NCBI GenBank assembly: GCA_033344895.1
Contig: JAWPMN010000001.1
Span: forward strand, 3,418,001 to 3,482,000
DNA length: 64,000 nucleotides
Source of the DNA: Alphaproteobacteria bacterium
GTDB lineage: Bacteria; Pseudomonadota; Alphaproteobacteria; UBA8366; Aestuariispiraceae
Direction of reading: 5' to 3'
Notes under the pieces: model-generated
The model's input: the letters and a program-made list of their open reading frames with translations, nothing else
Told to the model about the DNA's origin: nothing
Database searches by the model: none
Shown here: positions 1-64,000 of the stretch, in pieces
How positions within the stretch are numbered: the stretch's first letter is position 1
Layout of the letters: every line of letters begins with the position of its first letter
Position numbers and translations under genes: made by a program

Positions 1-95
1 TCTCGGATGAGACGGAATGAAGGCGGTTGCCGGACCCAGGGAGTTCCGGCGGTGCAGAATGTTCGAATTCGGTTTGTGGTCAGTGGGGTAGAACG

Positions 96-461
96 ATGAA
101 ATCCTGCATTGTCGTCGACGATTCTCGGGTCATCCGCATGGTGGCACGAAAGATCCTCGAGGAACTTGGCTTCGAGGTCATTGAAGCGGAAGACGGCCAG
201 GAGGCGCTCGACGAATGCAAAAAGTCGATGCCCGATGGCGTTCTGCTGGACTGGAACATGCCTGTCATGGACGGTCTGACCTTCCTTAAGGAACTGCGGA
301 AGCTGCCCAGCGGCGGCGACCCGAAGGTCGTGTTCTGCACGACGGAAAACGACCTGAACCACATTCAGGAGGCGATTTCCGCGGGGGCGGACGAATACAT
401 CATGAAACCGTTCGACAGCGAGATTGTCTCGTCCAAATTCGCGCAGGTGGGGCTTCTTTGA
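96..461 (+). CDS. cheY: CheY-type single-domain response regulator
   Basis: A 121-residue receiver domain with no output domain. The acidic pair lies in VVDDSR (residues 5-10), the phospho-acceptor Asp in LLDWNMP, the conserved Thr/Ser region in FCTTEND and the Lys in MKPFD. In chemotaxis, CheA phosphorylates such proteins and they bind the flagellar switch. The start at 96 is preferred to an upstream in-frame start at 27 because the receiver fold begins directly there, with a GGGGTAG stretch just before. The stop abuts cheB at 462, so it is cotranscribed with cheB and cheR. CheY rather than another receiver is inferred from these neighbours. Confidence 0.93.
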   Translation: MKSCIVVDDSRVIRMVARKILEELGFEVIEAEDGQEALDECKKSMPDGVLLDWNMPVMDGLTFLKELRKLPSGGDPKVVFCTTENDLNHIQEAISAGADEYIMKPFDSEIVSSKFAQVGLL

Positions 462-1619
462 ATGAGCAGCCTGGGCGCATCGCAAGCAGCGGCGGGGGCC
501 AGTAACGCCGACCCGATCCGCGTCATGGTCGTGGATGACGCGCTTGTGATCCGGGGAATGCTGAGCCGCATGCTGGAGGAGGCGGGCGATATCAGCGTCG
601 TGGCCTCGGCCGGCGACGGGGAACGCGCCTTGGCCCAACTGAAGCGCAATCCGGTCGACGTCGTCGTTCTGGATATTGAGATGCCGCGTATGGACGGGAT
701 CGAGGCGTTGCCGAAGATCGTGTCCGAATACCCCAATATTCAGGTCGTGATGGCCTCGACCCTGACCAAACGCAATGCCGAGATCTCGCTCAAGGCAATG
801 GAGCTGGGCGCTGCGGACTATGTCACCAAGCCCGGTTCAACCGGCGAGCTGCGGTCCGCGGACGAGTTCAAGCGCGAACTGGTGGAGAAAGTCCGGTCAC
901 TGGGCAGGGCGGCACGGCGCCGTGCCGGACGAAATGCCCCGAAGCCGACGACATTCCGCGCGGATCCGGCAAAACCGACAACAGCGACGCTGACGCCCAA
1001 GGGGCGCGAAGTCGTCCTGCGGCCGCTGAAGCCTTTTCGACCGGAGGCGCTGGCCATCGGGAGTTCGACCGGCGGGCCACAGGCGCTGATGCGGGTTCTG
1101 AAGGATCTGGGCGAAGTGCGCCAGCCGATCTTCATCACGCAGCACATGCCGCCGACCTTCACAACGATCCTGGCGGAACATATCGGGCGCAGCACGGGGC
1201 GGAAGTGTGTCGAAGGGGTTTCCGGGATGGCCGTGGAAAGCGGCGGTATCTATCTTGCGCCGGGCGAACGTCATATGCTGATCCGGTCGTCAGGCGGCCG
1301 CACGGTTATCGAACTGACCGAAGACCCGCCGGAAAACTTCTGCCGGCCGGCGGTCGACCCGATGTTGCGCAGCCTGTCCACGGTCTATGGCGCAAAGCTG
1401 CTGGTGACGATTTTGACCGGCATGGGGTCAGACGGCGCAAAGGGTGGTAAAGTGTGCGTTGACGCCGGGGCTCAGGTTCTGGCACAGGACGAGGCGACGA
1501 GCGTCGTTTGGGGTATGCCGGGTGCGGCGGCCACTGCGGGAATATGCGGGGCGGTATTGCCGCTCGATAAGATCGGCCAGGAGATTCGTCGTTTCGCGGT
1601 CGACGGAGGACGGCCATGA
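462..1619 (+). CDS. cheB: chemotaxis protein-glutamate methylesterase/glutaminase CheB
   Basis: 385 residues in the classical two-domain layout. The N-terminal receiver (about 18-135) has D25/D26, phospho-acceptor D71 in LDIEMP and K123. A basic Pro/Thr-rich linker (about 148-192) leads to the methylesterase domain (about 195-380). The catalytic triad is visible: S202 in GSSTGGP, H228 in TQHMP and D324 in GMGSDG. The enzyme demethylates and deamidates glutamate/glutamine sites on chemoreceptors as feedback during adaptation. It starts right after the cheY stop and overlaps cheR by 4 bp (ATGA), indicating translational coupling. Confidence 0.97.
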   Translation: MSSLGASQAAAGASNADPIRVMVVDDALVIRGMLSRMLEEAGDISVVASAGDGERALAQLKRNPVDVVVLDIEMPRMDGIEALPKIVSEYPNIQVVMASTLTKRNAEISLKAMELGAADYVTKPGSTGELRSADEFKRELVEKVRSLGRAARRRAGRNAPKPTTFRADPAKPTTATLTPKGREVVLRPLKPFRPEALAIGSSTGGPQALMRVLKDLGEVRQPIFITQHMPPTFTTILAEHIGRSTGRKCVEGVSGMAVESGGIYLAPGERHMLIRSSGGRTVIELTEDPPENFCRPAVDPMLRSLSTVYGAKLLVTILTGMGSDGAKGGKVCVDAGAQVLAQDEATSVVWGMPGAAATAGICGAVLPLDKIGQEIRRFAVDGGRP

Positions 1620-2452
1620 AAATCGAAGATTTCGATATGCTGGCGACGCTGCTGAAGCAGCGTTCCGGTCTGGTGCTGACCAAGGACAAGGCGTATCTGC
1701 TGGAAACCCGCCTGATGCCGGTTGCGCGTAAGCACGGCATGAAGGATCTGGATCAGTTGTGCGACGCCGTCCGGCTTCGCAAGGACGCCAAGGTTATCGC
1801 CGATATCACCGAAGCGATGACGACGAACGAATCGCTGTTTTTCCGTGATACCAAGCCGTTCGATCAGTTCCGCAACGTCGTACTGCCGCAGTTGATGATC
1901 AACCGCGCATCGACGCGCAAGATCCGGATTTGGAGCGCCGCCTGTTCCAGCGGGCAGGAGCCCTATTCACTGGCCATGATCCTGAAGGAAGACCAGGCCA
2001 AGCTTCAGGGATGGCGTTTCGAGATTGTCGCCACCGATATCTCCGAAGAGATGCTGGCAAAGGCGCGGGCGGGGATCTACACGCAGTTCGAGGTTCAGCG
2101 CGGCCTGCCGATTCAGATGTTGGTGAAATACTTCAAGCAGAACGGCGACAAATGGCATATCGATGCCGGATTGCGCTCAATGATCGACTATCGTCCGTTC
2201 AACCTGCTGGAACATCCGCGTGGACTGGGCAATTTCGACGTCGTGTTCTGCCGCAACGTTCTGATCTATTTCGATCAGCCGACTAAAGCCAAGGTCCTGG
2301 GACAGGTATCGGACGTGCTGGCGAAAGACGGCGTGCTGTATCTCGGCGGCGCGGAAACGGTGCTGGGCGTCACCGACAAGTTCAAGCCGGTTCCCAATCT
2401 GCGCGGCATGTATCAGCATTCGGACGGTACGCCGGCGGTGAAGGTCGCCTGA
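1616..2452 (+). CDS. cheR: chemotaxis protein methyltransferase CheR
   Basis: 278 residues, normal for CheR. A helical N-terminal domain (about 1-70) is followed by NESLFFRD (71-78) and the SAM-binding motif WSAACSSGQEP near residue 106. An acidic ATDIS segment and CRNVLIYF, typical of CheR, follow. It methylates chemoreceptor glutamates with S-adenosylmethionine, opposing CheB. The start codon overlaps the cheB stop. No CheA, CheW or receptor gene is in the window; these may lie upstream of base 1. Confidence 0.97.
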   Translation: MKIEDFDMLATLLKQRSGLVLTKDKAYLLETRLMPVARKHGMKDLDQLCDAVRLRKDAKVIADITEAMTTNESLFFRDTKPFDQFRNVVLPQLMINRASTRKIRIWSAACSSGQEPYSLAMILKEDQAKLQGWRFEIVATDISEEMLAKARAGIYTQFEVQRGLPIQMLVKYFKQNGDKWHIDAGLRSMIDYRPFNLLEHPRGLGNFDVVFCRNVLIYFDQPTKAKVLGQVSDVLAKDGVLYLGGAETVLGVTDKFKPVPNLRGMYQHSDGTPAVKVA

Positions 2453-2465
2453 TTGCGGCGGCCGG

Positions 2466-3047
2466 TCAGCCCGGCCACTTCTCCATGAAACCGGTCGCAT
2501 CGGGGCGTGCCATGGGGCGCGGCGTCTCGGTCGGGGTCCCCAGATAGACAAATCCGACAAGCTTGTCCTTCGGCTGAAGGCCTAGACCGGCGCGTACCGT
2601 GTCGTCGAAGGCCGGCCACCCGGTCAGGAGGATCGCGCCCCAGCCCGCGGCAGGCGCGGCCAGAAGCAGGTTTTGTGTGGCACAGGCCGCGGCCACCAGC
2701 TGTTCCTCCACCGGAACCTTGGGGTGGTGTTCCATGATATCGACGCACACCGCGACGATCAGCGGTGAGCGCAACGGCTTCGATCGGATTGTCTCGATCG
2801 CTTCGGCATCTGCGGCCGGGTCGCGCTTTCGCAGGGCGGTTTCGAAGAGGTCCGACAGTTTGTGCCGATCATCGCCCCGTATGATCTTGAAACGCCATGG
2901 CCGGATGGCGCCGTGGTCGGGGGCACTCATGCATGCCTGCAGCAGTTCCGCCAGTTCCTCGTCATTCGGTGCCGGGTCGTCCAGCAGGTTCGCCTTCACA
3001 GAGCGGCGTTCCGCGATATGCGAGAGTATGGCTTCCCTGTTGCTCAT
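2466..3047 (-). CDS. nitroreductase-family flavoprotein (YdjA-like)
   Basis: 193 residues of the FMN-dependent nitroreductase fold. RRSVKANLLDD (14-24) is the FMN phosphate-binding Arg/Ser region. SAPDHGAIRPWRF is the second signature and resembles E. coli YdjA. The central part, with CATQNLLLAAPAAGWGAI, is the usual dimer-interface/FMN helix. The substrate cannot be deduced. It is the last gene of a minus-strand run (GNAT, rhomboid and a second nitroreductase upstream), 66 bp after its upstream neighbour. Its stop faces the cheR stop across 13 bp. Confidence 0.88.
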   Translation of the reverse strand: MSNREAILSHIAERRSVKANLLDDPAPNDEELAELLQACMSAPDHGAIRPWRFKIIRGDDRHKLSDLFETALRKRDPAADAEAIETIRSKPLRSPLIVAVCVDIMEHHPKVPVEEQLVAAACATQNLLLAAPAAGWGAILLTGWPAFDDTVRAGLGLQPKDKLVGFVYLGTPTETPRPMARPDATGFMEKWPG

Positions 3048-3113
3048 TCAGTATCTCCAATTAAGAATGATTCGCAATTTTCAATGTGGCCTGCCCGCTG
3101 CGGGATTCAAGGT

Positions 3114-3932
3114 TCAGGACAGATCGAAACGCTTTCCACGAACAAATTGTCCGAAATCGGCGCGTTCGGGAACCGCATATTGGCGGGCTTTGTCCTCGGA
3201 CCAGGTGTAGGGCTCCGTCGTGCCGAACTTCTCCGCCAACCGTTGCTGGGCGAAGGGGTGCGTTTCGTTGCGGCGGCGGTCATAGGCATCCACCGCATGA
3301 CGGATCCCGTCTTCATTGAACCGGTCGCGGTGCACTGTGTGGCTCAGCGGAAGGCGTGGGCTGATTGGCGGCTTCACCGCAGGGCGACCCAGGGCCAGAC
3401 CGCAGATCGGAAAGACATGGTCGGGCAGGCCGGTGCGCTCCGAGATGATGGCGGCATGGTTGCGGACAGCGCTGACAGGGCAGCAGCCATATCCCAGACG
3501 TTCGGCGGCAAGGGTGAAAGCCGTCAGCGCGACCGCGGCATCGACCGACGCGTTGAAGAAGGCGTCGAGATGATCGTTGGCGAAGTCCCTGCCACGCCAG
3601 TCGTGGACCTGGCGCTGGCGACGGTTGTTGGCCAGGAACAGAAGGAAATGCGGCGCCGTGGCGATCCAGGGCATATCGGGAAACAGCCCGTCCATCCAGT
3701 TTCGCAGATCGGCGCTCTCGACCAGCAGGATATCGCGCTGCTGAAGGTCGCTCTTCGTCGGTGCTGACAGGGCGGCGGCCGCCAGAGTCTGCAGGACCTC
3801 ATCCGGAATTCGTTCAGACGTAAAGGCACGACACGACCCGCGTGTCAGCATATCGGCCAGGACCTCCGATGCATCATTCGCCTGTGGTCCGTCGCCGTAT
3901 CGCGCACGGATGGGGTTCTCCGCGTCAGTCAT
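3114..3932 (-). CDS. nitroreductase-family oxidoreductase, NfsA-like size
   Basis: 272 residues. The RGSCRAFTSERIPDE segment binds flavin phosphate and LSAPTKSDLQQRDIL is the family's second motif. The long C-terminal extension (about 190-272, ending near RADFGQFVRGKRFDLS) resembles NADPH-dependent NfsA/Frp-type enzymes more than the short YdjA group. NAD(P)H:flavin or nitro/quinone reduction is the family role; the actual substrate is unknown. The first codons overlap the end of the rhomboid gene by 8 bp. The other nitroreductase here has only distant similarity, so this is not a recent tandem duplication. Confidence 0.87.
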   Translation of the reverse strand: MTDAENPIRARYGDGPQANDASEVLADMLTRGSCRAFTSERIPDEVLQTLAAAALSAPTKSDLQQRDILLVESADLRNWMDGLFPDMPWIATAPHFLLFLANNRRQRQVHDWRGRDFANDHLDAFFNASVDAAVALTAFTLAAERLGYGCCPVSAVRNHAAIISERTGLPDHVFPICGLALGRPAVKPPISPRLPLSHTVHRDRFNEDGIRHAVDAYDRRRNETHPFAQQRLAEKFGTTEPYTWSEDKARQYAVPERADFGQFVRGKRFDLS

Positions 3933-4620
3933 TGGCCGCCTGTCGTCGATTGGTGGATTTGTGCCAGGGCAGGATCAGCGACATCAGGAAGCCTGTCACG
4001 AAGCCGCCGATATGGCTTTCGCCGGAAACCGACATGCCGCCCGGGCCCGGCAGGAAGGACAGCACGAGGTTGATCCCGAAAAAGGCGGCGATGAAGATCG
4101 TGCCGGCGCGCCGGTTGTTGAAAGGATGCGGCACGGCTTCATTGCCGCGACGCAGGTAGACCATGCGGGACAATGCGCCGACCAGGGCGGATACCGCGCC
4201 CGAGGCACCGACAAGATAGATATCCTGTCCGCCATAGATCATGAGGACGGCAAGGGCCCCGCCGATGGCGCCCAGCGCATAGAGCGCGAGGAATGTCCCG
4301 ACGGGTACCTGGCGCGCGATCGGTGTGCCGAAGGCCAGCAGAAAGGCGCTGTTGACCAGCACATGCATCCAGCCGCCATGCATCAGGGCATAACCGACCC
4401 AGCGGATGCCGATGGTGAAGGGATACTCGTCAAAAAAGACAAGATCGGCCGGGTTGAAGACGAGATAGCGCAGGATCGCATCGATCCAGCTGGCCGGCCC
4501 GATCTGGACGAACAGGAAGGCGAGAAGCGTGATGCCGATCGTCCACAGGACGACCTTTGGCGCATTGAACATCGGGCGGGCGGGCGGTCGTTGAGAACCG
4601 AAGGGGGATGGATCCGTCAT
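3925..4620 (-). CDS. rhomboid-family intramembrane serine protease
   Basis: 231 residues with about six hydrophobic segments. Catalytic features are visible: S140 in VGASGAVSAL (GxSG), H203 in SHIGGFVTG, and H86/N90 in MHVLVN, equivalent to the oxyanion-side His and Asn of GlpG. It should cleave transmembrane substrates within the inner membrane; no substrate can be named. The start at 4620 (MTDPSPFG) is chosen because the upstream in-frame extension to 4707 lies inside the neighbouring acetyltransferase gene. It sits in an apparent operon, 4 bp after the GNAT stop and overlapping the nitroreductase start. Confidence 0.9.
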   Translation of the reverse strand: MTDPSPFGSQRPPARPMFNAPKVVLWTIGITLLAFLFVQIGPASWIDAILRYLVFNPADLVFFDEYPFTIGIRWVGYALMHGGWMHVLVNSAFLLAFGTPIARQVPVGTFLALYALGAIGGALAVLMIYGGQDIYLVGASGAVSALVGALSRMVYLRRGNEAVPHPFNNRRAGTIFIAAFFGINLVLSFLPGPGGMSVSGESHIGGFVTGFLMSLILPWHKSTNRRQAAND

Positions 4621-4624
4621 GCCG

Positions 4625-5104
4625 CTATAACTGGGCTTCCCGGGCCAGACTGTCCAGATTTCCGTCACGCAATTCGTAAACCAGCGCTTCCGGCGACAGG
4701 GCGGCACCGATCCGGTCGTAGAGGTTTCGTGCCGGATTGTCCCGATAGACGGCCAACCCGACGCAACGCTGCCCCTTCGCTTTCGCGTCTGCCGCCACCC
4801 TGGCCAGCATACGGCGGCCCAGGCCGCCGCCCCGGTGTGCCGGATCGATGTAGAGGTCCAGAAGCCATGTCGCCATGGTGCCCGTATCCGTGTCGAAGAA
4901 TTTCTGGCACAGGGCGTAACCGACCGCCGTCCTCTCCGATTCGGCCAGATATCCGAACATGAACGGATCGTCTCCTGCCATCAGCGGCGCAATCGCACTG
5001 CCGGAGAAAGCAGGTTCCTCGACACCGAAGTGACGGTTCAATGCATGCGCCTGTTCGGCCAGCGTTTCCGAATCGGACTGACCGGCACGGCGTATCGCAA
5101 TCAT
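4625..5104 (-). CDS. GNAT-family N-acetyltransferase
   Basis: 159 residues covering one GNAT domain. The acetyl-CoA pyrophosphate-binding motif is GGGLGRRMLARV (family Q/RxxGxG/A), preceded by the strand LLDLYIDPAHR. The closing NPARNLYDRIGA is the common motif-B end. The acceptor may be an amino acid, polyamine or protein and is not inferable. It begins 1 bp after the stop of the CoA-transferase gene and is followed 4 bp later by the rhomboid gene, so it is almost certainly cotranscribed. Confidence 0.88.
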   Translation of the reverse strand: MIAIRRAGQSDSETLAEQAHALNRHFGVEEPAFSGSAIAPLMAGDDPFMFGYLAESERTAVGYALCQKFFDTDTGTMATWLLDLYIDPAHRGGGLGRRMLARVAADAKAKGQRCVGLAVYRDNPARNLYDRIGAALSPEALVYELRDGNLDSLAREAQL

Positions 5105-5105
5105 G

Positions 5106-7031
5106 TCATCCCCCTATGCCGCGATGTGCTTCGGCTTCGGATTCGTAAATGTGGGGCGCCAGTCCGCGGCGGGACAACATTTCCCCCAGTTTCAGACGCA
5201 GGAAAGCCGATGTCGTATAGCGGGATACGTCCGTGTAGTAGGTGTCGACCACATCGGAGACCATCGCGGCATAGGCATCCGACACGGTCTCGTCCAAGGT
5301 GAAACTGTCATAATTGACGACGGCCTTCACCTTGTGCCCCAAGGGCTCGCAGGTGCGCGCAACGGCCTGCCGTATGGCGTCGACATCCTTCGCGCTGCGT
5401 ACGGTCAAACCCTCGAAATTCAGGAAGAGAGTATCCCTGTCCGGCCGGAAGGTGACGCGATCCCTCAGGGGGATTTTCGTCAGATCGTCGACCAGCCCCA
5501 TCGGCGCTTCGTCGAAGATCCGCCCGTCCATCGGGATGGGGCCGTCGATCTGCGGCATGAAATCCATCTGGGCCAGAATGTCCCGCTCCAGGTCCATTCC
5601 AGGTGCGATTTCGGTCAGCACCAGTCCCGTTTCGTCCAGTCTGAAGACACAGCGTTCCGTCACGTAAAGAATGGGGCGGCCGAAAGCAGCGGCCCGGCTA
5701 CCGGAGAAGGTGATCTGCTCGACTTCGGGAAGAAACTTCCGGGCCTTGCCTTCCGTTTCGATCCGCAACCCGCCGTCGGCGAGGCGGACCGAAAGGCCGC
5801 CTGCGGTAAAGGACCCCGCGAAGACGACCTTCTTGGCATTCTGCGAAATATTGATGAAGCCCCCGGCCCCGGCCAGTCGCGGACCGAAGCGGCTGACATT
5901 CACATTGCCAGCCCGGTCGGCTTGGGCGAGCCCCAGACAGGCCAGGTCGAGCCCGCCCCCGTCATAGAAGTCGAACTGCTGATTCTGGTCCAGGATGGTA
6001 TCCGCGTTGACCGTGGCCCCAAAATCCAGCCCGGATGCCGGAATGCCGCCGATGGCGCCGGATTCGGCGGTCAGGGTCACATAACGCAGGATCTTTTCTT
6101 CGGCGGCGACGCGGGCCACCCCCTCGGGCATGCCGATACCCAGATTGACGATTCCGTTCATCGGCAGTTCGAAGGCACAACGCCGCGCGATGATCTTGCG
6201 CTCGTCTAGGGGCATGCTTTCCAGACCGACCATCGGGGCACGGATTTCCTGCGCAAATGCCGGGGAGAAGGCTGTTGCATAGGTCTGACGATGCAGGTCG
6301 CCCTCGGCAACCACGACACAGTCGACCAAATTGCCTGGAATCCGGACCTGGCGCGGCGGCAGCGATCCACTTTCGGCAATTCTTTCGACCTGCGCCAGAA
6401 CAAAGCCGCCGGAATTCTTCGCCGCCATCGCCATGGCGAGATTGTCCAGCGTCAGGGCTTCTCGCTCCATCGTGATGTTGCCGGCTGCATCCGCCGTGGT
6501 GCCACGGATCAGGGCAATCTGGATCGGGTGGGTGCGATAAAACAGGAATTCCTCTTCGCCGCGCTGTTCCAGGGTGACGATGTCCTCGGTCGTGGCGGCG
6601 TTGATCTTGCCGCCATCCTGGCGCGGATCGACAAAGGTCCCCAGGCCGACTCGTGAGAAGGAGCCGGGCCGTCCCGCGGCGATATCGCGGTACATGTTGG
6701 AAATGGCGCCCTGCGGCAGATTGTAGGCCTCGATCTCTCCGGCGACGGCGCGCGCGGCCAGTTTCGGAATCAGACCCCAATGCCCACCGATGGCCCGGCG
6801 CACCAGCCCTGGAGCTGCCAGTCGGTTGAGCCCCTGATCCTTGCCGTCGCCCTGACCGGCCGCAAATATCAGTGTCAGATCGGCCGGCGCGCCGCTCTCC
6901 TCGAACCGTCTTGCCAATGCCTGTAGCAGTGCATCGGGCGTACCGGCGCCGACAAATCCGGAATTGGCGATGGTGTCCCCACTGCGAATGATCGCAACGG
7001 CCTCGTCCGCCGATACGATTTTGTTTTTCAT
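5106..7031 (-). CDS. acyl-CoA:acetate/3-ketoacid CoA-transferase (YdiF/Pct-like)
   Basis: 641 residues, alpha and beta halves fused. The first half opens with IVSADEAVAIIRSGDTIANSG and the GAGTPDALL region. The second half has NLGIGMPEGV and the catalytic glutamate E323 in TAESGAIGG, which in this family forms the glutamyl-CoA thioester. Family I enzymes such as YdiF and propionate CoA-transferase are about 520-530 residues. This one has roughly 110 extra C-terminal residues (about 530-641) that I do not assign to a domain. The start at 7031 (MKNKIVS) follows a GGGGAGAAAAT Shine-Dalgarno region. It is divergent from the acyl-CoA ligase gene at 7174. Confidence 0.92.
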   Translation of the reverse strand: MKNKIVSADEAVAIIRSGDTIANSGFVGAGTPDALLQALARRFEESGAPADLTLIFAAGQGDGKDQGLNRLAAPGLVRRAIGGHWGLIPKLAARAVAGEIEAYNLPQGAISNMYRDIAAGRPGSFSRVGLGTFVDPRQDGGKINAATTEDIVTLEQRGEEEFLFYRTHPIQIALIRGTTADAAGNITMEREALTLDNLAMAMAAKNSGGFVLAQVERIAESGSLPPRQVRIPGNLVDCVVVAEGDLHRQTYATAFSPAFAQEIRAPMVGLESMPLDERKIIARRCAFELPMNGIVNLGIGMPEGVARVAAEEKILRYVTLTAESGAIGGIPASGLDFGATVNADTILDQNQQFDFYDGGGLDLACLGLAQADRAGNVNVSRFGPRLAGAGGFINISQNAKKVVFAGSFTAGGLSVRLADGGLRIETEGKARKFLPEVEQITFSGSRAAAFGRPILYVTERCVFRLDETGLVLTEIAPGMDLERDILAQMDFMPQIDGPIPMDGRIFDEAPMGLVDDLTKIPLRDRVTFRPDRDTLFLNFEGLTVRSAKDVDAIRQAVARTCEPLGHKVKAVVNYDSFTLDETVSDAYAAMVSDVVDTYYTDVSRYTTSAFLRLKLGEMLSRRGLAPHIYESEAEAHRGIGG

Positions 7032-7173
7032 CGCGATTTTCTCCCCCGTTTCGGCGGATACTATCCGAGCGTGTCCGTCGCCAAAAGGGGATAGCGTCCT
7101 CCGGCGCGACTTGGCAGAGCCTGCGGAGACGATACAGTCTGCGGCAAAAGATGCGTGTTCAGGGGAGCAGATG

Positions 7174-8688
7174 ATGAATCTTGCAATCTGGCTGGAACGG
7201 TCGGCGAAGGCTTTCAGCGATCTGCCATCCATAGGGGTTGGCAGCCACACCGTTCGAACCTTTCGGCAAAGTGCGGAGCGGGTCGCCCGTCTGGCAGGTG
7301 GATTGCGTCACGGTCTGGGCCTGAAGGCCGGGGACAATGTCGCCGTCTTTGCCAAGAACGGGCCGGATTACGCCGAAACGCTGTATGCGATCTGGTGGGC
7401 CGGACTGGGCGCAGTGCCGATCAACGGCAAGCTGCATGAGAGCGAGGTCGCCTATATTCTGGAGAATTCGCAGGCGCGCGCGGTTTTCGTTTCCGCCGAT
7501 CTGGCTGAAACGGCGGCGCCTGGCCTGCCGGATCGGGCACCGATGGTGCTGCTGGGCGGGGCGGATCACGACAGGCTGCTAGCCGCCGAAAGCCTGTCCC
7601 TGTGTCCGGCGGAGGCCGATGATCTGGCCTGGTTGTTCTATACGTCCGGCACGACGGGGCGCCCGAAAGGGGCCATGCTGACCCACCGCAATCTTGCGGC
7701 AATGACCTGGGCATACTTCGCATCCATCGACCGGCTGGAACCGGGGGGGGCGATCCTGCATGCCGCGCCCATGAGCCATGGGTCGGGCCTGTACATCCTG
7801 CCGCATCTGGCCCGTGGTTGCTGTCAGGTGACGCCGGAAAGCGGCGGGTTCGATGCCGCGGAGATATTCGAGACCATCGCGCATTGGCCCGGTACGTCGA
7901 TGTTCGCCGCGCCGACCATGGTCAATCGTCTGACCCGCCATGGCGGTCCGGCCCCGACCGAAAATCTGCGCTCCCTGATTTATGGCGGCGGACCGATGTA
8001 TGTGGAGGATGCCCAGGCTGCCCTGGCGCGGCTGGGACCGCATCTGGTTCAGATCTACGGTCAGGGCGAAAGTCCGATGACCATCACCTGTCTGGAGAAG
8101 CAGTCCATCGCCGATACCGGGCAGACACGCTATCTGGAGCGACTGGGGTCCGTCGGGCAGCCGTTTGCAAATGTCGAGGTGCGGGTCGCCGATGCGGACG
8201 ACAATCCCGTTCCCGTCGGAGAGGCCGGTGAAATCCTGGTTCGCGGCGACAGCGTGATGAAAGGCTATTGGAACAATCCGGAGGCCACGGCAGATACGCT
8301 GCGCGGTGGCTGGCTGCATACCGGGGATGTCGGGCGGTTCGATGCTGACGGTTATCTGACCCTGATGGACCGGTCGAAGGACCTGGTGATTTCCGGCGGT
8401 ACCAACATCTATCCGCGGGAAATCGAGGAGGTACTGCTGGAACATCCGCGCGTCGAGGAGGTCTCGGTAATCGGGCGCCGCGATCCGGAATGGGGAGAGG
8501 TCGTTGTCGCCTATGTGGTCGGTGCAGCGGAACCCGCGGAACTGGACGCGCTGTGCCTTGAAAAGATTGCGCGCTTCAAGCGGCCGAAGGACTATGTCTT
8601 TGTCGATAGCCTGCCGAAGAACAATTACGGCAAGGTGTTGAAGACTGCGTTGCGGGACTTGGACGGCTCCAGATCGGTGGGACACTGA
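7174..8688 (+). CDS. AMP-forming acyl-CoA synthetase
   Basis: 504 residues of the ANL superfamily. The P-loop-like motif YTSGTTGRPKGAM lies near residue 155. YGQGESP (A5), GWLHTGDVGRFDADGY (A7), DRSKDLVISGG (A8) and the A10 lysine in PKNNYGKVLK are all present. It activates a carboxylic acid to the acyl-adenylate and then the CoA thioester; chain-length preference cannot be read. An AGGGGAG ribosome site at 7161-7167 is best spaced for ATG 7174, with ATG 7171 the alternative. Divergence from the CoA-transferase gene suggests a shared role in carboxylic-acid activation; this is inference. Confidence 0.92.
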   Translation: MNLAIWLERSAKAFSDLPSIGVGSHTVRTFRQSAERVARLAGGLRHGLGLKAGDNVAVFAKNGPDYAETLYAIWWAGLGAVPINGKLHESEVAYILENSQARAVFVSADLAETAAPGLPDRAPMVLLGGADHDRLLAAESLSLCPAEADDLAWLFYTSGTTGRPKGAMLTHRNLAAMTWAYFASIDRLEPGGAILHAAPMSHGSGLYILPHLARGCCQVTPESGGFDAAEIFETIAHWPGTSMFAAPTMVNRLTRHGGPAPTENLRSLIYGGGPMYVEDAQAALARLGPHLVQIYGQGESPMTITCLEKQSIADTGQTRYLERLGSVGQPFANVEVRVADADDNPVPVGEAGEILVRGDSVMKGYWNNPEATADTLRGGWLHTGDVGRFDADGYLTLMDRSKDLVISGGTNIYPREIEEVLLEHPRVEEVSVIGRRDPEWGEVVVAYVVGAAEPAELDALCLEKIARFKRPKDYVFVDSLPKNNYGKVLKTALRDLDGSRSVGH

Positions 8689-8691
8689 TCC

Positions 8692-8709
8692 ATGTCATTG
8701 GCCCGTCAC
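8692..8709 (+). promoter_or_regulatory. Pho-box-like PhoB site upstream of ppk2
   Basis: Two heptamers, ATGTCAT and CCGTCAC, are separated by 4 bp (11-bp period). They match 12 of 14 positions of the PhoB consensus CTGTCAT-N4-CTGTCAY. A CAGAAT hexamer at 8720-8725 lies 10 bp downstream, where the -10 of a Pho-box promoter is expected, and the ppk2 start is at 8751. The motif begins 4 bp after the stop of the preceding ligase gene. Regulation is inferred from sequence only. Confidence 0.5.
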
Positions 8710-8750
8710 GGCCTTTCGCCAGAATGGCGGATATTGAACAGGAGGCGGAC

Positions 8751-9719
8751 ATGAGCAGCGAGACGGAAGCACCTGTCGGACCAGCACTCCCCGCGGCGGC
8801 GGATTCGCAGAAGGACCGGCTGGAACACAATGCCGACGGTGACGCGGCACAATCCGAATCGTCCTACCACGGCAGCGGCGTAGACGACCACGATGCCGCG
8901 ATCCGAAGCTTCCAGAGCCGGGAATATCCCTACAAGACCAAGATCAGCCGTGCTGTCTATGAACGGCGCAAGGCGAAGCTTCAGGTCGAACTCCTGAAGG
9001 TTCAGAAATGGACCAAGAATACCGGCCAGCGCGTGGTGATCCTGTTCGAAGGGCGCGATGCGGCGGGGAAGGGCGGCACCATCAAGCGATTCATGGAACA
9101 TCTGAATCCCCGTGGTGCCCGCGTCGTCGCGCTCGAGAAACCGACGGACGAAGAGCGCGGCCAATGGTATTTTCAGCGCTATATCAAGCACCTACCGACG
9201 GCCGGCGAAATCGTACTCTTCGACCGTTCCTGGTACAACCGCGCAGGGGTTGAACGGGTAATGGGGTTCTGCACCCCGATGGAGTATCTGGAGTTCATGC
9301 GTCAGGCGCCACAGATGGAGCGCATGCTGGTGAACAGCGGCATTCGGCTCTTCAAATACTGGTTCTCGGTGACACAGGACGAGCAGATCCGTCGCTTTGA
9401 ACGGCGGGAGACGGATCCCCTGAAACAGTGGAAGCTTTCGCCGATCGACAAGGTCGCGGTGTCCAAATGGGACGATTACACCGAGGCCAAGGAGGCGATG
9501 TTCTTCTATACCGATACGGCGGATGCGCCCTGGACGGTGGTGAAATCGAATGACAAGAAGCGCGCGCGCCTGAACTGCATGACCCATTTTCTGCACCATC
9601 TCCCCTATGCCGGGAAGGACCGGAAAATCCTGCGTGCGCCCGATTCGCGCATCGTCGGACCGGCCAGCCACCTGATCGGTCAAAGCGATCACGTCTTCGG
9701 GGAAAGCCTGGACATGTAG
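8751..9719 (+). CDS. ppk2: polyphosphate kinase 2 (PPK2 family)
   Basis: 322 residues. The first 55 or so are acidic and low-complexity. The PPK2 kinase domain follows with Walker A GRDAAGKGGT (101-110), the lid-region lysine/arginine helix and Walker B-like IVLFDRSWYNR (154-164). PPK2 enzymes use polyphosphate to phosphorylate nucleotides, or the reverse; GDP/ADP specificity is not evident. Start 8751 is favoured over ATG 8724 because AGGAGG at 8740-8745 is ideally spaced. A Pho-box-like motif lies at 8692-8709, consistent with phosphate-starvation control. Confidence 0.93.
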   Translation: MSSETEAPVGPALPAAADSQKDRLEHNADGDAAQSESSYHGSGVDDHDAAIRSFQSREYPYKTKISRAVYERRKAKLQVELLKVQKWTKNTGQRVVILFEGRDAAGKGGTIKRFMEHLNPRGARVVALEKPTDEERGQWYFQRYIKHLPTAGEIVLFDRSWYNRAGVERVMGFCTPMEYLEFMRQAPQMERMLVNSGIRLFKYWFSVTQDEQIRRFERRETDPLKQWKLSPIDKVAVSKWDDYTEAKEAMFFYTDTADAPWTVVKSNDKKRARLNCMTHFLHHLPYAGKDRKILRAPDSRIVGPASHLIGQSDHVFGESLDM

Positions 9720-9771
9720 CGGCCCGTTTACCCGGTTGAGCATCGGGCGCGCGCAGGCTAAACCCTGAGCC

Positions 9772-10419
9772 ATGAAAGCCGTCATCGTACCCGTCACACC
9801 GTTTCAGCAGAACTGCACCGTCATCTGGTGTCCGGACACCATGAAGGGTGCGGTCGTCGATCCCGGTGGCGAGATCGATCGCATCCTCGCCGCCGCTCAG
9901 CAGAACGGCGTTGAGATCGAGAAGGTCCTGCTGACACACGGTCATCTGGATCATTGCAGCGCTGCGCGCGTTCTGGCGGACCGGCTGTCGGTCCCGCTTG
10001 AAGGGCCGCATGAAGAGGATCGGTTCTGGATCGACCGGCTCGCCGAAGATTGCGAACGCTATGGTTTTCCGGCGACCGAGACGTTCTCGTCCGACCGGTG
10101 GCTGGCGGAAGGCGACACGGTGACCGTCGGGCAGCGGACATTGGATGTCTATCATTGTCCGGGGCATACGCCGGGGCATGTGGTTTTTCACGACCGCGAC
10201 GCGGGGATTGCCTGGGTTGGGGATGTCCTCTTCCGAGGCTCTGTCGGACGCAGCGACTTTCCGCGGGGCGACGGTCCGACCCTGGTGCGTTCGATCGTCG
10301 AAAAGCTTTGGCCGCTGGGCGACGATACCGTTTTCATTCCAGGGCACGGGCCTTATTCGACCTTCGGGGAAGAACGACGCTCCAACCCGTTCGTGGCGGA
10401 CCACGTCGTAGGGAGTTAG
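9772..10419 (+). CDS. metallo-beta-lactamase-fold hydrolase (glyoxalase II-like)
   Basis: 215 residues. The zinc-binding THGHLDHC motif (H56, H58, D60, H61) is followed by the later ligands in CPGHTPGHVVF, the Asp in WVGDVLF and a terminal FIPGHGPYST. This arrangement is typical of the short YcbL-type glyoxalase II-like hydrolases, smaller than GloB (about 250). The likely reaction is thioester or ester hydrolysis; the physiological substrate is unknown. It begins 52 bp after ppk2 on the same strand and could be cotranscribed. Confidence 0.88.
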   Translation: MKAVIVPVTPFQQNCTVIWCPDTMKGAVVDPGGEIDRILAAAQQNGVEIEKVLLTHGHLDHCSAARVLADRLSVPLEGPHEEDRFWIDRLAEDCERYGFPATETFSSDRWLAEGDTVTVGQRTLDVYHCPGHTPGHVVFHDRDAGIAWVGDVLFRGSVGRSDFPRGDGPTLVRSIVEKLWPLGDDTVFIPGHGPYSTFGEERRSNPFVADHVVGS

Positions 10420-10449
10420 GGCGCCTCTGCCGGGGGCTGATTCCCCGGG

Positions 10450-10791
10450 TCAGGCGTCGACCAGACGCAGCTTCTTCTCCAGGACTTTCAATACGTCCGG
10501 AAGGTCGCGGCCGCGTTTGACCGTCTGGCCGCCCGTGCGAATGATGAATTCCCAATGCTTGCCGTTGCGCCTCTTGGCGATGGCGTAGAGCGGTGTTTCA
10601 TGGGTGTGTCGGAAAATCGAGAACACCGCGATCGGTCCGTTGAAATCGATTGCATAATCCCGCCATTCGCCTGTCGCGACACGGCGGGAATACATATCCA
10701 GCAAAAGACGCAGTTCGGATTGATCGAAGTAGACCCGTTGCTTGCCCCCGCCTTTGCGGCGGTACTCGGAGAAATCGATCAGCTCCGTCAT
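10450..10791 (-). CDS. DUF2794 family protein
   Basis: 113 residues, soluble and rich in charged residues. It begins MTELIDFSEYRRK and contains FDQSELRLLLDMYSRRVA, then PIAVFSIFRHTHE. This matches my memory of the alphaproteobacterial DUF2794 family; no biochemical role is known to me. It is a single gene, convergent with the metallo-beta-lactamase-fold gene. A GC-rich hairpin (CCGGGG ... CCCCGG, about 10431-10449) in the 30-bp gap could end transcription from either side, but there is no T-run. Confidence 0.75.
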   Translation of the reverse strand: MTELIDFSEYRRKGGGKQRVYFDQSELRLLLDMYSRRVATGEWRDYAIDFNGPIAVFSIFRHTHETPLYAIAKRRNGKHWEFIIRTGGQTVKRGRDLPDVLKVLEKKLRLVDA

Positions 10792-10891
10792 TGGCCTCGC
10801 ATCCGTCGGTCGATCTTGGCCGCAAGCCTAACCCATTTACGGACTGTCACGGAAGCGTCAAATTCGTGCCGCCGATCCGGCGGCGACGGGG

Positions 10892-11242
10892 TTAATTGAT
10901 GGTGCGTTGCTGGTAGCCGTAGGGGTTCGGACGCTCGAAGCAATTCACGGTACCCAGAGTGCGATAGCAATAGAGCGGCGCTTCGATCACCTCTTCCTTT
11001 TCCGGGCGGCACAGCGGGCCCTTGTCCCGGCTCTTTCGGATCGTATCGCAATCCATGCCGGTAACCGCGCTGGCGATCAGGTCCGTCGGCGTCTTGTCTT
11101 CGGCGATGATGACCGCGCCGGTCGCCAGAAGGGCGGTGGCCGGCGTAACAAGTTCGCTGCCGCCGCAGGCGCTCAGCAGGGCGGTCAGACCGATGATCGG
11201 CGCCAGTCGTGCCAGCTTTCTGTCGGTAAGGCGCTTGCGCAT
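10892..11242 (-). CDS. small predicted lipoprotein, unknown function
   Basis: 116 residues. A basic N-terminus (MRKRLTDRK) and a hydrophobic stretch lead to the lipobox LLSAC, with Cys at about residue 26, so a lipid-anchored envelope protein is expected. The mature part has a further hydrophobic stretch (LLATGAVIIAED) and four Cys (in MDCDTI, PLCRP, LYCYR and VNCFE), which could form two disulfides in the periplasm. It stands alone, divergent from the thioredoxin-like gene and 100 bp upstream of the DUF2794 gene. I recognise no family. Confidence 0.7.
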   Translation of the reverse strand: MRKRLTDRKLARLAPIIGLTALLSACGGSELVTPATALLATGAVIIAEDKTPTDLIASAVTGMDCDTIRKSRDKGPLCRPEKEEVIEAPLYCYRTLGTVNCFERPNPYGYQQRTIN

Positions 11243-11327
11243 GAATCCGTGCTCCAGTTCCCGGGTCGTCCAGATTTTGCCACATTGTAAAGCAATAAGC
11301 GGGCCATTCCGGAACGCTGCCTGTCCG

Positions 11328-11352
11328 GCATTGCGGTGCGCGGGCGCAATGC
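11328..11352. repeat. inverted repeat upstream of the thioredoxin-like gene
   Basis: Perfect 8-bp arms, GCATTGCG (11328-11335) and CGCAATGC (11345-11352), surround a 9-bp GC-rich centre. It lies in the 155-bp divergent gap between the lipoprotein gene and the thioredoxin-fold gene, about 45 bp before ATG 11398. It could be a protein-binding site or a leader hairpin; no T-run follows. Confidence 0.35.
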
Positions 11353-11397
11353 TTACAAAGGGCTCGGATTTCCAGCACTTTGCCTGAGGAGAACGAC

Positions 11398-11949
11398 ATG
11401 GCTGCAGTATCTCCGCAAACGCCGCTGGGCACGGCGGCCCCGTCCTTCGAGTTGCCGGACCCGACGGGGACGGCGCATTCCCTGGACGATGTACGCGGCA
11501 AGAATGGCACCGTCGTTGCGTTCATCTGCAATCACTGCCCATACGTCGTGGCGGTTGCAGATCGCATCGCGCAGGCCGCCCGGGATCTGCAAGGGCGCGA
11601 TATCGGCTTTGTCGCGATCATGTCCAATGATTGGCAGGCCTATCCACAGGATGCCCCGAACCGAATGGTGGAGTTTGCCCGGCGCTATGGTTTCGAGTTC
11701 CCGTATCTGATCGATGAAACCCAGGAAATTGCAAAGGCCTATGGTGCGGTCTGCACGCCGGACTTTTTCGGTTTCGATTCGGATCTGAAGCTCGTTTACC
11801 GCGGTCGACTAGACGAAAGCGGTCGCATGCCGGGGCCGAAAGAGGCGAAACGCGACCTCGTCGATGCCATGCTGGCGGTTGCCGATGGCGGGCCCATTCC
11901 GGAAAATCAGCCGTCCGCAATGGGCTGTTCGATTAAATGGCGTGGATAA
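11398..11949 (+). CDS. thioredoxin-fold (AhpC/TSA-like) protein
   Basis: 183 residues. An AhpC/TSA-type start (PLGTAAPSFELPDPTG) is followed by an active-site-like CNHCPYV (CxxC) after the second strand, and VCTPDFFGFD contributes the cis-Pro region. This matches the PRX-like/ResA-like group widespread in proteobacteria, probably a cytoplasmic thiol oxidoreductase since I see no signal peptide. Start 11398 is chosen because TGAGGAG lies 6-7 bp upstream; a TTG at 11380 is in frame but less likely. Substrate unknown. Confidence 0.83.
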   Translation: MAAVSPQTPLGTAAPSFELPDPTGTAHSLDDVRGKNGTVVAFICNHCPYVVAVADRIAQAARDLQGRDIGFVAIMSNDWQAYPQDAPNRMVEFARRYGFEFPYLIDETQEIAKAYGAVCTPDFFGFDSDLKLVYRGRLDESGRMPGPKEAKRDLVDAMLAVADGGPIPENQPSAMGCSIKWRG

Positions 11950-12014
11950 AACCGGCCGTCTCGCATACATAGGGCGGTCAAGACGCATTACCTTTCAGCG
12001 GAGAGCGGAAACCC

Positions 12015-12665
12015 GTGGCCGATATTTTCAATGAGATCGATGAGGAGCTGCGCAAGGACAAGGCGCAGGAATGGTGGAGCAGGTACGGCAGGTTCGTGAT
12101 TGCCGGCTGTGTGGCGGTGGTCGCGGCCGCCGCGGGCTATACTTGGTTCGAGCAGCAGCGTACCGCCGAACTGCGAGCTCTGGCTGATCGCTATGGCCGC
12201 GCTCTGACCCAGGCCGAAACGGGTGAAACCGAGCCTGCGCTGGCATCCCTGCAGACCCTGTCCCAGGAAGCGGACGGCGAAGGCATCGGCATGATTGCCG
12301 CGTTCCGGCGTGCGGGCCTTCTGGCCGAACAGGATCGCCACGCTGAGGCCGCCGAAGCCTATGCGGCGATTTCTGCCGACGATGGCGTCGAACCCCTGTA
12401 TCGCGGTCTCGCCAGTCTCAAGTCCATCCTGCATCGGTCCGTTGCCGGTGAAGACCACGCCGCCCTTTTGAGCGAGATCGAGCCGCTGACGCAGGACGGT
12501 GAGCCCTGGCGGTATTCGGCCCGCATGGTCGCGGCCTCCCTGGCCATGGGGACGGGCGACATGGAGCAGGCGCGCGCCTATCTGACCCAGGTGTCCGACG
12601 ATGACGGCGCCCCGAACAGCGCCCGTACGCAGGCTGCTGAAATTCTCCAGGCCATCGGGTCTTAA
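12015..12665 (+). CDS. YfgM-like membrane-anchored tetratricopeptide protein
   Basis: 216 residues with a GTG start. A short cytoplasmic N-terminus (MADIFNEIDEELRKDKAQEW) precedes one transmembrane helix (FVIAGCVAVVAAAAGYTW, about 28-46). An alanine-rich helical domain with TPR-like repeats follows. This layout and the position just before a BamB-like gene and der match yfgM-bamB-der of other proteobacteria. YfgM of E. coli associates with the Sec translocon and periplasmic chaperones; that role is transferred by homology. Stop 12665 is 12 bp before the next gene. Confidence 0.8.
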   Translation: MADIFNEIDEELRKDKAQEWWSRYGRFVIAGCVAVVAAAAGYTWFEQQRTAELRALADRYGRALTQAETGETEPALASLQTLSQEADGEGIGMIAAFRRAGLLAEQDRHAEAAEAYAAISADDGVEPLYRGLASLKSILHRSVAGEDHAALLSEIEPLTQDGEPWRYSARMVAASLAMGTGDMEQARAYLTQVSDDDGAPNSARTQAAEILQAIGS

Positions 12666-12677
12666 GGTGATTTCCTG

Positions 12678-14006
12678 ATGCATCGCATGAAGTTCATTCG
12701 CCCGGTTGTGACGCTGATATCCGCCGCGCTGGTGCTTGGCGCCTGCGACTGGTTCGGTGACGAAGAGGCGCCGCCTCTGCCCGGAACCCGCATCGCCGTC
12801 ATGGTTGTCGATACCGATGCGGAGCCCGACCCCCGGCTTTCCGATCTGCGGGTCAAGCTGCCGGCGCCCTATGCGAATGACGCCTGGCCGCAGGGCGGTG
12901 GCTATCCTGATCATGCGATGCATCACCTGGAAGCAAACGACGTTCTGAAACAGGCCTGGCGCGTGTCCATCGGAAGTGGATCCGATGGCGATCGTCGGCT
13001 GCTGTCCGGCCCGATCGTTGCCGAAAACCGGGTCTATACGATGGACTCCGATTTCGAGGTTCGTGCGTTCGATGCGGCCACGGGAAAGCGTATTTGGCGT
13101 TTCGAGCCGAAAATCCCGGATGAGGATGACGAGGCCTTCGGCGGCGGCATTGCCTATGCAGACCGCATGATCTTTGTGACGACCGGTTATGCACGGATCT
13201 TCGCCCTGAATGCCGAAACCGGTCAACTGATCTGGGAACAGAAGACCCCGGGGCCGATCCGCGCGGCGCCGTCCATCGGCGAAGGCAAGGTCCTGGCGAT
13301 TTCAATCGACAACCGCGTCACCGCCTATAATGCCGATACCGGTGAGGAAATCTGGTTCCATGCCGGGTTCGCCGAAACGGCGGGCCTGCTCGGCGGGGCC
13401 AGCGCGGCGGTGTCCGATCGTACCGCGATCGTACCCTATTCGTCGGGTGAGATTTACTCGTTGCGTCTGTCGACCGGACGGGCCAATTGGTCGGACAGTC
13501 TGGTGTCGGTCCGCCGCATCGATGCGCTGGCTTCCCTGGCTGATATCCGTGGCCGTCCGATCATCGATCGCGACGTCGTCTATGCCATCAGTCATGGGGG
13601 CCGTATGGTCGCGCTGGACCTCGCCAGCGGTTCGCGCGCCTGGGACCGCCGGATCGGCGGGACGCAGACCCCGTGGATTGCCGGTGAGTTCCTGTATGTC
13701 ATTACCTCCGACCAGACGATCCTGTGCATGACGCGTCGGGGCGGGCGGGTACGCTGGGCGACGCCGCTGCCGAATTATGAGGACCCGGAAGATCTGGAGG
13801 ATCCGATCACCTGGTCCGGTCCGGTTCTGGTCTCCGACCGGTTGCTGATCGGAAACTCGATCGGCGAACTTTGGTCGGTTTCCCCCTATGACGGAAAGCC
13901 GCTGGGGCGGATCGATCTGGGCGACCCGATCTTTGTGCCGCCGATCGTTGCCAACGGCACCGTTTATGTTCAGACCGATGGTGGCGACCTGATCGCCCTG
14001 CGGTAA
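12678..14006 (+). CDS. bamB: BamB-like outer-membrane assembly lipoprotein (beta-propeller)
   Basis: 442 residues. The lipoprotein signal peptide ends in LVLGAC (Cys about 24). The mature region is a series of PQQ-like blades with recurring motifs such as VYTMDSDFEVRAFDAATGK, IFALNAETGQLIWEQ and TAYNADTGEEIW. BamB is a lipoprotein of the BAM complex that inserts outer-membrane beta-barrels. The gene follows the yfgM-like gene and precedes der, the conserved order, which supports BamB over a PQQ dehydrogenase. An AAGGTGA ribosome site is 7 bp before ATG 12678. Confidence 0.86.
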   Translation: MHRMKFIRPVVTLISAALVLGACDWFGDEEAPPLPGTRIAVMVVDTDAEPDPRLSDLRVKLPAPYANDAWPQGGGYPDHAMHHLEANDVLKQAWRVSIGSGSDGDRRLLSGPIVAENRVYTMDSDFEVRAFDAATGKRIWRFEPKIPDEDDEAFGGGIAYADRMIFVTTGYARIFALNAETGQLIWEQKTPGPIRAAPSIGEGKVLAISIDNRVTAYNADTGEEIWFHAGFAETAGLLGGASAAVSDRTAIVPYSSGEIYSLRLSTGRANWSDSLVSVRRIDALASLADIRGRPIIDRDVVYAISHGGRMVALDLASGSRAWDRRIGGTQTPWIAGEFLYVITSDQTILCMTRRGGRVRWATPLPNYEDPEDLEDPITWSGPVLVSDRLLIGNSIGELWSVSPYDGKPLGRIDLGDPIFVPPIVANGTVYVQTDGGDLIALR

Positions 14007-14025
14007 CGCGTAGAAAGCTGGAATC

Positions 14026-15450
14026 ATGGCTGTAGTTGCCATTGTGGGCCGACCCAATGTCGGCAAATCGACGCTGTTCAACCGGCTGGTTGGCAAGCGC
14101 CTTGCCATTGTCGACGATACGCCGGGCGTGACCCGCGACCGTCGGGAAGGCGAAGGGCGCATCGCCGACATGCGGTTCCGGATTCTGGATACCGCCGGCT
14201 TCGAGGACGCCTATGACGACAGTCTGGAAGCCCGCATGCGGCGTCAGACGGAACAGGCCATTGCGGAGGCCGATGTCGCCCTGCTGCTGATTGACGCCCG
14301 TGCCGGTGTGACGCCGCTGGATGAGCGGTTCGCCGCTCTGTTGCGCAAGGGCCGTACGCCGGTCCTGCTGCTGGCCAACAAATGCGAGGGGCGCGCCGGA
14401 CAACCGGGCCTCATGGAAGCCTATTCCCTTGGCTTTGGCGATCCGATTCCGGTCTCCGCTGAGCACGGCGAAGGTCTGGGCGATCTGTATGACGCGCTTC
14501 AGGAGCATATCGGGCTGGGCGAGGCAGAGGCCCTTTCCGAAGCCGAGTTGCTGCGGCCGGAAATCGACGTGACGCTGAGCGACGACCCTGAAGCTGAGGA
14601 TGTCGCGCCGCCCGAAGCAGGATCACCCGAGCGGCCGCTGCAGCTTGCCATCGTCGGACGGCCCAATGTCGGCAAGTCGACCCTGATCAACCGGTATCTG
14701 GGCGAAGACCGCCTGCTGACCGGTCCGGAAGCCGGGATTACGCGGGACTCCATTGCCGTCGACTGGAACTGGAAAGGCAAGAGTGTCCGACTGGTCGATA
14801 CGGCCGGTCTGCGCCGTCGCGCTCGCGTAACCGAAAAGGTGGAGAAGCTGTCCGCCGCGGATACCCGTCGCGCCATTGACTTCGCAGAAGTCGTCGTCCT
14901 GCTGCTCGACGCCGACGACATGCTGGAGAAACAGGATCTGACCATCGCACGTCAGGTCATCGACGAGGGGCGCGCGCTGATCGTTGCCGCGAACAAGTGG
15001 GATGCCGTCAAGGATCGTGAGGCGGCCCTGCAGAAGCTGCGCGACCGGCTGCAGACCTCGCTGACGCAGTTGCGCGGCGTTCCGGTCGTGACCCTGTCCG
15101 CCAAGGAAGGCCGCAATCTGGACAAGCTTCTGTCCGAGGCGTTTCGCATCCACACCCTATGGAACAAGCGGATATCGACCGCCAAGCTGAACCAGTGGCT
15201 GGAAGGCATGGTCGCGACCCATCCGCCGCCCCTGTCCAAGGGGCGCCGCATCAAGATCCGCTACATGACCCAGGCCAAGACCCGTCCGCCGACATTCGCG
15301 ATCTTCGCGTCCCAGGCGGAAAACCTGCCGGAAGCGTATATCCGCTACCTCAGCAATGGCTTGCGCGCGGATTTCGGTCTGGATGGAGTGCCGTTGCGCC
15401 TGCATATCCGGCAGGGTAAGAACCCGTTCCAACCAACCAAAAGGCGGTGA
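14026..15450 (+). CDS. der: ribosome biogenesis GTPase Der (EngA)
   Basis: 474 residues with two consecutive GTPase domains. G1 motifs GRPNVGKST occur near residues 8 and about 210. G3 motifs (DTAGFED, DTAGLRR) and G4 motifs (ANKCEG, ANKWDA) are present in both, followed by the C-terminal KH-like domain ([18 protein letters not shown]). Der is essential for 50S subunit assembly. The acidic linker between the G domains (about 178-203) is typical. It lies 19 bp after the bamB stop and is followed 7 bp later by a small lipoprotein gene. Confidence 0.97.
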
Positions 15451-15457
15451 GGCATCA

Positions 15458-15880
15458 ATGCGGATCAGCGGGCGGAAAATCGGATTGGCGGCCTTGGGGT
15501 TGGCCGGATTGCTGGCCCTGTCGGCCTGCGATTCGGTGCAGGGGGCGAGACTGTTCACCCCGACCTCCACCAAATACGACGGTGCCTGGATCGGTCTGAT
15601 GACTCTCGGCCTGCGTCAGCCGGAATGCCGTCTGCGCCGCGGCGGCCTGCGCATCCGCATCGAAGGCGGCCAGATGAAAGGCCAGGCGCGCTTTGACACC
15701 ACAGCGGGCGAATTCGAAGGCGTCGTCGACGAAGACGGCACCATCCGCTACGCGACCCTGACCGGCCAATATGCCAAGGACGATGTCGAGTTCACCGGCA
15801 CTTTCGGAGAAGACTCCGCCAAGGGCGTCTGGCAGAACAAGGTCTGCCGCGGGGAATGGTCGCTGAAGAAAGCGCGGTGA
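15458..15880 (+). CDS. small predicted lipoprotein, unknown function
   Basis: 140 residues from ATG 15458. The signal peptide (MRISGRKIGLAALGLAGL) ends in a lipobox LALSAC, Cys about 26. The mature part looks all-beta, with repeated short strands (GLRIRIEGGQMKGQARF, DGTIRYATLTGQY, DVEFTGTFGE) and two Cys (ECRLRRG and VCRGEW) that could pair. The gene begins 7 bp after the der stop, so it is probably cotranscribed with yfgM-bamB-der, suggesting an envelope role. It is convergent with the SDR gene at 15890. I do not recognise a family. Confidence 0.72.
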   Translation: MRISGRKIGLAALGLAGLLALSACDSVQGARLFTPTSTKYDGAWIGLMTLGLRQPECRLRRGGLRIRIEGGQMKGQARFDTTAGEFEGVVDEDGTIRYATLTGQYAKDDVEFTGTFGEDSAKGVWQNKVCRGEWSLKKAR

Positions 15881-15889
15881 GCGGCGGCG

Positions 15890-16564
15890 TTAAGCCGCCG
15901 CTTCCACGAATAGATCGGTGATCCCCGCATTTTCCGGGTCGATCTGCGTATCGGGCGGTTCGCCGGGATAGGCTTCCGTGCGCAGCTTGGTGGCCATCGG
16001 GCCCGGGTCGATCAGGTGGGCTTCGACCGGCGATTTGGCCAGTTCCATGGCATAGCACTTTACCAACGCTTCCAGGCCGGCCTTGGACGCGGCGTAGGCG
16101 CTCCAGAAGGCCTTGGGGACCGATCCGGCCTCACAGGTCGGGAAGATTGCGCGGCCGGCCTCTGACAGGCGCAGCAGCGGATCGAAGGCCCGGATCAGGC
16201 GCTGGTTAACGGTGAGGTTCAGGAACAGGGTGCGTTCCCAGGTCTTGGCGTCGATATGATGGGCGGGCGACAATACGCCGAGCTGCGCCGCAGCGCCGAC
16301 CAGGATATCCAGCTTGCCGAAGCGTTGATGCACCGAGGCCGCCACCATGTCGATCTTGTCGGCCTCATAAAGGTCGAGCGGGGCCAGTGTGGCCTGGCCG
16401 CCGGCAGCACGGATGGCGTCGTCGACTTCTTCCAGTCCGCCCTGCGTGCGGGCGATCAGGATGACATGGGCGCCTTCGGCGGCATAACGTTTGGCAATGG
16501 CGGCACCCAGGCCGCGGCTCGCGCCCGTCACCAGGGCGAGACGGCCTTCAAGACGTTTGGACAT
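15890..16564 (-). CDS. short-chain dehydrogenase/reductase
   Basis: 224 residues, classical SDR. The NAD(P)-binding glycine motif TGASRGLGAAIA lies at about 14-25. The active-site Tyr/Lys is in SAYAASKAG (YxxxK), after a catalytic-region Ser in CEAGSV. The substrate is unknown. It is the last gene of a radA-cvpA-purF-SDR run, 8 bp after the purF stop. SDR genes at this position are common in alphaproteobacteria, but I know no proven functional link to purine synthesis. Confidence 0.88.
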   Translation of the reverse strand: MSKRLEGRLALVTGASRGLGAAIAKRYAAEGAHVILIARTQGGLEEVDDAIRAAGGQATLAPLDLYEADKIDMVAASVHQRFGKLDILVGAAAQLGVLSPAHHIDAKTWERTLFLNLTVNQRLIRAFDPLLRLSEAGRAIFPTCEAGSVPKAFWSAYAASKAGLEALVKCYAMELAKSPVEAHLIDPGPMATKLRTEAYPGEPPDTQIDPENAGITDLFVEAAA

Positions 16565-16572
16565 GGGGACCC

Positions 16573-18069
16573 TTATCCGGCTTTCTGTTCACGCAGGAGA
16601 GAGAGTTGGGCGGGATTTTCGCCGCGCTCGTCGAAATCTGTCAGCTTGATCGGATAGTCGCCGGAGAAACAGGCGTCGCAATAGGCGGGCTTCTCGCTAT
16701 CCCGGCCCGGCAGTCCCATGGCGCGGTATAGCCCATCCATCGAAATGAAGGTCAGCGTGTCACAGCCGATCGCTTCGCGCATTTCCTCGCGGGTCATGCG
16801 GGCGGCCATGAGCTGATTGCGCTCGGGCGTGTCGACACCGTAATAGCAGCTATGGGTCGTCGGCGGGCTGGCGATGCACATATGCACCTTGGTGGCACCG
16901 GCGGAGCGCATCATTTCGACAATCTTGCGCGACGTGGTGCCGCGCACGATGGAATCGTCGACCAGAACCACCTTTTTGCCTTCGACGACGGCGCGGTTGG
17001 CATTGTGCTTCAACTTCACGCCCAGATGCCGGATTTCATCGGTCGGTTCAATGAAGGTGCGGCCGACATAGTGATTCCGGATGATACCGTATTGGAACGG
17101 GACACCGCTTTCCTCGGCATAGCCGATGGCGCTGGGCACGCCGCTATCCGGAATTGGCACCACGACATCGGCATCCACCGGATATTCGCGCGCCAGTTCG
17201 CGGCCGATCGCCTTGCGTGCCTCATAGACGGAATGCCCCTCGACGATGCTGTCCGGGCGCGAGAAGTAGATGTATTCGAAGACGCAGAACCGTTCCTGAA
17301 TCTTGGGGAAGGGGAACTGGCTGTGGACGCCCTTCTCGTCGATGACGATCAACTCGCCGGGCTGCACGTCGCGGACCTTTTCCGCGCCGATGATGTCGAA
17401 GGCGCAGGTTTCTGAGGCCAGCATGTAGGCCGTGGTGCCTTTGGAAGGCTCGTGCAGCTTGCCGAGGACCAGCGGACGTACCCCCGCCGGATCGCGCACG
17501 CCGATCAGCTTCTTGCGGCTCAGGCAGACCAGCGAATAGGCCCCTTCGACCCGGCGCAGGGCGGCGACCAGACGCTCGGTCAGCGTTCCCTGGGCGTGGG
17601 CCATCAGGTGGATCAGCGTTTCTGTATCGGTGGTCGACTGGAAGATCGCGCCGTTCTGGACCAGTTCCTTGCGCAGATGCAGGGCGTTGGTCAGGTTGCC
17701 GTTATGGGCGACCGCCAGGCCGCCGAACTCGAAATCGGCAAACAGCGGCTGGATGTTGCGCACCATGGGGTCGCCGGTCGTCGAATAGCGATTGTGCCCG
17801 ATCGCGGCGAAGCCATTCAGCTTCTCGACGATCCCCCGGTCCTTGTCGAAAACGTCGCCGACATGGCCCAACTCGCGGTGCGCGTTGAATTCCCTGCCGT
17901 CGTAGCAGACGATCCCGGTCGCCTCCTGGCCGCGGTGCTGCAGGGCGTGGAGGCCCAACGCGGTGTGTTTCGAGGCGTCTTCCGTCCCGTAGATGCCGAA
18001 GATCGCGCATTCTTCGTGCAGCTTGTCGTCATCGAACGGGTTGTTGCCGAAGTCTGTCGCCATCGTCAT
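16573..18069 (-). CDS. purF: amidophosphoribosyltransferase PurF
   Basis: 498 residues. It catalyses the first committed step of purine synthesis, PRPP plus glutamine to phosphoribosylamine. The Ntn glutaminase domain has its nucleophilic Cys in EECAIFGIYG (Cys about 21, so a short propeptide is removed), and LHALQHRGQEATGI is the family signature. The C-terminal PRTase domain shows VVLVDDSIVRGTTSRK, the PRPP-binding loop. MATDFG at 18063 is an equally possible start. The gene lies between cvpA, whose stop is 6 bp upstream, and the SDR gene. Confidence 0.97.
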   Translation of the reverse strand: MTMATDFGNNPFDDDKLHEECAIFGIYGTEDASKHTALGLHALQHRGQEATGIVCYDGREFNAHRELGHVGDVFDKDRGIVEKLNGFAAIGHNRYSTTGDPMVRNIQPLFADFEFGGLAVAHNGNLTNALHLRKELVQNGAIFQSTTDTETLIHLMAHAQGTLTERLVAALRRVEGAYSLVCLSRKKLIGVRDPAGVRPLVLGKLHEPSKGTTAYMLASETCAFDIIGAEKVRDVQPGELIVIDEKGVHSQFPFPKIQERFCVFEYIYFSRPDSIVEGHSVYEARKAIGRELAREYPVDADVVVPIPDSGVPSAIGYAEESGVPFQYGIIRNHYVGRTFIEPTDEIRHLGVKLKHNANRAVVEGKKVVLVDDSIVRGTTSRKIVEMMRSAGATKVHMCIASPPTTHSCYYGVDTPERNQLMAARMTREEMREAIGCDTLTFISMDGLYRAMGLPGRDSEKPAYCDACFSGDYPIKLTDFDERGENPAQLSLLREQKAG

Positions 18070-18075
18070 CGGTTC

Positions 18076-18741
18076 CTATTGGTTGTCCGAACTGTCGATC
18101 ACTTGCTGAATGCCCTGATTGGTTTCAGGTGTGTATCCGGCGTCGCCGCCTGATGTACCACTTTCGACGGGCGGCTGCATCACGTCCTTTAGCCCCTCGA
18201 TGGTATTCACGGTCTGGCGACCCTGCTCCAGCTTCTGCAGGATGTATCCGCCGACGTCCTGCGGCAGCGCCTCCAGAATCTGAACCCCGCCCGCACGGAC
18301 CAGTTCGTAGCTCCGGCTTTCCCGGACGCTCTCGGGGATGGATCCTTCATCGAAGATCAGGACCGATCCGACCAGCACCGCACAGCATACCAGATAGCCG
18401 ACGCCAAGCCCTGCGACGAATCCGAGCGCCCGATTGACCGATCCAAGCGGACTTTCCTTCGCAACATGGGACAGGACGGAACTGACGATCATCAGCAATA
18501 CCAGCGATCCGGCGAAGAGGCCGGCTCCGGCCGCGATGTCAGCGAAGAGTTCCTGTTCGATCTGTTCGCGGGCGAAGGCCTGGGCATGCGGATAGCCCAG
18601 GATCGTGACAGCCAGGGCCCCGACCCAGGCGCCGATCCCGGTGACCAGCCCGACGAAACCCCAGAAGGCGGCCAGAAGACCGAACAGGGCAATGCCGCCC
18701 AGTACGATCATGTCCGTTACCGTGAAGGGAAGATCTTCCAT
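18076..18741 (-). CDS. cvpA: CvpA family membrane protein
   Basis: 221 residues with four predicted membrane segments in the first 125 or so. It starts with FTVTDMIVLGGIALFGLLAA, and the second loop holds GLVTGIGAWVGALAVTILGY. A hydrophilic tail of about 95 residues follows. CvpA in E. coli is linked to colicin V production and envelope/bile tolerance; the exact function is unsettled. The conserved pairing with purF, 6 bp downstream, supports the call. Confidence 0.88.
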   Translation of the reverse strand: MEDLPFTVTDMIVLGGIALFGLLAAFWGFVGLVTGIGAWVGALAVTILGYPHAQAFAREQIEQELFADIAAGAGLFAGSLVLLMIVSSVLSHVAKESPLGSVNRALGFVAGLGVGYLVCCAVLVGSVLIFDEGSIPESVRESRSYELVRAGGVQILEALPQDVGGYILQKLEQGRQTVNTIEGLKDVMQPPVESGTSGGDAGYTPETNQGIQQVIDSSDNQ

Positions 18742-18824
18742 TCAGAACCTCCGCCGGTCTGACGCCGCACGCGCCACGATCCGGGAACCGGGTTTCACTC
18801 CATCCAGTACCGCCGCGCCGACCG

Positions 18825-20246
18825 TCACCGGCGGGCATCCGCGTCCAGGATCCGGATCGGACCGTCCGCCGCGGCTTCCAGTCGACGGATCAGGGCGCCG
18901 ACATCCGCGACCGCCGTCACGGTCATATCCGATCCCTTCCGGGCATCCTTCGCGCTGCGCCCTTTCGGGGCAATCGCGTGATTGAAACCCAGCTTGGCGG
19001 CCTCCTTCAATCGGGCGTCCGGCCGTCCCACGGCCCGAACCTCGCCTGAAAGTCCGACTTCGCCGAACAGGACCGTCGATCCCGTTACCGGCACACCGGT
19101 CAGAGAGGAGACTATTGCCGCCGCGACTGCCAGATCCGCCGCAGGCTCGCCGATACGCAGGCCACCCGCGACGTTCAGATACACATCGCGGCCCGATAAA
19201 TCCAGCCCTCCGCGCGCTTCCAGCACGGCCAGCAGCATCGCCAGTCGGTTGTTGTCCCATCCGACCACGGCGCGGCGCGGCGTACCGTAGGCGGACGGGG
19301 CGACCAGGGCCTGTATTTCGACCAGCATCGGGCGCGACCCTTCGATCCCCGCGAAGACGGCCGCGCCCGCAACGCCGTCCTGACGATCGGCCAGAAAAAG
19401 CGCCGAGGGGTTCTTCACTTCCTCCAGGCCGCGTTCGGTCATGTCGAAGACACCGATTTCGTCCGTCGGGCCAAAACGGTTCTTCACCCCGCGGAGAATG
19501 CGGAAGGGATGGCCGCGTTCCCCCTCGAAATACAGGACCGTGTCGACCATGTGTTCGAGAACCCGCGGCCCGGCGATGGCGCCTTCCTTCGTGACATGGC
19601 CGACCAGCAGCAGCGCGATGCCCCTTCGCTTGGCAACCCGGATCAGTTCCTGGGACGAGGCCCGGACCTGACCCACCGTGCCCGGGGCGGAATCGATCAG
19701 ATCCACATACATTGTCTGAATGGAATCGATGATCGCGACCTTCGGTCCGTCCGGCTTGTCCAGAGACGCGACGATGTCCCGGACTGACGTTGCGGAGGCC
19801 AGATCGACGCGGGCTTCCGACACGTTCAGACGCGTTGCCCGCATGCGGATCTGGTCTATGGCTTCCTCGCCGGAGATATAGGCGACGGGTGCCTGAACGG
19901 ATAATGCGGCGGCGGCCTGCAGCAGCAGGGTCGACTTTCCGATCCCGGGATCGCCGCCGATCAAGGTTGCCGATCCGTCGACCAGCCCCCCGCCCAGGAC
20001 ACGGTCCAGTTCCGCGATACCCGATGTCAGGCGCGGGCGCTGCTCAGACGTGCCTTTCAGGGAGACGAAGTCGATGGATTTTCCCGATCCGCCGGTGCCG
20101 GACCGCTTGCCGCCGCCAATGGGCGCCGATTCCACGGTCTCCTCGACGATAGAGTTCCAGGCGTCGCAGGCCTCGCACTTGCCGACCCAGCGGGGATGTA
20201 CCGCGCCGCAGGACTGGCAGACATAGGACGTCTTTGTGCGGGCCAT
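18825..20246 (-). CDS. radA: DNA repair protein RadA
   Basis: 473 residues. The N-terminal C4 zinc finger is visible (CQSCGAVHPRWVGKCEAC). The RecA-like core has Walker A GGDPGIGKST and the RadA-specific KNRFG motif (RGVKNRFGPTDE). The C-terminal Lon-protease-like domain ends with PKGRSAKDARKG. RadA is a DnaB-type branch-migration helicase acting in recombination. It heads the radA-cvpA-purF-SDR run, with 83 bp before cvpA. Confidence 0.96.
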   Translation of the reverse strand: MARTKTSYVCQSCGAVHPRWVGKCEACDAWNSIVEETVESAPIGGGKRSGTGGSGKSIDFVSLKGTSEQRPRLTSGIAELDRVLGGGLVDGSATLIGGDPGIGKSTLLLQAAAALSVQAPVAYISGEEAIDQIRMRATRLNVSEARVDLASATSVRDIVASLDKPDGPKVAIIDSIQTMYVDLIDSAPGTVGQVRASSQELIRVAKRRGIALLLVGHVTKEGAIAGPRVLEHMVDTVLYFEGERGHPFRILRGVKNRFGPTDEIGVFDMTERGLEEVKNPSALFLADRQDGVAGAAVFAGIEGSRPMLVEIQALVAPSAYGTPRRAVVGWDNNRLAMLLAVLEARGGLDLSGRDVYLNVAGGLRIGEPAADLAVAAAIVSSLTGVPVTGSTVLFGEVGLSGEVRAVGRPDARLKEAAKLGFNHAIAPKGRSAKDARKGSDMTVTAVADVGALIRRLEAAADGPIRILDADARR

Positions 20247-20332
20247 GGTCGACCGTGCGATCCTTCAGATTTGTGACGGGCTCACGGTGCCGACTTATCC
20301 CACAGTCACCATGCTTGCAACGACGGTCTCCC

Positions 20333-20403
20333 GATTCGGATGGAAGGTGGAAGTTTCGCGGCTCGAATCATGTGCATTTTTACCGGCATTAACCTTAAGA
20401 CTC
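20333..20403. promoter_or_regulatory. three GANTC (CcrM-type) sites upstream of the Hpt gene
   Basis: GATTC at 20333-20337, GAATC at 20365-20369 and GACTC at 20399-20403 lie in the 217-bp gap between radA and the Hpt gene. GANTC is the methylation target of the alphaproteobacterial cell-cycle methylase CcrM. About 0.25 sites would be expected by chance in 71 bp at this GC content. No function is shown. Confidence 0.35.
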
Positions 20404-20463
20404 CGGAAAGGCTTTCGATGTACGTTCGTCCCTTAAAAAACGTTTCGGGTGTGGGATCAGGCA

Positions 20464-21237
20464 ATGCCAATGTTGGATGAAGAGCTGTTTCAACAGCTCC
20501 AGACAGAGTTTCTCGATACAACGGATGACGCGCTGGATCAGCTGGAGGCCGCGGTCGACGGCGCTGTGCGGGGCGGAGGCGACCCCCAGGCCGCGCTTCT
20601 GGCCGTGCGGCGTCAGGCCCATTCGATCAAAGGCATGTCGGCGTCATTCGGGTTCAACGTGTGCAGTGCCATCGCACACCGGCTGGAGGATTTCCTGGAT
20701 GAGGAAACCTCGCTGACGCCCGAGATGGCGCGCAACATTGGAAAATTCACCGATCGCATTCGGGAAATTGCCCGGGCGGGCAGTGAACCGGCGGCGGATG
20801 CCGCGGCGGAACTGCTGCGCTCCCTGCCGGCACGGCGTCCGTCGCCTGATATCACGGTCACCGCGGTCGATATCGAGGTTTTGATCGGCGTGCCGTCCAA
20901 CCTGACGGCCAAGATCGTACGCGATGTCCTGCAGAATTGCGGCTTCCGCGTCATGCGGGCGGCCACGATGATCGATTGTTTCACCCTCGCGGTGCGGGCA
21001 CGGCCGGATGCAATGCTGTTTGCCATGACGTTGGACGAGTTGTCCGGCGCCGATCTGGCGCGTGCCTTTCATGCCATGCCGGCGACCAATTCCGTCCCGA
21101 TCGGCGTCCTGACAAGCTTTGCCCTCGACCATGCCGCCTTCCAGGATATGCCTGCAGGGATCTCCATCGTTCGGATCGGCAAGCAGCATTTCGACGGCGA
21201 CATGGCCGAGTTCCTGGCCCGCATCGAAGTCGGCTGA
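20464..21237 (+). CDS. Hpt phosphotransfer protein with degenerate receiver-like domain
   Basis: 257 residues from ATG 20464 (ATG 20470 and GTG 20449 are also in frame). Residues about 1-120 form an Hpt domain with phospho-accepting H53 in RRQAHSIKGMSASFGF. Residues about 125-257 follow the beta/alpha rhythm of a receiver but lack the key acids: the DD pair is replaced (LIGVPSNL) and the phospho-acceptor position reads LFAMTLDELSG, with Ala where Asp is expected. A Lys remains in IGKQ. It could pass phosphate between partners or bind one; no cognate kinase is adjacent. The gene is divergent from radA. Confidence 0.78.
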   Translation: MPMLDEELFQQLQTEFLDTTDDALDQLEAAVDGAVRGGGDPQAALLAVRRQAHSIKGMSASFGFNVCSAIAHRLEDFLDEETSLTPEMARNIGKFTDRIREIARAGSEPAADAAAELLRSLPARRPSPDITVTAVDIEVLIGVPSNLTAKIVRDVLQNCGFRVMRAATMIDCFTLAVRARPDAMLFAMTLDELSGADLARAFHAMPATNSVPIGVLTSFALDHAAFQDMPAGISIVRIGKQHFDGDMAEFLARIEVG

Positions 21238-21262
21238 CCGTAAGGCCAGCCTCCCTTCGCGG

Positions 21263-21718
21263 TTAGGGCACTGCTTCCAGTGTCATATGCGGTCGACCGT
21301 CGGACGTCTTCTCGTTCGTCGTGCCGTCTTGGCGAAGATTCAGGGTTATCCGCTTTCGCAGGGCCGAGAAGCTGTCGAATTGAACGACGTCCACCGGTTC
21401 GTCCAGATCAAGCGTCACTCTGAACAGATTGAGGGCCGCGCGGGTCTGGACGCTCAGGATCGTTGCTTGAAACGCCTGTCCGAGATACCGGCCGGAAACC
21501 CGGCTGCCGATCTGGTATGGGCACGGCGGCAGTGGGGCCGGCTGGTCGGCAATTGCCTGCAGGGTGTTCCAGTCGCGGTACCCGTATTGGGCCGCCAGCA
21601 GTTCCAGGGCCACACTGTGAGACACGGGCTGTTGCCGTGCATTCAAGCCGGATCTCAAGCGTTTTGCCTGTTCCTTGAGTTCCGACACATCTGGTATTCG
21701 GGATTGGGTATTGGACAT
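21263..21718 (-). CDS. Glyoxalase_8-like small protein, unknown function
   Basis: 151 residues. The N-terminal half (about 8-50) has SELKEQAKRLRSGL, then SHSVALELLAAQYGYRDWNTL. From memory this is the motif of proteins annotated as 'glyoxalase superfamily protein' (Glyoxalase_8), although no glyoxalase metal site is visible. The C-terminal half looks beta-rich (VSGRYLGQAFQATILSVQT, FRVTLDLDEPVDVVQF). Start 21718 is supported by GGAGG 7 bp upstream; an extension to 21745 is in frame. It converges with the Hpt gene. Confidence 0.65.
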   Translation of the reverse strand: MSNTQSRIPDVSELKEQAKRLRSGLNARQQPVSHSVALELLAAQYGYRDWNTLQAIADQPAPLPPCPYQIGSRVSGRYLGQAFQATILSVQTRAALNLFRVTLDLDEPVDVVQFDSFSALRKRITLNLRQDGTTNEKTSDGRPHMTLEAVP

Positions 21719-21906
21719 TCGTTTGCCTCCGTCAGGACATTCCACGGAAACCGAACGGGGCTCGCATTGCCGTTACGCCGCGGAAATCCGGATCGCGGTC
21801 AAACGAATGAAATATGAGGCTTCACCATGGCTTTCGCCTGCGAGCGGCAGGGGCCTCGACCCGGACGTGGTTATCGCGGAAAATCGCTGTGGGTGTCAAC
21901 CGGCAC

Positions 21907-22695
21907 CTAAAGCTTGCGCAGTTCCATCTTGATCGGGCCCTCCGCGGACCCGTTGATGAACTGATCGACATAGGGATTGCCGCTGTTGTCGATATCTGTG
22001 ACGGGGCCGTTCCAGATCACTTCGCCCTTGTAGAGCATGGCCATGCGATCGGCGATGCGCCGAGCGCTGGGCATGTCATGGGTGATGGAAATCGCCGTCG
22101 CGCCGACCTCCTTCACGCATTTGACGATCAGGTTGTCGATCACATGGCCCATGATCGGGTCCAGACCGGTTGTCGGTTCGTCGAAGAAGATGATGTCCGG
22201 GTTGCCGGCGATGGCGCGGGCCAGGCCGACGCGCTTGCGCATGCCGCCGGACAGCTCGGCCGGTGACAGGGCGCCGACATCCGCCCCCAGACCGACCTGC
22301 GACAGCTTCTCGATGGCAATTTCCTTCGCTGCCTTGCGCTTCATGCGCTGGCCCTGGATAAGGCCGAAGGCGACGTTCTCCCAGACTGAAAGGCTGTCGA
22401 AGAGGGCCGCGTTCTGGAACAGCATGCCGATCTTGGCATTGACCGCCTCGCGCTCCGAACTGGACAGGTTCACCGTCGGCTGACCGTCGATCTCGATCTC
22501 GCCTTCATCCGGACTCAACAGGCCCAGAATGCATTTCAGCATGACCGATTTGCCCGTGCCGGATCCGCCGATGATTACCACGGATTCCTGCGGCATGACA
22601 TCCAGCGAGAAACCCTGAAGAACATGCTTGGCGCCGAAGCGCTTATGCACGTTGGTCAGCCGGATCTTCGGCACTGTGGCGTTGGCATCGGTCAT
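21907..22695 (-). CDS. mlaF: phospholipid-transport ABC ATPase (MlaF-like)
   Basis: 262 residues. Walker A GGSGTGKS, signature LSGGMRKRVGLARA, Walker B IIFFDEPTTGLDP and the switch His in SITHDMPSA are present. The family is the MlaF ATPase of the MlaFEDB complex, which moves phospholipids between outer and inner membranes. The start overlaps the stop of the mlaE-like permease gene by 4 bp. No mlaD gene follows; the next gene downstream on this strand is the Glyoxalase_8-like gene, 188 bp away. Confidence 0.9.
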   Translation of the reverse strand: MTDANATVPKIRLTNVHKRFGAKHVLQGFSLDVMPQESVVIIGGSGTGKSVMLKCILGLLSPDEGEIEIDGQPTVNLSSSEREAVNAKIGMLFQNAALFDSLSVWENVAFGLIQGQRMKRKAAKEIAIEKLSQVGLGADVGALSPAELSGGMRKRVGLARAIAGNPDIIFFDEPTTGLDPIMGHVIDNLIVKCVKEVGATAISITHDMPSARRIADRMAMLYKGEVIWNGPVTDIDNSGNPYVDQFINGSAEGPIKMELRKL

Positions 22696-23465
22696 GTCGC
22701 GAAGAACATTTCGGTGATCAGGTAGTTGGCGATCAGGATCAGAATCGACGCGCTGACCACGGCATTGGTGGTCGCCGCCCCCACGCCCTGCGCGCCGCCG
22801 CGGCTGTGCAAGCCATGATAGCAGCCCATCAGTGCGACCAGAAAACCGAAGACCGCCGCCTTGACCAGCCCGGAAATCACGTCCTGCGCCTGCAGGAAAT
22901 TCCAGGTGTTGATCAGGTAGGTCTGTTCGTTGAAGCCCAGCTTGTAGACGCTGACCACGAAACCGCCGAAGACGCCCATGATGTCGCCGATCAGGACCAG
23001 AAGCGGCAGCATCGTAACCCCGGCCATCAGGCGCGGCGCGATCAGATACTTCATCGGGTTCGTCGACAGGGTTTCCAGCGCATCGACCTGTTCCGTCACG
23101 CGCATGGTCCCGAGTTCGGCTGCCATGGCGGCGCCGATCCGGCCGGCGATCATCAGACCGGCCAGAACCGGCGACAGCTCCCGGCAGATCGACAGAACCA
23201 CGACGGACGGGATCGCGCCTTCCGCGGAAAATCGGGCGAAACCGGTATAGCTCTGCAGCGCGAGCACCATACCGGCAAACAGCGTGGTCAGGCCGACGAC
23301 AGGCAGCGAATAGTAGCCGATGTCGATCATCTGGCGTGCGATCAGCCGGGGGTAGATCGGCGGCCGGACGCAGTGGCTAACACCGCTGAGCGCAAAGACG
23401 GTCAGGCGACCGGTTGCCGAGAGGAAGCGAAGGCAGGCGGCGCCGATGACGCGAAGCGGATTCAC
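22692..23465 (-). CDS. mlaE: MlaE-family ABC permease
   Basis: 257 residues with five to six hydrophobic segments. Signature segments are SLPVVGLTTLFAGMVLALQ, then RELSPVLAGLMIAGRIGAAMAAELG and DALETLSTNPMKYLIAPR, all typical of MlaE/Ttg2B. It is the inner-membrane subunit of the phospholipid transporter. It overlaps alr (upstream) and mlaF (downstream) by 4 bp each, so the three genes are translationally coupled. Confidence 0.9.
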   Translation of the reverse strand: MNPLRVIGAACLRFLSATGRLTVFALSGVSHCVRPPIYPRLIARQMIDIGYYSLPVVGLTTLFAGMVLALQSYTGFARFSAEGAIPSVVVLSICRELSPVLAGLMIAGRIGAAMAAELGTMRVTEQVDALETLSTNPMKYLIAPRLMAGVTMLPLLVLIGDIMGVFGGFVVSVYKLGFNEQTYLINTWNFLQAQDVISGLVKAAVFGFLVALMGCYHGLHSRGGAQGVGAATTNAVVSASILILIANYLITEMFFAT

Positions 23466-24589
23466 GCAGCGCCTCCAATATAGTGCCGGGCGTAACGCGG
23501 GCCCAGAGAGGTCAGGATCTCGTATCCGATCGTGCCGGCCTGGTCCGCCACTGCGTCCACATCCTGATGCGGTCCGATCAGGGAGACGCTGTCGCCCGGC
23601 CCGATATGGGGCAGGGCAGAGACATCCAACGTGATTAGATCCATGGAAACCCTACCGACCACCGGCACTTCCACCTCTCCCACAAAGGCTTTGGCGGTGT
23701 TGCTTAGGGAGCGCAGATATCCGTCGGCGTAGCCAACCGCAAGAGTGGCGATGCGCGTCGGTCCTTCGACCCGATGCGAGGCACCGTATCCGACGCTCTC
23801 AGAAGCGTCAATCTGACGGACCTGAAGGATCCGGGAGTCCAAAGATATCACCGGGCGCATGGGGTTTGGACCATCCGTATTGGGTCGCACGCCGTAGAGG
23901 CAGACACCGGGCCGGATCCAGTCGAAATGCCAGTCCGGTCCCAGGAACGTGGCGCTGGAGGCCGCCAGCATTGCGCCTTCCGACGGTTTGGGCAGGCGTG
24001 CGGCCAGATCGGCGAAACGCAGCTGCTGTTCACGGTTCATGGGGTGAACCGGTGTGTCGGCGCAGGCCATATGGGACATCAGAAAGCGCAGGCCGATCCC
24101 GGACAGCCGGTCCGGCTCGGCAATCAAGGTCTCCGCTTCGCGACGGTCCAGACCCGTTCGGCTCATGCCGGTGTCGCAATGCAGTGTGGCCGACAACGGT
24201 GTCTCCAGACGTCGGCAATGGTCCCGCCACAAGTCGATCTGTCCCAGATCGTTGAGACTGGGCCACAGATCGTTGTCGCTGTAGACGGCTTCCTGCCCCG
24301 GCATCAGACCGTTCATGACGCAGATTCGGGGACGCGGCTTCCGGTCGGCGAAGATGTCAGCCAGTTCCAGGCCCGCATCCAGGTGAGCGACAAAGAATGT
24401 ATCGCACCCGGCCGCCGCCAGCGTCCGCGCGACCGGCGCCAGGCCCAACCCGTAGCCGTCCGCCTTGACCACCGCAGCCGCCCGTTTGTGCACCGTCCTG
24501 TCGCGCAGAATCCGCCAGTTCTCGGCGATGGCGTCGAGATCGACGGTCAACGTCGTCGGACTGTGGGCAAACCCGGTCGATTGCGTCAT
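23462..24589 (-). CDS. alr: alanine racemase
   Basis: 375 residues. The PLP-lysine is K42 in AAVVKADGYGLG. The second catalytic residue (Tyr) is in SVGYGASHRV, and VGRVSMDLITLDVS is the family motif in the C-terminal beta domain. It makes D-alanine for peptidoglycan. alr is followed by mlaE with a 4-bp overlap, an unusual partner. In many alphaproteobacteria alr lies between dnaB and radA, and the same order is kept here with other genes in between. Confidence 0.95.
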   Translation of the reverse strand: MTQSTGFAHSPTTLTVDLDAIAENWRILRDRTVHKRAAAVVKADGYGLGLAPVARTLAAAGCDTFFVAHLDAGLELADIFADRKPRPRICVMNGLMPGQEAVYSDNDLWPSLNDLGQIDLWRDHCRRLETPLSATLHCDTGMSRTGLDRREAETLIAEPDRLSGIGLRFLMSHMACADTPVHPMNREQQLRFADLAARLPKPSEGAMLAASSATFLGPDWHFDWIRPGVCLYGVRPNTDGPNPMRPVISLDSRILQVRQIDASESVGYGASHRVEGPTRIATLAVGYADGYLRSLSNTAKAFVGEVEVPVVGRVSMDLITLDVSALPHIGPGDSVSLIGPHQDVDAVADQAGTIGYEILTSLGPRYARHYIGGAA

Positions 24590-24690
24590 TCAGGAATCCA
24601 AAGTTGGACAAAGGATTGTTCGGCACCGTTCTTGTCGGTTTCGGCGCCGCGGTGCAAGTGTCATTGCACAGGCGGCAGGGATCGGTGCGG

Positions 24691-25299
24691 TCAGGGTACT
24701 CGAACCATCGCGTCCCATCCGGCCATCGCGCAGTCGGCCACGGCGTTCAGGGCAGTGCGGTCCGCGCCGTCGCGGGCCTGGATCGACATGCCGTGCTGAA
24801 GGGTCGTCACGAAGAGGGCCAGGGCGCGACAGTCGGCGTTTTCGGGCAGTTCGCCGTCTGCCTTTGCGCGTTCGAAGCGGTTCTGCAGAAGATCGATATT
24901 GGCCGTGCGCAACGCTTTCAACTCGTCGCAGATCTCAGGATGGGGGCTTTCGCTCTGCAGGGCGGACAGCACGATCATGCAGCCACGCGGTTCTGCGTGG
25001 CAGGTAAAGGCCTCCGCAGTAGCCCGGAGGACGGCGTCTACCGCTTCACGGGCCGTCGGTGCCGTCTCTACGCCGGTCCAGATCCCGGAACCCTCGGTCG
25101 TGCTGTAGAGCTGCAATGCCGATCGAAACAATGCCTCCTTGTCGCCGAAAGCCGCGTAGAGGCTGGGCGGAGTCAGGTCCATGGCCTTTGTCAATTCCGC
25201 CATGGAGGCCCCCTGGTAGCCACGGGTCCAAAAAACGTCCATCGCCCGGCGAAGCGCCTGATCCTTGTCGAAGCCCCTTGGTCTGCCTCTTCCCGCCAT
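24691..25299 (-). CDS. TetR-family transcriptional regulator
   Basis: 202 residues from ATG 25299, which has an AAAGGA site 6 bp upstream; an in-frame ATG at 25323 lies within the operator-like repeat and is less likely. The N-terminal TetR helix-turn-helix reads GYQGASMAELTKAMDLTPPSLY, shown here in part as ASMAELTKAM and PPSLYAAFG, with the usual DKEALFRSAL following. The ligand-binding half has TetR_C-like CMIVLSALQSESP. It is divergent from an SDR-MFS pair, and paired operator-like sequences lie between them, so it probably represses both directions. Confidence 0.9.
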   Translation of the reverse strand: MAGRGRPRGFDKDQALRRAMDVFWTRGYQGASMAELTKAMDLTPPSLYAAFGDKEALFRSALQLYSTTEGSGIWTGVETAPTAREAVDAVLRATAEAFTCHAEPRGCMIVLSALQSESPHPEICDELKALRTANIDLLQNRFERAKADGELPENADCRALALFVTTLQHGMSIQARDGADRTALNAVADCAMAGWDAMVRVP

Positions 25300-25307
25300 C
25301 AGAATCC

Positions 25308-25387
25308 TTTCTGTAACGATCAATAAATAAATCGATTGACAGTGTGAGGCAAGAGCGGCACGAAATATGTATCGATCATTACAGAAA
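25308..25387. promoter_or_regulatory. paired TetR operator candidates (17-bp inverted repeat)
   Basis: TTTCTGTAACGATCAAT (25308-25324) recurs inverted at 25371-25387 with 15 of 17 matches. Each arm has a central GATC flanked by partly symmetric TGTA/TACA-like ends; the right-hand site TGTATCGATCATTACA (25368-25383) is itself a 12/16 palindrome. The sites sit at the starts of the TetR gene (ATG 25299) and the SDR gene (ATG 25401), with TTGACA at 25336-25341 between them. This geometry suits repression of both promoters. Confidence 0.6.
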
Positions 25388-25400
25388 AGGAGTTGCGATC

Positions 25401-26141
25401 ATGTCGGACCTTATGGACAAGCGGGCGCTGGTCACCGGTGGCGGACGGGGCATCGGCGCAGCCATTGCGCGGAAACTGGCGGCGGACGGGGCGCAGGTGG
25501 CCCTGACGTATTCGGCGTCCGCCCAAAAGGCCGATGCTGTCGTACGGTCGATCGTCGAGGCCGGCGGGGTGGCGAGCGCCATCTGGGCGGACAACCGGGA
25601 CGATGCGTCGGTCACGGCGGCGGTCGAGGAAGCAGCATCGCGGATGGGCGGGTTGGATATCCTGGTCTGCAATGCAGGGGTTTTTGAGGTCGGCCCGCTG
25701 CAGGACCTTGGGTTGGACAGCTACGACAGCACGATGACCGTCAATGTGCGGGCGGTCTATGCGGCAATGCTGGCGGCCGATCGGGTCTTGGCAGAGGGCG
25801 GGCGCGTCGTCCTCATCGGCAGCAATCTGGCCAAGCATGTCCCTGGCCCGGGTATCGCGCTGTATGCGATGAGCAAATCGGCCCTCATCGGTCTCGCCAA
25901 GGGTCTGTCCCGGGACTTCGGTCCGCGCGGGATCACCATAAACGTGGTGCATCCTGGCTCTACCGATACCGACATGAACCCCGCCGACGGCGAGTTTGCG
26001 GATATGCAGCGCTCGATCATGTCGATCGGTCGATACAATGAGCCCGCCGAAGTGGCGAGCCTCGTTGCCTGGCTGGCCGGGCCCGATGCGGGAACCGTGA
26101 CCGGTGCCGAATTCACCATCGACAGTGGCGTCAACGCATGA
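25401..26141 (+). CDS. short-chain dehydrogenase/reductase (TetR-linked)
   Basis: 246 residues. TGGGRGIGAAIA is the cofactor glycine motif, CNAGV the NAG strand, and the active site has Ser in LIGSNLAK and YAMSKSA (YxxxK). The TDTDMNPA segment and closing GAEFTIDSGVNA are typical of 3-oxoacyl-reductase-like SDRs. Start 25401 is preferred to an earlier in-frame start because AAAGGAG sits 8 bp before it. It overlaps the MFS gene by 4 bp and is divergent from the TetR gene. The substrate is unknown. Confidence 0.9.
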   Translation: MSDLMDKRALVTGGGRGIGAAIARKLAADGAQVALTYSASAQKADAVVRSIVEAGGVASAIWADNRDDASVTAAVEEAASRMGGLDILVCNAGVFEVGPLQDLGLDSYDSTMTVNVRAVYAAMLAADRVLAEGGRVVLIGSNLAKHVPGPGIALYAMSKSALIGLAKGLSRDFGPRGITINVVHPGSTDTDMNPADGEFADMQRSIMSIGRYNEPAEVASLVAWLAGPDAGTVTGAEFTIDSGVNA

Positions 26142-27352
26142 CCGAATATCCGCCTCTGTCCGGTTCAGGGCAGGTTCCGATGGCGGGCAGGCGGGCGGTG
26201 GCGGCATTCGCCGCCGCCGCCGGGGCCGTCGTGCTGACGGAATTCATCGCCGTCGGCCTGCTTCCCGCCCTTGCAAGGGATTTTGATATATCCCTGTCGC
26301 GCGCGGGCTGGCTGGTTTCGGCCTTCGCCCTTTCCGCGGCACTGCTTGGGCCGGCCCTGACCCTCGGAATGGGCCGTATCAGGCCGCGGACCGGACTGGC
26401 CCTAGGGCTTGTGCTTTATGGCGGGGCAGGGGGGATCGCCGCCCTCATTCAGGACTTTCATGTCTTTCTTGCGGTTCGGATCGTGCAGGGGGCTCTCCTC
26501 ACCTATTTCATCAGCGCGGCAAGCAAGACGGCGATGGACCTGTCGCCGCCGGAGCGCGCCGCACGCGCGGTCGGCCATGTGAATGTCGGGACAATCCTCG
26601 GGGCCATGGCCGCAACGCCCCTGGGACTTTGGGGGGCGGACGCCCTCGGCTGGCAGGCCATCTACCTGGCGCTCGGCGGCGCGGCGGTTCTGTCCGCATT
26701 CCCGGTACTGGCAACGGTTCCGCGTATCCTGGGACCTGTCAGGGCGGCAATTTCAGGCGAAGTGTCGATCCTTCGAACCGGGCCTGTGCTGGCCCATTTG
26801 GCCCTGTCCCTCATGACATTCGCGGCCATGTTTTCGGCCTACAGTTTCATCGCGCCAGTTCTTTCCAAAGGGCTTGGTGCGTCGGCCGGTCCCGTTTCCG
26901 TTGTGCTGATCGGTATCGGCGCGGCGGGCCTGATCGGTAACGCCCTCGCGTCGAAGGAGGCGGACCGCGATCCGGACCGGGCGACCCTGGGCACGCTGGC
27001 CGTGCTTGCCCTGTCCGGTTCGGCGCTTGTGTTGCTGGGCTGGAACCCGGTCGCGGACTTTCTCATGCTAACGGCTTGGGGCGCAGCACATGCCGCCGCC
27101 TTCGTTGCCTGCCAGGTCCGCGTCATGGTTCAGGCACCGCAGGCCGCCGCCTTTGCCGGGTCTTTGAACATTGCCGTCTGCAATGTCGGGATCGGAATAG
27201 GGGCCGTCCTTGGCGGCTGGGTACTGGAAGCGGCCGGAACTGCATGGCTGGGCCCAGCCATGGCGGCGGTAGCGCTGCCCGCGATCCTGCTGAACGGATG
27301 GCTCATGCGGGCACAAGGGCGCCGGATTGCCGACCGAGCGGGGGCACCCTAG
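26138..27352 (+). CDS. major facilitator superfamily exporter (DHA1-like)
   Basis: 404 residues with about twelve hydrophobic segments. AAAGAVVLTEFIAVGLLPAL is a typical DHA1 first helix, and the loop 2-3 region reads GMGRIRPRTGLALG. MFS drug or metabolite efflux proteins of this size (such as AraJ/YdhP types) fit. It is translationally coupled to the TetR-linked SDR (ATGA overlap), suggesting a substrate-inducible detoxification or efflux pair. Its substrate cannot be read from sequence. Confidence 0.88.
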   Translation: MTEYPPLSGSGQVPMAGRRAVAAFAAAAGAVVLTEFIAVGLLPALARDFDISLSRAGWLVSAFALSAALLGPALTLGMGRIRPRTGLALGLVLYGGAGGIAALIQDFHVFLAVRIVQGALLTYFISAASKTAMDLSPPERAARAVGHVNVGTILGAMAATPLGLWGADALGWQAIYLALGGAAVLSAFPVLATVPRILGPVRAAISGEVSILRTGPVLAHLALSLMTFAAMFSAYSFIAPVLSKGLGASAGPVSVVLIGIGAAGLIGNALASKEADRDPDRATLGTLAVLALSGSALVLLGWNPVADFLMLTAWGAAHAAAFVACQVRVMVQAPQAAAFAGSLNIAVCNVGIGIGAVLGGWVLEAAGTAWLGPAMAAVALPAILLNGWLMRAQGRRIADRAGAP

Positions 27353-27385
27353 TCTCATTCCCTGGATAGTTTCGGGGGAAAGCAC

Positions 27386-28069
27386 ATGTTCCGATCCGCC
27401 TGCGCCGGACTGGCGATGCTGACATTGACGGCCATGCCGGCATCGGCCTGCCCCTTGGCGCTGGTGCTGGCGCTCGACGTATCCTCCAGTGTCGATGATC
27501 AGGAACACCGACTGCAGTCGGAGGGGTTGGCTCGCGCGCTGACCGACCCGACCGTGATGGAAGCGATCCTGTCACAAGGGGGAATCTGGCTTTCGGCGTT
27601 CGAATGGTCCGGTCGCCGCAACCAGCGCATTCTGATTGACTGGACGCATCTGAACTCGCTGCAAGTGATCGGGCAGGCCGCGGCGCGCATTCGTGACGCT
27701 CAGCGCAGCACCAATGAATTCCCAACGGCTCTTGGCTATGCGTTGGGGTTTGCCTCGGTCTATCTGAAGAAGTCGCCGCCGGGCTGCATTCGTCGGGTCA
27801 TCGATGTCGCGGGCGACGGCGTCAACAATGAAGGCTTTGCGCCGTCCAACGCCTACAATGCCTTCGACTTCCGAGGAGTCACCGTCAATGGCCTGGTCAT
27901 CAAGGGGGCCGACCCGGATCCGGAGGAGTTTTACCGCGAACAGGTGATGTTCGGACCAGGCTCCTTCGTGGAGATCGCCGACGGCTATGGCGATTACGCC
28001 GCCGCGATGCGCCGCAAGCTGATCCGAGAAGTGTTGGGCGCCAGCCTGGCCGAGGCACCGCTGGACTGA
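27386..28069 (+). CDS. DUF1194 (von Willebrand A-like) secreted protein
   Basis: 227 residues. A signal peptide (MFRSACAGLAMLTLTAMPASA) precedes a VWA-like fold that begins LALVLALDVSSSVDD, a MIDAS-like DxSxS motif. RRVIDVAGDGVNNEG carries a second MIDAS-type Asp. From memory this is the DUF1194 family of alphaproteobacteria. It is probably periplasmic and metal-binding; the partner is unknown. It lies 33 bp after the MFS gene on the same strand. Confidence 0.82.
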   Translation: MFRSACAGLAMLTLTAMPASACPLALVLALDVSSSVDDQEHRLQSEGLARALTDPTVMEAILSQGGIWLSAFEWSGRRNQRILIDWTHLNSLQVIGQAAARIRDAQRSTNEFPTALGYALGFASVYLKKSPPGCIRRVIDVAGDGVNNEGFAPSNAYNAFDFRGVTVNGLVIKGADPDPEEFYREQVMFGPGSFVEIADGYGDYAAAMRRKLIREVLGASLAEAPLD

Positions 28070-28088
28070 GTTTCATCAGTCTCAGAAA

Positions 28089-28106
28089 ATGTCATTCGAC
28101 TGTCAT
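28089..28106 (+). promoter_or_regulatory. Pho-box-like site upstream of the 74-residue orphan gene
   Basis: ATGTCAT and CTGTCAT are separated by TCGA (11-bp period), matching 13 of 14 positions of the PhoB consensus CTGTCAT-N4-CTGTCAY. The site begins 20 bp after the DUF1194 stop and 91 bp before ATG 28180. A TTTATC hexamer at 28120-28125 is a weak -10 candidate. It is the better of the two Pho-box matches in the window. Confidence 0.55.
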
Positions 28107-28179
28107 TCGGCGTTTACGGTTTATCAACCGACTCCCGACAAATTCGTAGTGCCAGTTACGAAAAGCCGGAGCGGAATGC

Positions 28180-28404
28180 ATGTCACTTCAGGAAATCGAT
28201 GCGTCAACATCCTGCATGATGGTAGAGGCCTTCATCGAAACCGCGCAGGAAACGGTGAGCCGCTCCGGGTCCCGGTTGCAGGCCCTGCGCGAAGGCGTGG
28301 TGGCCGCCAGCATGGTGCTGAGCGCCTTTACCGGCATGCCGGACGAGGAGGCGCGGGAGGCGGCGCGCGTCTGGGCACAGTCGAATCGGGAACTGGAGTT
28401 CTAA
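28180..28404 (+). CDS. small orphan protein, 74 residues
   Basis: A short acidic, helical protein (MSLQEIDAST... ending WAQSNRELEF) with no signal peptide or clear membrane span; residues about 36-50 (GVVAASMVLSAFTGM) are moderately hydrophobic. GGAG at 28168-28171 is 8 bp upstream of the ATG. I recognise no family. A Pho-box-like motif precedes it, so a phosphate-starvation small protein is a testable idea. It converges with dnaB across a 24-bp gap. Confidence 0.6.
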   Translation: MSLQEIDASTSCMMVEAFIETAQETVSRSGSRLQALREGVVAASMVLSAFTGMPDEEAREAARVWAQSNRELEF

Positions 28405-28428
28405 CGCGCCGGTTCGGCGGATCGGTCG

Positions 28429-30006
28429 TCAGTAGGCCTCATGCGCCTTGTCCAGATCGTCGAACAGGGTCAGTTCGCCCTGGAAGAACAGTTCGACGAT
28501 ACCGACCGGGCCATGTCGCTGCTTGGCGATGACCAGTTCGGCGATATTGCGCTTTTCCGCCAGCATCTGTTCGTGGCGCAGCCGGCGTTCCTCGAACTTT
28601 TCCGGGGCTTCGTTCGGACGCTGCTCCGGATATTCCTTTTCCAGATAGTATTCCGGACGGTAGACGAAGCTGACCACGTCCGCGTCCTGCTCGATCGAGC
28701 CTGATTCACGAAGGTCGGCGAGCTGCGGGCGTTTGTCTTCGCGGTTTTCGACCTGACGCGACAACTGGGAGAGGGCGAGGACCGGAACTTCCAGATCCTT
28801 GGCCAGGGTTTTCAGGCCACGGGTGATTTCCGAGACCTCCTGCACACGGTTATCCATGCGCTTGTCCGGCGGCCCCTGAAGCAGCTGAAGATAGTCGACG
28901 ACGACGAGGTGCAAGCCGTGCTGGCGCTTCACCCTCCGCGCCCGTTGGCGCAACCCGGTGATCGACAGGGCCGGCGTATCGTCGATATAGAGCGGAATCC
29001 GCCCCAGTTCCTGGCTGGCGACGACCACGCGCTCGAATTCCTCCTGCTGGATATCGCCGCGCCGGATCTTGTCCGAGGGCACGCCGGCGCAGGTGGAGAT
29101 CAGTCGGCCGGCCAGCTGTTCGGCACTCATTTCCAGCGAGAAGAACAGGACGACGCCGCCTTCCTCGATCTCGCGTCCGTCCTCGGTCACGATCTTCTTG
29201 TACGCCGCTGCCGCGTTATAGGCGATGTTGGTTGCCAGCGCCGTCTTGCCCATAGCGGGGCGCCCGGCAAGGATCAGCAGATCCGACTTGTGCAAACCAC
29301 CGAGACGCTCATCGACGTCGCGCAGGCCGGTCGTGATCCCGACGATATGGCTGTCGCGCTTGAACGCCTGCTCCGCCATTTCCAGCGCACGCTTGGCGGC
29401 CACATCCATGCTGGTGACGGACCGATCAACTTCGCCGGTGGAGGCCAGGTCGTAGAGCCGCTGTTCGGCCTTTTCGATCTGCTTGTTGGCGGTGAAGTCG
29501 ATGTCGTGATTGTCATAGGCATCGTTGACGATATCTTCACCCAGACCGATCAATTCCCGCTTCAGGTGCAGGTCGTGGATGGTGCGCGCATACTCCGCCG
29601 CGTTCAGGACGGTGACGACGTTTGTCGCCAATTCGTAGAGATATTCCGTGCCACCTGCCTCTCGCAGGATGTCGTCGCTGTCGGCGATATGGCTCAGCGT
29701 CGCCGGACTGGCGACCTGACCCTTGTCGATCAGCTTCTTGATGTGTTCGTAAAGGCGCTGGTGTTCCGGCACATAGAAATGCACGGCGCGCAGGAGATCC
29801 GCCGCCGGCTCATAGGCGCGGTTGTTGCGCAGGATTGCACCCAGCAGCGCCTGCTCCACCTCCGCGTTGAAGGGGGGCTGGCGGAAGGCCTTTTGCTGGC
29901 CGTCCTGATTGGTGCGGTCGCCATGCAGGGGGCGCACATTGTTTGAGCCGCCGGGGCTCTCAGCAGGATCGATTGTCATTCTCGGACCATACGCCGAGTC
30001 GGCCAT
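28429..30006 (-). CDS. dnaB: replicative DNA helicase DnaB
   Basis: 525 residues. The N-terminal DnaB domain (PPFNAEVEQALLGAILRN) is followed by a linker and the RecA-like helicase domain. Walker A is AGRPAMGKTALA, Walker B VVVDYLQLLQG, and SQLSRQVENREDKRP is the conserved DnaB segment. It is the hexameric replication-fork helicase. The first 30 or so residues before PPFNAEVEQ are an extended, low-complexity leader; MTIDPAESPG at 29979 is an alternative start. No upstream ribosome site is strong for either. Confidence 0.96.
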   Translation of the reverse strand: MADSAYGPRMTIDPAESPGGSNNVRPLHGDRTNQDGQQKAFRQPPFNAEVEQALLGAILRNNRAYEPAADLLRAVHFYVPEHQRLYEHIKKLIDKGQVASPATLSHIADSDDILREAGGTEYLYELATNVVTVLNAAEYARTIHDLHLKRELIGLGEDIVNDAYDNHDIDFTANKQIEKAEQRLYDLASTGEVDRSVTSMDVAAKRALEMAEQAFKRDSHIVGITTGLRDVDERLGGLHKSDLLILAGRPAMGKTALATNIAYNAAAAYKKIVTEDGREIEEGGVVLFFSLEMSAEQLAGRLISTCAGVPSDKIRRGDIQQEEFERVVVASQELGRIPLYIDDTPALSITGLRQRARRVKRQHGLHLVVVDYLQLLQGPPDKRMDNRVQEVSEITRGLKTLAKDLEVPVLALSQLSRQVENREDKRPQLADLRESGSIEQDADVVSFVYRPEYYLEKEYPEQRPNEAPEKFEERRLRHEQMLAEKRNIAELVIAKQRHGPVGIVELFFQGELTLFDDLDKAHEAY

Positions 30007-30085
30007 CTTGGCACGGAGAACGGGTGTGAACCGACCCTGTGAATTAGGTGGATATCGGGGGCAGCCGCCTCCTGTGCGGCCTCCC

Positions 30086-32455
30086 TCAGGCGGTCAGGGC
30101 GGTGAACTCCCGGCGGGTTTCCGCCGCTGCGCTGTCCAGTCGTCGTACCAGATCGGATACCCTGTCCTCGTTGGATTCGAACTCCAGTTCCTTGCAGACC
30201 CGGGTCAAGGTCGTGAAGCCCAGATTGGCGCACATGCCTTTTACGGTATGGGCGATCTTGCTGCGCTCCTCCGCAGAATGGGGCGCGCGCAAGGTCTCGA
30301 TCGATTCATAGACCTGATCGATGGCGCGCAGGCCGAGATCTTCGAGTTTTTCCGCCGGCATGATGCCCTTGAGGGAGCCGATCGTCGCGATATCCAGAAC
30401 CGGCTCGTCAAGGTCGTTCTGGGGCGATGCCACCGCAGGCGCCGACACGGTAATGCCGGAGGAGGGGGCGGAAAGGCTATCGGCAAGTGGTGAGGCGCTG
30501 TCGTGGAAGGGGGGCGACGGCGGAACGTGTTCCGGCGCGACCTGCCGCGGATCCGTGTCTTTCCCGGGCATTTTGGGGTTCGGCCTTTCGGGACAGAGTT
30601 GCAACAGACGGGTTTTCAGTTTCGCCCAGTCGACTGGTTTCGACACGACCTCATTCATGCCGCCCGCCAGGTATTCGTCACGCTGTTCCTTGAACGCGTT
30701 GGCGGTCATGCCGATGATCGGCAGTTCGTGCCCGAATTCGCGCGCTTTCCTGGTTGCCGTCAGGCCATCCATTTCCGGCATCTGAACGTCCATCAGGACG
30801 ACGTCGAACGTGTATCGTTCCAGGGCCTCGAGGGCCTTGCGGCCGTCATAGGCTTCGCTGACCAGACACCCCCATTTGCTCAACATGTCGGACGCGATCA
30901 CCCGGTTGATCTCGACATCGTCGACGACCAGGACCTGGAGGCCGTTCAGGGAAGCACTGTCCAGGTCCGTTCCGGACATGACATGGGCCATCGAAAGCAC
31001 ATCCTCGACCTTCGCCTTGCGAAGAGGCAGCGTCAGCCGAAAGGTGGACCCGACGCCGGGTTGGCTGGTTACAGTCAGATTGCCACCCATGGCCTGTGCC
31101 AGTTTCGCGCTGATCGAGAGGCCGAGACCGGAGCCGCCGAAACGGCGCGACGTCGATCCGTCCGCCTGCGCAAAGGGCTCGAAGATCGCCTTCACCTTGT
31201 CCTCCGGAATCCCAATTCCGGTATCGGACACTTCAATGATCAGGTTCTTTGTGGCGCCGAGGCGCGCCTTGTCCAGGCAGGCCTGGACCCGAACCGATCC
31301 ACTGTCGGTGAACTTCAGGGCATTGCCGATCAGGTTGTTCAGTATCTGCCGAATGCGTTCCGGATCGCCATGCAGGGCCAAGTCGTCCTCCAGATCGATC
31401 GTGACGCTGTATTCCAGATTCTTCTGCTCCGCGAGCATTGAGTACATCGATGCGAAGTCGCTCAGGACCTGGGTCGGCAGGAACGCGATATCCTCCAGTT
31501 GAATGCCGCCGCTTTCGATCCGGGAGAAGTCGAGAACATCGTTGATGACGGCCAGCAGGGCATCGCCGGAAGATTGGGCCATCCTCGCGTAGCGGGCCTG
31601 GTCCGGTGTCAGGTCCGACTGCGCCAGGAACGAGAGGCTTCCCAGAAGTCCGTTCAGCGGTGTGCGCAGTTCATGACTGGTGGTCGCGATGAAGGAGGTC
31701 TTGGCGCGGCTGAGATCCTCCGCCGCCTGACGGGACCTGGCCTCGCGTTCGAAAGCCCGCGTCAGGATTTTGCGAGCATCTTCCATCCGGCGCAGCATGT
31801 CACCGATTTCATCGCTTCGATCCGTCTCGATCGGGTCCGAATGGCCGGGTTTGAGCTTTTCCACGGCCCCGCCGATTTCGTCGACGGCAACCAGAACGGT
31901 GCGTCGCAGGATGACTGCGGAAACGATGACGATTACGGCCACGAAGAAGATGCTGACCGCAACGATTAGGCCGGTGGTCTCGATGAGAGCGGAGCGCCGG
32001 TCGCCCAGTTCCGACTGCAGTCGTTCGATCTGTGTGAACAGCGCATTGCGGTTCGAACTCAGTCGACCGACCAGCGCCTTCTTGGCAGCCGGGCTAAGGC
32101 TCGTCTGAGTGTCATTCAGGCGCTGGACAGCCCGGTCAATTGCGCTTAGCCGGCCCCGGATCTCGTTCTGGAACCCTTCACTGATGTCCAACTGCATGAA
32201 CAACTGGTCCAACCGATCGTCCAACCGGTCCAGCAGCCTGTTCCATTGTTTCGCGGTTCGCTGATTCGGGCTTTGCAGAATTTCGGACGCAAGCTCGTCC
32301 ACGTAGCGAAGGTCGGAAAGGGTCTCATTCACGCCGCGGAGACGCTCGTCATAATCGCTCTGCCTCAGAAGCGCGAAGGCATTCACGGTGACAAGGACGG
32401 CAATCGCGGCCATTGCTAGCCAACCCAGCCAAACCGCCCTTGTCCGAAGCTTCAT
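30086..32455 (-). CDS. hybrid sensor histidine kinase with receiver and Hpt domains
   Basis: 789 residues from ATG 32455 (AAAGGA 9 bp upstream). Two transmembrane helices (about 8-30 and 160-184) enclose a periplasmic helical domain. A HAMP-like segment, a HisKA domain with H261 (TSHELRTPLNG) and a HATPase domain (NLIGNALKF, DTGIGIP, GSGLGLSI) follow. Then come a receiver with D556 (LMDVQMP), a Pro-rich linker and an Hpt domain with H736 (IAHTVKGMCANLGF). The full TorS/ArcB-type phosphorelay is thus in one chain. It starts 25 bp after a periplasmic binding-protein gene, its likely partner in ligand sensing. Confidence 0.93.
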   Translation of the reverse strand: MKLRTRAVWLGWLAMAAIAVLVTVNAFALLRQSDYDERLRGVNETLSDLRYVDELASEILQSPNQRTAKQWNRLLDRLDDRLDQLFMQLDISEGFQNEIRGRLSAIDRAVQRLNDTQTSLSPAAKKALVGRLSSNRNALFTQIERLQSELGDRRSALIETTGLIVAVSIFFVAVIVIVSAVILRRTVLVAVDEIGGAVEKLKPGHSDPIETDRSDEIGDMLRRMEDARKILTRAFEREARSRQAAEDLSRAKTSFIATTSHELRTPLNGLLGSLSFLAQSDLTPDQARYARMAQSSGDALLAVINDVLDFSRIESGGIQLEDIAFLPTQVLSDFASMYSMLAEQKNLEYSVTIDLEDDLALHGDPERIRQILNNLIGNALKFTDSGSVRVQACLDKARLGATKNLIIEVSDTGIGIPEDKVKAIFEPFAQADGSTSRRFGGSGLGLSISAKLAQAMGGNLTVTSQPGVGSTFRLTLPLRKAKVEDVLSMAHVMSGTDLDSASLNGLQVLVVDDVEINRVIASDMLSKWGCLVSEAYDGRKALEALERYTFDVVLMDVQMPEMDGLTATRKAREFGHELPIIGMTANAFKEQRDEYLAGGMNEVVSKPVDWAKLKTRLLQLCPERPNPKMPGKDTDPRQVAPEHVPPSPPFHDSASPLADSLSAPSSGITVSAPAVASPQNDLDEPVLDIATIGSLKGIMPAEKLEDLGLRAIDQVYESIETLRAPHSAEERSKIAHTVKGMCANLGFTTLTRVCKELEFESNEDRVSDLVRRLDSAAAETRREFTALTA

Positions 32456-32480
32456 CGTGACAGATCCTTTCCCCGGCGGA

Positions 32481-33461
32481 TCAGTAGACCACCCGAACCG
32501 CCTGCGGTGCCACACTATGGAGCGGGTCGGGCCTTAGGAAGTCCAGAACGTTCGGGGCCGGCCCTTCCGACAGATCGTTCTCGATCCGCCATGCCATTTC
32601 CGCCTCTATTGCACTGATTAGGTCCTGCGGGATGACGAGTGCAAGTGAGTGCTGCGGCCAGATGTCTTCCAAAGATCCGGCATCCATTGCCAGACGCTCC
32701 GCAAGTGCCTGCTTTGCTTCGTCCGGGTTCTCCCGTGCGAAGTTTTCGGCCTTGTGGAGTCCTTCCAGAAAGCCGGTCAGGGTCTCGGCCGTTTCCTCCG
32801 ACAACGCGCATTTGCCGTGGAGTGTGAAGTAGTAATACTGGTCCGCCTGATCCGGGTAGTCGGTGGCGATTTCACCAAGAGCCTTCCGGATATTGGTCAC
32901 ATGAGGCTCCCAGGTCATGGCGGCATCCACCTTGCCGTCGGAAATCAATTCCACGATTTCCTGCGGTCGGGCGCTAACCAGGGTTACGCTGTCTATATCG
33001 ACATCCGACAGGATCAGATACTGGGACAGGAAGAACTGACCGATCCCGTTCGGCGTCACGGCGATGCTGGCGCCGCGCAGGTCCGACGGGGCCGGCCCGA
33101 TCTTGTCGCTGCGCGAGATGAGGCGCGTCGTGCGGGATGCTGAAATCGTTCCGTAAAGGCAGAGGTCCCGGTCGGTCAGGATCTTGCTGGCAAAGGCGAA
33201 TTCGGAACTGGTGCCGAAGGTCAGGCTGCCATCGGCAACCCGATTGGCCGCTACCACGCCGGACCCCACTTCTTCCAGTTCGATGTTCAGGCCGTCCAGA
33301 TATCCCTTGGCATCCGCGAGCCAGACCAACATGCCCGTTTTCGAGGTTCCGATGCGTACGGGCTCTGCCGCGCCGGCAGCGCCCGTCAGGGCCGCAAGGC
33401 CAAGGATCGCGGCGGCAGAAAGGGTCTTCAGCGCCAAGGCGATGATGCGCATGACAACCAT
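32481..33461 (-). CDS. ABC-type periplasmic substrate-binding protein (NMT1/SsuA-like)
   Basis: 326 residues from ATG 33461, with GGGAGG 8 bp upstream. A signal peptide ends near GAAGAAEPVR. The mature part starts VRIGTSKTGMLVWLADAKGY and continues with DLRGASIAVT and VDAAMTWEPHV, the layout of nitrate/sulfonate/thiamine-precursor binding proteins. No ABC permease or ATPase is nearby. Instead a hybrid kinase follows after 25 bp, so it probably presents a ligand to the kinase, as TorT does for TorS. The ligand is unknown. Confidence 0.85.
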   Translation of the reverse strand: MVVMRIIALALKTLSAAAILGLAALTGAAGAAEPVRIGTSKTGMLVWLADAKGYLDGLNIELEEVGSGVVAANRVADGSLTFGTSSEFAFASKILTDRDLCLYGTISASRTTRLISRSDKIGPAPSDLRGASIAVTPNGIGQFFLSQYLILSDVDIDSVTLVSARPQEIVELISDGKVDAAMTWEPHVTNIRKALGEIATDYPDQADQYYYFTLHGKCALSEETAETLTGFLEGLHKAENFARENPDEAKQALAERLAMDAGSLEDIWPQHSLALVIPQDLISAIEAEMAWRIENDLSEGPAPNVLDFLRPDPLHSVAPQAVRVVY

Positions 33462-33583
33462 GGGTAAAACCTCCCGACTTTTAGGGTCGCCCGATACACG
33501 CAAACCCTAGCCGCCAATGATTAACAACCGATAAATCGAATCCGGTTCGAATTTTTTGCAATTATCCCTTGTTTTGCATCCGT

Positions 33584-33612
33584 TTGACGAATTGAATCGA
33601 CGAACCGTAAAT
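33584..33612 (+). promoter_or_regulatory. possible promoter of the single-domain receiver gene
   Basis: TTGACG (33584-33589) and GTAAAT (33607-33612) are separated by 17 bp, a moderate match to a housekeeping promoter, 75 bp before the receiver gene. An upstream AT-rich segment includes TTCGAATTTTTTG. The -10 match is weak. Confidence 0.3.
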
Positions 33613-33686
33613 GGCTCGTGCAAGTCGTAGCCGGATCAGGGCATGCGAGATGGAGTGATCAATGACCGGGGTGCGGGCATCCAAGC

Positions 33687-34076
33687 ATGATTAGTGGCGA
33701 TAGCATGACGGCCGTGGTTGTCGAGGATAACGACGAGAGTTTCGAGGTCTTGCGCTCCATCCTCGAAAGCCTGGGGTATACCGTACGACGTGCCCCGCAT
33801 GAGGGGCCGCAGTTTCACGCCGAGGCGCGGGAAATTGCCAAGGCGGATCTGATTGTCCTGGATATCATTCTCAGCGAATCGATCGACGGGTTCGAGGTCG
33901 TACGGTCCCTGGTCGCCAATGAATTCAAGGGGGCCCTGATCGTCGCGTCCGCCAATGCCCCGAACTATATCGAATCGCTGGTTCAGGTCGCGGCAGGGAA
34001 CGGCATTCGGGTCATTACCGGTCTGCAAAAACCCTATCGGCGGAATACCATCGCCAAGGTGCTTGCGCAGGATTGA
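33687..34076 (+). CDS. single-domain response regulator
   Basis: 129 residues with one receiver domain. The acidic pocket is in VVEDNDES, the phospho-acceptor Asp in IVLDIILSES, and Lys in GLQKPYR. The normal Thr/Ser position reads IVASANAP. It has no output domain. It is divergent from the binding-protein/hybrid-kinase operon (225 bp between starts), so it may be the phosphate acceptor of that kinase's Hpt domain. Starts at 33687 and 33705 are in frame; neither has a strong ribosome site. Confidence 0.82.
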   Translation: MISGDSMTAVVVEDNDESFEVLRSILESLGYTVRRAPHEGPQFHAEAREIAKADLIVLDIILSESIDGFEVVRSLVANEFKGALIVASANAPNYIESLVQVAAGNGIRVITGLQKPYRRNTIAKVLAQD

Positions 34077-34153
34077 GGGGCTGGAAACGACGGACCGGCC
34101 CACCGTCTGGAATGAACCGGTCCTGCGCATTAGCGCTGCCGTAACGGATCGGA

Positions 34154-34642
34154 TCAGATCTCGCGGAACTGACGTTTAAGATCATAGTCTTCCGAGGTCA
34201 CCGTGCGTTCGAGGTCCGCCGCGCGCCGTTCCAGATCTCTGAACTTCTTGCGCAACGCCTCGAATTTCAGGCTTTCCGGAAGCCCCTCGTCTTCTCGCGG
34301 ACGGGGATCGGACGTTTGAGGTTGCGGCTCCTGGACTGGACTCGCGTTGGCCGCGGGCACGTCTTCCTTGCGCTTCAGCAACAGAAATCCGAGGCCGTAC
34401 AGGGCAATGGCAGCCGGCGGGTTCATGAATAGGAAGATCACGGCGGCAACGCGCACGGTGATGGGCCGCAGTCCGAAAGTATGGGCCAGGCCGGCGCAGA
34501 CACCTGCGATCTTTCCATATTCGGGGTCCCGGTGAAGGGCCTGCAGTTTGTCGTGCAGTTTCCGGCCGAAGCCGCCGCGCGATCCGCGCGACTGCGCGGT
34601 TCCGTCAGTGTGTGGGCGGGATTTCCGATGGGGGCAGGTCAT
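34154..34642 (-). CDS. pspC: phage-shock protein PspC
   Basis: 162 residues from ATG 34642; a TTG at 34684 is in frame. The PspC domain has LHRDPEYGKIAGVCAGLAHTF and a transmembrane helix VRVAAVIFLFMNPPAAIALYG, cited here as VAAVIFLFMN and AIALYGLGF. A charged C-terminal helix (KFEALRKKFRDLERRAADLERT) may interact with PspA or PspB. PspC is the inner-membrane sensor that controls PspF activity through PspA. It is the last of the pspA-pspB-pspC run, 51 bp after pspB. Confidence 0.9.
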   Translation of the reverse strand: MTCPHRKSRPHTDGTAQSRGSRGGFGRKLHDKLQALHRDPEYGKIAGVCAGLAHTFGLRPITVRVAAVIFLFMNPPAAIALYGLGFLLLKRKEDVPAANASPVQEPQPQTSDPRPREDEGLPESLKFEALRKKFRDLERRAADLERTVTSEDYDLKRQFREI

Positions 34643-34693
34643 GTTTCTATCTCGTCTCGTCGCGGTCAGTTCGGATCGGTTCAACTCAACTCT

Positions 34694-34945
34694 TTACTGC
34701 GGGGCCCGGCGCCGTGTGCGGTCTGCGCCGGGGCGGTCGGCGTCATCGACGACATGTTCCAGCGTATCCAGTCGCTCCTCCAAACGGGACGCCAGTCGCC
34801 ACAGGGCCTGGAAATCCTCCTCCGACGCGACATGGCGCCGTTTCTGTTCCCGCCACTTGGTGATGTAGTGGAATATCAGCCACATGGGCAGCACCACGCC
34901 GATCAGCAAGACGGTCGGTACGAAGAAGACAATCCAGATATCCAT
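34694..34945 (-). CDS. pspB: phage-shock protein PspB
   Basis: 83 residues, one N-terminal membrane helix (IWIVFFVPTVLLIGVVLPMW, about 3-22), then HYITKWREQKRRH and a leucine-zipper-like coiled coil (LWRLASRLEERLDTLEHVV). This is the size and layout of E. coli PspB (about 74 residues). The C-terminal tail is basic. PspB works with PspC in sensing membrane stress. The gene lies between pspA (90 bp upstream) and pspC (51 bp downstream). Confidence 0.88.
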   Translation of the reverse strand: MDIWIVFFVPTVLLIGVVLPMWLIFHYITKWREQKRRHVASEEDFQALWRLASRLEERLDTLEHVVDDADRPGADRTRRRAPQ

Positions 34946-35035
34946 GGCGAAAGGCCGAGCCCTGTCGAAGTGTGGTGAGCATCTGACGCTCTGTGTCGCG
35001 ATTATGCCAAACCGGCCCGCAGTTTGAAGGACGGC

Positions 35036-35701
35036 TTATCCCTTTTTCTTCATATTGGCCTTCATCGCTTCGAGTTCACCCTCGATTTCCTGTTCCGCCT
35101 CCAGATCGGCGAAGGCGCTGTTCAGATCTTCGCGCCGGCCCAGATCGAATCCTTCCGCCTCGCCCTCGATGTCGTCGATACGCCGTTCCAGGCTTTCATA
35201 GCGGGCAAGGGCGTCGTCGACGCGGCCGTCGTAAAGGGTACGGCGCATCTGGACGCGGTTACGGGCTGACGTGTGACGGATCTCGATCGACTTGCGTCGC
35301 GCCTTTGCCTCGTCGAGTTTTGCCTGCAGCCGTGCAAGGTCGTCGTCGTATTTCTCCAGACTTTCCTCGACGGATTTCAACTCGCGCTTCAACTGCTCGA
35401 CATGATCCCCCAGTCGCTTTTTCGCCAGTAGGGCGGCTTTGGCCAGGTCTTCGCGGTCCCGGCTGAGGGCATATTCGGCCTTCTTGCCCCAGTCCTCCAT
35501 GTCGCCTTCAGCCTCGTCCAGCCGTCGGACAATGGTCTTCTTGTCGGCAATCATGCGCACCGCGCTGGAGCGGACCTCGACCAGTGTGTCTTCCATCTCC
35601 TGGATCATCAGCCGCGCCATTTTCTCTGGGTCCTCGGCCCGATCCAGCAGCGTGTTGATGTTGGCATTCAGGATGTCGGTCATTCGGGAAAAGATACCCA
35701 T
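35036..35701 (-). CDS. pspA: phage-shock protein PspA
   Basis: 221 residues, nearly all coiled coil (PspA/IM30 family). The start MGIFSRMTDILNANIN is the amphipathic membrane-binding helix. MARLMIQEMEDTLVEVRSS follows, as in E. coli PspA (222 residues). It binds stressed membranes and, when free, inhibits the AAA+ activator PspF. AAGGAG is 10 bp before the ATG. A sigma-54 promoter lies at 35767-35782 on the same strand. Divergent pspF completes a pspF-pspABC module. Confidence 0.95.
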   Translation of the reverse strand: MGIFSRMTDILNANINTLLDRAEDPEKMARLMIQEMEDTLVEVRSSAVRMIADKKTIVRRLDEAEGDMEDWGKKAEYALSRDREDLAKAALLAKKRLGDHVEQLKRELKSVEESLEKYDDDLARLQAKLDEAKARRKSIEIRHTSARNRVQMRRTLYDGRVDDALARYESLERRIDDIEGEAEGFDLGRREDLNSAFADLEAEQEIEGELEAMKANMKKKG

Positions 35702-35766
35702 CGGGGCAAACTCCTTCGCTGTCTCAAAACCCCGCCGGCCAGGCCGTCGGGCACTGCTCCGGTAAT

Positions 35767-35782
35767 GGCAAGCGGCATGCCA
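35767..35782 (-). promoter_or_regulatory. sigma-54 (-24/-12) promoter of pspABC
   Basis: On the minus strand the bases read TGGCATGCCGCTTGCC. This matches the consensus TGGCAYR-N4-TTGCW except for the last base, including the invariant GG and GC ten bases apart. The predicted transcript start, about 12 bp beyond the -12 element, is near 35755, giving a leader of about 54 nt to pspA. It fits with the PspF gene immediately upstream. Confidence 0.85.
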
Positions 35783-35844
35783 GAATGAAAAACCCGTAAA
35801 AACAACAGGTTAAGAATGTTTGATGCAATTACTGTATCCATAAT

Positions 35845-35867
35845 ATATATGTATGAATGACATATAT
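35845..35867. promoter_or_regulatory. AT-rich palindrome, candidate PspF enhancer
   Basis: ATATATGT (35845-35852) and ACATATAT (35860-35867) are perfect 8-bp inverted arms around a 7-bp centre. The centre lies about 100 bp upstream of the predicted pspA transcript start, where E. coli PspF binds its upstream activating sequences. It also lies just before the pspF start, so autoregulation is possible. Assignment to PspF is inferred from position. Confidence 0.6.
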
Positions 35868-35880
35868 GATGAAATAGATC

Positions 35881-36843
35881 ATGGAAAACGCAGATACCAT
35901 CATTGGTGCCGACCCGGCCTTCGTCGCAGCATTGGATCATGTTTCGGAACTGGCCAAGCTGAACCGTCCCGTTCTGGTCATGGGAGAGCGCGGTTCCGGC
36001 AAGGAACTGATCGCAGCGCGCCTGCATTACCTGTCGCGCCGTTGGGACGGTCCCTATATCCGTGCCAACTGCGCTGCGTTCACGGAGAATCTTCTCGAGA
36101 GCGAACTGTTCGGTCACGAAGCGGGCGCATTCACCGGCGCGCAGAGAATGCGGGCCGGCCTGTTGGAACGCGCGGATGGCGGATCCTTGTTGCTGGACGA
36201 AATCGGCCTGGCGGGTCCGGCGGTTCAGGAAAAGCTGCTGCGCGCGGTCGAATACGGTGAGTTTGAGCGGCTGGGCGGTACCAGAACGCTGTCGACTGAC
36301 ATCCGGTTCATCGGCGCCACCAACGAGGACTTGCGAGACGCGGTCGAGAAGGGCGCCTTCCGCGCGGATTTGCTGGACCGCCTGTCGTTCGATGTGGTCG
36401 CGGTACCGCCGCTGCGTCGGCGACCGCTGGATATTCCGATACTGGCCGAGTATTTCGCGCGCGGCATGGCTCGGGATCTGGGGTGGCACTCCTTCCCCGG
36501 CTTCACCAGGGCGGCGGAGAAGGCCATGGAGACCTATGACTGGCCCGGCAATGTTCGCGAGATGCGCAACGTGGTGGAGCGCTCTGTCTTTCGGCACGGC
36601 GACCCCGAAACCGCGATCGATCGCATAGTCATCGATGTCTTTCCGTCAGATGGGGAGGGCAAACCCGCGGAGTGCGTACCGGAAGCCCGGGGATTTGACC
36701 AAACCGTCGGTGAGGTGGAGCGCAGGCTGATACGGGATGCCCTCACCGCGGAATCCGGTAACCAGGCGGCGGCGGCCCGTCGCCTCGATATGGATTATCT
36801 TCGGTTTCGCCGGATGGCGAAGAAACACGGTGTCATCGGCTAG
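35881..36843 (+). CDS. pspF: sigma-54-dependent activator PspF
   Basis: 320 residues. The AAA+ domain has Walker A GERGSGKEL, the sigma-54 contact loop GAFTGA (in HEAGAFTGAQ), Walker B SLLLDEIG and the arginine-finger region in RADLLDRLSF. A C-terminal Fis-type helix-turn-helix (GNQAAAARRLDMDYLRFRR) ends the protein. There is no receiver or other N-terminal sensory domain, as in PspF, where PspA is the negative partner. It is divergent from pspA and overlaps the convergent MarR gene by 11 bp. No strong ribosome site precedes the ATG. Confidence 0.92.
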   Translation: MENADTIIGADPAFVAALDHVSELAKLNRPVLVMGERGSGKELIAARLHYLSRRWDGPYIRANCAAFTENLLESELFGHEAGAFTGAQRMRAGLLERADGGSLLLDEIGLAGPAVQEKLLRAVEYGEFERLGGTRTLSTDIRFIGATNEDLRDAVEKGAFRADLLDRLSFDVVAVPPLRRRPLDIPILAEYFARGMARDLGWHSFPGFTRAAEKAMETYDWPGNVREMRNVVERSVFRHGDPETAIDRIVIDVFPSDGEGKPAECVPEARGFDQTVGEVERRLIRDALTAESGNQAAAARRLDMDYLRFRRMAKKHGVIG

Positions 36844-37327
36844 CCGGATCCAACGACTCCAGGCCCTTCCGCATCAGCGCATTCAGCATTTCGCGTTCAT
36901 CGGGGCTGAATGAGGCCACCAACCGTGCCTGTGTGGCCGCGTGGTCTTCCAGGGCGACATCGATCGTGGACCTGCCTTGCTCTGTCAGCGCGATAACGGC
37001 ACCGCGCCCGTCCTGTGGATTGCGTCGGCGCTCCACCAGGCCCGCCTTGATGAGTTGATCGATACGATTGGTCATGGTTCCGCTGGTGACCATGGTCGCC
37101 TCGATCAGCTCTCCGGGGGAGAGGGCGTAGGGCGGCCCGGACCGTCTCAGGGTCGCCAGGACGTCGAATCCCGCTCCGTTCAGCCCGTGTGCCGCAAAGG
37201 TCTGGGCCATTTCCTGCCCCAGAAACTGTGCATAGCGCCGGATGCGCCCGATCAGTGCCATGGGGGCCGTATCCATGTGCGGTTTCTCGCGCCGCCACTG
37301 TTCCCGAATGCCGTCGATCTTATCCAT
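36833..37327 (-). CDS. MarR-family transcriptional regulator
   Basis: 164 residues from ATG 37327 (a GTG at 37342 is in frame). The winged helix shows LSPGELIEATMVTSGTMTNR (recognition region) and VERRRNPQDGRGAVIALTEQG, the beta-wing motif of MarR proteins. It is divergent from an NAD(P)-binding oxidoreductase gene at 37437 and presumably represses it. Two 18-bp palindromes lie between them. I do not see conserved sensor Cys residues; the inducer is unknown. Confidence 0.9.
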   Translation of the reverse strand: MDKIDGIREQWRREKPHMDTAPMALIGRIRRYAQFLGQEMAQTFAAHGLNGAGFDVLATLRRSGPPYALSPGELIEATMVTSGTMTNRIDQLIKAGLVERRRNPQDGRGAVIALTEQGRSTIDVALEDHAATQARLVASFSPDEREMLNALMRKGLESLDPASR

Positions 37328-37347
37328 GACATCAGTGTCCACGAAAA

Positions 37348-37391
37348 TACCTTGACGTCAAGATAAATGATGTTATCTCGACGTCAAGATA
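37348..37391. promoter_or_regulatory. two MarR operator candidates overlapping divergent promoters
   Basis: TACCTTGACGTCAAGATA (37348-37365) and TATCTCGACGTCAAGATA (37374-37391) are near-perfect palindromes of TATCTTGACGTCAAGATA, with centres 26 bp apart. TTGACG (37352-37357) and TATCTC (37374-37379) form a rightward promoter with a 16-bp spacer. On the other strand TTGACG (37382-37387) and TATCTT (37360-37365) form a leftward one with the same spacer. Each operator thus covers the -35 of one promoter and the -10 of the other. Confidence 0.7.
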
Positions 37392-37436
37392 GTTGGCTTG
37401 AGGGCTGATTGAACGACTGCATGATTGGAAAGACAG

Positions 37437-38078
37437 ATGAAGATTGTTGTCCTGGGGGCAAATGGTGAGGTCGGAAGCCGGATTGTCGGGGAGGCCCTGG
37501 CACGCGGTCATGAGGTGACGGCGGCAGTACGAAGTCCGGACCGGGCACAAGCCGTAGCGCCTGAAGCGCATGTGGTCGGCGTGAACGCGGAGGACGCGGA
37601 GGCTGTCGCGGAAGCGATCACAGGGCACGACCTCGTAGTAACCGCCCTGAGGCCGGCAGAAGGCCGGGAGGAGGATCTGATCGTCCTGACACGGTCAGTG
37701 CTGGACGCGGCGAATTCAGTTTCTCTCCCCACCATTGTCGTTGGCGGCGCCGCGCGTCTGAGCTTGCCGGAGGACCCGGCAAACACGGTCCTGACTGCGC
37801 CGGGGTTCCTGCCGTCGGAGGTTCGGCCCATCGCAATTGCCTGCCAGCACCAGTTTGAACTGGTCACGGCCCGAACGACAGGCGCATGGTCCTATATCAG
37901 CCCGCCGGCGATGCTGTCGCCGGGCCGTCGCACCGGCCGATACCGAACCGGAACCGATACACTGATCGTCGATGAAGAGGGGCAATCGGCAATCTCCATG
38001 GAGGATTTTGCCGTCGCCATTCTGGATGAAGCGGAATCGCCGAAACACCAGCGGGCAGCCTTCACCGTCGGGTACTGA
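37437..38078 (+). CDS. NAD(P)-binding Rossmann-fold reductase (NmrA/atypical SDR-like)
   Basis: 213 residues from ATG 37437 (preceded by GGAAAG). MKIVVLGANGEVGSRIVGEAL is a typical atypical-SDR start (GxxGxxG form), cited as GANGEVGSRI. HEVTAAVRSPDRA carries the NADP-phosphate-binding Arg, and GGAARLSLPEDPA resembles the YhfK/NmrA group. Substrate unknown. It is divergent from a MarR repressor with two palindromic sites between, which suggests induction by a small reactive compound; that is inference. Confidence 0.85.
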   Translation: MKIVVLGANGEVGSRIVGEALARGHEVTAAVRSPDRAQAVAPEAHVVGVNAEDAEAVAEAITGHDLVVTALRPAEGREEDLIVLTRSVLDAANSVSLPTIVVGGAARLSLPEDPANTVLTAPGFLPSEVRPIAIACQHQFELVTARTTGAWSYISPPAMLSPGRRTGRYRTGTDTLIVDEEGQSAISMEDFAVAILDEAESPKHQRAAFTVGY

Positions 38079-38108
38079 CCCGGAGGTGGCAGACAAGGAA
38101 TTGGTGGC

Positions 38109-38141
38109 AAAAGAAAAGGCGCGGGGAAGGTTCCCCGCGCC
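38109..38141 (-). terminator. intrinsic terminator of rpsF-rpsR-rplI
   Basis: On the minus strand a 10-bp perfect GC-rich stem (GGCGCGGGGA ... TCCCCGCGCC) with a 4-nt loop is followed by TTTTCTTTT, 30 bp after the rplI stop codon. The converging NAD(P)-binding gene ends at 38078. Confidence 0.88.
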
Positions 38142-38171
38142 TGATCTCTTGGACTTGCCGGCTGGCGAAGA

Positions 38172-38840
38172 TCAGTCGTCAGACTTTTCTTCGCTGCCTT
38201 CGTCTTCCAGAACATCGGCAGCATCGTCGAGAATCTTCTCGGCGGTCTGATCGTCGACCAGTTCGGCCGCCGCCGCGGCGACTTCCGCCGCCTGGCGTTC
38301 GGCTTCCTCAGCCATGTCCTGTGCCGCACGCTCGGCTTCGGTCACGACGACGGCTTCACCGCGGGCGTGGCGTTCGGCCTGGGCCTCCGCTTCTTCCAGC
38401 GACTGAGCGACGTTGACGTGAACCGTGACGATCACTTCCGGGTGCAACTGAATACGGAAGTCGAAGATTCCGATCGTCTTGACCGGACGCTCCATCATCA
38501 CCTGACCGCGGCCGATCTTGATGCCTTCGGCCGAAACGGCGTCGGAGATGTCGCGGGCGTTCACCGAACCATAGAGCTGACCCGTGTCGGACGCGGCACG
38601 GATCAGGACGACCGTCAGGCCTTCCAGGTCCTTGGCGACGCGTTCGGCTTCGGACTTGCGCTCCAGGTTGCGGGCTTCGAGTTCCGCGCGCTGCGCTTCG
38701 AACCGGCGACGGTTGGCCTCGGTGGCACGGACCGCCTTGTTCTGCGGCAGCAGGTAGTTACGGGCATAGCCCGGCTTGACGGCGACTTCGTCGCCCATCT
38801 GGCCCAGCTTTTCCACCCGTTCGAGAAGGATGATCTGCAT
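38172..38840 (-). CDS. rplI: 50S ribosomal protein L9
   Basis: 222 residues. The rRNA-binding N-domain begins MQIILLERVEKLGQMGDEVAVK with GYARNYLLPQNKAV, the L9 signature, cited in part. The linker helix and C-domain follow to about residue 150. The remaining 70 or so residues are an Ala/Glu/Asp-rich acidic tail (AAEVAAAAAELVDDQ) absent from E. coli L9 (149 residues). It is the last gene of the rpsF-rpsR-rplI operon. Confidence 0.96.
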   Translation of the reverse strand: MQIILLERVEKLGQMGDEVAVKPGYARNYLLPQNKAVRATEANRRRFEAQRAELEARNLERKSEAERVAKDLEGLTVVLIRAASDTGQLYGSVNARDISDAVSAEGIKIGRGQVMMERPVKTIGIFDFRIQLHPEVIVTVHVNVAQSLEEAEAQAERHARGEAVVVTEAERAAQDMAEEAERQAAEVAAAAAELVDDQTAEKILDDAADVLEDEGSEEKSDD

Positions 38841-38854
38841 GATTTAGCCCTCCC

Positions 38855-39094
38855 TTAGCGGATCACGTAGGGGATGAGGCCCAGGAAACGGGCGCGCTTG
38901 ATGGCACGGGCCAGGGCACGCTGTTTCTTGGCGCTCACGGCGGTGATGCGCGACGGGACGATCTTGCCGCGCTCGGAAACGAAGCGCTGCAGGGTTTTGA
39001 CGTCCTTGTAGTCGATCTCGGGCGCATTCGGGCCGGAGAACGGGCAAGTTTTCTTGCGGCGGAAGAAAGGCCGCCGAGCGGGTCGCATAGCCAT
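38855..39094 (-). CDS. rpsR: 30S ribosomal protein S18
   Basis: 79 residues, normal for bacterial S18. The core [20 protein letters not shown], followed by [19 protein letters not shown] and [18 protein letters not shown], is highly characteristic. It binds with S6 to the central domain of 16S rRNA. It lies 3 bp after the rpsF stop and 14 bp before rplI. Confidence 0.97.
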
Positions 39095-39097
39095 GTT

Positions 39098-39541
39098 TTA
39101 GCCCTCCGAGCTGTCGTTGCCGTCACGCTGCGGGCGGTCGCCCCGCGGGCCGCGGTCACCACGCGGACCGCGATCGTCGCGATCCCGGCCGCGACCACCA
39201 CGATCCCGGTCACGCTCGTCGCGGCGCGCCAGAACCACGGACGGTTCTTCCGGCAGGTCTTCCGTGCGGACCGTCATGTAACGCAGCACGTCGTCGTGCA
39301 GACGCATGCGGCGTTCCATTTCATGGACCGCTTCGGCCTTGGCTTCGTAGTTCAGCAGAACGTAGTGGCCCTTGCGGTTCTTCTTGATCCGGTAGGCCAG
39401 GCCCCGCAGGCCCCAGTATTCGCGGCGGGCAATGCGGCCGCCGTCTTCGGTCAGGATTTCCTGAGCCATGTCGGTGATGCTCTCGACCTGTGCCGCCGAG
39501 ACATCCTGCCGTGCAATGAGCACGGTTTCGTAGTTCGCCAT
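39098..39541 (-). CDS. rpsF: 30S ribosomal protein S6
   Basis: 147 residues from ATG 39541 (GAGGGAGTG upstream). The S6 fold is MANYETVLIARQDVSAAQV, then GLRGLAYRIKKNRKGHYVL. It ends in a long Arg/Asp/Gly-rich tail (about 110-147) with repeated GRGRDRDDRGPRGDRGPR blocks. E. coli S6 also carries a variable acidic tail, but there it is Glu-rich. First gene of the operon; the leader is in the large gap 39542-39976. Confidence 0.95.
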   Translation of the reverse strand: MANYETVLIARQDVSAAQVESITDMAQEILTEDGGRIARREYWGLRGLAYRIKKNRKGHYVLLNYEAKAEAVHEMERRMRLHDDVLRYMTVRTEDLPEEPSVVLARRDERDRDRGGRGRDRDDRGPRGDRGPRGDRPQRDGNDSSEG

Positions 39542-39976
39542 CGATGTCACTCCCTCTGGCTGTTTCACGGTCCGGCGCAGTGGTCGTTCCCGGAAATCCG
39601 GGGACGGCTCTGCCGCCCGGCCCTAGCCGACTTCTTAATCCGATGCCTCTCGGCGCCGGAAAAATCGGCAAGGAGTATCGCCCCGGACCGGAAATCCCGT
39701 CCCGAGACGCGCGGCTTATAGGGTATGGCCTGACGCCATGCAAGCCGAATAGTGCGGTTTCCCGCGGAAAAGCTACGTTTTCTGTCCGGGGTGAGAATCG
39801 TCGATTCGTCGCGCCGACCTGTTGCGGACGACGTTGGTAAGTTGGGAAACAACAAAGTGGAGGTGTGTATTTGATCGCCTCAAATCGAATTAGATAAAAA
39901 CCGGTTAATAGTACATTTTTTATTTGAAGCGATTCGCGAATCGCCCGATTCTCCAACCTAACAAGGAGATGACGCG
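39542..39976. other. 435-bp intergenic region between rpsF and an orphan gene
   Basis: Holds the rpsF promoter region (leftward) and that of the orphan gene (rightward). I see an AT-rich block at about 39880-39925, a 16-bp perfect palindrome at 39929-39944, five GANTC sites in 39795-39951, and AAGGAG just before ATG 39977. No tRNA, small ORF with good signals, or recognisable S6-type autoregulatory hairpin could be supported by eye. Confidence 0.5.
39929..39944. promoter_or_regulatory. 16-bp perfect palindrome containing two GANTC sites
   Basis: GCGATTCGCGAATCGC is its own reverse complement and holds GATTC (39931-39935) and GAATC (39938-39942). A further GATTC lies at 39947-39951, and GAATC/GATTC at 39795-39799 and 39803-39807. 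It sits 33 bp upstream of ATG 39977, at an expected core-promoter position. It could be an operator whose occupancy is tuned by CcrM methylation; no binding protein is known. Confidence 0.45.
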
Positions 39977-40414
39977 ATGAACGATCCGAACGAAATGAAG
40001 GCGGTGATGGCGGACCTGATCGCCCGGGAGTTGAAACGGCTCTCGGTGCTGGCGGATCTTGTGGTCTACACGCTGTACGACCCGGATCAGCCGGATGATC
40101 CGATCGACTACGTGCTGCACGATCGCGCGGAAATCGGCGATATCGACCTGGATGTCTCCTTCGAATTCGAAGGTGTCGCGCTTTGGTACATCTGCCGCCG
40201 GGACGGAGATGCCTTCAGCGCGAAGAAAATCCTTATCCAGATTCGCGATGGCCGGTTCGTTCACGGGCAGGTCGGCGATTTCGACGGTTTTTGGGACGAG
40301 TTCCCGCAATATGTGGCCGAAGACCGGTGGATTCGCTCCGCGGTTCTGAAAGGCGGCGTGAACGACGACGTGCAACCGGGTCGCGAGAGACCGGCAGCGG
40401 CCGCCGCGGAATAA
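39977..40414 (+). CDS. hypothetical protein, 145 residues
   Basis: Acidic, soluble protein with a helical N-terminus (MKAVMADLIARELKRLSVLAD) and a beta-rich middle (LDVSFEFEGVALWYICRRDGD), cited in part. ILIQIRDGRF and a short Ala/Glu-rich end follow. AAGGAG is 6 bp upstream of the ATG. No family is recognised. It is monocistronic, with a strong terminator 40 bp after its stop. The conserved-looking D/E and W residues do not suggest a known active site. Confidence 0.75.
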   Translation: MNDPNEMKAVMADLIARELKRLSVLADLVVYTLYDPDQPDDPIDYVLHDRAEIGDIDLDVSFEFEGVALWYICRRDGDAFSAKKILIQIRDGRFVHGQVGDFDGFWDEFPQYVAEDRWIRSAVLKGGVNDDVQPGRERPAAAAAE

Positions 40415-40453
40415 ATCAGCAAATCGACGAGTTTCACCCTGGCAAGGGATGGG

Positions 40454-40491
40454 CGCCCCGGACCGAGAGATCGGCCGGGGCGTCGGTTTTT
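40454..40491 (+). terminator. intrinsic terminator after the 145-residue orphan gene
   Basis: An 8-bp stem (CGCCCCGG ... CCGGGGCG) continues past an A bulge into a 4-bp inner stem with a GAGA tetraloop, and is followed by TCGGTTTTT. It is 40 bp after the stop at 40414. Confidence 0.88.
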
Positions 40492-40541
40492 CGGCGGTTT
40501 CGGATTTTGAGTTCAATGCAAGGTCGAGTATTGTGAAATTC

Positions 40542-40566
40542 CCTCTCTCGTTAACCGTATGAGAGG
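40542..40566. repeat. short inverted repeat before the PAS histidine kinase gene
   Basis: CCTCTC (40542-40547) and GAGAGG (40561-40566) flank TCGTTAACCGTAT, about 80 bp before the kinase start. It may be an operator; the short arms make chance a fair alternative. Confidence 0.25.
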
Positions 40567-40644
40567 AATTTGGACGTATATCTTCTGCGTTGCGGCGGGG
40601 TGGGGTCGCTGGAACAGCCATCAGTCGGGCTTGTACGGAGGCAT

Positions 40645-42489
40645 ATGCGGTACTTTGGGGTAGGGGCCCAGTCGGGTCGAACACAGAAAACCCTGATCAT
40701 TAAACTGATCACGGTCTTTCTATCCATTCAGGTTGTGCTGCTTGCGCTTTTTGGCGTCACCATCACGGTGATTGACGGGACGCGCGCCTATACTGCAGGC
40801 AGTGAATACTATGCCATCGGTCAAAAGTCGGCGGCATACTCCCTGCTGCGCTATGCCATAAGCGAAGATCCTGCTGAGTATGAGCGGTACCAGTACTACA
40901 TGGATATTCCCTTGGGAGATGGCGCCGCGCTGGAGGCCATGCAGAAAGAGGACCTGGATTGGAACGCTGCGAGTGAAGGCATGTTGCGCGGGCGCAATCA
41001 TGAATCCGACATTCCCATTCTGATCCTGATGTTCAGATTGGCGGGCGAGACGGCCCTGATGCGTCCGGCCGTTGAAATCTGGCAGGAAGCGGATCAGAAA
41101 ATTCAGCAGCTGGATGCCGCGGGACAGCGTTTGCACAACGCGATAGCAAAGGGTGAGGGGACGGCGGTAAAGGCGGCCATTCTGGAAGATGTCCATAGTC
41201 TCGATCAGAGCCTTACCGAGCTGGAATTCGATTTTGCCGCGGCGGTCGGTGCAATCGCACTTCAGGTCAAGACCCTAGCGGTCGCGGCGATTTTGGCGTT
41301 GTCGGTGGTCCTGTGGGGAATCGCGATTACCGTCGGCCTGAGAATTGCCATGAATGCGGACCGCAGTGAGGCTGCTGTGATTCAAAGCAATGCGCGATTC
41401 CAGGACATTGCCGATACGGCAGCGGACTGGATCTGGGAAACGGACGCCGACGGGCGATTCACCTTCGTGTCCCAGAATGTCGAATACCTGCTCCAGGTCG
41501 ATCGGGAGGCGGTCCTCGGCGCCCAACAGAACCATGTTCTGTCCGGAGCCGGAGTCACCGCCGGCATCGATGCCTTGTCTGACGCCTATGAGAAGCGTGA
41601 GCCCTTTCGGGACCTAAAGATTTCACGGAAATCACCGGAGGGGGACTACCGGCATTTTGCTCTGCGGGGCAAGCCGGTCTTCGATGACAATGGCGCGTTC
41701 AGCGGCTTTCGCGGCACCGGAACGGACATCACGCAGCAGGTGGAATCGGAACGGACGATCATGCGTGCCGCCGTTGCCGCCAATGAAGCGAACCAGGCCA
41801 AGACGATGTTTCTGGCCAATATGAGCCACGAGTTGCGAACTCCCCTGAATGCCGTCATCGGCTTCTCGGAAGCCATGGAACGGCAGCTCTTTGGGGCGCT
41901 GAACGACAATTACGTAGAATATGCGGGCATCGTCCGGCGTAGCGGGGAGCACCTGCTTGGCATGCTGAGCGACCTCCTCGACGTTTCCCGAATTTCACAG
42001 GGCGCCATCAAGCTGGAAAGCGAGTCCGTCGATATCCGCTCCATCATTGCAGATTCCGTGCGGGATGCGCTGTCGGCTCATGGCAATCATGAGCGGGAAA
42101 TAGACATTCAGTCCGGACGCAGCGTTCCGATACTGATCGCCGACAAGATGCGCATGCGCCAGATCGTCACCAACCTGCTGACCAATGCGCTCAAGTTCTC
42201 GGAGCCGCCCAGCCCTGTCAGGGTGAAGGTTTCGCACAATGAACGCGGGGTAACGATAGAGGTCGCCGATCAGGGAATCGGGATCAGCGCGCGCGACATC
42301 GATCGTGTCATGCAGCCATTTACCCAGGCCGAGTCCGGTATGGAGCGGAAACGCCAGGGGGCCGGGCTGGGACTGCCCCTCGTCAAGCAACTGGTCGAGT
42401 TGCACGGCGGGACGTTCAGTCTGCAGTCCGAACTCGGCAAGGGCACAGTAGCCCTGGTGTTCATTCCGGCGGCCCGCGTCGTTTCCTGA
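40645..42489 (+). CDS. membrane-bound PAS-domain sensor histidine kinase
   Basis: 614 residues from ATG 40645; GGAGG lies only 3 bp upstream, so a different start is possible. Transmembrane helices lie at about 20-43 and about 205-232 (VLAVAAILALSVVLWGI region), enclosing a periplasmic helical domain. A PAS domain (FQDIADTAADWIWETDADGR) is followed by HisKA with H395 (NMSHELRTPLNAVIGFSE) and HATPase (NLLTNALKF, DQGIGIS, GAGLGLPLV). No receiver is attached and no regulator gene is adjacent. Stimulus unknown. Confidence 0.9.
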   Translation: MRYFGVGAQSGRTQKTLIIKLITVFLSIQVVLLALFGVTITVIDGTRAYTAGSEYYAIGQKSAAYSLLRYAISEDPAEYERYQYYMDIPLGDGAALEAMQKEDLDWNAASEGMLRGRNHESDIPILILMFRLAGETALMRPAVEIWQEADQKIQQLDAAGQRLHNAIAKGEGTAVKAAILEDVHSLDQSLTELEFDFAAAVGAIALQVKTLAVAAILALSVVLWGIAITVGLRIAMNADRSEAAVIQSNARFQDIADTAADWIWETDADGRFTFVSQNVEYLLQVDREAVLGAQQNHVLSGAGVTAGIDALSDAYEKREPFRDLKISRKSPEGDYRHFALRGKPVFDDNGAFSGFRGTGTDITQQVESERTIMRAAVAANEANQAKTMFLANMSHELRTPLNAVIGFSEAMERQLFGALNDNYVEYAGIVRRSGEHLLGMLSDLLDVSRISQGAIKLESESVDIRSIIADSVRDALSAHGNHEREIDIQSGRSVPILIADKMRMRQIVTNLLTNALKFSEPPSPVRVKVSHNERGVTIEVADQGIGISARDIDRVMQPFTQAESGMERKRQGAGLGLPLVKQLVELHGGTFSLQSELGKGTVALVFIPAARVVS

Positions 42490-42577
42490 CGACCGCTGCG
42501 CGGCGCGGCGGCGTCAGAAGAGTTCTGTGATGCGGTGTCGGTGGGCAGTCCGGGGGCCGGTCCGTGAGCGGGCGCCG

Positions 42578-43756
42578 TCAGAGGCGGGAGGCCATTTCCT
42601 GATCGATCTTGCCGGTACGCCAGTCTTCCAGCGCTTCGACAAGTTTGCGCTGACGTGAACTGAAATCGCGCCAGTTCGTGAGTTCGTTCTCCAAGTCCTC
42701 GACGACCTCGCGCGGGACCAGCGGCGTATTTTTGAGCGCCAGATCGATCGCCTTGAAGACATCCTCGTCGTTGTCAGCCGCCAGCGCGGCTTCGAACAGC
42801 GAACAGATCGGCTGCCAGCCATCCAGGGCGAGCGCGGCATTCAGTTTGGCCTCTTCACATTCGGCCAGGGCCTTGTCGAGACGTTTCAGGCTGGACTGAA
42901 GATTGTTTGCGCGACGTTCCACGCGGGCCAGTTCCTTAGCCGCGATGCCAAGGAATTGCTGGAACGGAAAGATCAGGTCGCCCAGGACTGTCTTGAACAG
43001 TTCGGGCAGATCGTCCTGTCGGTCCTCGAGGTCACTGAGTACATTCCCCAGGCGATTGCGTTGACGGATGAGCCAGCCTTGCAGGCTGTCATCTGCCGAA
43101 TCGACCTGCACCGCAGGGGCGATAGCGATGGCAAACTTCTCCAGCCGCTCCATCGCTTCCTCGACACTGCAGCCGATGGTCGCCGCAAGATGCTCGAACA
43201 TCACCTTGTTGAACTTGTTCTGGATGGCGGCGGTTTCCGGGTCACTCTTCGACGCGTTCATCAGAAGACGGTATGTATTCACCGTCATCTTCTTCAGTTG
43301 CGCTTGCCCGTAGGCCTCCCCTGTCAGCCGCATCAACTGGACGACAAGGCGCAGATAGGTCTGTGCCTCGACCGTCCTGTCGATTTCCGCCTCGGTCGGA
43401 TGGTCGTCGCGTCGGCGTTGGGCCAAGGACTGGCCGAATCGCGGGATGCGCTTCAGCAGGCTTGCGCGAATATCTGCCGGGCTGATCAACGGTTTCAAAG
43501 GAGAAACCGGGGCCTGCACGATGTCATCGACGAACTCGATTTCGTCTTCGGCCAGGTTGCCAAACGCATCCTTTACTTGCGTCAGCGGCAGAACCATCGA
43601 CGCTTCCTTTTTCCCGGAAAATCCGGGAATCAGAACCATCCAGTCCTTGGGATCGCTGGATCCGTTGTCGAGGCGCAGCCGCCCGAAATTCATGTTGGCG
43701 GTTTTGAAACCGGCCCAGACGCCGCGCTGTTCATAGGTTGCCGGAAGATCCGCCAT
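42578..43756 (-). CDS. uncharacterised 392-residue coiled-coil protein
   Basis: No signal peptide or membrane span. The N-terminus (about 1-60) is distinctive: YEQRGVWAGFKTANMNFGRL, then WMVLIPGFSGKK. The middle (about 90-250) is helical, and residues about 255-310 form a likely coiled coil (AAKELARVERRANNLQSSLK). The C-terminus resembles a helical bundle. I know no family or function. It is convergent with the PAS kinase gene and divergent from fabD, with 194 bp to the fabD start. Confidence 0.75.
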   Translation of the reverse strand: MADLPATYEQRGVWAGFKTANMNFGRLRLDNGSSDPKDWMVLIPGFSGKKEASMVLPLTQVKDAFGNLAEDEIEFVDDIVQAPVSPLKPLISPADIRASLLKRIPRFGQSLAQRRRDDHPTEAEIDRTVEAQTYLRLVVQLMRLTGEAYGQAQLKKMTVNTYRLLMNASKSDPETAAIQNKFNKVMFEHLAATIGCSVEEAMERLEKFAIAIAPAVQVDSADDSLQGWLIRQRNRLGNVLSDLEDRQDDLPELFKTVLGDLIFPFQQFLGIAAKELARVERRANNLQSSLKRLDKALAECEEAKLNAALALDGWQPICSLFEAALAADNDEDVFKAIDLALKNTPLVPREVVEDLENELTNWRDFSSRQRKLVEALEDWRTGKIDQEMASRL

Positions 43757-43950
43757 GATAAAACCCGCCCATTAAACCTGCGCCATATTTCTACTATCCT
43801 TATCCTGAATGTTTGGTTAACGGTGCCATCGTAGGGAAGGGCGCTGAAATGCCCGCCGCTTGACACCGGAACGTTGCCGATTATGACTGCGCCGAAGAAA
43901 ATCACGGTCCTTAGCGGGCTAACCGTTCGATCCGGGGAAGGGAGACGTTT

Positions 43951-44892
43951 ATGAGCCGCGCATTTGTATTTCCAGGACAGGGCAGTCAGGCGATCGGCAT
44001 GGGCGGCGAACTCGCCGAGGCCTTCACCGTCGCGCGAGAAGTCTTCGAGGAAGTCGACGATGCCCTGGGGCAGAACCTCTTCAAGCTGATGCAGGAAGGG
44101 CCGGAGGGCGATCTGACCCTGACCGAGAATGCGCAGCCGGCTCTCATGGCAGTAAGCCTCGCCGTGGTTCGGGTCCTCGAAAGCGAAGGCGGCAGAACTC
44201 TTGGCGACATGGCCGATTGCGTCGCCGGGCATAGCCTGGGGGAATATTCGGCTCTGGCGGCGTCCCGGGCGCTGGAACTTGCCGACACGGCCCGGCTGCT
44301 GAAACTGCGGGGCCAGGCCATGCAGGCGGCCGTGCCGGTCGGGGAAGGTGCCATGGCGGCGCTGCTGGGCCTGGATCTGGAGCAAGCCGAGGCCGTTGCG
44401 GCTGAGGCTGCCCAGGGCGAAATCTGTGCCGCGGCAAATGACAATGCCCCGGGACAGGTTGTAATCTCCGGCGCGGCGAGTGCCGTCGAGCGCGCTCTGG
44501 AAATTGCCAAGGAGAAGGGCGCGAAGCGCGCGGTTCTGCTGCCGGTTTCGGCGCCGTTTCACTGCGAGTTGATGGCGCCGGCCGCCGACAAGATGGGGCG
44601 CGCCCTGGCGGAAACCATCATTCAGCCGCCCGCTGTTCCGCTGATTGCCAATGTCACGGCAGCGCGCACCGTCGACCCCGATGCCATCCGGCGTCAGCTG
44701 GTGGAGCAGGTGTGCGGTCGTGTCCGCTGGCGCGAAAGCGTGCTGGCGATGAAGGAGCTGGGGATCGACACGTTGGTTGAAGTCGGATCCGGCAAGGTTC
44801 TGTCCGGTCTGGCCAAGCGAATTGACCGCGACCTCAGCGGCGTCGCGATCAACGGCCCGGCCGATGTCGAGGCGTTTCTGTCGTCGCTTTGA
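43951..44892 (+). CDS. fabD: malonyl-CoA:ACP transacylase FabD
   Basis: 313 residues. FVFPGQGSQAIGMG at the N-terminus, the catalytic Ser in GHSLGEYSAL, and the catalytic His in VSAPFHCELM are all present. It loads malonate onto acyl carrier protein. It heads fabD-fabG-acpP-fabF-mltG. The upstream GGGAAGGGAGA is a good ribosome site. Confidence 0.97.
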   Translation: MSRAFVFPGQGSQAIGMGGELAEAFTVAREVFEEVDDALGQNLFKLMQEGPEGDLTLTENAQPALMAVSLAVVRVLESEGGRTLGDMADCVAGHSLGEYSALAASRALELADTARLLKLRGQAMQAAVPVGEGAMAALLGLDLEQAEAVAAEAAQGEICAAANDNAPGQVVISGAASAVERALEIAKEKGAKRAVLLPVSAPFHCELMAPAADKMGRALAETIIQPPAVPLIANVTAARTVDPDAIRRQLVEQVCGRVRWRESVLAMKELGIDTLVEVGSGKVLSGLAKRIDRDLSGVAINGPADVEAFLSSL

Positions 44893-44940
44893 TCAAGGCG
44901 GTATAACGAAATTCACGAATTTTCTGGGAGATAATCGGTC

Positions 44941-45678
44941 ATGTTCGATCTGACGGGAAAATGTGCCCTGGTCACCGGCGCTACCGGCGGCATTGGCGGC
45001 GAAATCGCCAAGGCGCTGCATGCGGCCGGGGCGACTGTCGGCCTGAGCGGGACGCGGGCGGAACGGCTGGAAGCCGTCGCGGCGGATCTGGGCGATCGCG
45101 CCCATGTGCTGCCGGCCAATCTGTCGGATCCGGAAGGACCCGACGCGCTTGCCAAGGCCGCCGAAGAGGCGATGGGGGCCGTCGATATCGTTGTGAACAA
45201 TGCCGGTCTGACGCGCGACAATCTCGCCATGCGGATGAAGGATGACGAGTGGGATCAGGTTCTGGCCGTCAATCTGACCGCCTCCTTCCGTCTGTCCCGG
45301 GCCTGCCTGCGCGGGATGATGAAGAAGCGTTGGGGCCGGATCATCGGCATTACCTCAATCGTCGGTGTTACCGGCAATCCGGGGCAGGCCAATTATGCGG
45401 CGTCCAAGGCGGGGATGATCGGCATGTCGAAATCGCTGGCCCAGGAAGTCGCCAGTCGCGGCATCACCGTCAACTGCGTGGCGCCTGGATTCATCGAAAC
45501 GGCGATGACGGATGCACTGGCCGACAAGCAGAAGGAAGGCCTGCTGTCCGCGATTCCCGCGGGCCGTATGGGCACACCGGAGGAAATCGCCGCCGCGACC
45601 CTCTTCTTGGCAGCCCCGGAATCGGCTTATATCACCGGTCAGACGCTGCACGTGAATGGCGGCATGGCAATGATCTGA
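44941..45678 (+). CDS. fabG: 3-oxoacyl-ACP reductase FabG
   Basis: 245 residues, SDR fold. Glycine motif TGATGGIGGEIA, catalytic Ser in ITSIVGVTGN and YAASKAG (YxxxK), and GQTLHVNGGMAMI at the end. It reduces 3-oxoacyl-ACP with NADPH. The position between fabD and acpP separates it from the other SDR genes in the window. A TGGGAGA site is upstream. Confidence 0.97.
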   Translation: MFDLTGKCALVTGATGGIGGEIAKALHAAGATVGLSGTRAERLEAVAADLGDRAHVLPANLSDPEGPDALAKAAEEAMGAVDIVVNNAGLTRDNLAMRMKDDEWDQVLAVNLTASFRLSRACLRGMMKKRWGRIIGITSIVGVTGNPGQANYAASKAGMIGMSKSLAQEVASRGITVNCVAPGFIETAMTDALADKQKEGLLSAIPAGRMGTPEEIAAATLFLAAPESAYITGQTLHVNGGMAMI

Positions 45679-45862
45679 TTTGGCCGCTCAGCCCGGAAAT
45701 CCGGGACAAAATGGGTGGTCATTTAAGTGACACGATAGGCTGGTCTCTCCAGTTGAAGTGTGATAGGCAGGCGCCGTCGCGCTGGAGACCGGCGCAAAAA
45801 TCGGGTTTGAAACTGAGGTCGGCCGGGTCTTCCTGGCCGCGGCAGACAAGGGAAAGACAGAT

Positions 45863-46096
45863 ATGAGCGACGTTGCGGAGCGTGTGAAAAGCATTGTGGT
45901 CGAGCATCTTGGTGTTGATGCCGAAAAGGTTACCGACAATGCCAGCTTCATCGACGATCTGGGCGCGGACAGCCTCGACACGGTCGAGCTCGTGATGGCG
46001 TTCGAAGAAGAATTCAACTGCGAGATCCCGGACGACGCGGCTGAGAAGATCGCGACCGTCAAGGATGCGATCGATTTCATCGCCGCGAACAAGTAA
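45863..46096 (+). CDS. acpP: acyl carrier protein
   Basis: 77 residues, acidic. The phosphopantetheine Ser is S37 in [11 protein letters not shown]. The carrier shuttles growing acyl chains between the Fab enzymes. A 184-bp gap separates it from fabG and may hold an additional promoter; I see no clear -35/-10 there. GGGAAAG precedes the ATG. Confidence 0.98.
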
Positions 46097-46298
46097 CACA
46101 GCGCGTGTTTCGGGCGGCCCGTTCAGGGCCGCTCGCCGCGTATCTGCCGCGCCGTATGTCGGCGCAGCGCCCGCTGCGGCACGGTCCCCAGGCAGTCGTC
46201 TTTCGATAGTGACGGCTGTGGCGGGGTCGCGACGTCTTGCGGGCTTTTTTGTGTCCTGTGCATCGTAGTGGGACCGACAGTTTAAGGATGGGACGATC

Positions 46299-47564
46299 AT
46301 GAGACGCGTAGTCGTGACGGGTCTGGGCGCAGTGACGCCGCTGGGTGTCGGAGTCGACACGGTTTGGGAACGGCTGATTGCCGGTCAATCCGGTATTCGG
46401 GCCGTCGAGAGTTTCGACGTATCGGACCTGCCAGCCAAAATCGCCGGCGAAATCCCCAAGGGCAGCAAGTCCGAAGGGGCGTTTGACGCCGAGGAATGGG
46501 TCGAGAAAAAAGACCTGAAGAAGATGGACACGTTCATCGCCTATGCGCTGGCCGCGTCCCAGCAGGCGGTGGAAGACGCCGGACTGACCTCCAAGGACCA
46601 GAACGAACTGGATCGCACCGGGGTCATGATCGGCTCCGGCATCGGCGGCCTCGGCGGCATTGCCGAAGGCAGCAAGATTCTTGACGATCGCGGTCCGCGC
46701 CGTCTCAGCCCGTTCTTCATTCCGGCCAACCTGATCAACCTGGCCAGCGGCTATGTGTCGATCGTCCATGGCTTCCGCGGCCCGAATCACGCGGTGGTTA
46801 CGGCCTGCGCGACGGGGACGCATGCCATCGGAGATGCCGCACGCTTGATCATGTTCGGCGACGCCGACGTGATGGTCGCGGGCGGGACTGAATCCGCGGT
46901 TTGTCGCATCGGTGTTGCCGGATTCGCCGCAGCGCGCGCCTTGTCGACCGGGTTCAACGACACGCCGGAACGCGCGTCGCGTCCCTGGGACAAGGACCGC
47001 GATGGATTCGTCATGGGCGAGGGCGCGGGCATCGTGGTCCTGGAAGAACTGGAACATGCCAAGGCGCGCGGTGCGAAGATCTATGCGGAAGTCCTGGGCT
47101 ACGGTCTGTCGGGCGACGCCTATCACATGACCGCACCGGCGGAAGATGGCTCTGGCGGATATCGGGCCATGGAGAACGCGTTCCGCAATGCCGGTATCGC
47201 CCGGGAAGAGATCGATTACGTCAACGCCCACGGCACGTCGACGCCGCTGGGGGATGAAATCGAACTGGGTGCGGTAAAGCGGCTGTTCGGGGACCATGCC
47301 TACAAGCTGGCGATGTCGTCCACGAAATCTGCGATTGGCCATCTGTTGGGCGCGGCCGGGGCGGTGGAGGCGATCTTCTCCGTCAAGACGATCGAGACCG
47401 GCAAGATTCCGCCGACGCTGAACCTCGACAACCCGTCGGAGGGCTGCGATCTGAACCTGGTGGCCCACACGTCCCAGACGCGGGAGGTCAACTACGCCCT
47501 GTCGAACAGTTTCGGCTTCGGCGGCACCAATGCCAGCGTGATCTTCGGCCCGTCCCCGTCGTGA
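46299..47564 (+). CDS. fabF: 3-oxoacyl-ACP synthase II FabF
   Basis: 421 residues, KAS II fold. The catalytic triad is Cys in VVTACATGTHA, His in NAHGTSTPLGD and His in SAIGHLLGAAG. It condenses malonyl-ACP with acyl-ACP. A 202-bp gap follows acpP; it holds a GC-rich inverted repeat (GGCGGCCC / GGGCCGCT region about 46117-46136) without a T-run. AAGGATGGG precedes the ATG. Confidence 0.97.
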   Translation: MRRVVVTGLGAVTPLGVGVDTVWERLIAGQSGIRAVESFDVSDLPAKIAGEIPKGSKSEGAFDAEEWVEKKDLKKMDTFIAYALAASQQAVEDAGLTSKDQNELDRTGVMIGSGIGGLGGIAEGSKILDDRGPRRLSPFFIPANLINLASGYVSIVHGFRGPNHAVVTACATGTHAIGDAARLIMFGDADVMVAGGTESAVCRIGVAGFAAARALSTGFNDTPERASRPWDKDRDGFVMGEGAGIVVLEELEHAKARGAKIYAEVLGYGLSGDAYHMTAPAEDGSGGYRAMENAFRNAGIAREEIDYVNAHGTSTPLGDEIELGAVKRLFGDHAYKLAMSSTKSAIGHLLGAAGAVEAIFSVKTIETGKIPPTLNLDNPSEGCDLNLVAHTSQTREVNYALSNSFGFGGTNASVIFGPSPS

Positions 47565-47613
47565 TCCGACGGGGCGCCTGCCTTCCAAACCAAGTAGGCG
47601 GACGCTCGACACC

Positions 47614-48687
47614 GTGACCGACCAGCATTCCGAAGACTCCCACAACAAGGGGCAGAGCCCGGAACAGAAGGATGCGCCGCCGCGCAGAAGTTCGGCGGCG
47701 CGTATTCTTCGTCGTGCCCTTGTTGCGTTCCTGCTTCTGGTTCTGCTGACCGGCGGCGGCGCGGCGTGGCTGTTCAAATGGGCGCAGGATGTCCATCGCC
47801 AGGCCGGGCCGCTGGCACAGGATACGGTGGTCGTGATCGAGCCGGGATCGGGCCTGCAGCGGATTGCCCGCGAACTCGAACAGGCGGGTGTCATCGACCA
47901 TCCCGAAGTGTTCATCGCCATGCTGCGCTATTCCGGGGAGCACACCCGCCTCAAGGCCGGGGAATATCGATTCGAAGCCGGCGCGAGCCAGCAGGAGGTT
48001 GCCGGCAAGCTGATTGACCACGATGTCCTGGCCCATTTCCTGACGATACCGGAAGGGCTGACCGTGGCCGAGATCCTGGAAATCGTGGCCGGAGCCGATG
48101 GTGTGACCGGCGCCATGCCGCCGGCGCCGCCGGAAGGCAGCCTGCTTCCGGAAACCTATCAGTACCGGCGGGGGGACAGCCGCGCGGATATCCTTGCCCG
48201 CATGCAGGCGGCAATGGATGAAACCCTTCAGCAATTGTGGGAAAACAGAGCGGAGAATCTGCCGATTTCCAGCCCCGAGGAAGCCGTCATTCTGGCATCC
48301 ATCGTGGAGAAGGAAACCGGCGTCGCCTCCGAACGGGCCCGGGTTGCCGCTGTTTTCGTCAACCGGCTGCGCCGGGGCATGCGCCTGCAATCGGACCCAA
48401 CGGTGGTCTATGCCCTGACCGGAGGCCAGGCGCCCCTTGGGCGGGCCCTGACACGGCAGGACTGGAAGGTGGAGCACCCCTACAACACCTATCGCGTCGA
48501 AGGACTGCCCCCCGGACCGATCTCCAACCCCGGACGCGACGCGCTGCAAGCGACGCTGAATCCTGTGGAGTCGAAAGAGCTGTATTTTGTCGCCGACGGG
48601 ACCGGCGGTCATGCCTTCGCCGAGACCCTCGCCCAGCACAACCGCAATGTGGCGAAATGGCGAAAAATCCGCAGTCAGACCGACTAG
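47614..48687 (+). CDS. mltG: endolytic transglycosylase MltG
   Basis: 357 residues with a GTG start. A charged N-terminal segment precedes one membrane helix (ALVAFLLLVLLTGGGAAWLF). The YceG/MltG domain has the catalytic Glu in ILASIVEKETGVASE and RLRRGMRLQSDPTVVYAL, with YNTYRVEGLPPGPISNPG later. It cleaves nascent peptidoglycan glycan strands near the synthesis machinery. It is 49 bp after fabF, a common arrangement. Confidence 0.95.
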   Translation: MTDQHSEDSHNKGQSPEQKDAPPRRSSAARILRRALVAFLLLVLLTGGGAAWLFKWAQDVHRQAGPLAQDTVVVIEPGSGLQRIARELEQAGVIDHPEVFIAMLRYSGEHTRLKAGEYRFEAGASQQEVAGKLIDHDVLAHFLTIPEGLTVAEILEIVAGADGVTGAMPPAPPEGSLLPETYQYRRGDSRADILARMQAAMDETLQQLWENRAENLPISSPEEAVILASIVEKETGVASERARVAAVFVNRLRRGMRLQSDPTVVYALTGGQAPLGRALTRQDWKVEHPYNTYRVEGLPPGPISNPGRDALQATLNPVESKELYFVADGTGGHAFAETLAQHNRNVAKWRKIRSQTD

Positions 48688-48845
48688 CTTTCTATCGCCA
48701 TAGGGGTATCCTTTAGGGCTGTTTGGCAAATCCCTTGCCATGAATTCTGCTACTTGCTTGAATTGTCTCGTGGAAACAGGGTGCAATTCAGCGCTGCACT
48801 TCTTGTTTGCGGCGCGGTGCGGTCTTCGTAAGGGGAGCGTTCGAC

Positions 48846-50036
48846 GTGCTGCTACATCTGCTGCTCAAATATCTCATACAATCCGGATCGCTTGAGCTGG
48901 AACGCCCCGATGGCGTGGTCCATCGTTATGGTGACGGCACCGGCCAACCGGTTCGGATCAAGTTCCACGATTCCCGGGCGATGAACCGGGCGGCGCTGTG
49001 GCCGCGCCTGCGGATCGGCGAGGCCTATGTCGACGGGACGATGACCATCGAACAGGGCAATCTGCACGACTTCCTCTACGTCGTTGGCCGCAACCTGGCG
49101 GCGCAGCAGGATGGCCTGCCGCAGCGGGTCAGCCGTTTCTGTCAGAACCTTCTCAATCTTGTCGAAACCTACAACCCCATCGGCAGGGCGCAGAAAAATG
49201 TCGCCCACCATTACGACCTGAATGGCGAGTTCTTCGGGCTGTTTCTCGATTCCGACAAGCAGTATTCCTGCGCCTATTTCGAGACGCCGGAAACCGACTT
49301 GGAATCCGCGCAGATCGCCAAGAAGGCCCATATCGCGAAGAAGCTGCGAATCGAACCCGGCATGAAGGTACTCGACATCGGGTCCGGCTGGGGTGGGCTG
49401 GGGCTTTATCTGGCACAGAATTATGATTGTGACGTCACCGGTGTGACCTTGTCGGTCGAACAGCACAAGGTGTCGAACGAACGTGCCCGGGAGGCCGGTA
49501 TCTCCGACCGCGTCCGGTTCGAGTTGAAGGACTACCGCCTGCTGGAAGACCGCTACGACCGGATCGTTTCGGTCGGCATGTTCGAACATGTCGGCCCCCG
49601 GCATTACGATGAATACTTCGCGAAGGTGAAGGCGCTCCTGAAGGATGACGGCATTGCGATGATCCATACGATCGGACGCATGGGCACGCCGGAACCGATC
49701 AGCCCGTGGATGCGCCGGTATATCTTCCCTGGTGCCTATCTGCCGACCCTGACGGAGATCACCAGACCGATCGAAAGACAGTGGCTCTGGCTGACCGACT
49801 TCGAGGTCTGGCGCGAACACTATGCGGACACGCTGCTACGCTGGCATGAGCGGTTTCAGGCAAACCGGGACAAGGTCCTTGCGCTCTATGACGAGAAATT
49901 CTGCCGAATGTGGGAGTTGTACCTGTTGGGGTGTGAGATGAGTTTCCGGATTCAGGAACTCTGTGTGTTCCAGGTTCAACTCGCGCGCAAGATCGACGCC
50001 GTGCCGAGAACCCGTGCCTACCTATACCGTAATTGA
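48846..50036 (+). CDS. cyclopropane-fatty-acyl-phospholipid synthase-type methyltransferase
   Basis: 396 residues from GTG 48846, with GGGGAG 8 bp upstream. The N-terminal region (about 1-100) is typical of CFA synthases. The SAM-binding motif is VLDIGSGWGGLGLYLA, followed by GVTLSVEQ, SVGMFEHVGP and YIFPGAYLPTL. It methylenates unsaturated fatty acyl chains of membrane lipids. The Cys of E. coli Cfa near the end (GxxxFRxxxxxQ) corresponds to CEMSFRIQELCVFQVQ. Close relatives can instead make other methylated fatty acids, so exact product is open. Confidence 0.88.
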   Translation: MLLHLLLKYLIQSGSLELERPDGVVHRYGDGTGQPVRIKFHDSRAMNRAALWPRLRIGEAYVDGTMTIEQGNLHDFLYVVGRNLAAQQDGLPQRVSRFCQNLLNLVETYNPIGRAQKNVAHHYDLNGEFFGLFLDSDKQYSCAYFETPETDLESAQIAKKAHIAKKLRIEPGMKVLDIGSGWGGLGLYLAQNYDCDVTGVTLSVEQHKVSNERAREAGISDRVRFELKDYRLLEDRYDRIVSVGMFEHVGPRHYDEYFAKVKALLKDDGIAMIHTIGRMGTPEPISPWMRRYIFPGAYLPTLTEITRPIERQWLWLTDFEVWREHYADTLLRWHERFQANRDKVLALYDEKFCRMWELYLLGCEMSFRIQELCVFQVQLARKIDAVPRTRAYLYRN

Positions 50037-50059
50037 CGGTCCGGTTTGGAGGGGGCGTT

Positions 50060-50653
50060 ATGCAGGATCATCCTTACAGGAAGGAACTGCTGGACCGGGC
50101 AATGTCCTTTTATGACCGATTGTTCGATCTGACGCGGACGGTGGTGGTTCTGAACCTGGCCGTAGGGGTCTTGTCGTCGTTCCTCTTCGGACAGAATGGC
50201 ATCGATAACTGGTCCGGACTCACCAAGGGTATCATTTTTCTAGCGATTGTTTTCTTCGGGGTCGTTTTCAACCTGGGCGCATGGTGCGCGCATTCCTTTC
50301 TGTATCTGACGATACGGCGCATCCTTCGGGAGGTCAGGGAAATCGAGGTTAAAGATGAAGCCAAACTCATTCCCCGATTCACCCGTCTGATTGATGCGGA
50401 TTCGTTATATCGGGACGCGGAGTGGTCCGACCGCCCGCGCTATTCGCAACTTTGCCGGTCGGGTGTCGGGATGCTTCGGGCTGGGTTCTGTATTCTGAGC
50501 TACGAGATATCCAGTCGTGCCCAGGATGCTCAGCGGGCCTCGGACGAAGCGGTTCAAATGCTGCACGACCATGCATTCCTTTTTGAGAAAGTCTTTTTCC
50601 TGGTGTGCGTCGTAATCTGGGGATTGATTGCTTGCGCCGTTCTCTTCGGTTGA
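50060..50653 (+). CDS. uncharacterised membrane protein, 197 residues
   Basis: Start 50060 has GGAGGGGG about 8 bp upstream. Three membrane helices: about 28-46 (TVVVLNLAVGVLSSFLF), 58-78 (IIFLAIVFFGVVFNLGAW) and the C-terminal 175-197 (VFFLVCVVIWGLIACAVLF). A cytoplasmic helical domain lies between the second and third. It begins 23 bp after the methyltransferase stop, so cotranscription is likely. No family is recognised. Confidence 0.72.
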   Translation: MQDHPYRKELLDRAMSFYDRLFDLTRTVVVLNLAVGVLSSFLFGQNGIDNWSGLTKGIIFLAIVFFGVVFNLGAWCAHSFLYLTIRRILREVREIEVKDEAKLIPRFTRLIDADSLYRDAEWSDRPRYSQLCRSGVGMLRAGFCILSYEISSRAQDAQRASDEAVQMLHDHAFLFEKVFFLVCVVIWGLIACAVLFG

Positions 50654-50715
50654 ACCGCCGCGACGGAGTAACGAAACCCGATTAAGGTGGTATGTCGCAT
50701 TCGGAGAATTGGAAT

Positions 50716-51675
50716 ATGAAATGTTTACCCTTGGCCGCCGCGGCGCTTCTGTCGGTCGCCGGACCGGTTCATGCGCAAAGCTTCATTGTAGTTGGTGATT
50801 TGCCCTACAATTCCGCTCAAGACGAGGCTTTTCAGGAAACAATCGCCCCGGCGATCACCGCGGCGGATATTCCCTTTGTGATTCATGTCGGCGACATCAA
50901 GGGCAGTAAGGAGATCTGCTCCGATGGGCTGCTGACCGCGCGACGAGACGCGATCTATGCGCTGAAGCCGGGGCGGGTCTTCTATACGCCGGGCGACAAT
51001 GAATGGACGGATTGCGATCGCGATTCCTCCGGCATCGCGATGCGGGAGTATGATCGCCTGGATCGTCTCCGCCAGCTCTTTTTCGAGCCACCGCCGGAGG
51101 CACCGAATGAGTTGGATGTCGTGCGCCAGGGCGGCTATCCGGAAAATGCCCGATGGCGCCATGACGATGTGATCTTCGTGACCCTGCATGTGGTCGGCAC
51201 CAACAACGGTCGGAAGCAGATCCTGCTCGATGACGTCCAAGAGGCTCTTGCGCGGGTGGAGGCCCGCGATACGGCGAATGCGCAATGGCTGGAGGCAGCT
51301 GTGTCCTACGCGCAGGAAACCGGTGCCGCCGCGCTGGTCGTTGCTGCGCAAGCGGATCTGACAGAGCCCTGGGGGCGCGGAAGGTGTAGCGTGCAGAACC
51401 CGCAGGAATGCGACGCCTTTGCGGATCTTCGGGAACGGCTGCGGCAGGCGGCGGCGCGTTTCGGCAAGCCCATGCTCTATATTCACGGTGACACCGACCC
51501 CTATTGCCTGGATGCCGGTTTTGGCGGGGAAAAGGCTACGAATCTCTGGCGTCTGAACGCTGCGGGGGATTATGCGGTAATCGACGCGGTTACGGTCACC
51601 GTGTCACCCCAGGAGGCAATGCCGTTCAAGGCCGTGACGCTGCTGGGCGGGCTGTCGCCGACGACCGGTTGCTGA
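50716..51675 (+). CDS. secreted calcineurin-like metallophosphoesterase
   Basis: 319 residues from ATG 50716, with GGAGA 9 bp upstream. A signal peptide (MKCLPLAAAALLSVAGPVHA) is followed by GDLPYNS, HVGDIKGS, TPGDNEW and HGDTDPYC, the dimetal motifs of calcineurin-like phosphoesterases (GDxxY, GDxx, GDNE, GHxH-like end). It should act in the periplasm on a phosphoester. The substrate cannot be named. Gene on the same strand as the two membrane-lipid genes upstream, with 62 bp between. Confidence 0.82.
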   Translation: MKCLPLAAAALLSVAGPVHAQSFIVVGDLPYNSAQDEAFQETIAPAITAADIPFVIHVGDIKGSKEICSDGLLTARRDAIYALKPGRVFYTPGDNEWTDCDRDSSGIAMREYDRLDRLRQLFFEPPPEAPNELDVVRQGGYPENARWRHDDVIFVTLHVVGTNNGRKQILLDDVQEALARVEARDTANAQWLEAAVSYAQETGAAALVVAAQADLTEPWGRGRCSVQNPQECDAFADLRERLRQAAARFGKPMLYIHGDTDPYCLDAGFGGEKATNLWRLNAAGDYAVIDAVTVTVSPQEAMPFKAVTLLGGLSPTTGC

Positions 51676-51723
51676 TCCCGCGATATGCGGCCCTTTCCGA
51701 CCGTGTGGAAAGCGGCGTCTTGG

Positions 51724-52968
51724 CTACAGCCAGTCCGTTTCGAAGGGGTAGGATGACATCCGTTCGACGCCGGTCTCGGTTATGATGACCTGTTCTTCCA
51801 GCTTCACGCCCTCACGGCCGCCTTCGACGCCGATGAAGCTTTCCACGCAAATCACCATGCCGGGCTCGAACAGGCCGTCATAGCCTTTCGCCGCGAAGTC
51901 GGCGCGATGCTTGATCGATGGGTATTCGTCGGCCAGCCCGACACCGTGCATGCAACTGGCATAGCGGTTGGACAGATATTCCTCCGGGATCTCCCAGGCA
52001 TCCATCGTGACGTCGTGGAAGCTTCGGCCCGGGGCCAGAATGGCGATGTTGTGCTCAATCTGCTCATGAGCCTTGGCATAGAGGCGGCGTTGTTCATCGG
52101 TCGGCTTCGCGCCGCAGATCCAGGCGCGGGAGATGTCCGAGCAATAGCCGTAGGGGCCGACAAGGTCGGTGTCGAAACTGACCATATCCCCGCGCTCGAT
52201 GGGTCGCATGGAACATTCGCGGAACCAGGGGTTGGTTCGGGGACCGGACGAGAGGAGGCGGGTTTCGATCCATTCGCCGCCCATCCGAATGTTCACTTCG
52301 TGCAGTTTGGCCCACAACGCGTTTTCGGTGATGCCGGGCTCCAGAATATCGCGCATCTCCCGGATACCCTGCTCGCAGGCCTCCATTGACTTTCGCATCA
52401 GGGCCAGTTCCTCCGGCGATTTCACGCAACGCGCCAGTTCCGCCAGGCCTTCCCCTTCGTGCAGGCTCAACTGCTGCTCTCGCAGGGCCTCGGTCGGCAT
52501 CATCGACAGGTGATCGATCGCGATCCGGCGGTTCCCGCCGCCATGTTTCTGCACCAGGTCTGCGATCTGATCCGCGAAGAGACGGGCCCGGTCAGGGCCG
52601 CGATGGGCCACCGTGAAAAAATAGAACGAAGGGATCGTACGGTATTCGTCGACGCCGGGCAGATCCTCGGCCAGGTGCGGATGGTTGGCGTAATCGAACA
52701 GGACGACGGGCCCGTCGGTACAGACGAAGACGCAGCGCGTCTCGTAATGTGCGCACCAGACCTGCATGTTGGTGGCGTCGGTGGCATAGCGGGTATTCAA
52801 CTGATTGAAGAACAGGCCGCCGGCGAAATCGCCCTCGCGCAGTTTCGCTCTCAGCCGTTCCAGCCGATAGCCGCGAACCACATTCAGGTCGACAGGCGCG
52901 TCCGAGTATTCCATGGCGCCATGCTGACGGGCCTTTTGTCGAAGCCCCCCGACTGCGTTCAACCCCAT
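51724..52968 (-). CDS. dddP: M24-fold DMSP lyase candidate (DddP-like)
   Basis: 414 residues, the 'pita-bread' peptidase M24 fold. Metal ligands are D266 and D268 (FDTDLVGPYGYCSD), D278, H341, E376 and E391. The spacing equals D295/D297/D307/H371/E406/E421 of DddP from Ruegeria, as I recall that numbering. Y336 and D347 (YASCMHGVGLADEYP) also fall at the positions of Y366 and the catalytic D377. DddP cleaves dimethylsulfoniopropionate to dimethyl sulfide and acrylate. GGGAGG is 8 bp before the ATG. Metal ligands alone would fit any M24 enzyme, so the name rests on Tyr, Asp and overall sequence. Confidence 0.72.
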   Translation of the reverse strand: MGLNAVGGLRQKARQHGAMEYSDAPVDLNVVRGYRLERLRAKLREGDFAGGLFFNQLNTRYATDATNMQVWCAHYETRCVFVCTDGPVVLFDYANHPHLAEDLPGVDEYRTIPSFYFFTVAHRGPDRARLFADQIADLVQKHGGGNRRIAIDHLSMMPTEALREQQLSLHEGEGLAELARCVKSPEELALMRKSMEACEQGIREMRDILEPGITENALWAKLHEVNIRMGGEWIETRLLSSGPRTNPWFRECSMRPIERGDMVSFDTDLVGPYGYCSDISRAWICGAKPTDEQRRLYAKAHEQIEHNIAILAPGRSFHDVTMDAWEIPEEYLSNRYASCMHGVGLADEYPSIKHRADFAAKGYDGLFEPGMVICVESFIGVEGGREGVKLEEQVIITETGVERMSSYPFETDWL

Positions 52969-53087
52969 CGCACTGCCTCCCGAAATACTCCGCCCGGACG
53001 AATGACCGTTCCAGATTTCGGCATTTGGCGGGGCAGGGGTCCCCCGGAAGCGACACTAATGGTTCGGAAACGACATTCCTGCCGCGA

Positions 53088-53777
53088 TCACGCCGACCGG
53101 CCGCGTTTGCGGGCATACATTGCCTCGTCGGCGCGTTCGAACAAGGTGTCGGCGCGATCCTTCGGTCCATAGGGAACGGACCCGAAAGAGGCGCGGATCG
53201 GAATCTGAATACCGTGCCAGGGGACGCTGGCGTAGTTCAGCAATCGGTCCAGACTGCGAACACGCTTCCTGGCGCCTTCGGGGGTGGATTCCGTCAGAAT
53301 GATCGCAAACTCATCGCCGCCGATCCGGGCCACGGAATCCGTATCTCGGACATGCCGGGACAAGATCGACCCAACCGCGGAAAGCACAAGATCGCCCGCC
53401 GCGTGGCCGTGGGTGTCGTTAATGGTCTTGAAACCGTCCAGATCGACAATGACCAACACCCCCTTTTCGCCGAAGCGTCGGGTTCGCGCCAAGGCGCCTT
53501 CCATCGCAATTTCAAACCCGCGACGATTGAGCAGCCCAGTGACCTCGTCCGTTCGGGCCTGGTGTTCCAGCACCGCAATCCGGCGCTGGGCGTCAGACAA
53601 TTCGGCGCGGGCTTCCATCGCCATGCTGAGCGCATCCTCCAGCAGCCGTCGATAGTTGCGGGCCTCTGCCAGATCGTCCGGCAGGTCGCTGGTCAGATCC
53701 CGGACCAAAGCCGCTGTCGGGATATCCCCGCCACTCACAGCAACCAAGGCACCTTTGTTCAGAACTTCGGTCATCAT
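53088..53777 (-). CDS. diguanylate cyclase (GGDEF protein)
   Basis: 229 residues. A helical, coiled-coil-like N-terminus (about 15-75, LLEDALSMAMEARAELSDAQ) precedes the GGDEF domain, with DEVTGLLNRRGFE, IVDLDGFKTINDTHGH and an intact ARIGGDEFA active-site motif. An RxxD inhibition site would lie five residues before GGDEF; here the segment is RDTDSVARIGGDEF, which has RDTD nearby. It should make cyclic-di-GMP. No membrane segment is seen, so dimerisation is probably by the N-terminal helix. CtrA/GANTC motifs lie just upstream. Confidence 0.92.
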   Translation of the reverse strand: MMTEVLNKGALVAVSGGDIPTAALVRDLTSDLPDDLAEARNYRRLLEDALSMAMEARAELSDAQRRIAVLEHQARTDEVTGLLNRRGFEIAMEGALARTRRFGEKGVLVIVDLDGFKTINDTHGHAAGDLVLSAVGSILSRHVRDTDSVARIGGDEFAIILTESTPEGARKRVRSLDRLLNYASVPWHGIQIPIRASFGSVPYGPKDRADTLFERADEAMYARKRGRSA

Positions 53778-53843
53778 CCCAATCCTCTCCCGTCACGCGG
53801 TGTCGTTCTGCCTTCGAAATGGCAAGGGGCGTGCCAGATGGCA

Positions 53844-53934
53844 GAATCCCGGAGTCCTGCGGGTTTTCCTGGTTAACAACGTGTTAACATATTGTTAACC
53901 GGGGATTTTCTGCAGCGGAGTCGGAATCGGATTC
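53844..53934. promoter_or_regulatory. CtrA-type and GANTC (CcrM) site cluster upstream of the GGDEF gene
   Basis: TTAA occurs at 53873, 53884 and 53895, each separated by 7 bp, making two overlapping CtrA boxes (TTAA-N7-TTAA) with GGTTAAC/GTTAACC ends. Five GANTC sites flank them: 53844-53848, 53852-53856, 53918-53922, 53924-53928 and 53930-53934, the last three spaced exactly 6 bp. The cluster is 67-157 bp upstream of ATG 53777. About 0.3 GANTC would be expected by chance. Confidence 0.65.
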
Positions 53935-53943
53935 CTAGTATCG

Positions 53944-54825
53944 CTACGCGGATTGGAGGAAAGTCCGCAACCCTGGCATCAATTGTTCCGGGGCTTCTTC
54001 CTGGACGAAATGGCCGCAATCGATCGAGATCGTTCGGATGTCATCGGCGAAGACGCGCCAATCCTGGTCCGGGTCGGATTTCGTATAGCCACGCCCATAG
54101 GGCACCAGCAAAGGGCAGGCGAGCTTTCGTCCTGCCTCCCGATCCGCGCGGTCGGCATCGAGGTCCAGTCCGGCGCCCGCGCGATAATCAGCCGCTGCAC
54201 CGGCCTGGACTGCCGGATTCCGATAGGCCGCCAGATAGCGTTGCACTGCCTGGGGTTCCAAGGGCTTCTCGGCCCATTGCTCGATCAGGTGTCCGATCAG
54301 GACGTCGGAAGCGCCATGCAGAATGGCTTCGACCAATGGTGCAGGTTGGGCAAGGAGCGGCCAGTGGAAGGCCTTGTTTGCCGATTGGTAGGTCATGGCC
54401 TCCCAGATAATGACCGTTGGGACAGTGTCGATGGAGACGAGCCCGGCCACGGCTTCGGGGAAGTCCAGGGCCAGGCGATAGGCGGCCCGGGCACCGCGAT
54501 CATGGCCGAGCAGCAGAAACCGTTCGTGGCCGAGATCGGCCATCAGGTGCATGAGAGTGCGTGCCACCGAACGGCGGTCGAAGGGGGCGCCGCTTTCCAT
54601 GGCGGCGGGGCCGGGGGATGCGCCGTAGCCGGGAAGGTCGGGCACGATAACCCGATACTGGTCTGTGAGGGCCGGGGCAATGTAGCGAAAGGTGTGCCCG
54701 GTCTGCGGGAAGCCGTGCAGCATGAGCAAGGGGCGGCCGCAACCGGCGCTCCGCACCAGCATGGGTCCATGGTCGGTCTCAATCATTTCCCGCTGAAAAT
54801 CGTTCCACGATGTTGTGCTGGGCAT
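53944..54825 (-). CDS. haloacetate/fluoroacetate dehalogenase-like alpha/beta hydrolase
   Basis: 293 residues from ATG 54825 (GGAGA 5 bp upstream; ATG 54837 is in frame). The HGFPQTGHTFR oxyanion motif is followed by nucleophile D109 in GHDRGARAA. R110 and R113, D133, H154/W155 in AFHWPLLAQPAPL, Y214 in ADYRAG and H272 in CGHFVQEEAPE align with D110, R111, R114, D134, H155, W156, Y219 and H280 of fluoroacetate dehalogenase (numbering recalled). Family reaction: hydrolytic cleavage of a carbon-halogen bond in a haloacetate. Divergent CGNR regulator with tandem sites between. Confidence 0.78.
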   Translation of the reverse strand: MPSTTSWNDFQREMIETDHGPMLVRSAGCGRPLLMLHGFPQTGHTFRYIAPALTDQYRVIVPDLPGYGASPGPAAMESGAPFDRRSVARTLMHLMADLGHERFLLLGHDRGARAAYRLALDFPEAVAGLVSIDTVPTVIIWEAMTYQSANKAFHWPLLAQPAPLVEAILHGASDVLIGHLIEQWAEKPLEPQAVQRYLAAYRNPAVQAGAAADYRAGAGLDLDADRADREAGRKLACPLLVPYGRGYTKSDPDQDWRVFADDIRTISIDCGHFVQEEAPEQLMPGLRTFLQSA

Positions 54826-54838
54826 GGCTGTCTCCATT

Positions 54839-54895
54839 GGCACCGGTTTAAATGGTGCCGTAGACTATCAGTGTGGAACCAGTTATACTAGTGCC
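54839..54895. promoter_or_regulatory. tandem operator-like sites and promoter between dehalogenase and CGNR genes
   Basis: Two 21-bp copies, 54839-54859 (GGCACC ... GGTGCC ends) and 54875-54895 (GGAACC ... AGTGCC), share 15 of 21 bases. The first is nearly palindromic around TTTAAA. A rightward promoter TAGACT (54861-54866) and TATACT (54884-54889), spacer 17 bp, overlaps the second. The first ends just above the ribosome site of the hydrolase gene. The likely binding protein is the CGNR protein at 54917. Confidence 0.65.
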
Positions 54896-54916
54896 AAAAT
54901 GATGTGAGGTTTCCTG

Positions 54917-55486
54917 ATGATCTCCGAGATGGATTTCCATACCGACACGGGGCGGCGGTGTCTGGACCTGGCCGCAACGCTGGGTGATCGCTTCGGCTCC
55001 CCACTCGAGCGCCTGGTAGAACCGGAGTCGCTGGCCGAATGGTTTGCATCGGTCGCGGGGAGTCCGTTGCCGGCGAAGGTGACGTCCGAGGATCTTGCCA
55101 CCGTACGGAACCTCAGGGACAGCATCGGGCGTGTCGCGGATGCGCTGTATGACAATCAGGCGCCCGACGTAAACGACATCGCGCGCATCAACGACCATGC
55201 GGCGACCTTCCCGTCACCGCCGCGCCTGGCGTTGGATGGTCGAAGTGTGATGGCGTCGGAAGACACGACACTGGAGGCCGTGCTGGGCGAAATCGCGCGC
55301 GACGCGATCGACCTGCTGAGCGGTCCCGACTTCGCCAAGGTGAAGCGCTGTGCAGCGGAGGATTGTTCGGTCCTGTTCGTCGACTACTCGCGACCGGGCA
55401 AGCGACGCTGGTGCAGCATGTCGCGATGCGGCAATCGGGCGAAGAAGCGGGCCTACAATGCGCGCCAAAAGCCGTCCGACGATTGA
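54917..55486 (+). CDS. CGNR zinc-finger (ABATE-domain) regulator
   Basis: 189 residues. The N-terminal ABATE-type domain (about 1-140) has DLAATLGDR and LRDSIGRVADALY. The C-terminal CGNR zinc finger has C...C pairs in RCAAEDCSVLF and RRWCSMSRCGNRAKKRAY, the CGNR signature. Such proteins are putative DNA-binding regulators, often next to the gene they control. The start is 74 bp from the divergent hydrolase, and the second 21-bp repeat overlaps its -10, so autoregulation is plausible. Confidence 0.88.
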   Translation: MISEMDFHTDTGRRCLDLAATLGDRFGSPLERLVEPESLAEWFASVAGSPLPAKVTSEDLATVRNLRDSIGRVADALYDNQAPDVNDIARINDHAATFPSPPRLALDGRSVMASEDTTLEAVLGEIARDAIDLLSGPDFAKVKRCAAEDCSVLFVDYSRPGKRRWCSMSRCGNRAKKRAYNARQKPSDD

Positions 55487-55496
55487 TCCCTGAGGG

Positions 55497-56177
55497 TCAG
55501 AACGTCTCCACCCATGGGCGCAGTTCGACTTCCCAGGTCCAGGCGCTGCGGTGTTGCCGGTGCAGGTTCAGATAGGATCTGGCTATCGCATCCGGAGACA
55601 GGAAGCGGTCGTCGTCGGAGGAGCGGCTGTCGCTGGCGATGGCGCCATCAATGACGAAGTGTCCGACATGGATGCCCTTGGGCTGCAGTTCGCGGGCCAT
55701 GGATTGGCACAGGCCGCGCAATCCGAACTTGCCCATCGCGAAGGTGGAGGAGTTGGCATAGCCCTTCACGCTGGCCGAAGCGCCGGTAAACAGGATCGAT
55801 CCACTGCCGCGCGGCAGCATGCGTCGTGCCGCCTCCCGTCCGACAACGAAACCGCCGAAACAGGTAATCTCGATCGCTTCTTTGACCTCGGCAGGGTCCA
55901 GTTCGTGAACGCCGCCGCGCACCCGTTTCGACGGGTTGAAGACGACGAGGTCGGGTATGCGGGGCAGGGCGTCGAACACGGCTGCCACTGCCGCGGGGTC
56001 GGTGGCGTCGCAGCGATGGGCCGTCGCCCCGGTCTCATCGCACAGGCCGGTGAGCTTATCCGGATCGCGCGCCGCGAGATGCACCGCCATGCCGTCCTGC
56101 GCGCATAGCCGTGCCAGGGACGCGCTCAGCCCCGATCCGGCACCTACGATCAAGGCGGTTTCCTGTTGGTCGGTCAT
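55497..56177 (-). CDS. short-chain dehydrogenase/reductase
   Basis: 226 residues from ATG 56177, with AAAGGA 9 bp upstream. The cofactor loop is VGAGSGLSASLAR, an atypical form (GxGSGxG-like). The usual YxxxK is not apparent: the expected position reads SSTFAMGKFGLRG (F in place of Y, K retained), after LFTGASASV. That makes catalytic activity uncertain. It converges with the CGNR gene across a 10-bp gap. Substrate unknown. Confidence 0.8.
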   Translation of the reverse strand: MTDQQETALIVGAGSGLSASLARLCAQDGMAVHLAARDPDKLTGLCDETGATAHRCDATDPAAVAAVFDALPRIPDLVVFNPSKRVRGGVHELDPAEVKEAIEITCFGGFVVGREAARRMLPRGSGSILFTGASASVKGYANSSTFAMGKFGLRGLCQSMARELQPKGIHVGHFVIDGAIASDSRSSDDDRFLSPDAIARSYLNLHRQHRSAWTWEVELRPWVETF

Positions 56178-56253
56178 GGGCGGCATCCTTTCGCGCAAGG
56201 GAGAGTGTGACCCTCTGATAGCTGGGGTCACTGCTTCCCGGCGCAAGGCCTAA

Positions 56254-57027
56254 TCATCCGGCCGATCCGGTTTCCGCTCGGAAGTGAATGGCCAGTTCCT
56301 CCATGGCCCGGAAATAGGGGGCGGGCCCGAAGCTGACGCGACCAACGCCCAGGTCGGCAAGAGCGGCAAGGTCCGGTGCGTCGCCCATTTTCAGCACATT
56401 GACCGGCAGCGGACTGGCGTCGCAGATTTCCCGAATGCCATCGGGGTCGACGAGGCCCGGCACAAAGAAGCCACTGGCCCCGGCATCCGCATAGGCTTGT
56501 GCGCGTGCCTTTGCCTCCGGGATCATGTCGGGGTGTCGGCCTTTGTCCTTCTGCCGCAGAAACAGGTCCGTTCGGGCATTCAGGAAGGCAGGCAGTCCCA
56601 TGGCGTCAGCGGCTTTCCGAAGGGCTGAAATCCGCGCGGCCTGCCGCTCGATGGGGTATAGCCCGTTGCCTCCGACCACCTGGTCTTCGAAGTTGACGCC
56701 GATAACGCCTGTCTCCAGCAAGGCCGAAAAGTTCGCCGCGACCGGTTCCGGTTCTTCGGCATAGCCGCCTTCGAAATCGATGGTCACCGGAACGTCGACC
56801 GCAGCCGCGATACGGCGCGCGATCCCGAAAAGCGTCTCAAGCGGAAGTGCCTCGCCGTCCGGGTAGCCCTGCGCAGCCGCCACAGACCAGCTTCCGGTCG
56901 CCACGGCTGGGGCGCCGGCATCGACAACCGCCTTCGCGCTTCCGGCATCCCAGATATTGTAAAGGATGACAGGGCGGCCCTTTACATGCAGGGCCTGAAA
57001 CTGACGCGCCTTATCCACTTGCGACAC
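56254..57027 (-). CDS. isocitrate lyase/PEP mutase-family protein
   Basis: 257 residues. The (beta/alpha)8 fold of the PEP-mutase subfamily shows NIWDAGSAKAVVDAG, then VPVTIDFEGGYAEEP (metal-binding Asp/Glu) and GVNFEDQVVGG. The long Cys-containing lyase loop KKCGH of isocitrate lyase is absent, so this is the smaller group (phosphonopyruvate hydrolase, oxaloacetate decarboxylase-like or 2-methylisocitrate lyase-like). The specific reaction is not inferable. The stop is 76 bp from the SDR start, same strand. Confidence 0.87.
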   Translation of the reverse strand: MSQVDKARQFQALHVKGRPVILYNIWDAGSAKAVVDAGAPAVATGSWSVAAAQGYPDGEALPLETLFGIARRIAAAVDVPVTIDFEGGYAEEPEPVAANFSALLETGVIGVNFEDQVVGGNGLYPIERQAARISALRKAADAMGLPAFLNARTDLFLRQKDKGRHPDMIPEAKARAQAYADAGASGFFVPGLVDPDGIREICDASPLPVNVLKMGDAPDLAALADLGVGRVSFGPAPYFRAMEELAIHFRAETGSAG

Positions 57028-57150
57028 GGTGTGGTTCCTTTCCCGGGAGAGTGCATCAAGCGCACCGACCTTGCATGGATGGCTGCTATCGCGCGATGTG
57101 CCTGAGGATCACACGTTCAGACATTATCCCGCGCGGATATTCAACCGAAA

Positions 57151-58116
57151 TCAGACGACCCGGCTGGGGAGCGGACGGCCGGAGAAATGCGCAGCCAGAT
57201 TGTCCAGGCATCGAAACCCCATGTCGTTGCGGGTCTCGACAGTGGCCGATCCGATATGGGGCAGCAGAAACGCGTTGGGCAGGTCCAGGTACCGTGGGTC
57301 CAGCTTCGGTTCGCCGGTAAAGACATCCAGGCCGGCGGCAAAGACCTTGCCGGACTTCAGGGCCTCGATCAGATCGTCATCCACCACGACCGGCCCGCGC
57401 GCGGTGTTGGCGACAACCGCGCCATCCGGCAGCAGGGCGATCCGCTCGGCATTCAGCCAGTGGTGCGTTTCGGGCGTCAACGGGCAGGTTAGGGCCAGGA
57501 AGTCGCATTGCGGCAGCATCTCCGCTGCATCCGCATAAAATGCGGCACCCTGGTCGTCGGGTGACTTCAGGCGGCGGCGGTTGTGGTACATCACCGACAT
57601 CCCGAAGCCCTGCGCGCGGCGGGCAACCGCCTGGCCGATCCGCCCCATGCCGACGATACCGAGGCGCTTCCCGGACATGTGCACGCCCAGCATGTCACGC
57701 GGAGCCCAGCGGCCCCAACGCCCCTGGCGCAGAACGCGTTCCGAATCCTGCGCCATCCGTGCCGCGCCCAGCAAACACAGAATCGTGGTGTCGGCCGTTG
57801 CGTCGGTCAGCACATCGGGCGTGTTGGTGACGATCAGCCCCCGTGCTTTCGCGGCCTCCAGGTCGATATGGTCGCAGCCGACGGAAAAGGTCGCGAGAAT
57901 CTCCACGCTTTCGGGCAGCCGCGCGATGGTGTCCGCGTCCATCCTTTCGGTCGGGCTGCAGATAATCGCCCGGCAGTCGTCGGCCGCATTGATTACGGCG
58001 TCGCTGTCCAGAGGCTGGTCCTCCGCATTGGAAACGGCGTCGAACTCGGCATGGAAACGGGTTTCGACGGCTTCGGGCATCAGACGGGTGGCCAGCACTC
58101 TCGGTCGAACGGACAT
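57151..58116 (-). CDS. D-2-hydroxyacid dehydrogenase (glyoxylate/hydroxypyruvate reductase-like)
   Basis: 321 residues from ATG 58116 with GGGGAG 8 bp upstream; the upstream in-frame extension to 58443 enters the rhodanese/ChrB start region. The NAD(P)-binding motif is RLGIVGMGRIGQAVA, followed by NRR (an Arg pair that suggests NADP preference). The catalytic Arg (ANTARGPVVVD), Glu and His (LPHIGSATVETR) are in place. It reduces 2-oxoacids such as glyoxylate or hydroxypyruvate. Neighbours do not define the substrate. Confidence 0.9.
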   Translation of the reverse strand: MSVRPRVLATRLMPEAVETRFHAEFDAVSNAEDQPLDSDAVINAADDCRAIICSPTERMDADTIARLPESVEILATFSVGCDHIDLEAAKARGLIVTNTPDVLTDATADTTILCLLGAARMAQDSERVLRQGRWGRWAPRDMLGVHMSGKRLGIVGMGRIGQAVARRAQGFGMSVMYHNRRRLKSPDDQGAAFYADAAEMLPQCDFLALTCPLTPETHHWLNAERIALLPDGAVVANTARGPVVVDDDLIEALKSGKVFAAGLDVFTGEPKLDPRYLDLPNAFLLPHIGSATVETRNDMGFRCLDNLAAHFSGRPLPSRVV

Positions 58117-58324
58117 CAGGAAACTCCCCAGACAAAATGACATTGGCGCGCAGCTTATGCCGACGCCGCAGCGCGGAACATGTACGGCAGCGACAGGAAT
58201 GCCAACATATTGACTGGATTCAAGGAGCTTCGTATCGTTGCCCCACTGGGGCATGCGATCGCCCCGTGAGGCGTCAGCCCAAGAGTCGCGTCCTGTGAAC
58301 CCTGAATGGAAGGGAGGACGTGTT

Positions 58325-59146
58325 ATGGCGTCTCCGACTGAAATTACAGCAGCCCAATTGTCCAAACTCATCGGCCTGCCGAATTGTCCGGCGCTGATTG
58401 ATATCCGAATAGACGAAGATTTCGCGGCGCGCCCGCGCCTCATGCCCGGAGCGAGACGGCGCCGTCACACGGATGTCCAATCGTGGCTGTCCGACTATGC
58501 GGGGCGGAAATGTGTCGTCATCTGTCACAAGGGTAAGAAACTCAGCCAGGGCGTCGCGGCCCTGATGCGCACGGAAGGCATCGAGGCGGAGACTCTGGAG
58601 GGCGGAGCCGTCGCCTGGATCGAGGCCGGCCTGCCGACGATCAACCCGGCATGTCTTCCGGATCGCGATGCCAGGGGAAGAACGCTGTGGGTCACCCGGG
58701 CGCGGCCCAAGGTCGATCGGGTCGCTTGTCCCTGGCTGATCCGCCGGTTCGTCGATCCGGACGCGGCCTTCCTGTTCGTATCCCCGGCGGAGGTCATGGA
58801 TGTCGCGGACCGGTTTTCGGCCGAGCCGTTCGACCTGGAAGGCGTATTCTGGAGCCATCGCGGCGAGGAATGCACCTTCGATACGATGCTGCGAGAGTTT
58901 GAACTGGTGCATCCGGCGCTGCAGCATCTTGCCGTCATCGTCCGCGGTGCGGATACCGCCCGTCCGGACCTCGCCCCGGAGTGTGCAGGTCTGCTGGCGG
59001 CGTCGCTTGGACTGTCCCGAATGTACAGGGACGACCTGCAGCAGCTGGACGCCGCATTGGGGGTCTATGACGCGTTCTACCGCTGGTGCCGCGACGCCAC
59101 GGACGAAGGTCATGACTGGCCCATGCGGACGGGAGGCGGCAAATGA
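58325..59146 (+). CDS. chrB: rhodanese-ChrB fusion protein, chromate-resistance related
   Basis: 273 residues from ATG 58325 with GGAGG upstream. An N-terminal rhodanese-like domain (about 1-110) keeps the active Cys in VICHKGKKLSQG. The C-terminal half (about 125-265) has VACPWLIRRFVDPDAAFLFV and FDLEGVFWSHRGEECTFDTM, the ChrB C-terminal (chromate-resistance) domain. It overlaps chrA by 4 bp, as chrB-chrA pairs do. I infer a role in chromate response or chromate reduction/export; sequence alone does not show which. Confidence 0.82.
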   Translation: MASPTEITAAQLSKLIGLPNCPALIDIRIDEDFAARPRLMPGARRRRHTDVQSWLSDYAGRKCVVICHKGKKLSQGVAALMRTEGIEAETLEGGAVAWIEAGLPTINPACLPDRDARGRTLWVTRARPKVDRVACPWLIRRFVDPDAAFLFVSPAEVMDVADRFSAEPFDLEGVFWSHRGEECTFDTMLREFELVHPALQHLAVIVRGADTARPDLAPECAGLLAASLGLSRMYRDDLQQLDAALGVYDAFYRWCRDATDEGHDWPMRTGGGK

Positions 59147-60498
59147 CGCAGATCGCAACGTCCGATCGGATCGGAACTGTCGAGAACTCGGCGCCGGCTT
59201 TCGGAGAGGCCGCCCGGATGTGGTTCAGGATCGGCTGTCTGTCTTTTGGCGGACCGGCCGGACAGATAGCTCTGATGCACAGGGAAGTGGTGGAAATGCG
59301 GCGGTGTATCGACGAGCGTCGCTTCCTACACGCGCTCAATTTCTGTTCCCTGCTCCCCGGGCCGGAGGCACAGCAGCTTGCCACCTATCTTGGCTGGTTG
59401 ATTCATGGCGCGCGCGGCGGATGGATCGCGGGCCTTGCCTTCATCCTGCCCGGCGCTGTCCTGATGCTGGGCCTTTCGTTGGTTTTCGTACTGTACGGCG
59501 AGGTCGGGTTCGTATCGGCGCTGTTCTTCGGACTGACCTGTGCGGTGGTCGCCGTTGTGGCGCATGCGGTCGTCCGGATTGCGCGGCGCGCCCTGATCGG
59601 TCCCTTGCCGTGGGCGCTGGCGGTCAGTGCCTTCGTGGCATTGTTCGCCTTTGATGTGCCCTTTCCGATCGTTGTGCTGGCGGCGGCCCTGATCGGGATG
59701 GCGGGACCCGGGCTCTTCGCAGGGGGAGGGCACGGCAGCGCAGACAACGGCGAAGAAAGCCTGCTGGACCGACTCGCGCTCGGGGATCCGGGCCGTGCCG
59801 ACAGGCATGCGGCATCCGCCCGGCGTTCTGGGCTGCTGGCGTTGCTGTTATGGGCTTTACCGGTTCTGGCGTTGATCCCGATCGGCGGCCTCTATGCCGA
59901 TGTGGCGGTCTTCTTCTCGAAAATGGCCGTGGTCACCTTCGGCGGCGCCTACGCGGTCCTGAGCTATGTCGCCCAGCAGGCTGTCGAAACTTTCGGATGG
60001 CTGACTCCGGACCAGATGCTGTCGGGGCTCGGCCTGGCGGAGACCACGCCCGGACCTCTGATCCTGGTGCTGGAATTTGTCGGATTTCTGGCTGGCCACG
60101 GCAGCTGTGGCGTCACCGGCGGAATTCTGGCGGCCGGTTTGACCCTATGGGTAACCTTTGCGCCCTGTTTTGCCTTTGTCTTTCTGGGCGCACCCTATGT
60201 CGAATCCGCTTTGCGCAAGCCACGACTTGCAGGGGCATTGGCCGGTATCACTGCGGCGGTCGTCGGGGTGGTCGCAAACATGGCCCTGTGGTTCGGATTG
60301 AGGGTCGGATTTTCCGAAATGCAAGTTCCGGCATGGGCGCCCTCAGGACTTGAACTGCCGGTGGTTCAGAGTGTCGATCCAGCGGCGGTGGCAATATTCC
60401 TGATCGCTGCGCTGCTGCTCTTTTCCGGCCGGATCGGGGTGGTCGGGTTGCTGGCAATCTGTTCGGGGCTTGGGCTCGTGGCCCGGGTGGTGTTCTGA
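59143..60498 (+). CDS. chrA: chromate efflux transporter ChrA
   Basis: 451 residues with about ten to twelve hydrophobic segments, the long (two-homologous-half) CHR transporter type. Half signatures: WFRIGCLSFGGPAGQIALMH and VFFSKMAVVTFGGAYAVLSYV, both with the FGGP/FGGA motif. The chrB-like gene immediately upstream shares the ATGA overlap. It probably exports chromate, as in Pseudomonas and Cupriavidus; sulfate or other anions are possible. Confidence 0.92.
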   Translation: MTQIATSDRIGTVENSAPAFGEAARMWFRIGCLSFGGPAGQIALMHREVVEMRRCIDERRFLHALNFCSLLPGPEAQQLATYLGWLIHGARGGWIAGLAFILPGAVLMLGLSLVFVLYGEVGFVSALFFGLTCAVVAVVAHAVVRIARRALIGPLPWALAVSAFVALFAFDVPFPIVVLAAALIGMAGPGLFAGGGHGSADNGEESLLDRLALGDPGRADRHAASARRSGLLALLLWALPVLALIPIGGLYADVAVFFSKMAVVTFGGAYAVLSYVAQQAVETFGWLTPDQMLSGLGLAETTPGPLILVLEFVGFLAGHGSCGVTGGILAAGLTLWVTFAPCFAFVFLGAPYVESALRKPRLAGALAGITAAVVGVVANMALWFGLRVGFSEMQVPAWAPSGLELPVVQSVDPAAVAIFLIAALLLFSGRIGVVGLLAICSGLGLVARVVF

Positions 60499-60522
60499 CG
60501 GTTCAGTGTATGAGAAGCGGCC

Positions 60523-61800
60523 TCAATGCCAGCCGCGGCCCTTCTTCAGGATATCCTTACCCATCTTGGCGCGGACGGCGTCGATGGCTCGTTCGACCTT
60601 GGCGCGCTTGCCGGCGTCCGGATCGGCGAGATCGAGCGGGTCCGCCTGGGTAGGGTCGGTCAGTTCCGACGCTCCGATCCCGATCAGACGGAAGGCCCGA
60701 CCATTGGCCTCCTTCTCCAGTATCGGAGCCGCGGTGCGATAGAGGGTTTCGGCCAATTGTGTCGGATCCGGCAGGGTGCGGGATCGGGTCACCGTACGGA
60801 ATTCCTTGGTCTTCAGTTTCAGTGTCACGGTTCTTCCGGCGAATTCCTTTGCCTTCAATCGCCGGGACACCTTCTCGCAGAGCGGCCATAGTTCGGCCTT
60901 CAGGGCTTCGGGATCCGCAATGTCGGTGTTGAAAGTGGTTTCGGAGGAGATGGATTTGGTTTCACCCTCCGGCGAGACGGATCGGTCGTCCTCGCCCCGT
61001 GCGAAATGATACAGGCGTTTTCCCATGGCGCCATAGCGGGCCATGAGGTCGATCTTCTCGAATTTGTGCAGGTCGCCGATTGTCGCGATGCCATCCGCTT
61101 CCAGCTTGGTTCGAAGTGCCTTGCCGACACCCCAGATCAGGCCGACGGGCTTTTGCGCCAGAAAGGAAACGGCTTCGTCACGACCGATCACGGCAAATCC
61201 TCGGGGCTTGTCGAGATCGGAGGCAATCTTCGCCAGCGACTTGTTATAGCTCAGGCCGATGGAAGCGGTGACGCCGACCTCGGTCTCGATTCGCTTCACC
61301 AGCCAGGCCAGGGTCGCGGCGGGGCTGCGCCCGTGTAGCCGCTCGGTCCCGGACAGGTCCAGGAACGCCTCGTCAATGGACAGCGGTTCGACCAGGGGGG
61401 TGGCTTCCAGCATCAGGGCCCGTACCTCGCGGCCCGCCGCGGCGTATTTCTCCATATTCGGTTTGATGACGACGGCATTCGGGCAGGCTTTCAGCGCCTT
61501 GAACATCGGCATGGCCGACCGGACGCCATAAATGCGCGCGACATAGCAGGCGGCAGAGACGACACCACGCGTCGCGCCGCCGACAATTACCGGCTTGTCC
61601 GCCAGACTGGGGTCGTCGCGCTTCTCCACCGAGGCATAGAAGGCATCGCAGTCGATATGCGCGATCGACAGTCGATCCAGCTCTGGATGGTCTATGACGC
61701 GGGTCGAGCGGCAATGCGGGCACCGTGTCGGCAGGACATCGTCCACCTCGAACCGGCCGGATTTCAGACAGTCGCGGCACAACTGGGTGCGGGCGGTCAT
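60523..61800 (-). CDS. dinB: DNA polymerase IV (DinB) with N-terminal zinc knuckle
   Basis: 425 residues from ATG 61800. An N-terminal extension with four Cys (LCRDCLKSG ... CPHC) forms a likely zinc site, as in many alphaproteobacterial DinBs. The Y-family polymerase follows: catalytic Asp in [12 protein letters not shown] and Asp/Glu in [12 protein letters not shown], and the little-finger domain ends near [13 protein letters not shown]. It performs translesion synthesis. The ROK kinase upstream overlaps by 4 bp. No LexA-type GTTC-N7-GTTC box was found before it. Confidence 0.95.
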
Positions 61801-62717
61801 TTTCGGTCTGTCATGCCCGGCCAAAGCCAGGCCGCCCCGCGCACGCCGCTGTCTGTGCCATGCCGGTTTCGCAGCAGCTTCGTTTCGACGCTGTCGGAAA
61901 AGACGTATCGCGACCAGCGGGCGGGGACACTGTCGTACAGTCCCTTGATTTGCGAAAGACCGCCGCCCAGAACGATGGCCTCCGGGTCGAAAACATTGAT
62001 CACATGCGCCAGGGCCCGCGCCAGGCGGTCTGAATAACGGGCGAGGGAGGCGACGCGGCTGGGTTTCTCACCGGCTGCAATCGATTCGGCGGTCAGGTCC
62101 TCGCCGGTGTCGCTCCTGTGATGCGCGCTGAGGCCCGGCCCGCTGAGGAATGTCTCGATGCAGCCGTCCTTGCCGCAATAGCAGCCATGCATCGGGTCCG
62201 TCGCCGGGTTTCTCCAGGGCAGCGGATTGTGGCCCCATTCGCCGGCAATTCCGTTCGGGCCACGAATCAGTTTTCCATTCACCGCTAGGCCGCCGCCCAC
62301 CCCGGTGCCCAAAATTACGCCGAAAATCGTGCTGAAGCCTTGCCCGGCGCCGTCGACGGCTTCGGACAGGGTGAAGCAGTCGGCATCATTGGCAACCCGA
62401 ACCGGCCGACCGGTCAGGCTTTCGATATCCTGGTCCAGTGGCTTTCCGATCAGCCAGGTGGAATTGGCGTTCTTCACAAGACCTGTCGTGCCGGAGACTG
62501 TGCCGGGAATGCCGATGCCGATGGGCAGATCGCGGCGGTCCGGCCCGGCCAAGTCGTTCGACAATTCCCGTATCGCGTTAAGGGTCGCGCCGTAGTCGCC
62601 GCGCGGGCTTTCGCGTCTAAGGTGGGTCTCGACCTCACCGGCGTCGTTCATCAGGACGCCGGAAATCTTCGTGCCGCCCAGATCGATCCCGATGCGCACC
62701 CTGTTCTCCTCAACCAT
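61797..62717 (-). CDS. ROK-family sugar kinase
   Basis: 306 residues. [15 protein letters not shown] is the ATP/phosphate motif, and [17 protein letters not shown] leads to the ROK zinc site [15 protein letters not shown] (CxCGxxGCxE). The Glu/Asp and His of ROK sugar kinases fit (EWGHNP). Possible substrates are fructose, glucose, mannose or N-acetylglucosamine. Its stop overlaps the dinB start by 4 bp, an unexpected coupling. Confidence 0.9.
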
Positions 62718-62805
62718 CTTGGGGCTCGAAAACCGTCGCCACCCCTGTCATTATGATATAGAACGAAGCAGGCGTCGCGTCTTTGCCGATTTGTCATGAA
62801 AGGCA

Positions 62806-62827
62806 GAGTCGCGCAATCGTGGGATTC
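62806..62827. promoter_or_regulatory. two GANTC sites upstream of divK
   Basis: GAGTC (62806-62810) and GATTC (62823-62827) lie 54-75 bp before the divK start. CcrM methylation sites in this position would be in keeping with cell-cycle control. I see no TTAA-N7-TTAA CtrA box in this gap. Confidence 0.35.
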
Positions 62828-62880
62828 GCAGCACATAGGGTGCTGCAGATTAGTATGTAGGTACCGGCAGAGGGGGCCAA

Positions 62881-63246
62881 ATGGCGAAGACGGTTTTGAT
62901 CGTTGAGGATAACGAACTCAACATGAAGCTGTTTCACGATTTGCTGGATTCGAAGGGCTACGAAATTCTGCAAACGCGGGACGGTATGGAGGCCCTGAAA
63001 ATCGCACGCAGCGACAAGCCGGATCTGATTCTGATGGACATCCAATTGCCCGAAGTTTCAGGCCTGGAAGTGACCAAGTGGATCAAGGAAGACGACGATC
63101 TTCGGCACATTCCGGTGATCGCCGTCACGGCATTTGCGATGAAGGGTGATGAGGAAAAGATCCTCGAAGGCGGCTGCGAGGCGTATATCGCCAAGCCGAT
63201 CTCGGTGGCGAATTTCCTGTCCACGGTGGAAAAGTTCCTGTCGTAG
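62881..63246 (+). CDS. divK: cell-cycle response regulator DivK
   Basis: 121 residues, one receiver. Acidic pair in [11 protein letters not shown], phospho-acceptor D53 in [11 protein letters not shown], Thr in [12 protein letters not shown] and Lys in IAKPISVA. The [12 protein letters not shown] start and total length are characteristic of DivK. It signals through DivJ/PleC and DivL-CckA to control CtrA in Caulobacter-type cells. Immediate pairing with pleD supports it. Confidence 0.96.
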
Positions 63247-63280
63247 GACCGACCTGGATCTCTGAAAGGACTAGCAGCGT

Positions 63281-64000
63281 ATGACCGCTCGCGTACTTGT
63301 GGTCGACGATCTTCGTCCCAACGTCAAATTGTTGGAGGCGAAGCTGACCAGTGAGTATTTCGAGGTCATTACCGCGCGCGAAGGGCAGACGGCCCTGGAG
63401 ATGGCGAAGCATGACCAGCCGGATATCATCCTGCTGGACGTGATGATGCCCGGCATGGACGGGTTCGAGGTCTGCGAGCGTCTGAAGCAGGATCCGACGA
63501 CCATGCATATCCCCGTCGTCATGGTGACGGCGCTTTCCGATTCCGCCGATCGCGTGAGAGGGCTGGAGGCTGGTGCCGACGATTTCCTGACCAAGCCCGT
63601 CAATGATGGCGCGCTATTCGCGCGGGTGCGGTCGCTTGTGCGCCTGAAAATGCTGATGGACGAATGGCGGATGCGTGAACAGACATCCGGCCAGTTGGGC
63701 GTCATGCGCGACGAGAAACCGATCCATAAGGTCGATGCCACGAATGCCCGGGTGCTTGTGGTCGAAGACAATCGGATCGACGCCCAGAAAGTCGTGGACG
63801 CGCTCGCACGGGATAATGCCTCCACGGATATCGCCGCAACGGTGGAGGAGGCGAACGAACGTCTTCGCATGGGCAGCTACGAACTGGTCGTCGTGAGTCT
63901 GCGCCTGAAATCGGGCGATGCCCTGCGCTATTGCAGCCACGTGCGGGCAAGCGATGCCAATCGCCATACACCGTTGCTGCTTACGGTCGAGGAGGACGAT
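63281..64000 (+). CDS. pleD: response regulator diguanylate cyclase PleD, 5' part
   Basis: 240 codons are visible; the gene runs off the right end. Receiver 1 has VVDDLRPNVKLLE, D53 in LLDVMMPGMDG and Lys in LTKPVNDG. Receiver 2 starts near residue 152 (RVLVVEDNRIDAQK) and has Ser in the phospho-acceptor position (LVVVSLRL), as expected of the adaptor-like second receiver in PleD. The GGDEF domain must lie beyond 64000. It follows divK by 34 bp; AAAGGA precedes the ATG. Confidence 0.93.
   Translation, partial: MTARVLVVDDLRPNVKLLEAKLTSEYFEVITAREGQTALEMAKHDQPDIILLDVMMPGMDGFEVCERLKQDPTTMHIPVVMVTALSDSADRVRGLEAGADDFLTKPVNDGALFARVRSLVRLKMLMDEWRMREQTSGQLGVMRDEKPIHKVDATNARVLVVEDNRIDAQKVVDALARDNASTDIAATVEEANERLRMGSYELVVVSLRLKSGDALRYCSHVRASDANRHTPLLLTVEEDD

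Follow-up and report, generated by a model that had tools for sequence, protein, structure and literature searches.

Prolidase, creatinase and the ectoine hydrolase DoeA, all of the M24B type, possess a dinuclear metal site like that of the DMSP lyase DddP. Solved DddP structures include those of RlDddP (4RZY, 4S00 and 4S01) and RdDddP (4B28). In the mechanism given for RdDddP, two metal ions attract the carboxylate of the substrate and Asp377 takes the C-alpha proton (PMC4108388), while a review of DddP describes a tryptophan and a tyrosine as binding the sulfur (PMC5395565). Activity has been reported for a fungal DddP that shares only 32% identity with RdDddP (PMC4108388).

The stretch of DNA analysed here (the window, 64,000 nucleotides) belongs to an alphaproteobacterium, as judged from the class sample; Hwanghaeella and Marivibrio are members of its family (identical loci). 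The window contains a gene at 51724..52968 that encodes a 414-aa M24 protein of the DddP superfamily, recognised from its ORF, profile searches and trees and carrying the Pfam domains Creatinase_N and Peptidase_M24. An earlier note had put forward this ORF as a candidate DMSP lyase with a complete DddP-type active site. The ORF is real and its residues are as that note gave them, but its strand had been missed: the gene is read from the minus strand and starts at the ATG at 52968, seven bases behind a GGAGG that is a likely ribosome-binding site (52976..52980, minus strand). The plus strand at 51724-52968 is interrupted by stops. All six genomes of the host genus possess the gene, at 79-100% identity, and in four congeners a dN of 0.045-0.133 at a dS of 1.0-2.2 indicates strong purifying selection. 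None of the neighbours scanned in the window indicates a substrate, and all matches to dmdA and acuI fall outside it. A chrB-a RNA (Rfam RF03078) is present at the start of a ChrB gene (window 58243-58327, plus strand).

In a phmmer search of solved structures, the top four matches to the protein were all DddP (E 1e-98 to 2e-97) and the next was a prolidase (2e-17). Identity to solved DddP is ~41%, aligned over most of the length of the protein. An AlphaFold model was built from a 10-row alignment (pLDDT 84), and Foldseek placed DddP at ranks 1-4 of its matches with TM 0.88-0.89, then a prolidase at about 0.70. The pita-bread fold is common to the protein and the M24B enzymes prolidase, creatinase and DoeA, but hydrolase fold matches reached at most TM 0.74, and the matches at ranks 5-50 had TM 0.64-0.74 with 15-25% identity. 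An ordinary prolidase was rejected on sequence and fold, and it is with DddP rather than with the M24B hydrolases that the protein has its closest relatives on both counts.

Despite this likeness, the protein differs from DddP in its placement. It scored 421.4 bits (E 3.9e-126) against NCBIfam NF043017, the DddP equivalog, below the cut-off of 600. It falls in a separate clade, here called W, comprising 58 rows in a FastTree tree of 176 rows (support 100) and 17 rows in an IQ-TREE tree of 67 rows (support 99). RlDddP and RdDddP sit in the DddP clade, apart from W in both trees; the IQ-TREE tree omits the long-branched DddP-clade rows L020 and L026, and neither tree includes a fungal or Oceanimonas DddP. 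The earlier note had proposed aligning the protein to characterised DddP and assigning its clade by tree, and here the two separated: constraining the window protein and its congener to the DddP clade cost 161 log units and was rejected by the AU test (p 3.4e-59), while constraining the whole of W with the DddP clade cost 47 log units (p 0.03). The nearest clade to W differs by tree, being either a plasmid-borne Rhizobium/Pseudomonas/Caballeronia group (86, weak) or a small group, W2 (91). Judged from sequence and the structural model, the window protein is a DddP paralogue in the separate clade W, with a predicted DddP-type fold and site.

The eight active-site residues singled out in the earlier note each pair with their RlDddP counterpart in the phmmer and MAFFT alignments (all codons on the minus strand). 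The six metal ligands are Asp266 (Asp295; 52171..52173), Asp268 (Asp297; 52165..52167), Asp278 (Asp307; 52135..52137), His341 (His371; 51946..51948), Glu376 (Glu406; 51841..51843) and Glu391 (Glu421; 51796..51798). Tyr336 (Tyr366; 51961..51963) and Asp347 (Asp377; 51928..51930) are equivalent to the proposed catalytic or binding tyrosine and the proposed general base, respectively (PMC4108388), and the numbering in the earlier note for the ligands, Tyr366 and Asp377 matches that source. The number Trp178 does not fit, as residue 178 of RlDddP is an isoleucine; Trp95, Trp262 and Trp277 of RlDddP are all retained, as Trp71 (52756..52758), Trp233 and Trp248. The full set of eight was present in none of six other aligned M24 proteins of the genome, drawn from seven without likeness to DddP (alignment is poor for three of the six), and its retention is therefore above chance.

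This residue set does not distinguish the window protein from its relatives. We collected 176 different superfamily rows from the class sample, the host family, contigs of named genomes and plasmids. The set is whole in 160 of the 171 rows that could be scored at every one of the eight sites, a count that leaves aside two partial W rows and three far rows (set in 0/2 scorable far rows). By group, it was found in 56/56 W rows, 4/4 of W2, 31/31 of the DddP clade, 6/6 of the sister group of that clade and 53/64 of the remaining rows, as well as in all ten proteins of a Rhizobium/Pseudomonas/Caballeronia group, which are plasmid-encoded M24 proteins labelled 'Xaa-Pro peptidase family' and, unlike the window gene, have as neighbours Rieske/hybrid-cluster oxidoreductase genes or, in Pseudomonas sp. 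MPC6, a possible ddd gene set. The set therefore marks the DddP superfamily and is not diagnostic of DddP. Assignment as a full DddP on residues alone was rejected, the set being superfamily-wide and the clade a different one. Of the proposal of a candidate DMSP lyase, the DddP-type fold and active site and the distinction from an ordinary prolidase stand; the idea that the residues single this protein out does not, and it lies outside the DddP clade and below the cut-off.

In the window protein, Asn99, Cys376, Tyr384 and Ala407 of RlDddP are replaced by Tyr, Ala, His and Ser. The first three replacements, at Tyr75 (52744..52746), Ala346 (51931..51933) and His354 (51907..51909; alignment, minus strand), characterise the core of W, with Tyr/Ala/His in 43 of the 46 W-core rows with letters there against Asn/Cys/Tyr in 35 of 36 DddP-clade rows. 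Early W rows mostly retain the DddP motif (10/15). The three positions are close to the catalytic pair in sequence, and those changed in the W core may line the substrate pocket.

The host genome (G000) also encodes a DddP of its own, at G000:C1:361241-362548 (L017, also L140), which scored 631.8 bits (630.8 in a second scan) against the cut-off of 600. It belongs to the same superfamily as the window protein and has the same residue set, but unlike that protein it sits in the DddP clade and retains Asn/Cys/Tyr; the two are 47% identical. A LysR gene and a gene for an 829-aa FAD/GcvT dehydrogenase-like protein lie near it. Elsewhere in the genome, a dmdA gene (3188462-3189556; 584.5 bits, cut-off 410) is directly followed by acuI (441.7 bits, AcuI cut-off 440), the pair (G000:C1:3188462-3190586, L201) lying about 280 kb from the W gene. 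dmdA and acuI form the DMSP demethylation and acrylate-detoxification pair. With its own DddP, dmdA and acuI each above a curated cut-off, the host probably uses DMSP, via genes other than the W gene. The suggestion that the host releases DMS from DMSP is probably right, but is better carried by L017 than by the window gene; DMSP is more likely handled by L017 and dmdA-acuI. There are five MttB-family genes in the genome, and in a third host gene of the superfamily (G000:C1:1583856-1585022, L139) a valine replaces the catalytic Asp377.

Flanks were searched at 58 distinct W loci by blastp with single queries (E 1e-20, 60% query cover). The loci range in length from 3.2 to 19.9 kb, with 4 of them shorter than 6 kb; L213, the same place as L094, had been dropped from 59 W rows. 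dmdA, acuI and dddBCDT were not found in these flanks, where contig ends can cut genes so that blastp may miss some. A dmdA candidate at L102 was rejected, being a TMAO-demethylase-like protein (1042 of 1100 bits) with only 158 of 410 bits to dmdA. An mttB or dimethylglycine-dehydrogenase-like gene is present at 15/58 loci, to which a profile search adds partial or weak dimethylglycine-dehydrogenase-like matches at L082, L102 and L105. PF06253 (MttB) proteins of marine bacteria have been given a role in glycine-betaine demethylation (PMC12478193). MttB genes occurred near W genes at 10 of 38 loci, where 1.37 would be expected; L061-L074 share one arrangement, and with this syntenic block counted once mttB numbered 3 against 0.93 expected (p 0.07). 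Neighbours of the mttB or dimethylglycine-dehydrogenase-like kind were as frequent at DddP-clade loci (3/10, against 15/58 for W; p 0.72). The block-corrected p and this equal frequency weaken the neighbours as proof of a betaine substrate. A further neighbour cluster (cluster 2, 15 loci) was dropped, as it was read as the antisense shadow of the W gene itself. At nine loci among L061-L074, the W gene is followed by an M19 dipeptidase, then a ~581-aa protein, for which the one representative scanned had no Pfam or NCBIfam match, and then often a DUF3726 protein.

Six W loci carry genes for a CoA ligase, an enoyl-CoA hydratase and a GMC dehydrogenase, one representative of each having been scanned. 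This set could suit an acrylate-type product, and DddA, itself a GMC enzyme, carries the annotation choline dehydrogenase (PMC7940609, PMC4744692). In the set, the GMC enzyme scored 792 bits against the choline-dehydrogenase profile (cut-off 732) and the nearest relative of the hydratase is crotonobetainyl-CoA hydratase (324 of 500 bits), so an acrylate route is not the obvious interpretation; use of choline or carnitine is as good a one. Among DddP-clade loci, 2/10 are adjoined by a gene of the acrylyl-CoA reductase family (408 and 418 bits, above the family cut-off of 297 and below that of AcuI; p 0.02). In the sister group of the DddP clade, loci L199 and L200, which were fetched because the proximity of dmdA had already been noticed, have a dmdA (620 and 618 bits) that adjoins the DddP-like gene or lies no more than 3 kb from it. 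Both come from gammaproteobacterial MAGs (L199:9167-11870 and L200:7572-13648), and L200 also contains acuI. Their sister-group genes, though below the curated cut-off, are good candidates for DMSP lyases that the NCBI model misses.

Most of the nearest named relatives in W are MAGs, many of which bear names of marine samples; Acidiferrobacteraceae, Arenicellales, SAR324, a sponge symbiont and Marivibrio, which is in culture, are among them. Marivibrio halodurans has a W gene (L086) 65% identical to that of the window, and a DddP-clade gene as well. Of the 115 stretches confirmed, 80 were retained, and 38 host genomes were chosen from these loci. dmdA is above its cut-off in 27 of these 38, compared with 33 of 385 genomes in the Alphaproteobacteria class sample. 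DddP is above its cut-off in 4/38, and 9/38 have a match of at least 541 bits. No gene with such a DddP-clade score was found in 21 of the 27 hosts with dmdA, and 4 of the 21 carry a sister-group gene (L199, L200, L202 and L218). Within the class sample, dmdA occurs in 26 of the 78 genomes with a DddP-like gene against 7 of the 307 without one, and in 15/57 when DddP-clade carriers are left out; lineage and habitat confound these contrasts between carriers and non-carriers, as they do that between W hosts and the class sample.

In the window protein the features of the RdDddP-type site are all kept, from the metal ligands and the Tyr/Asp pair to the conserved tryptophans, which makes beta-elimination its likely chemistry. 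We tentatively propose, with somewhat less than even confidence, that it is a dinuclear-metal beta-elimination lyase whose main natural substrate is a DMSP-related methylated zwitterion and not DMSP itself. Two metals, presumed to be iron by analogy, would bind a beta-onium propionate by its carboxylate, and its positively charged head group would be held by aromatic residues. Asp347 would take the C-alpha proton, the bond from C-beta to S or N would break by beta-elimination, and an acrylate-type acid would be left as product. We think it improbable that W represents a new lyase family performing DddP chemistry on a nitrogen betaine, such that a trimethylammonio-propionate, for example beta-alanine betaine, would yield trimethylamine and acrylate and DddP would be the sulfur-specialised relative. 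Among the papers listed in searches on DddP-like proteins or a betaine link, none describes the W clade. An M24 hydrolase of the peptidase, creatinase or ectoine-hydrolase type that retains the DddP residues by coincidence is likewise an unlikely identity for the protein, which is far closer to DddP in both sequence and fold, even though Pfam assigns it to Peptidase_M24, plasmid records label relatives as Xaa-Pro peptidases and a creatinase-like role would fit the sarcosine-oxidase genes in the vicinity of the relative L180. Valine-proline activity of RlDddP was moreover not measurable, according to PMC5395565.

That the gene gives the host a second functional DMSP lyase, converting DMSP as its main substrate into DMS and acrylate, is possible but less likely than not. 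Every catalytic residue is retained, the fold equals that of DddP, and the more distant fungal enzyme is reported as active; many W hosts have dmdA and no gene of DddP-clade score, the wider superfamily co-occurs with dmdA in the class sample, and the GMC dehydrogenase at the six W loci is of the DddA family. Against these points, the protein lies outside the DddP clade and below the equivalog cut-off, the motif beside the catalytic Asp is changed, the W flanks yielded none of the DMSP genes searched for, and a closer DddP is already present in the host genome. A related methylated zwitterion is slightly more likely than DMSP to be the main substrate of the proposed lyase.

In Tara Oceans data, dddP is reported to account for ~65% of the ddd genes (PMC10686828), and surveys have used E-value limits of 1e-30 (PMC8520302) and 1e-70 (PMC5395565) for it, some with a check of key residues. 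The window protein falls within limits of that size (3.9e-126 to the NCBI model and 1e-98 to RlDddP, rather than to the surveys' own profiles) and has the key residues. The W clade matters because loose E-values and residue checks alone would count it as dddP. Trees were also used in PMC8520302, and two environmental DddP sequences were assayed there, so its counts cannot be taken to include W. If W proteins make no DMS, such filters alone inflate the counts for SAR324 and for several groups of Gammaproteobacteria; if they do make it, a broad range of DMS producers has gone unsuspected. Were the nitrogen-betaine proposal true, some marine genes counted as dddP would release an amine and not DMS.

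Two individual loci carry further features. On a plasmid of Pseudomonas sp. MPC6 typed as conjugative (L184, 12360-26313), a CoA transferase-BCCT-ADH-MmsA set with the look of dddD-T-B-C is found ~5 kb from the DddP-like gene. L093 (CP051228.1), which is titled Mesoflavibacter, a Bacteroidota genus, has a W gene 93% identical to that of the window and equal to that of G391; since G391 belongs to the genus of the window, the title looks wrong.
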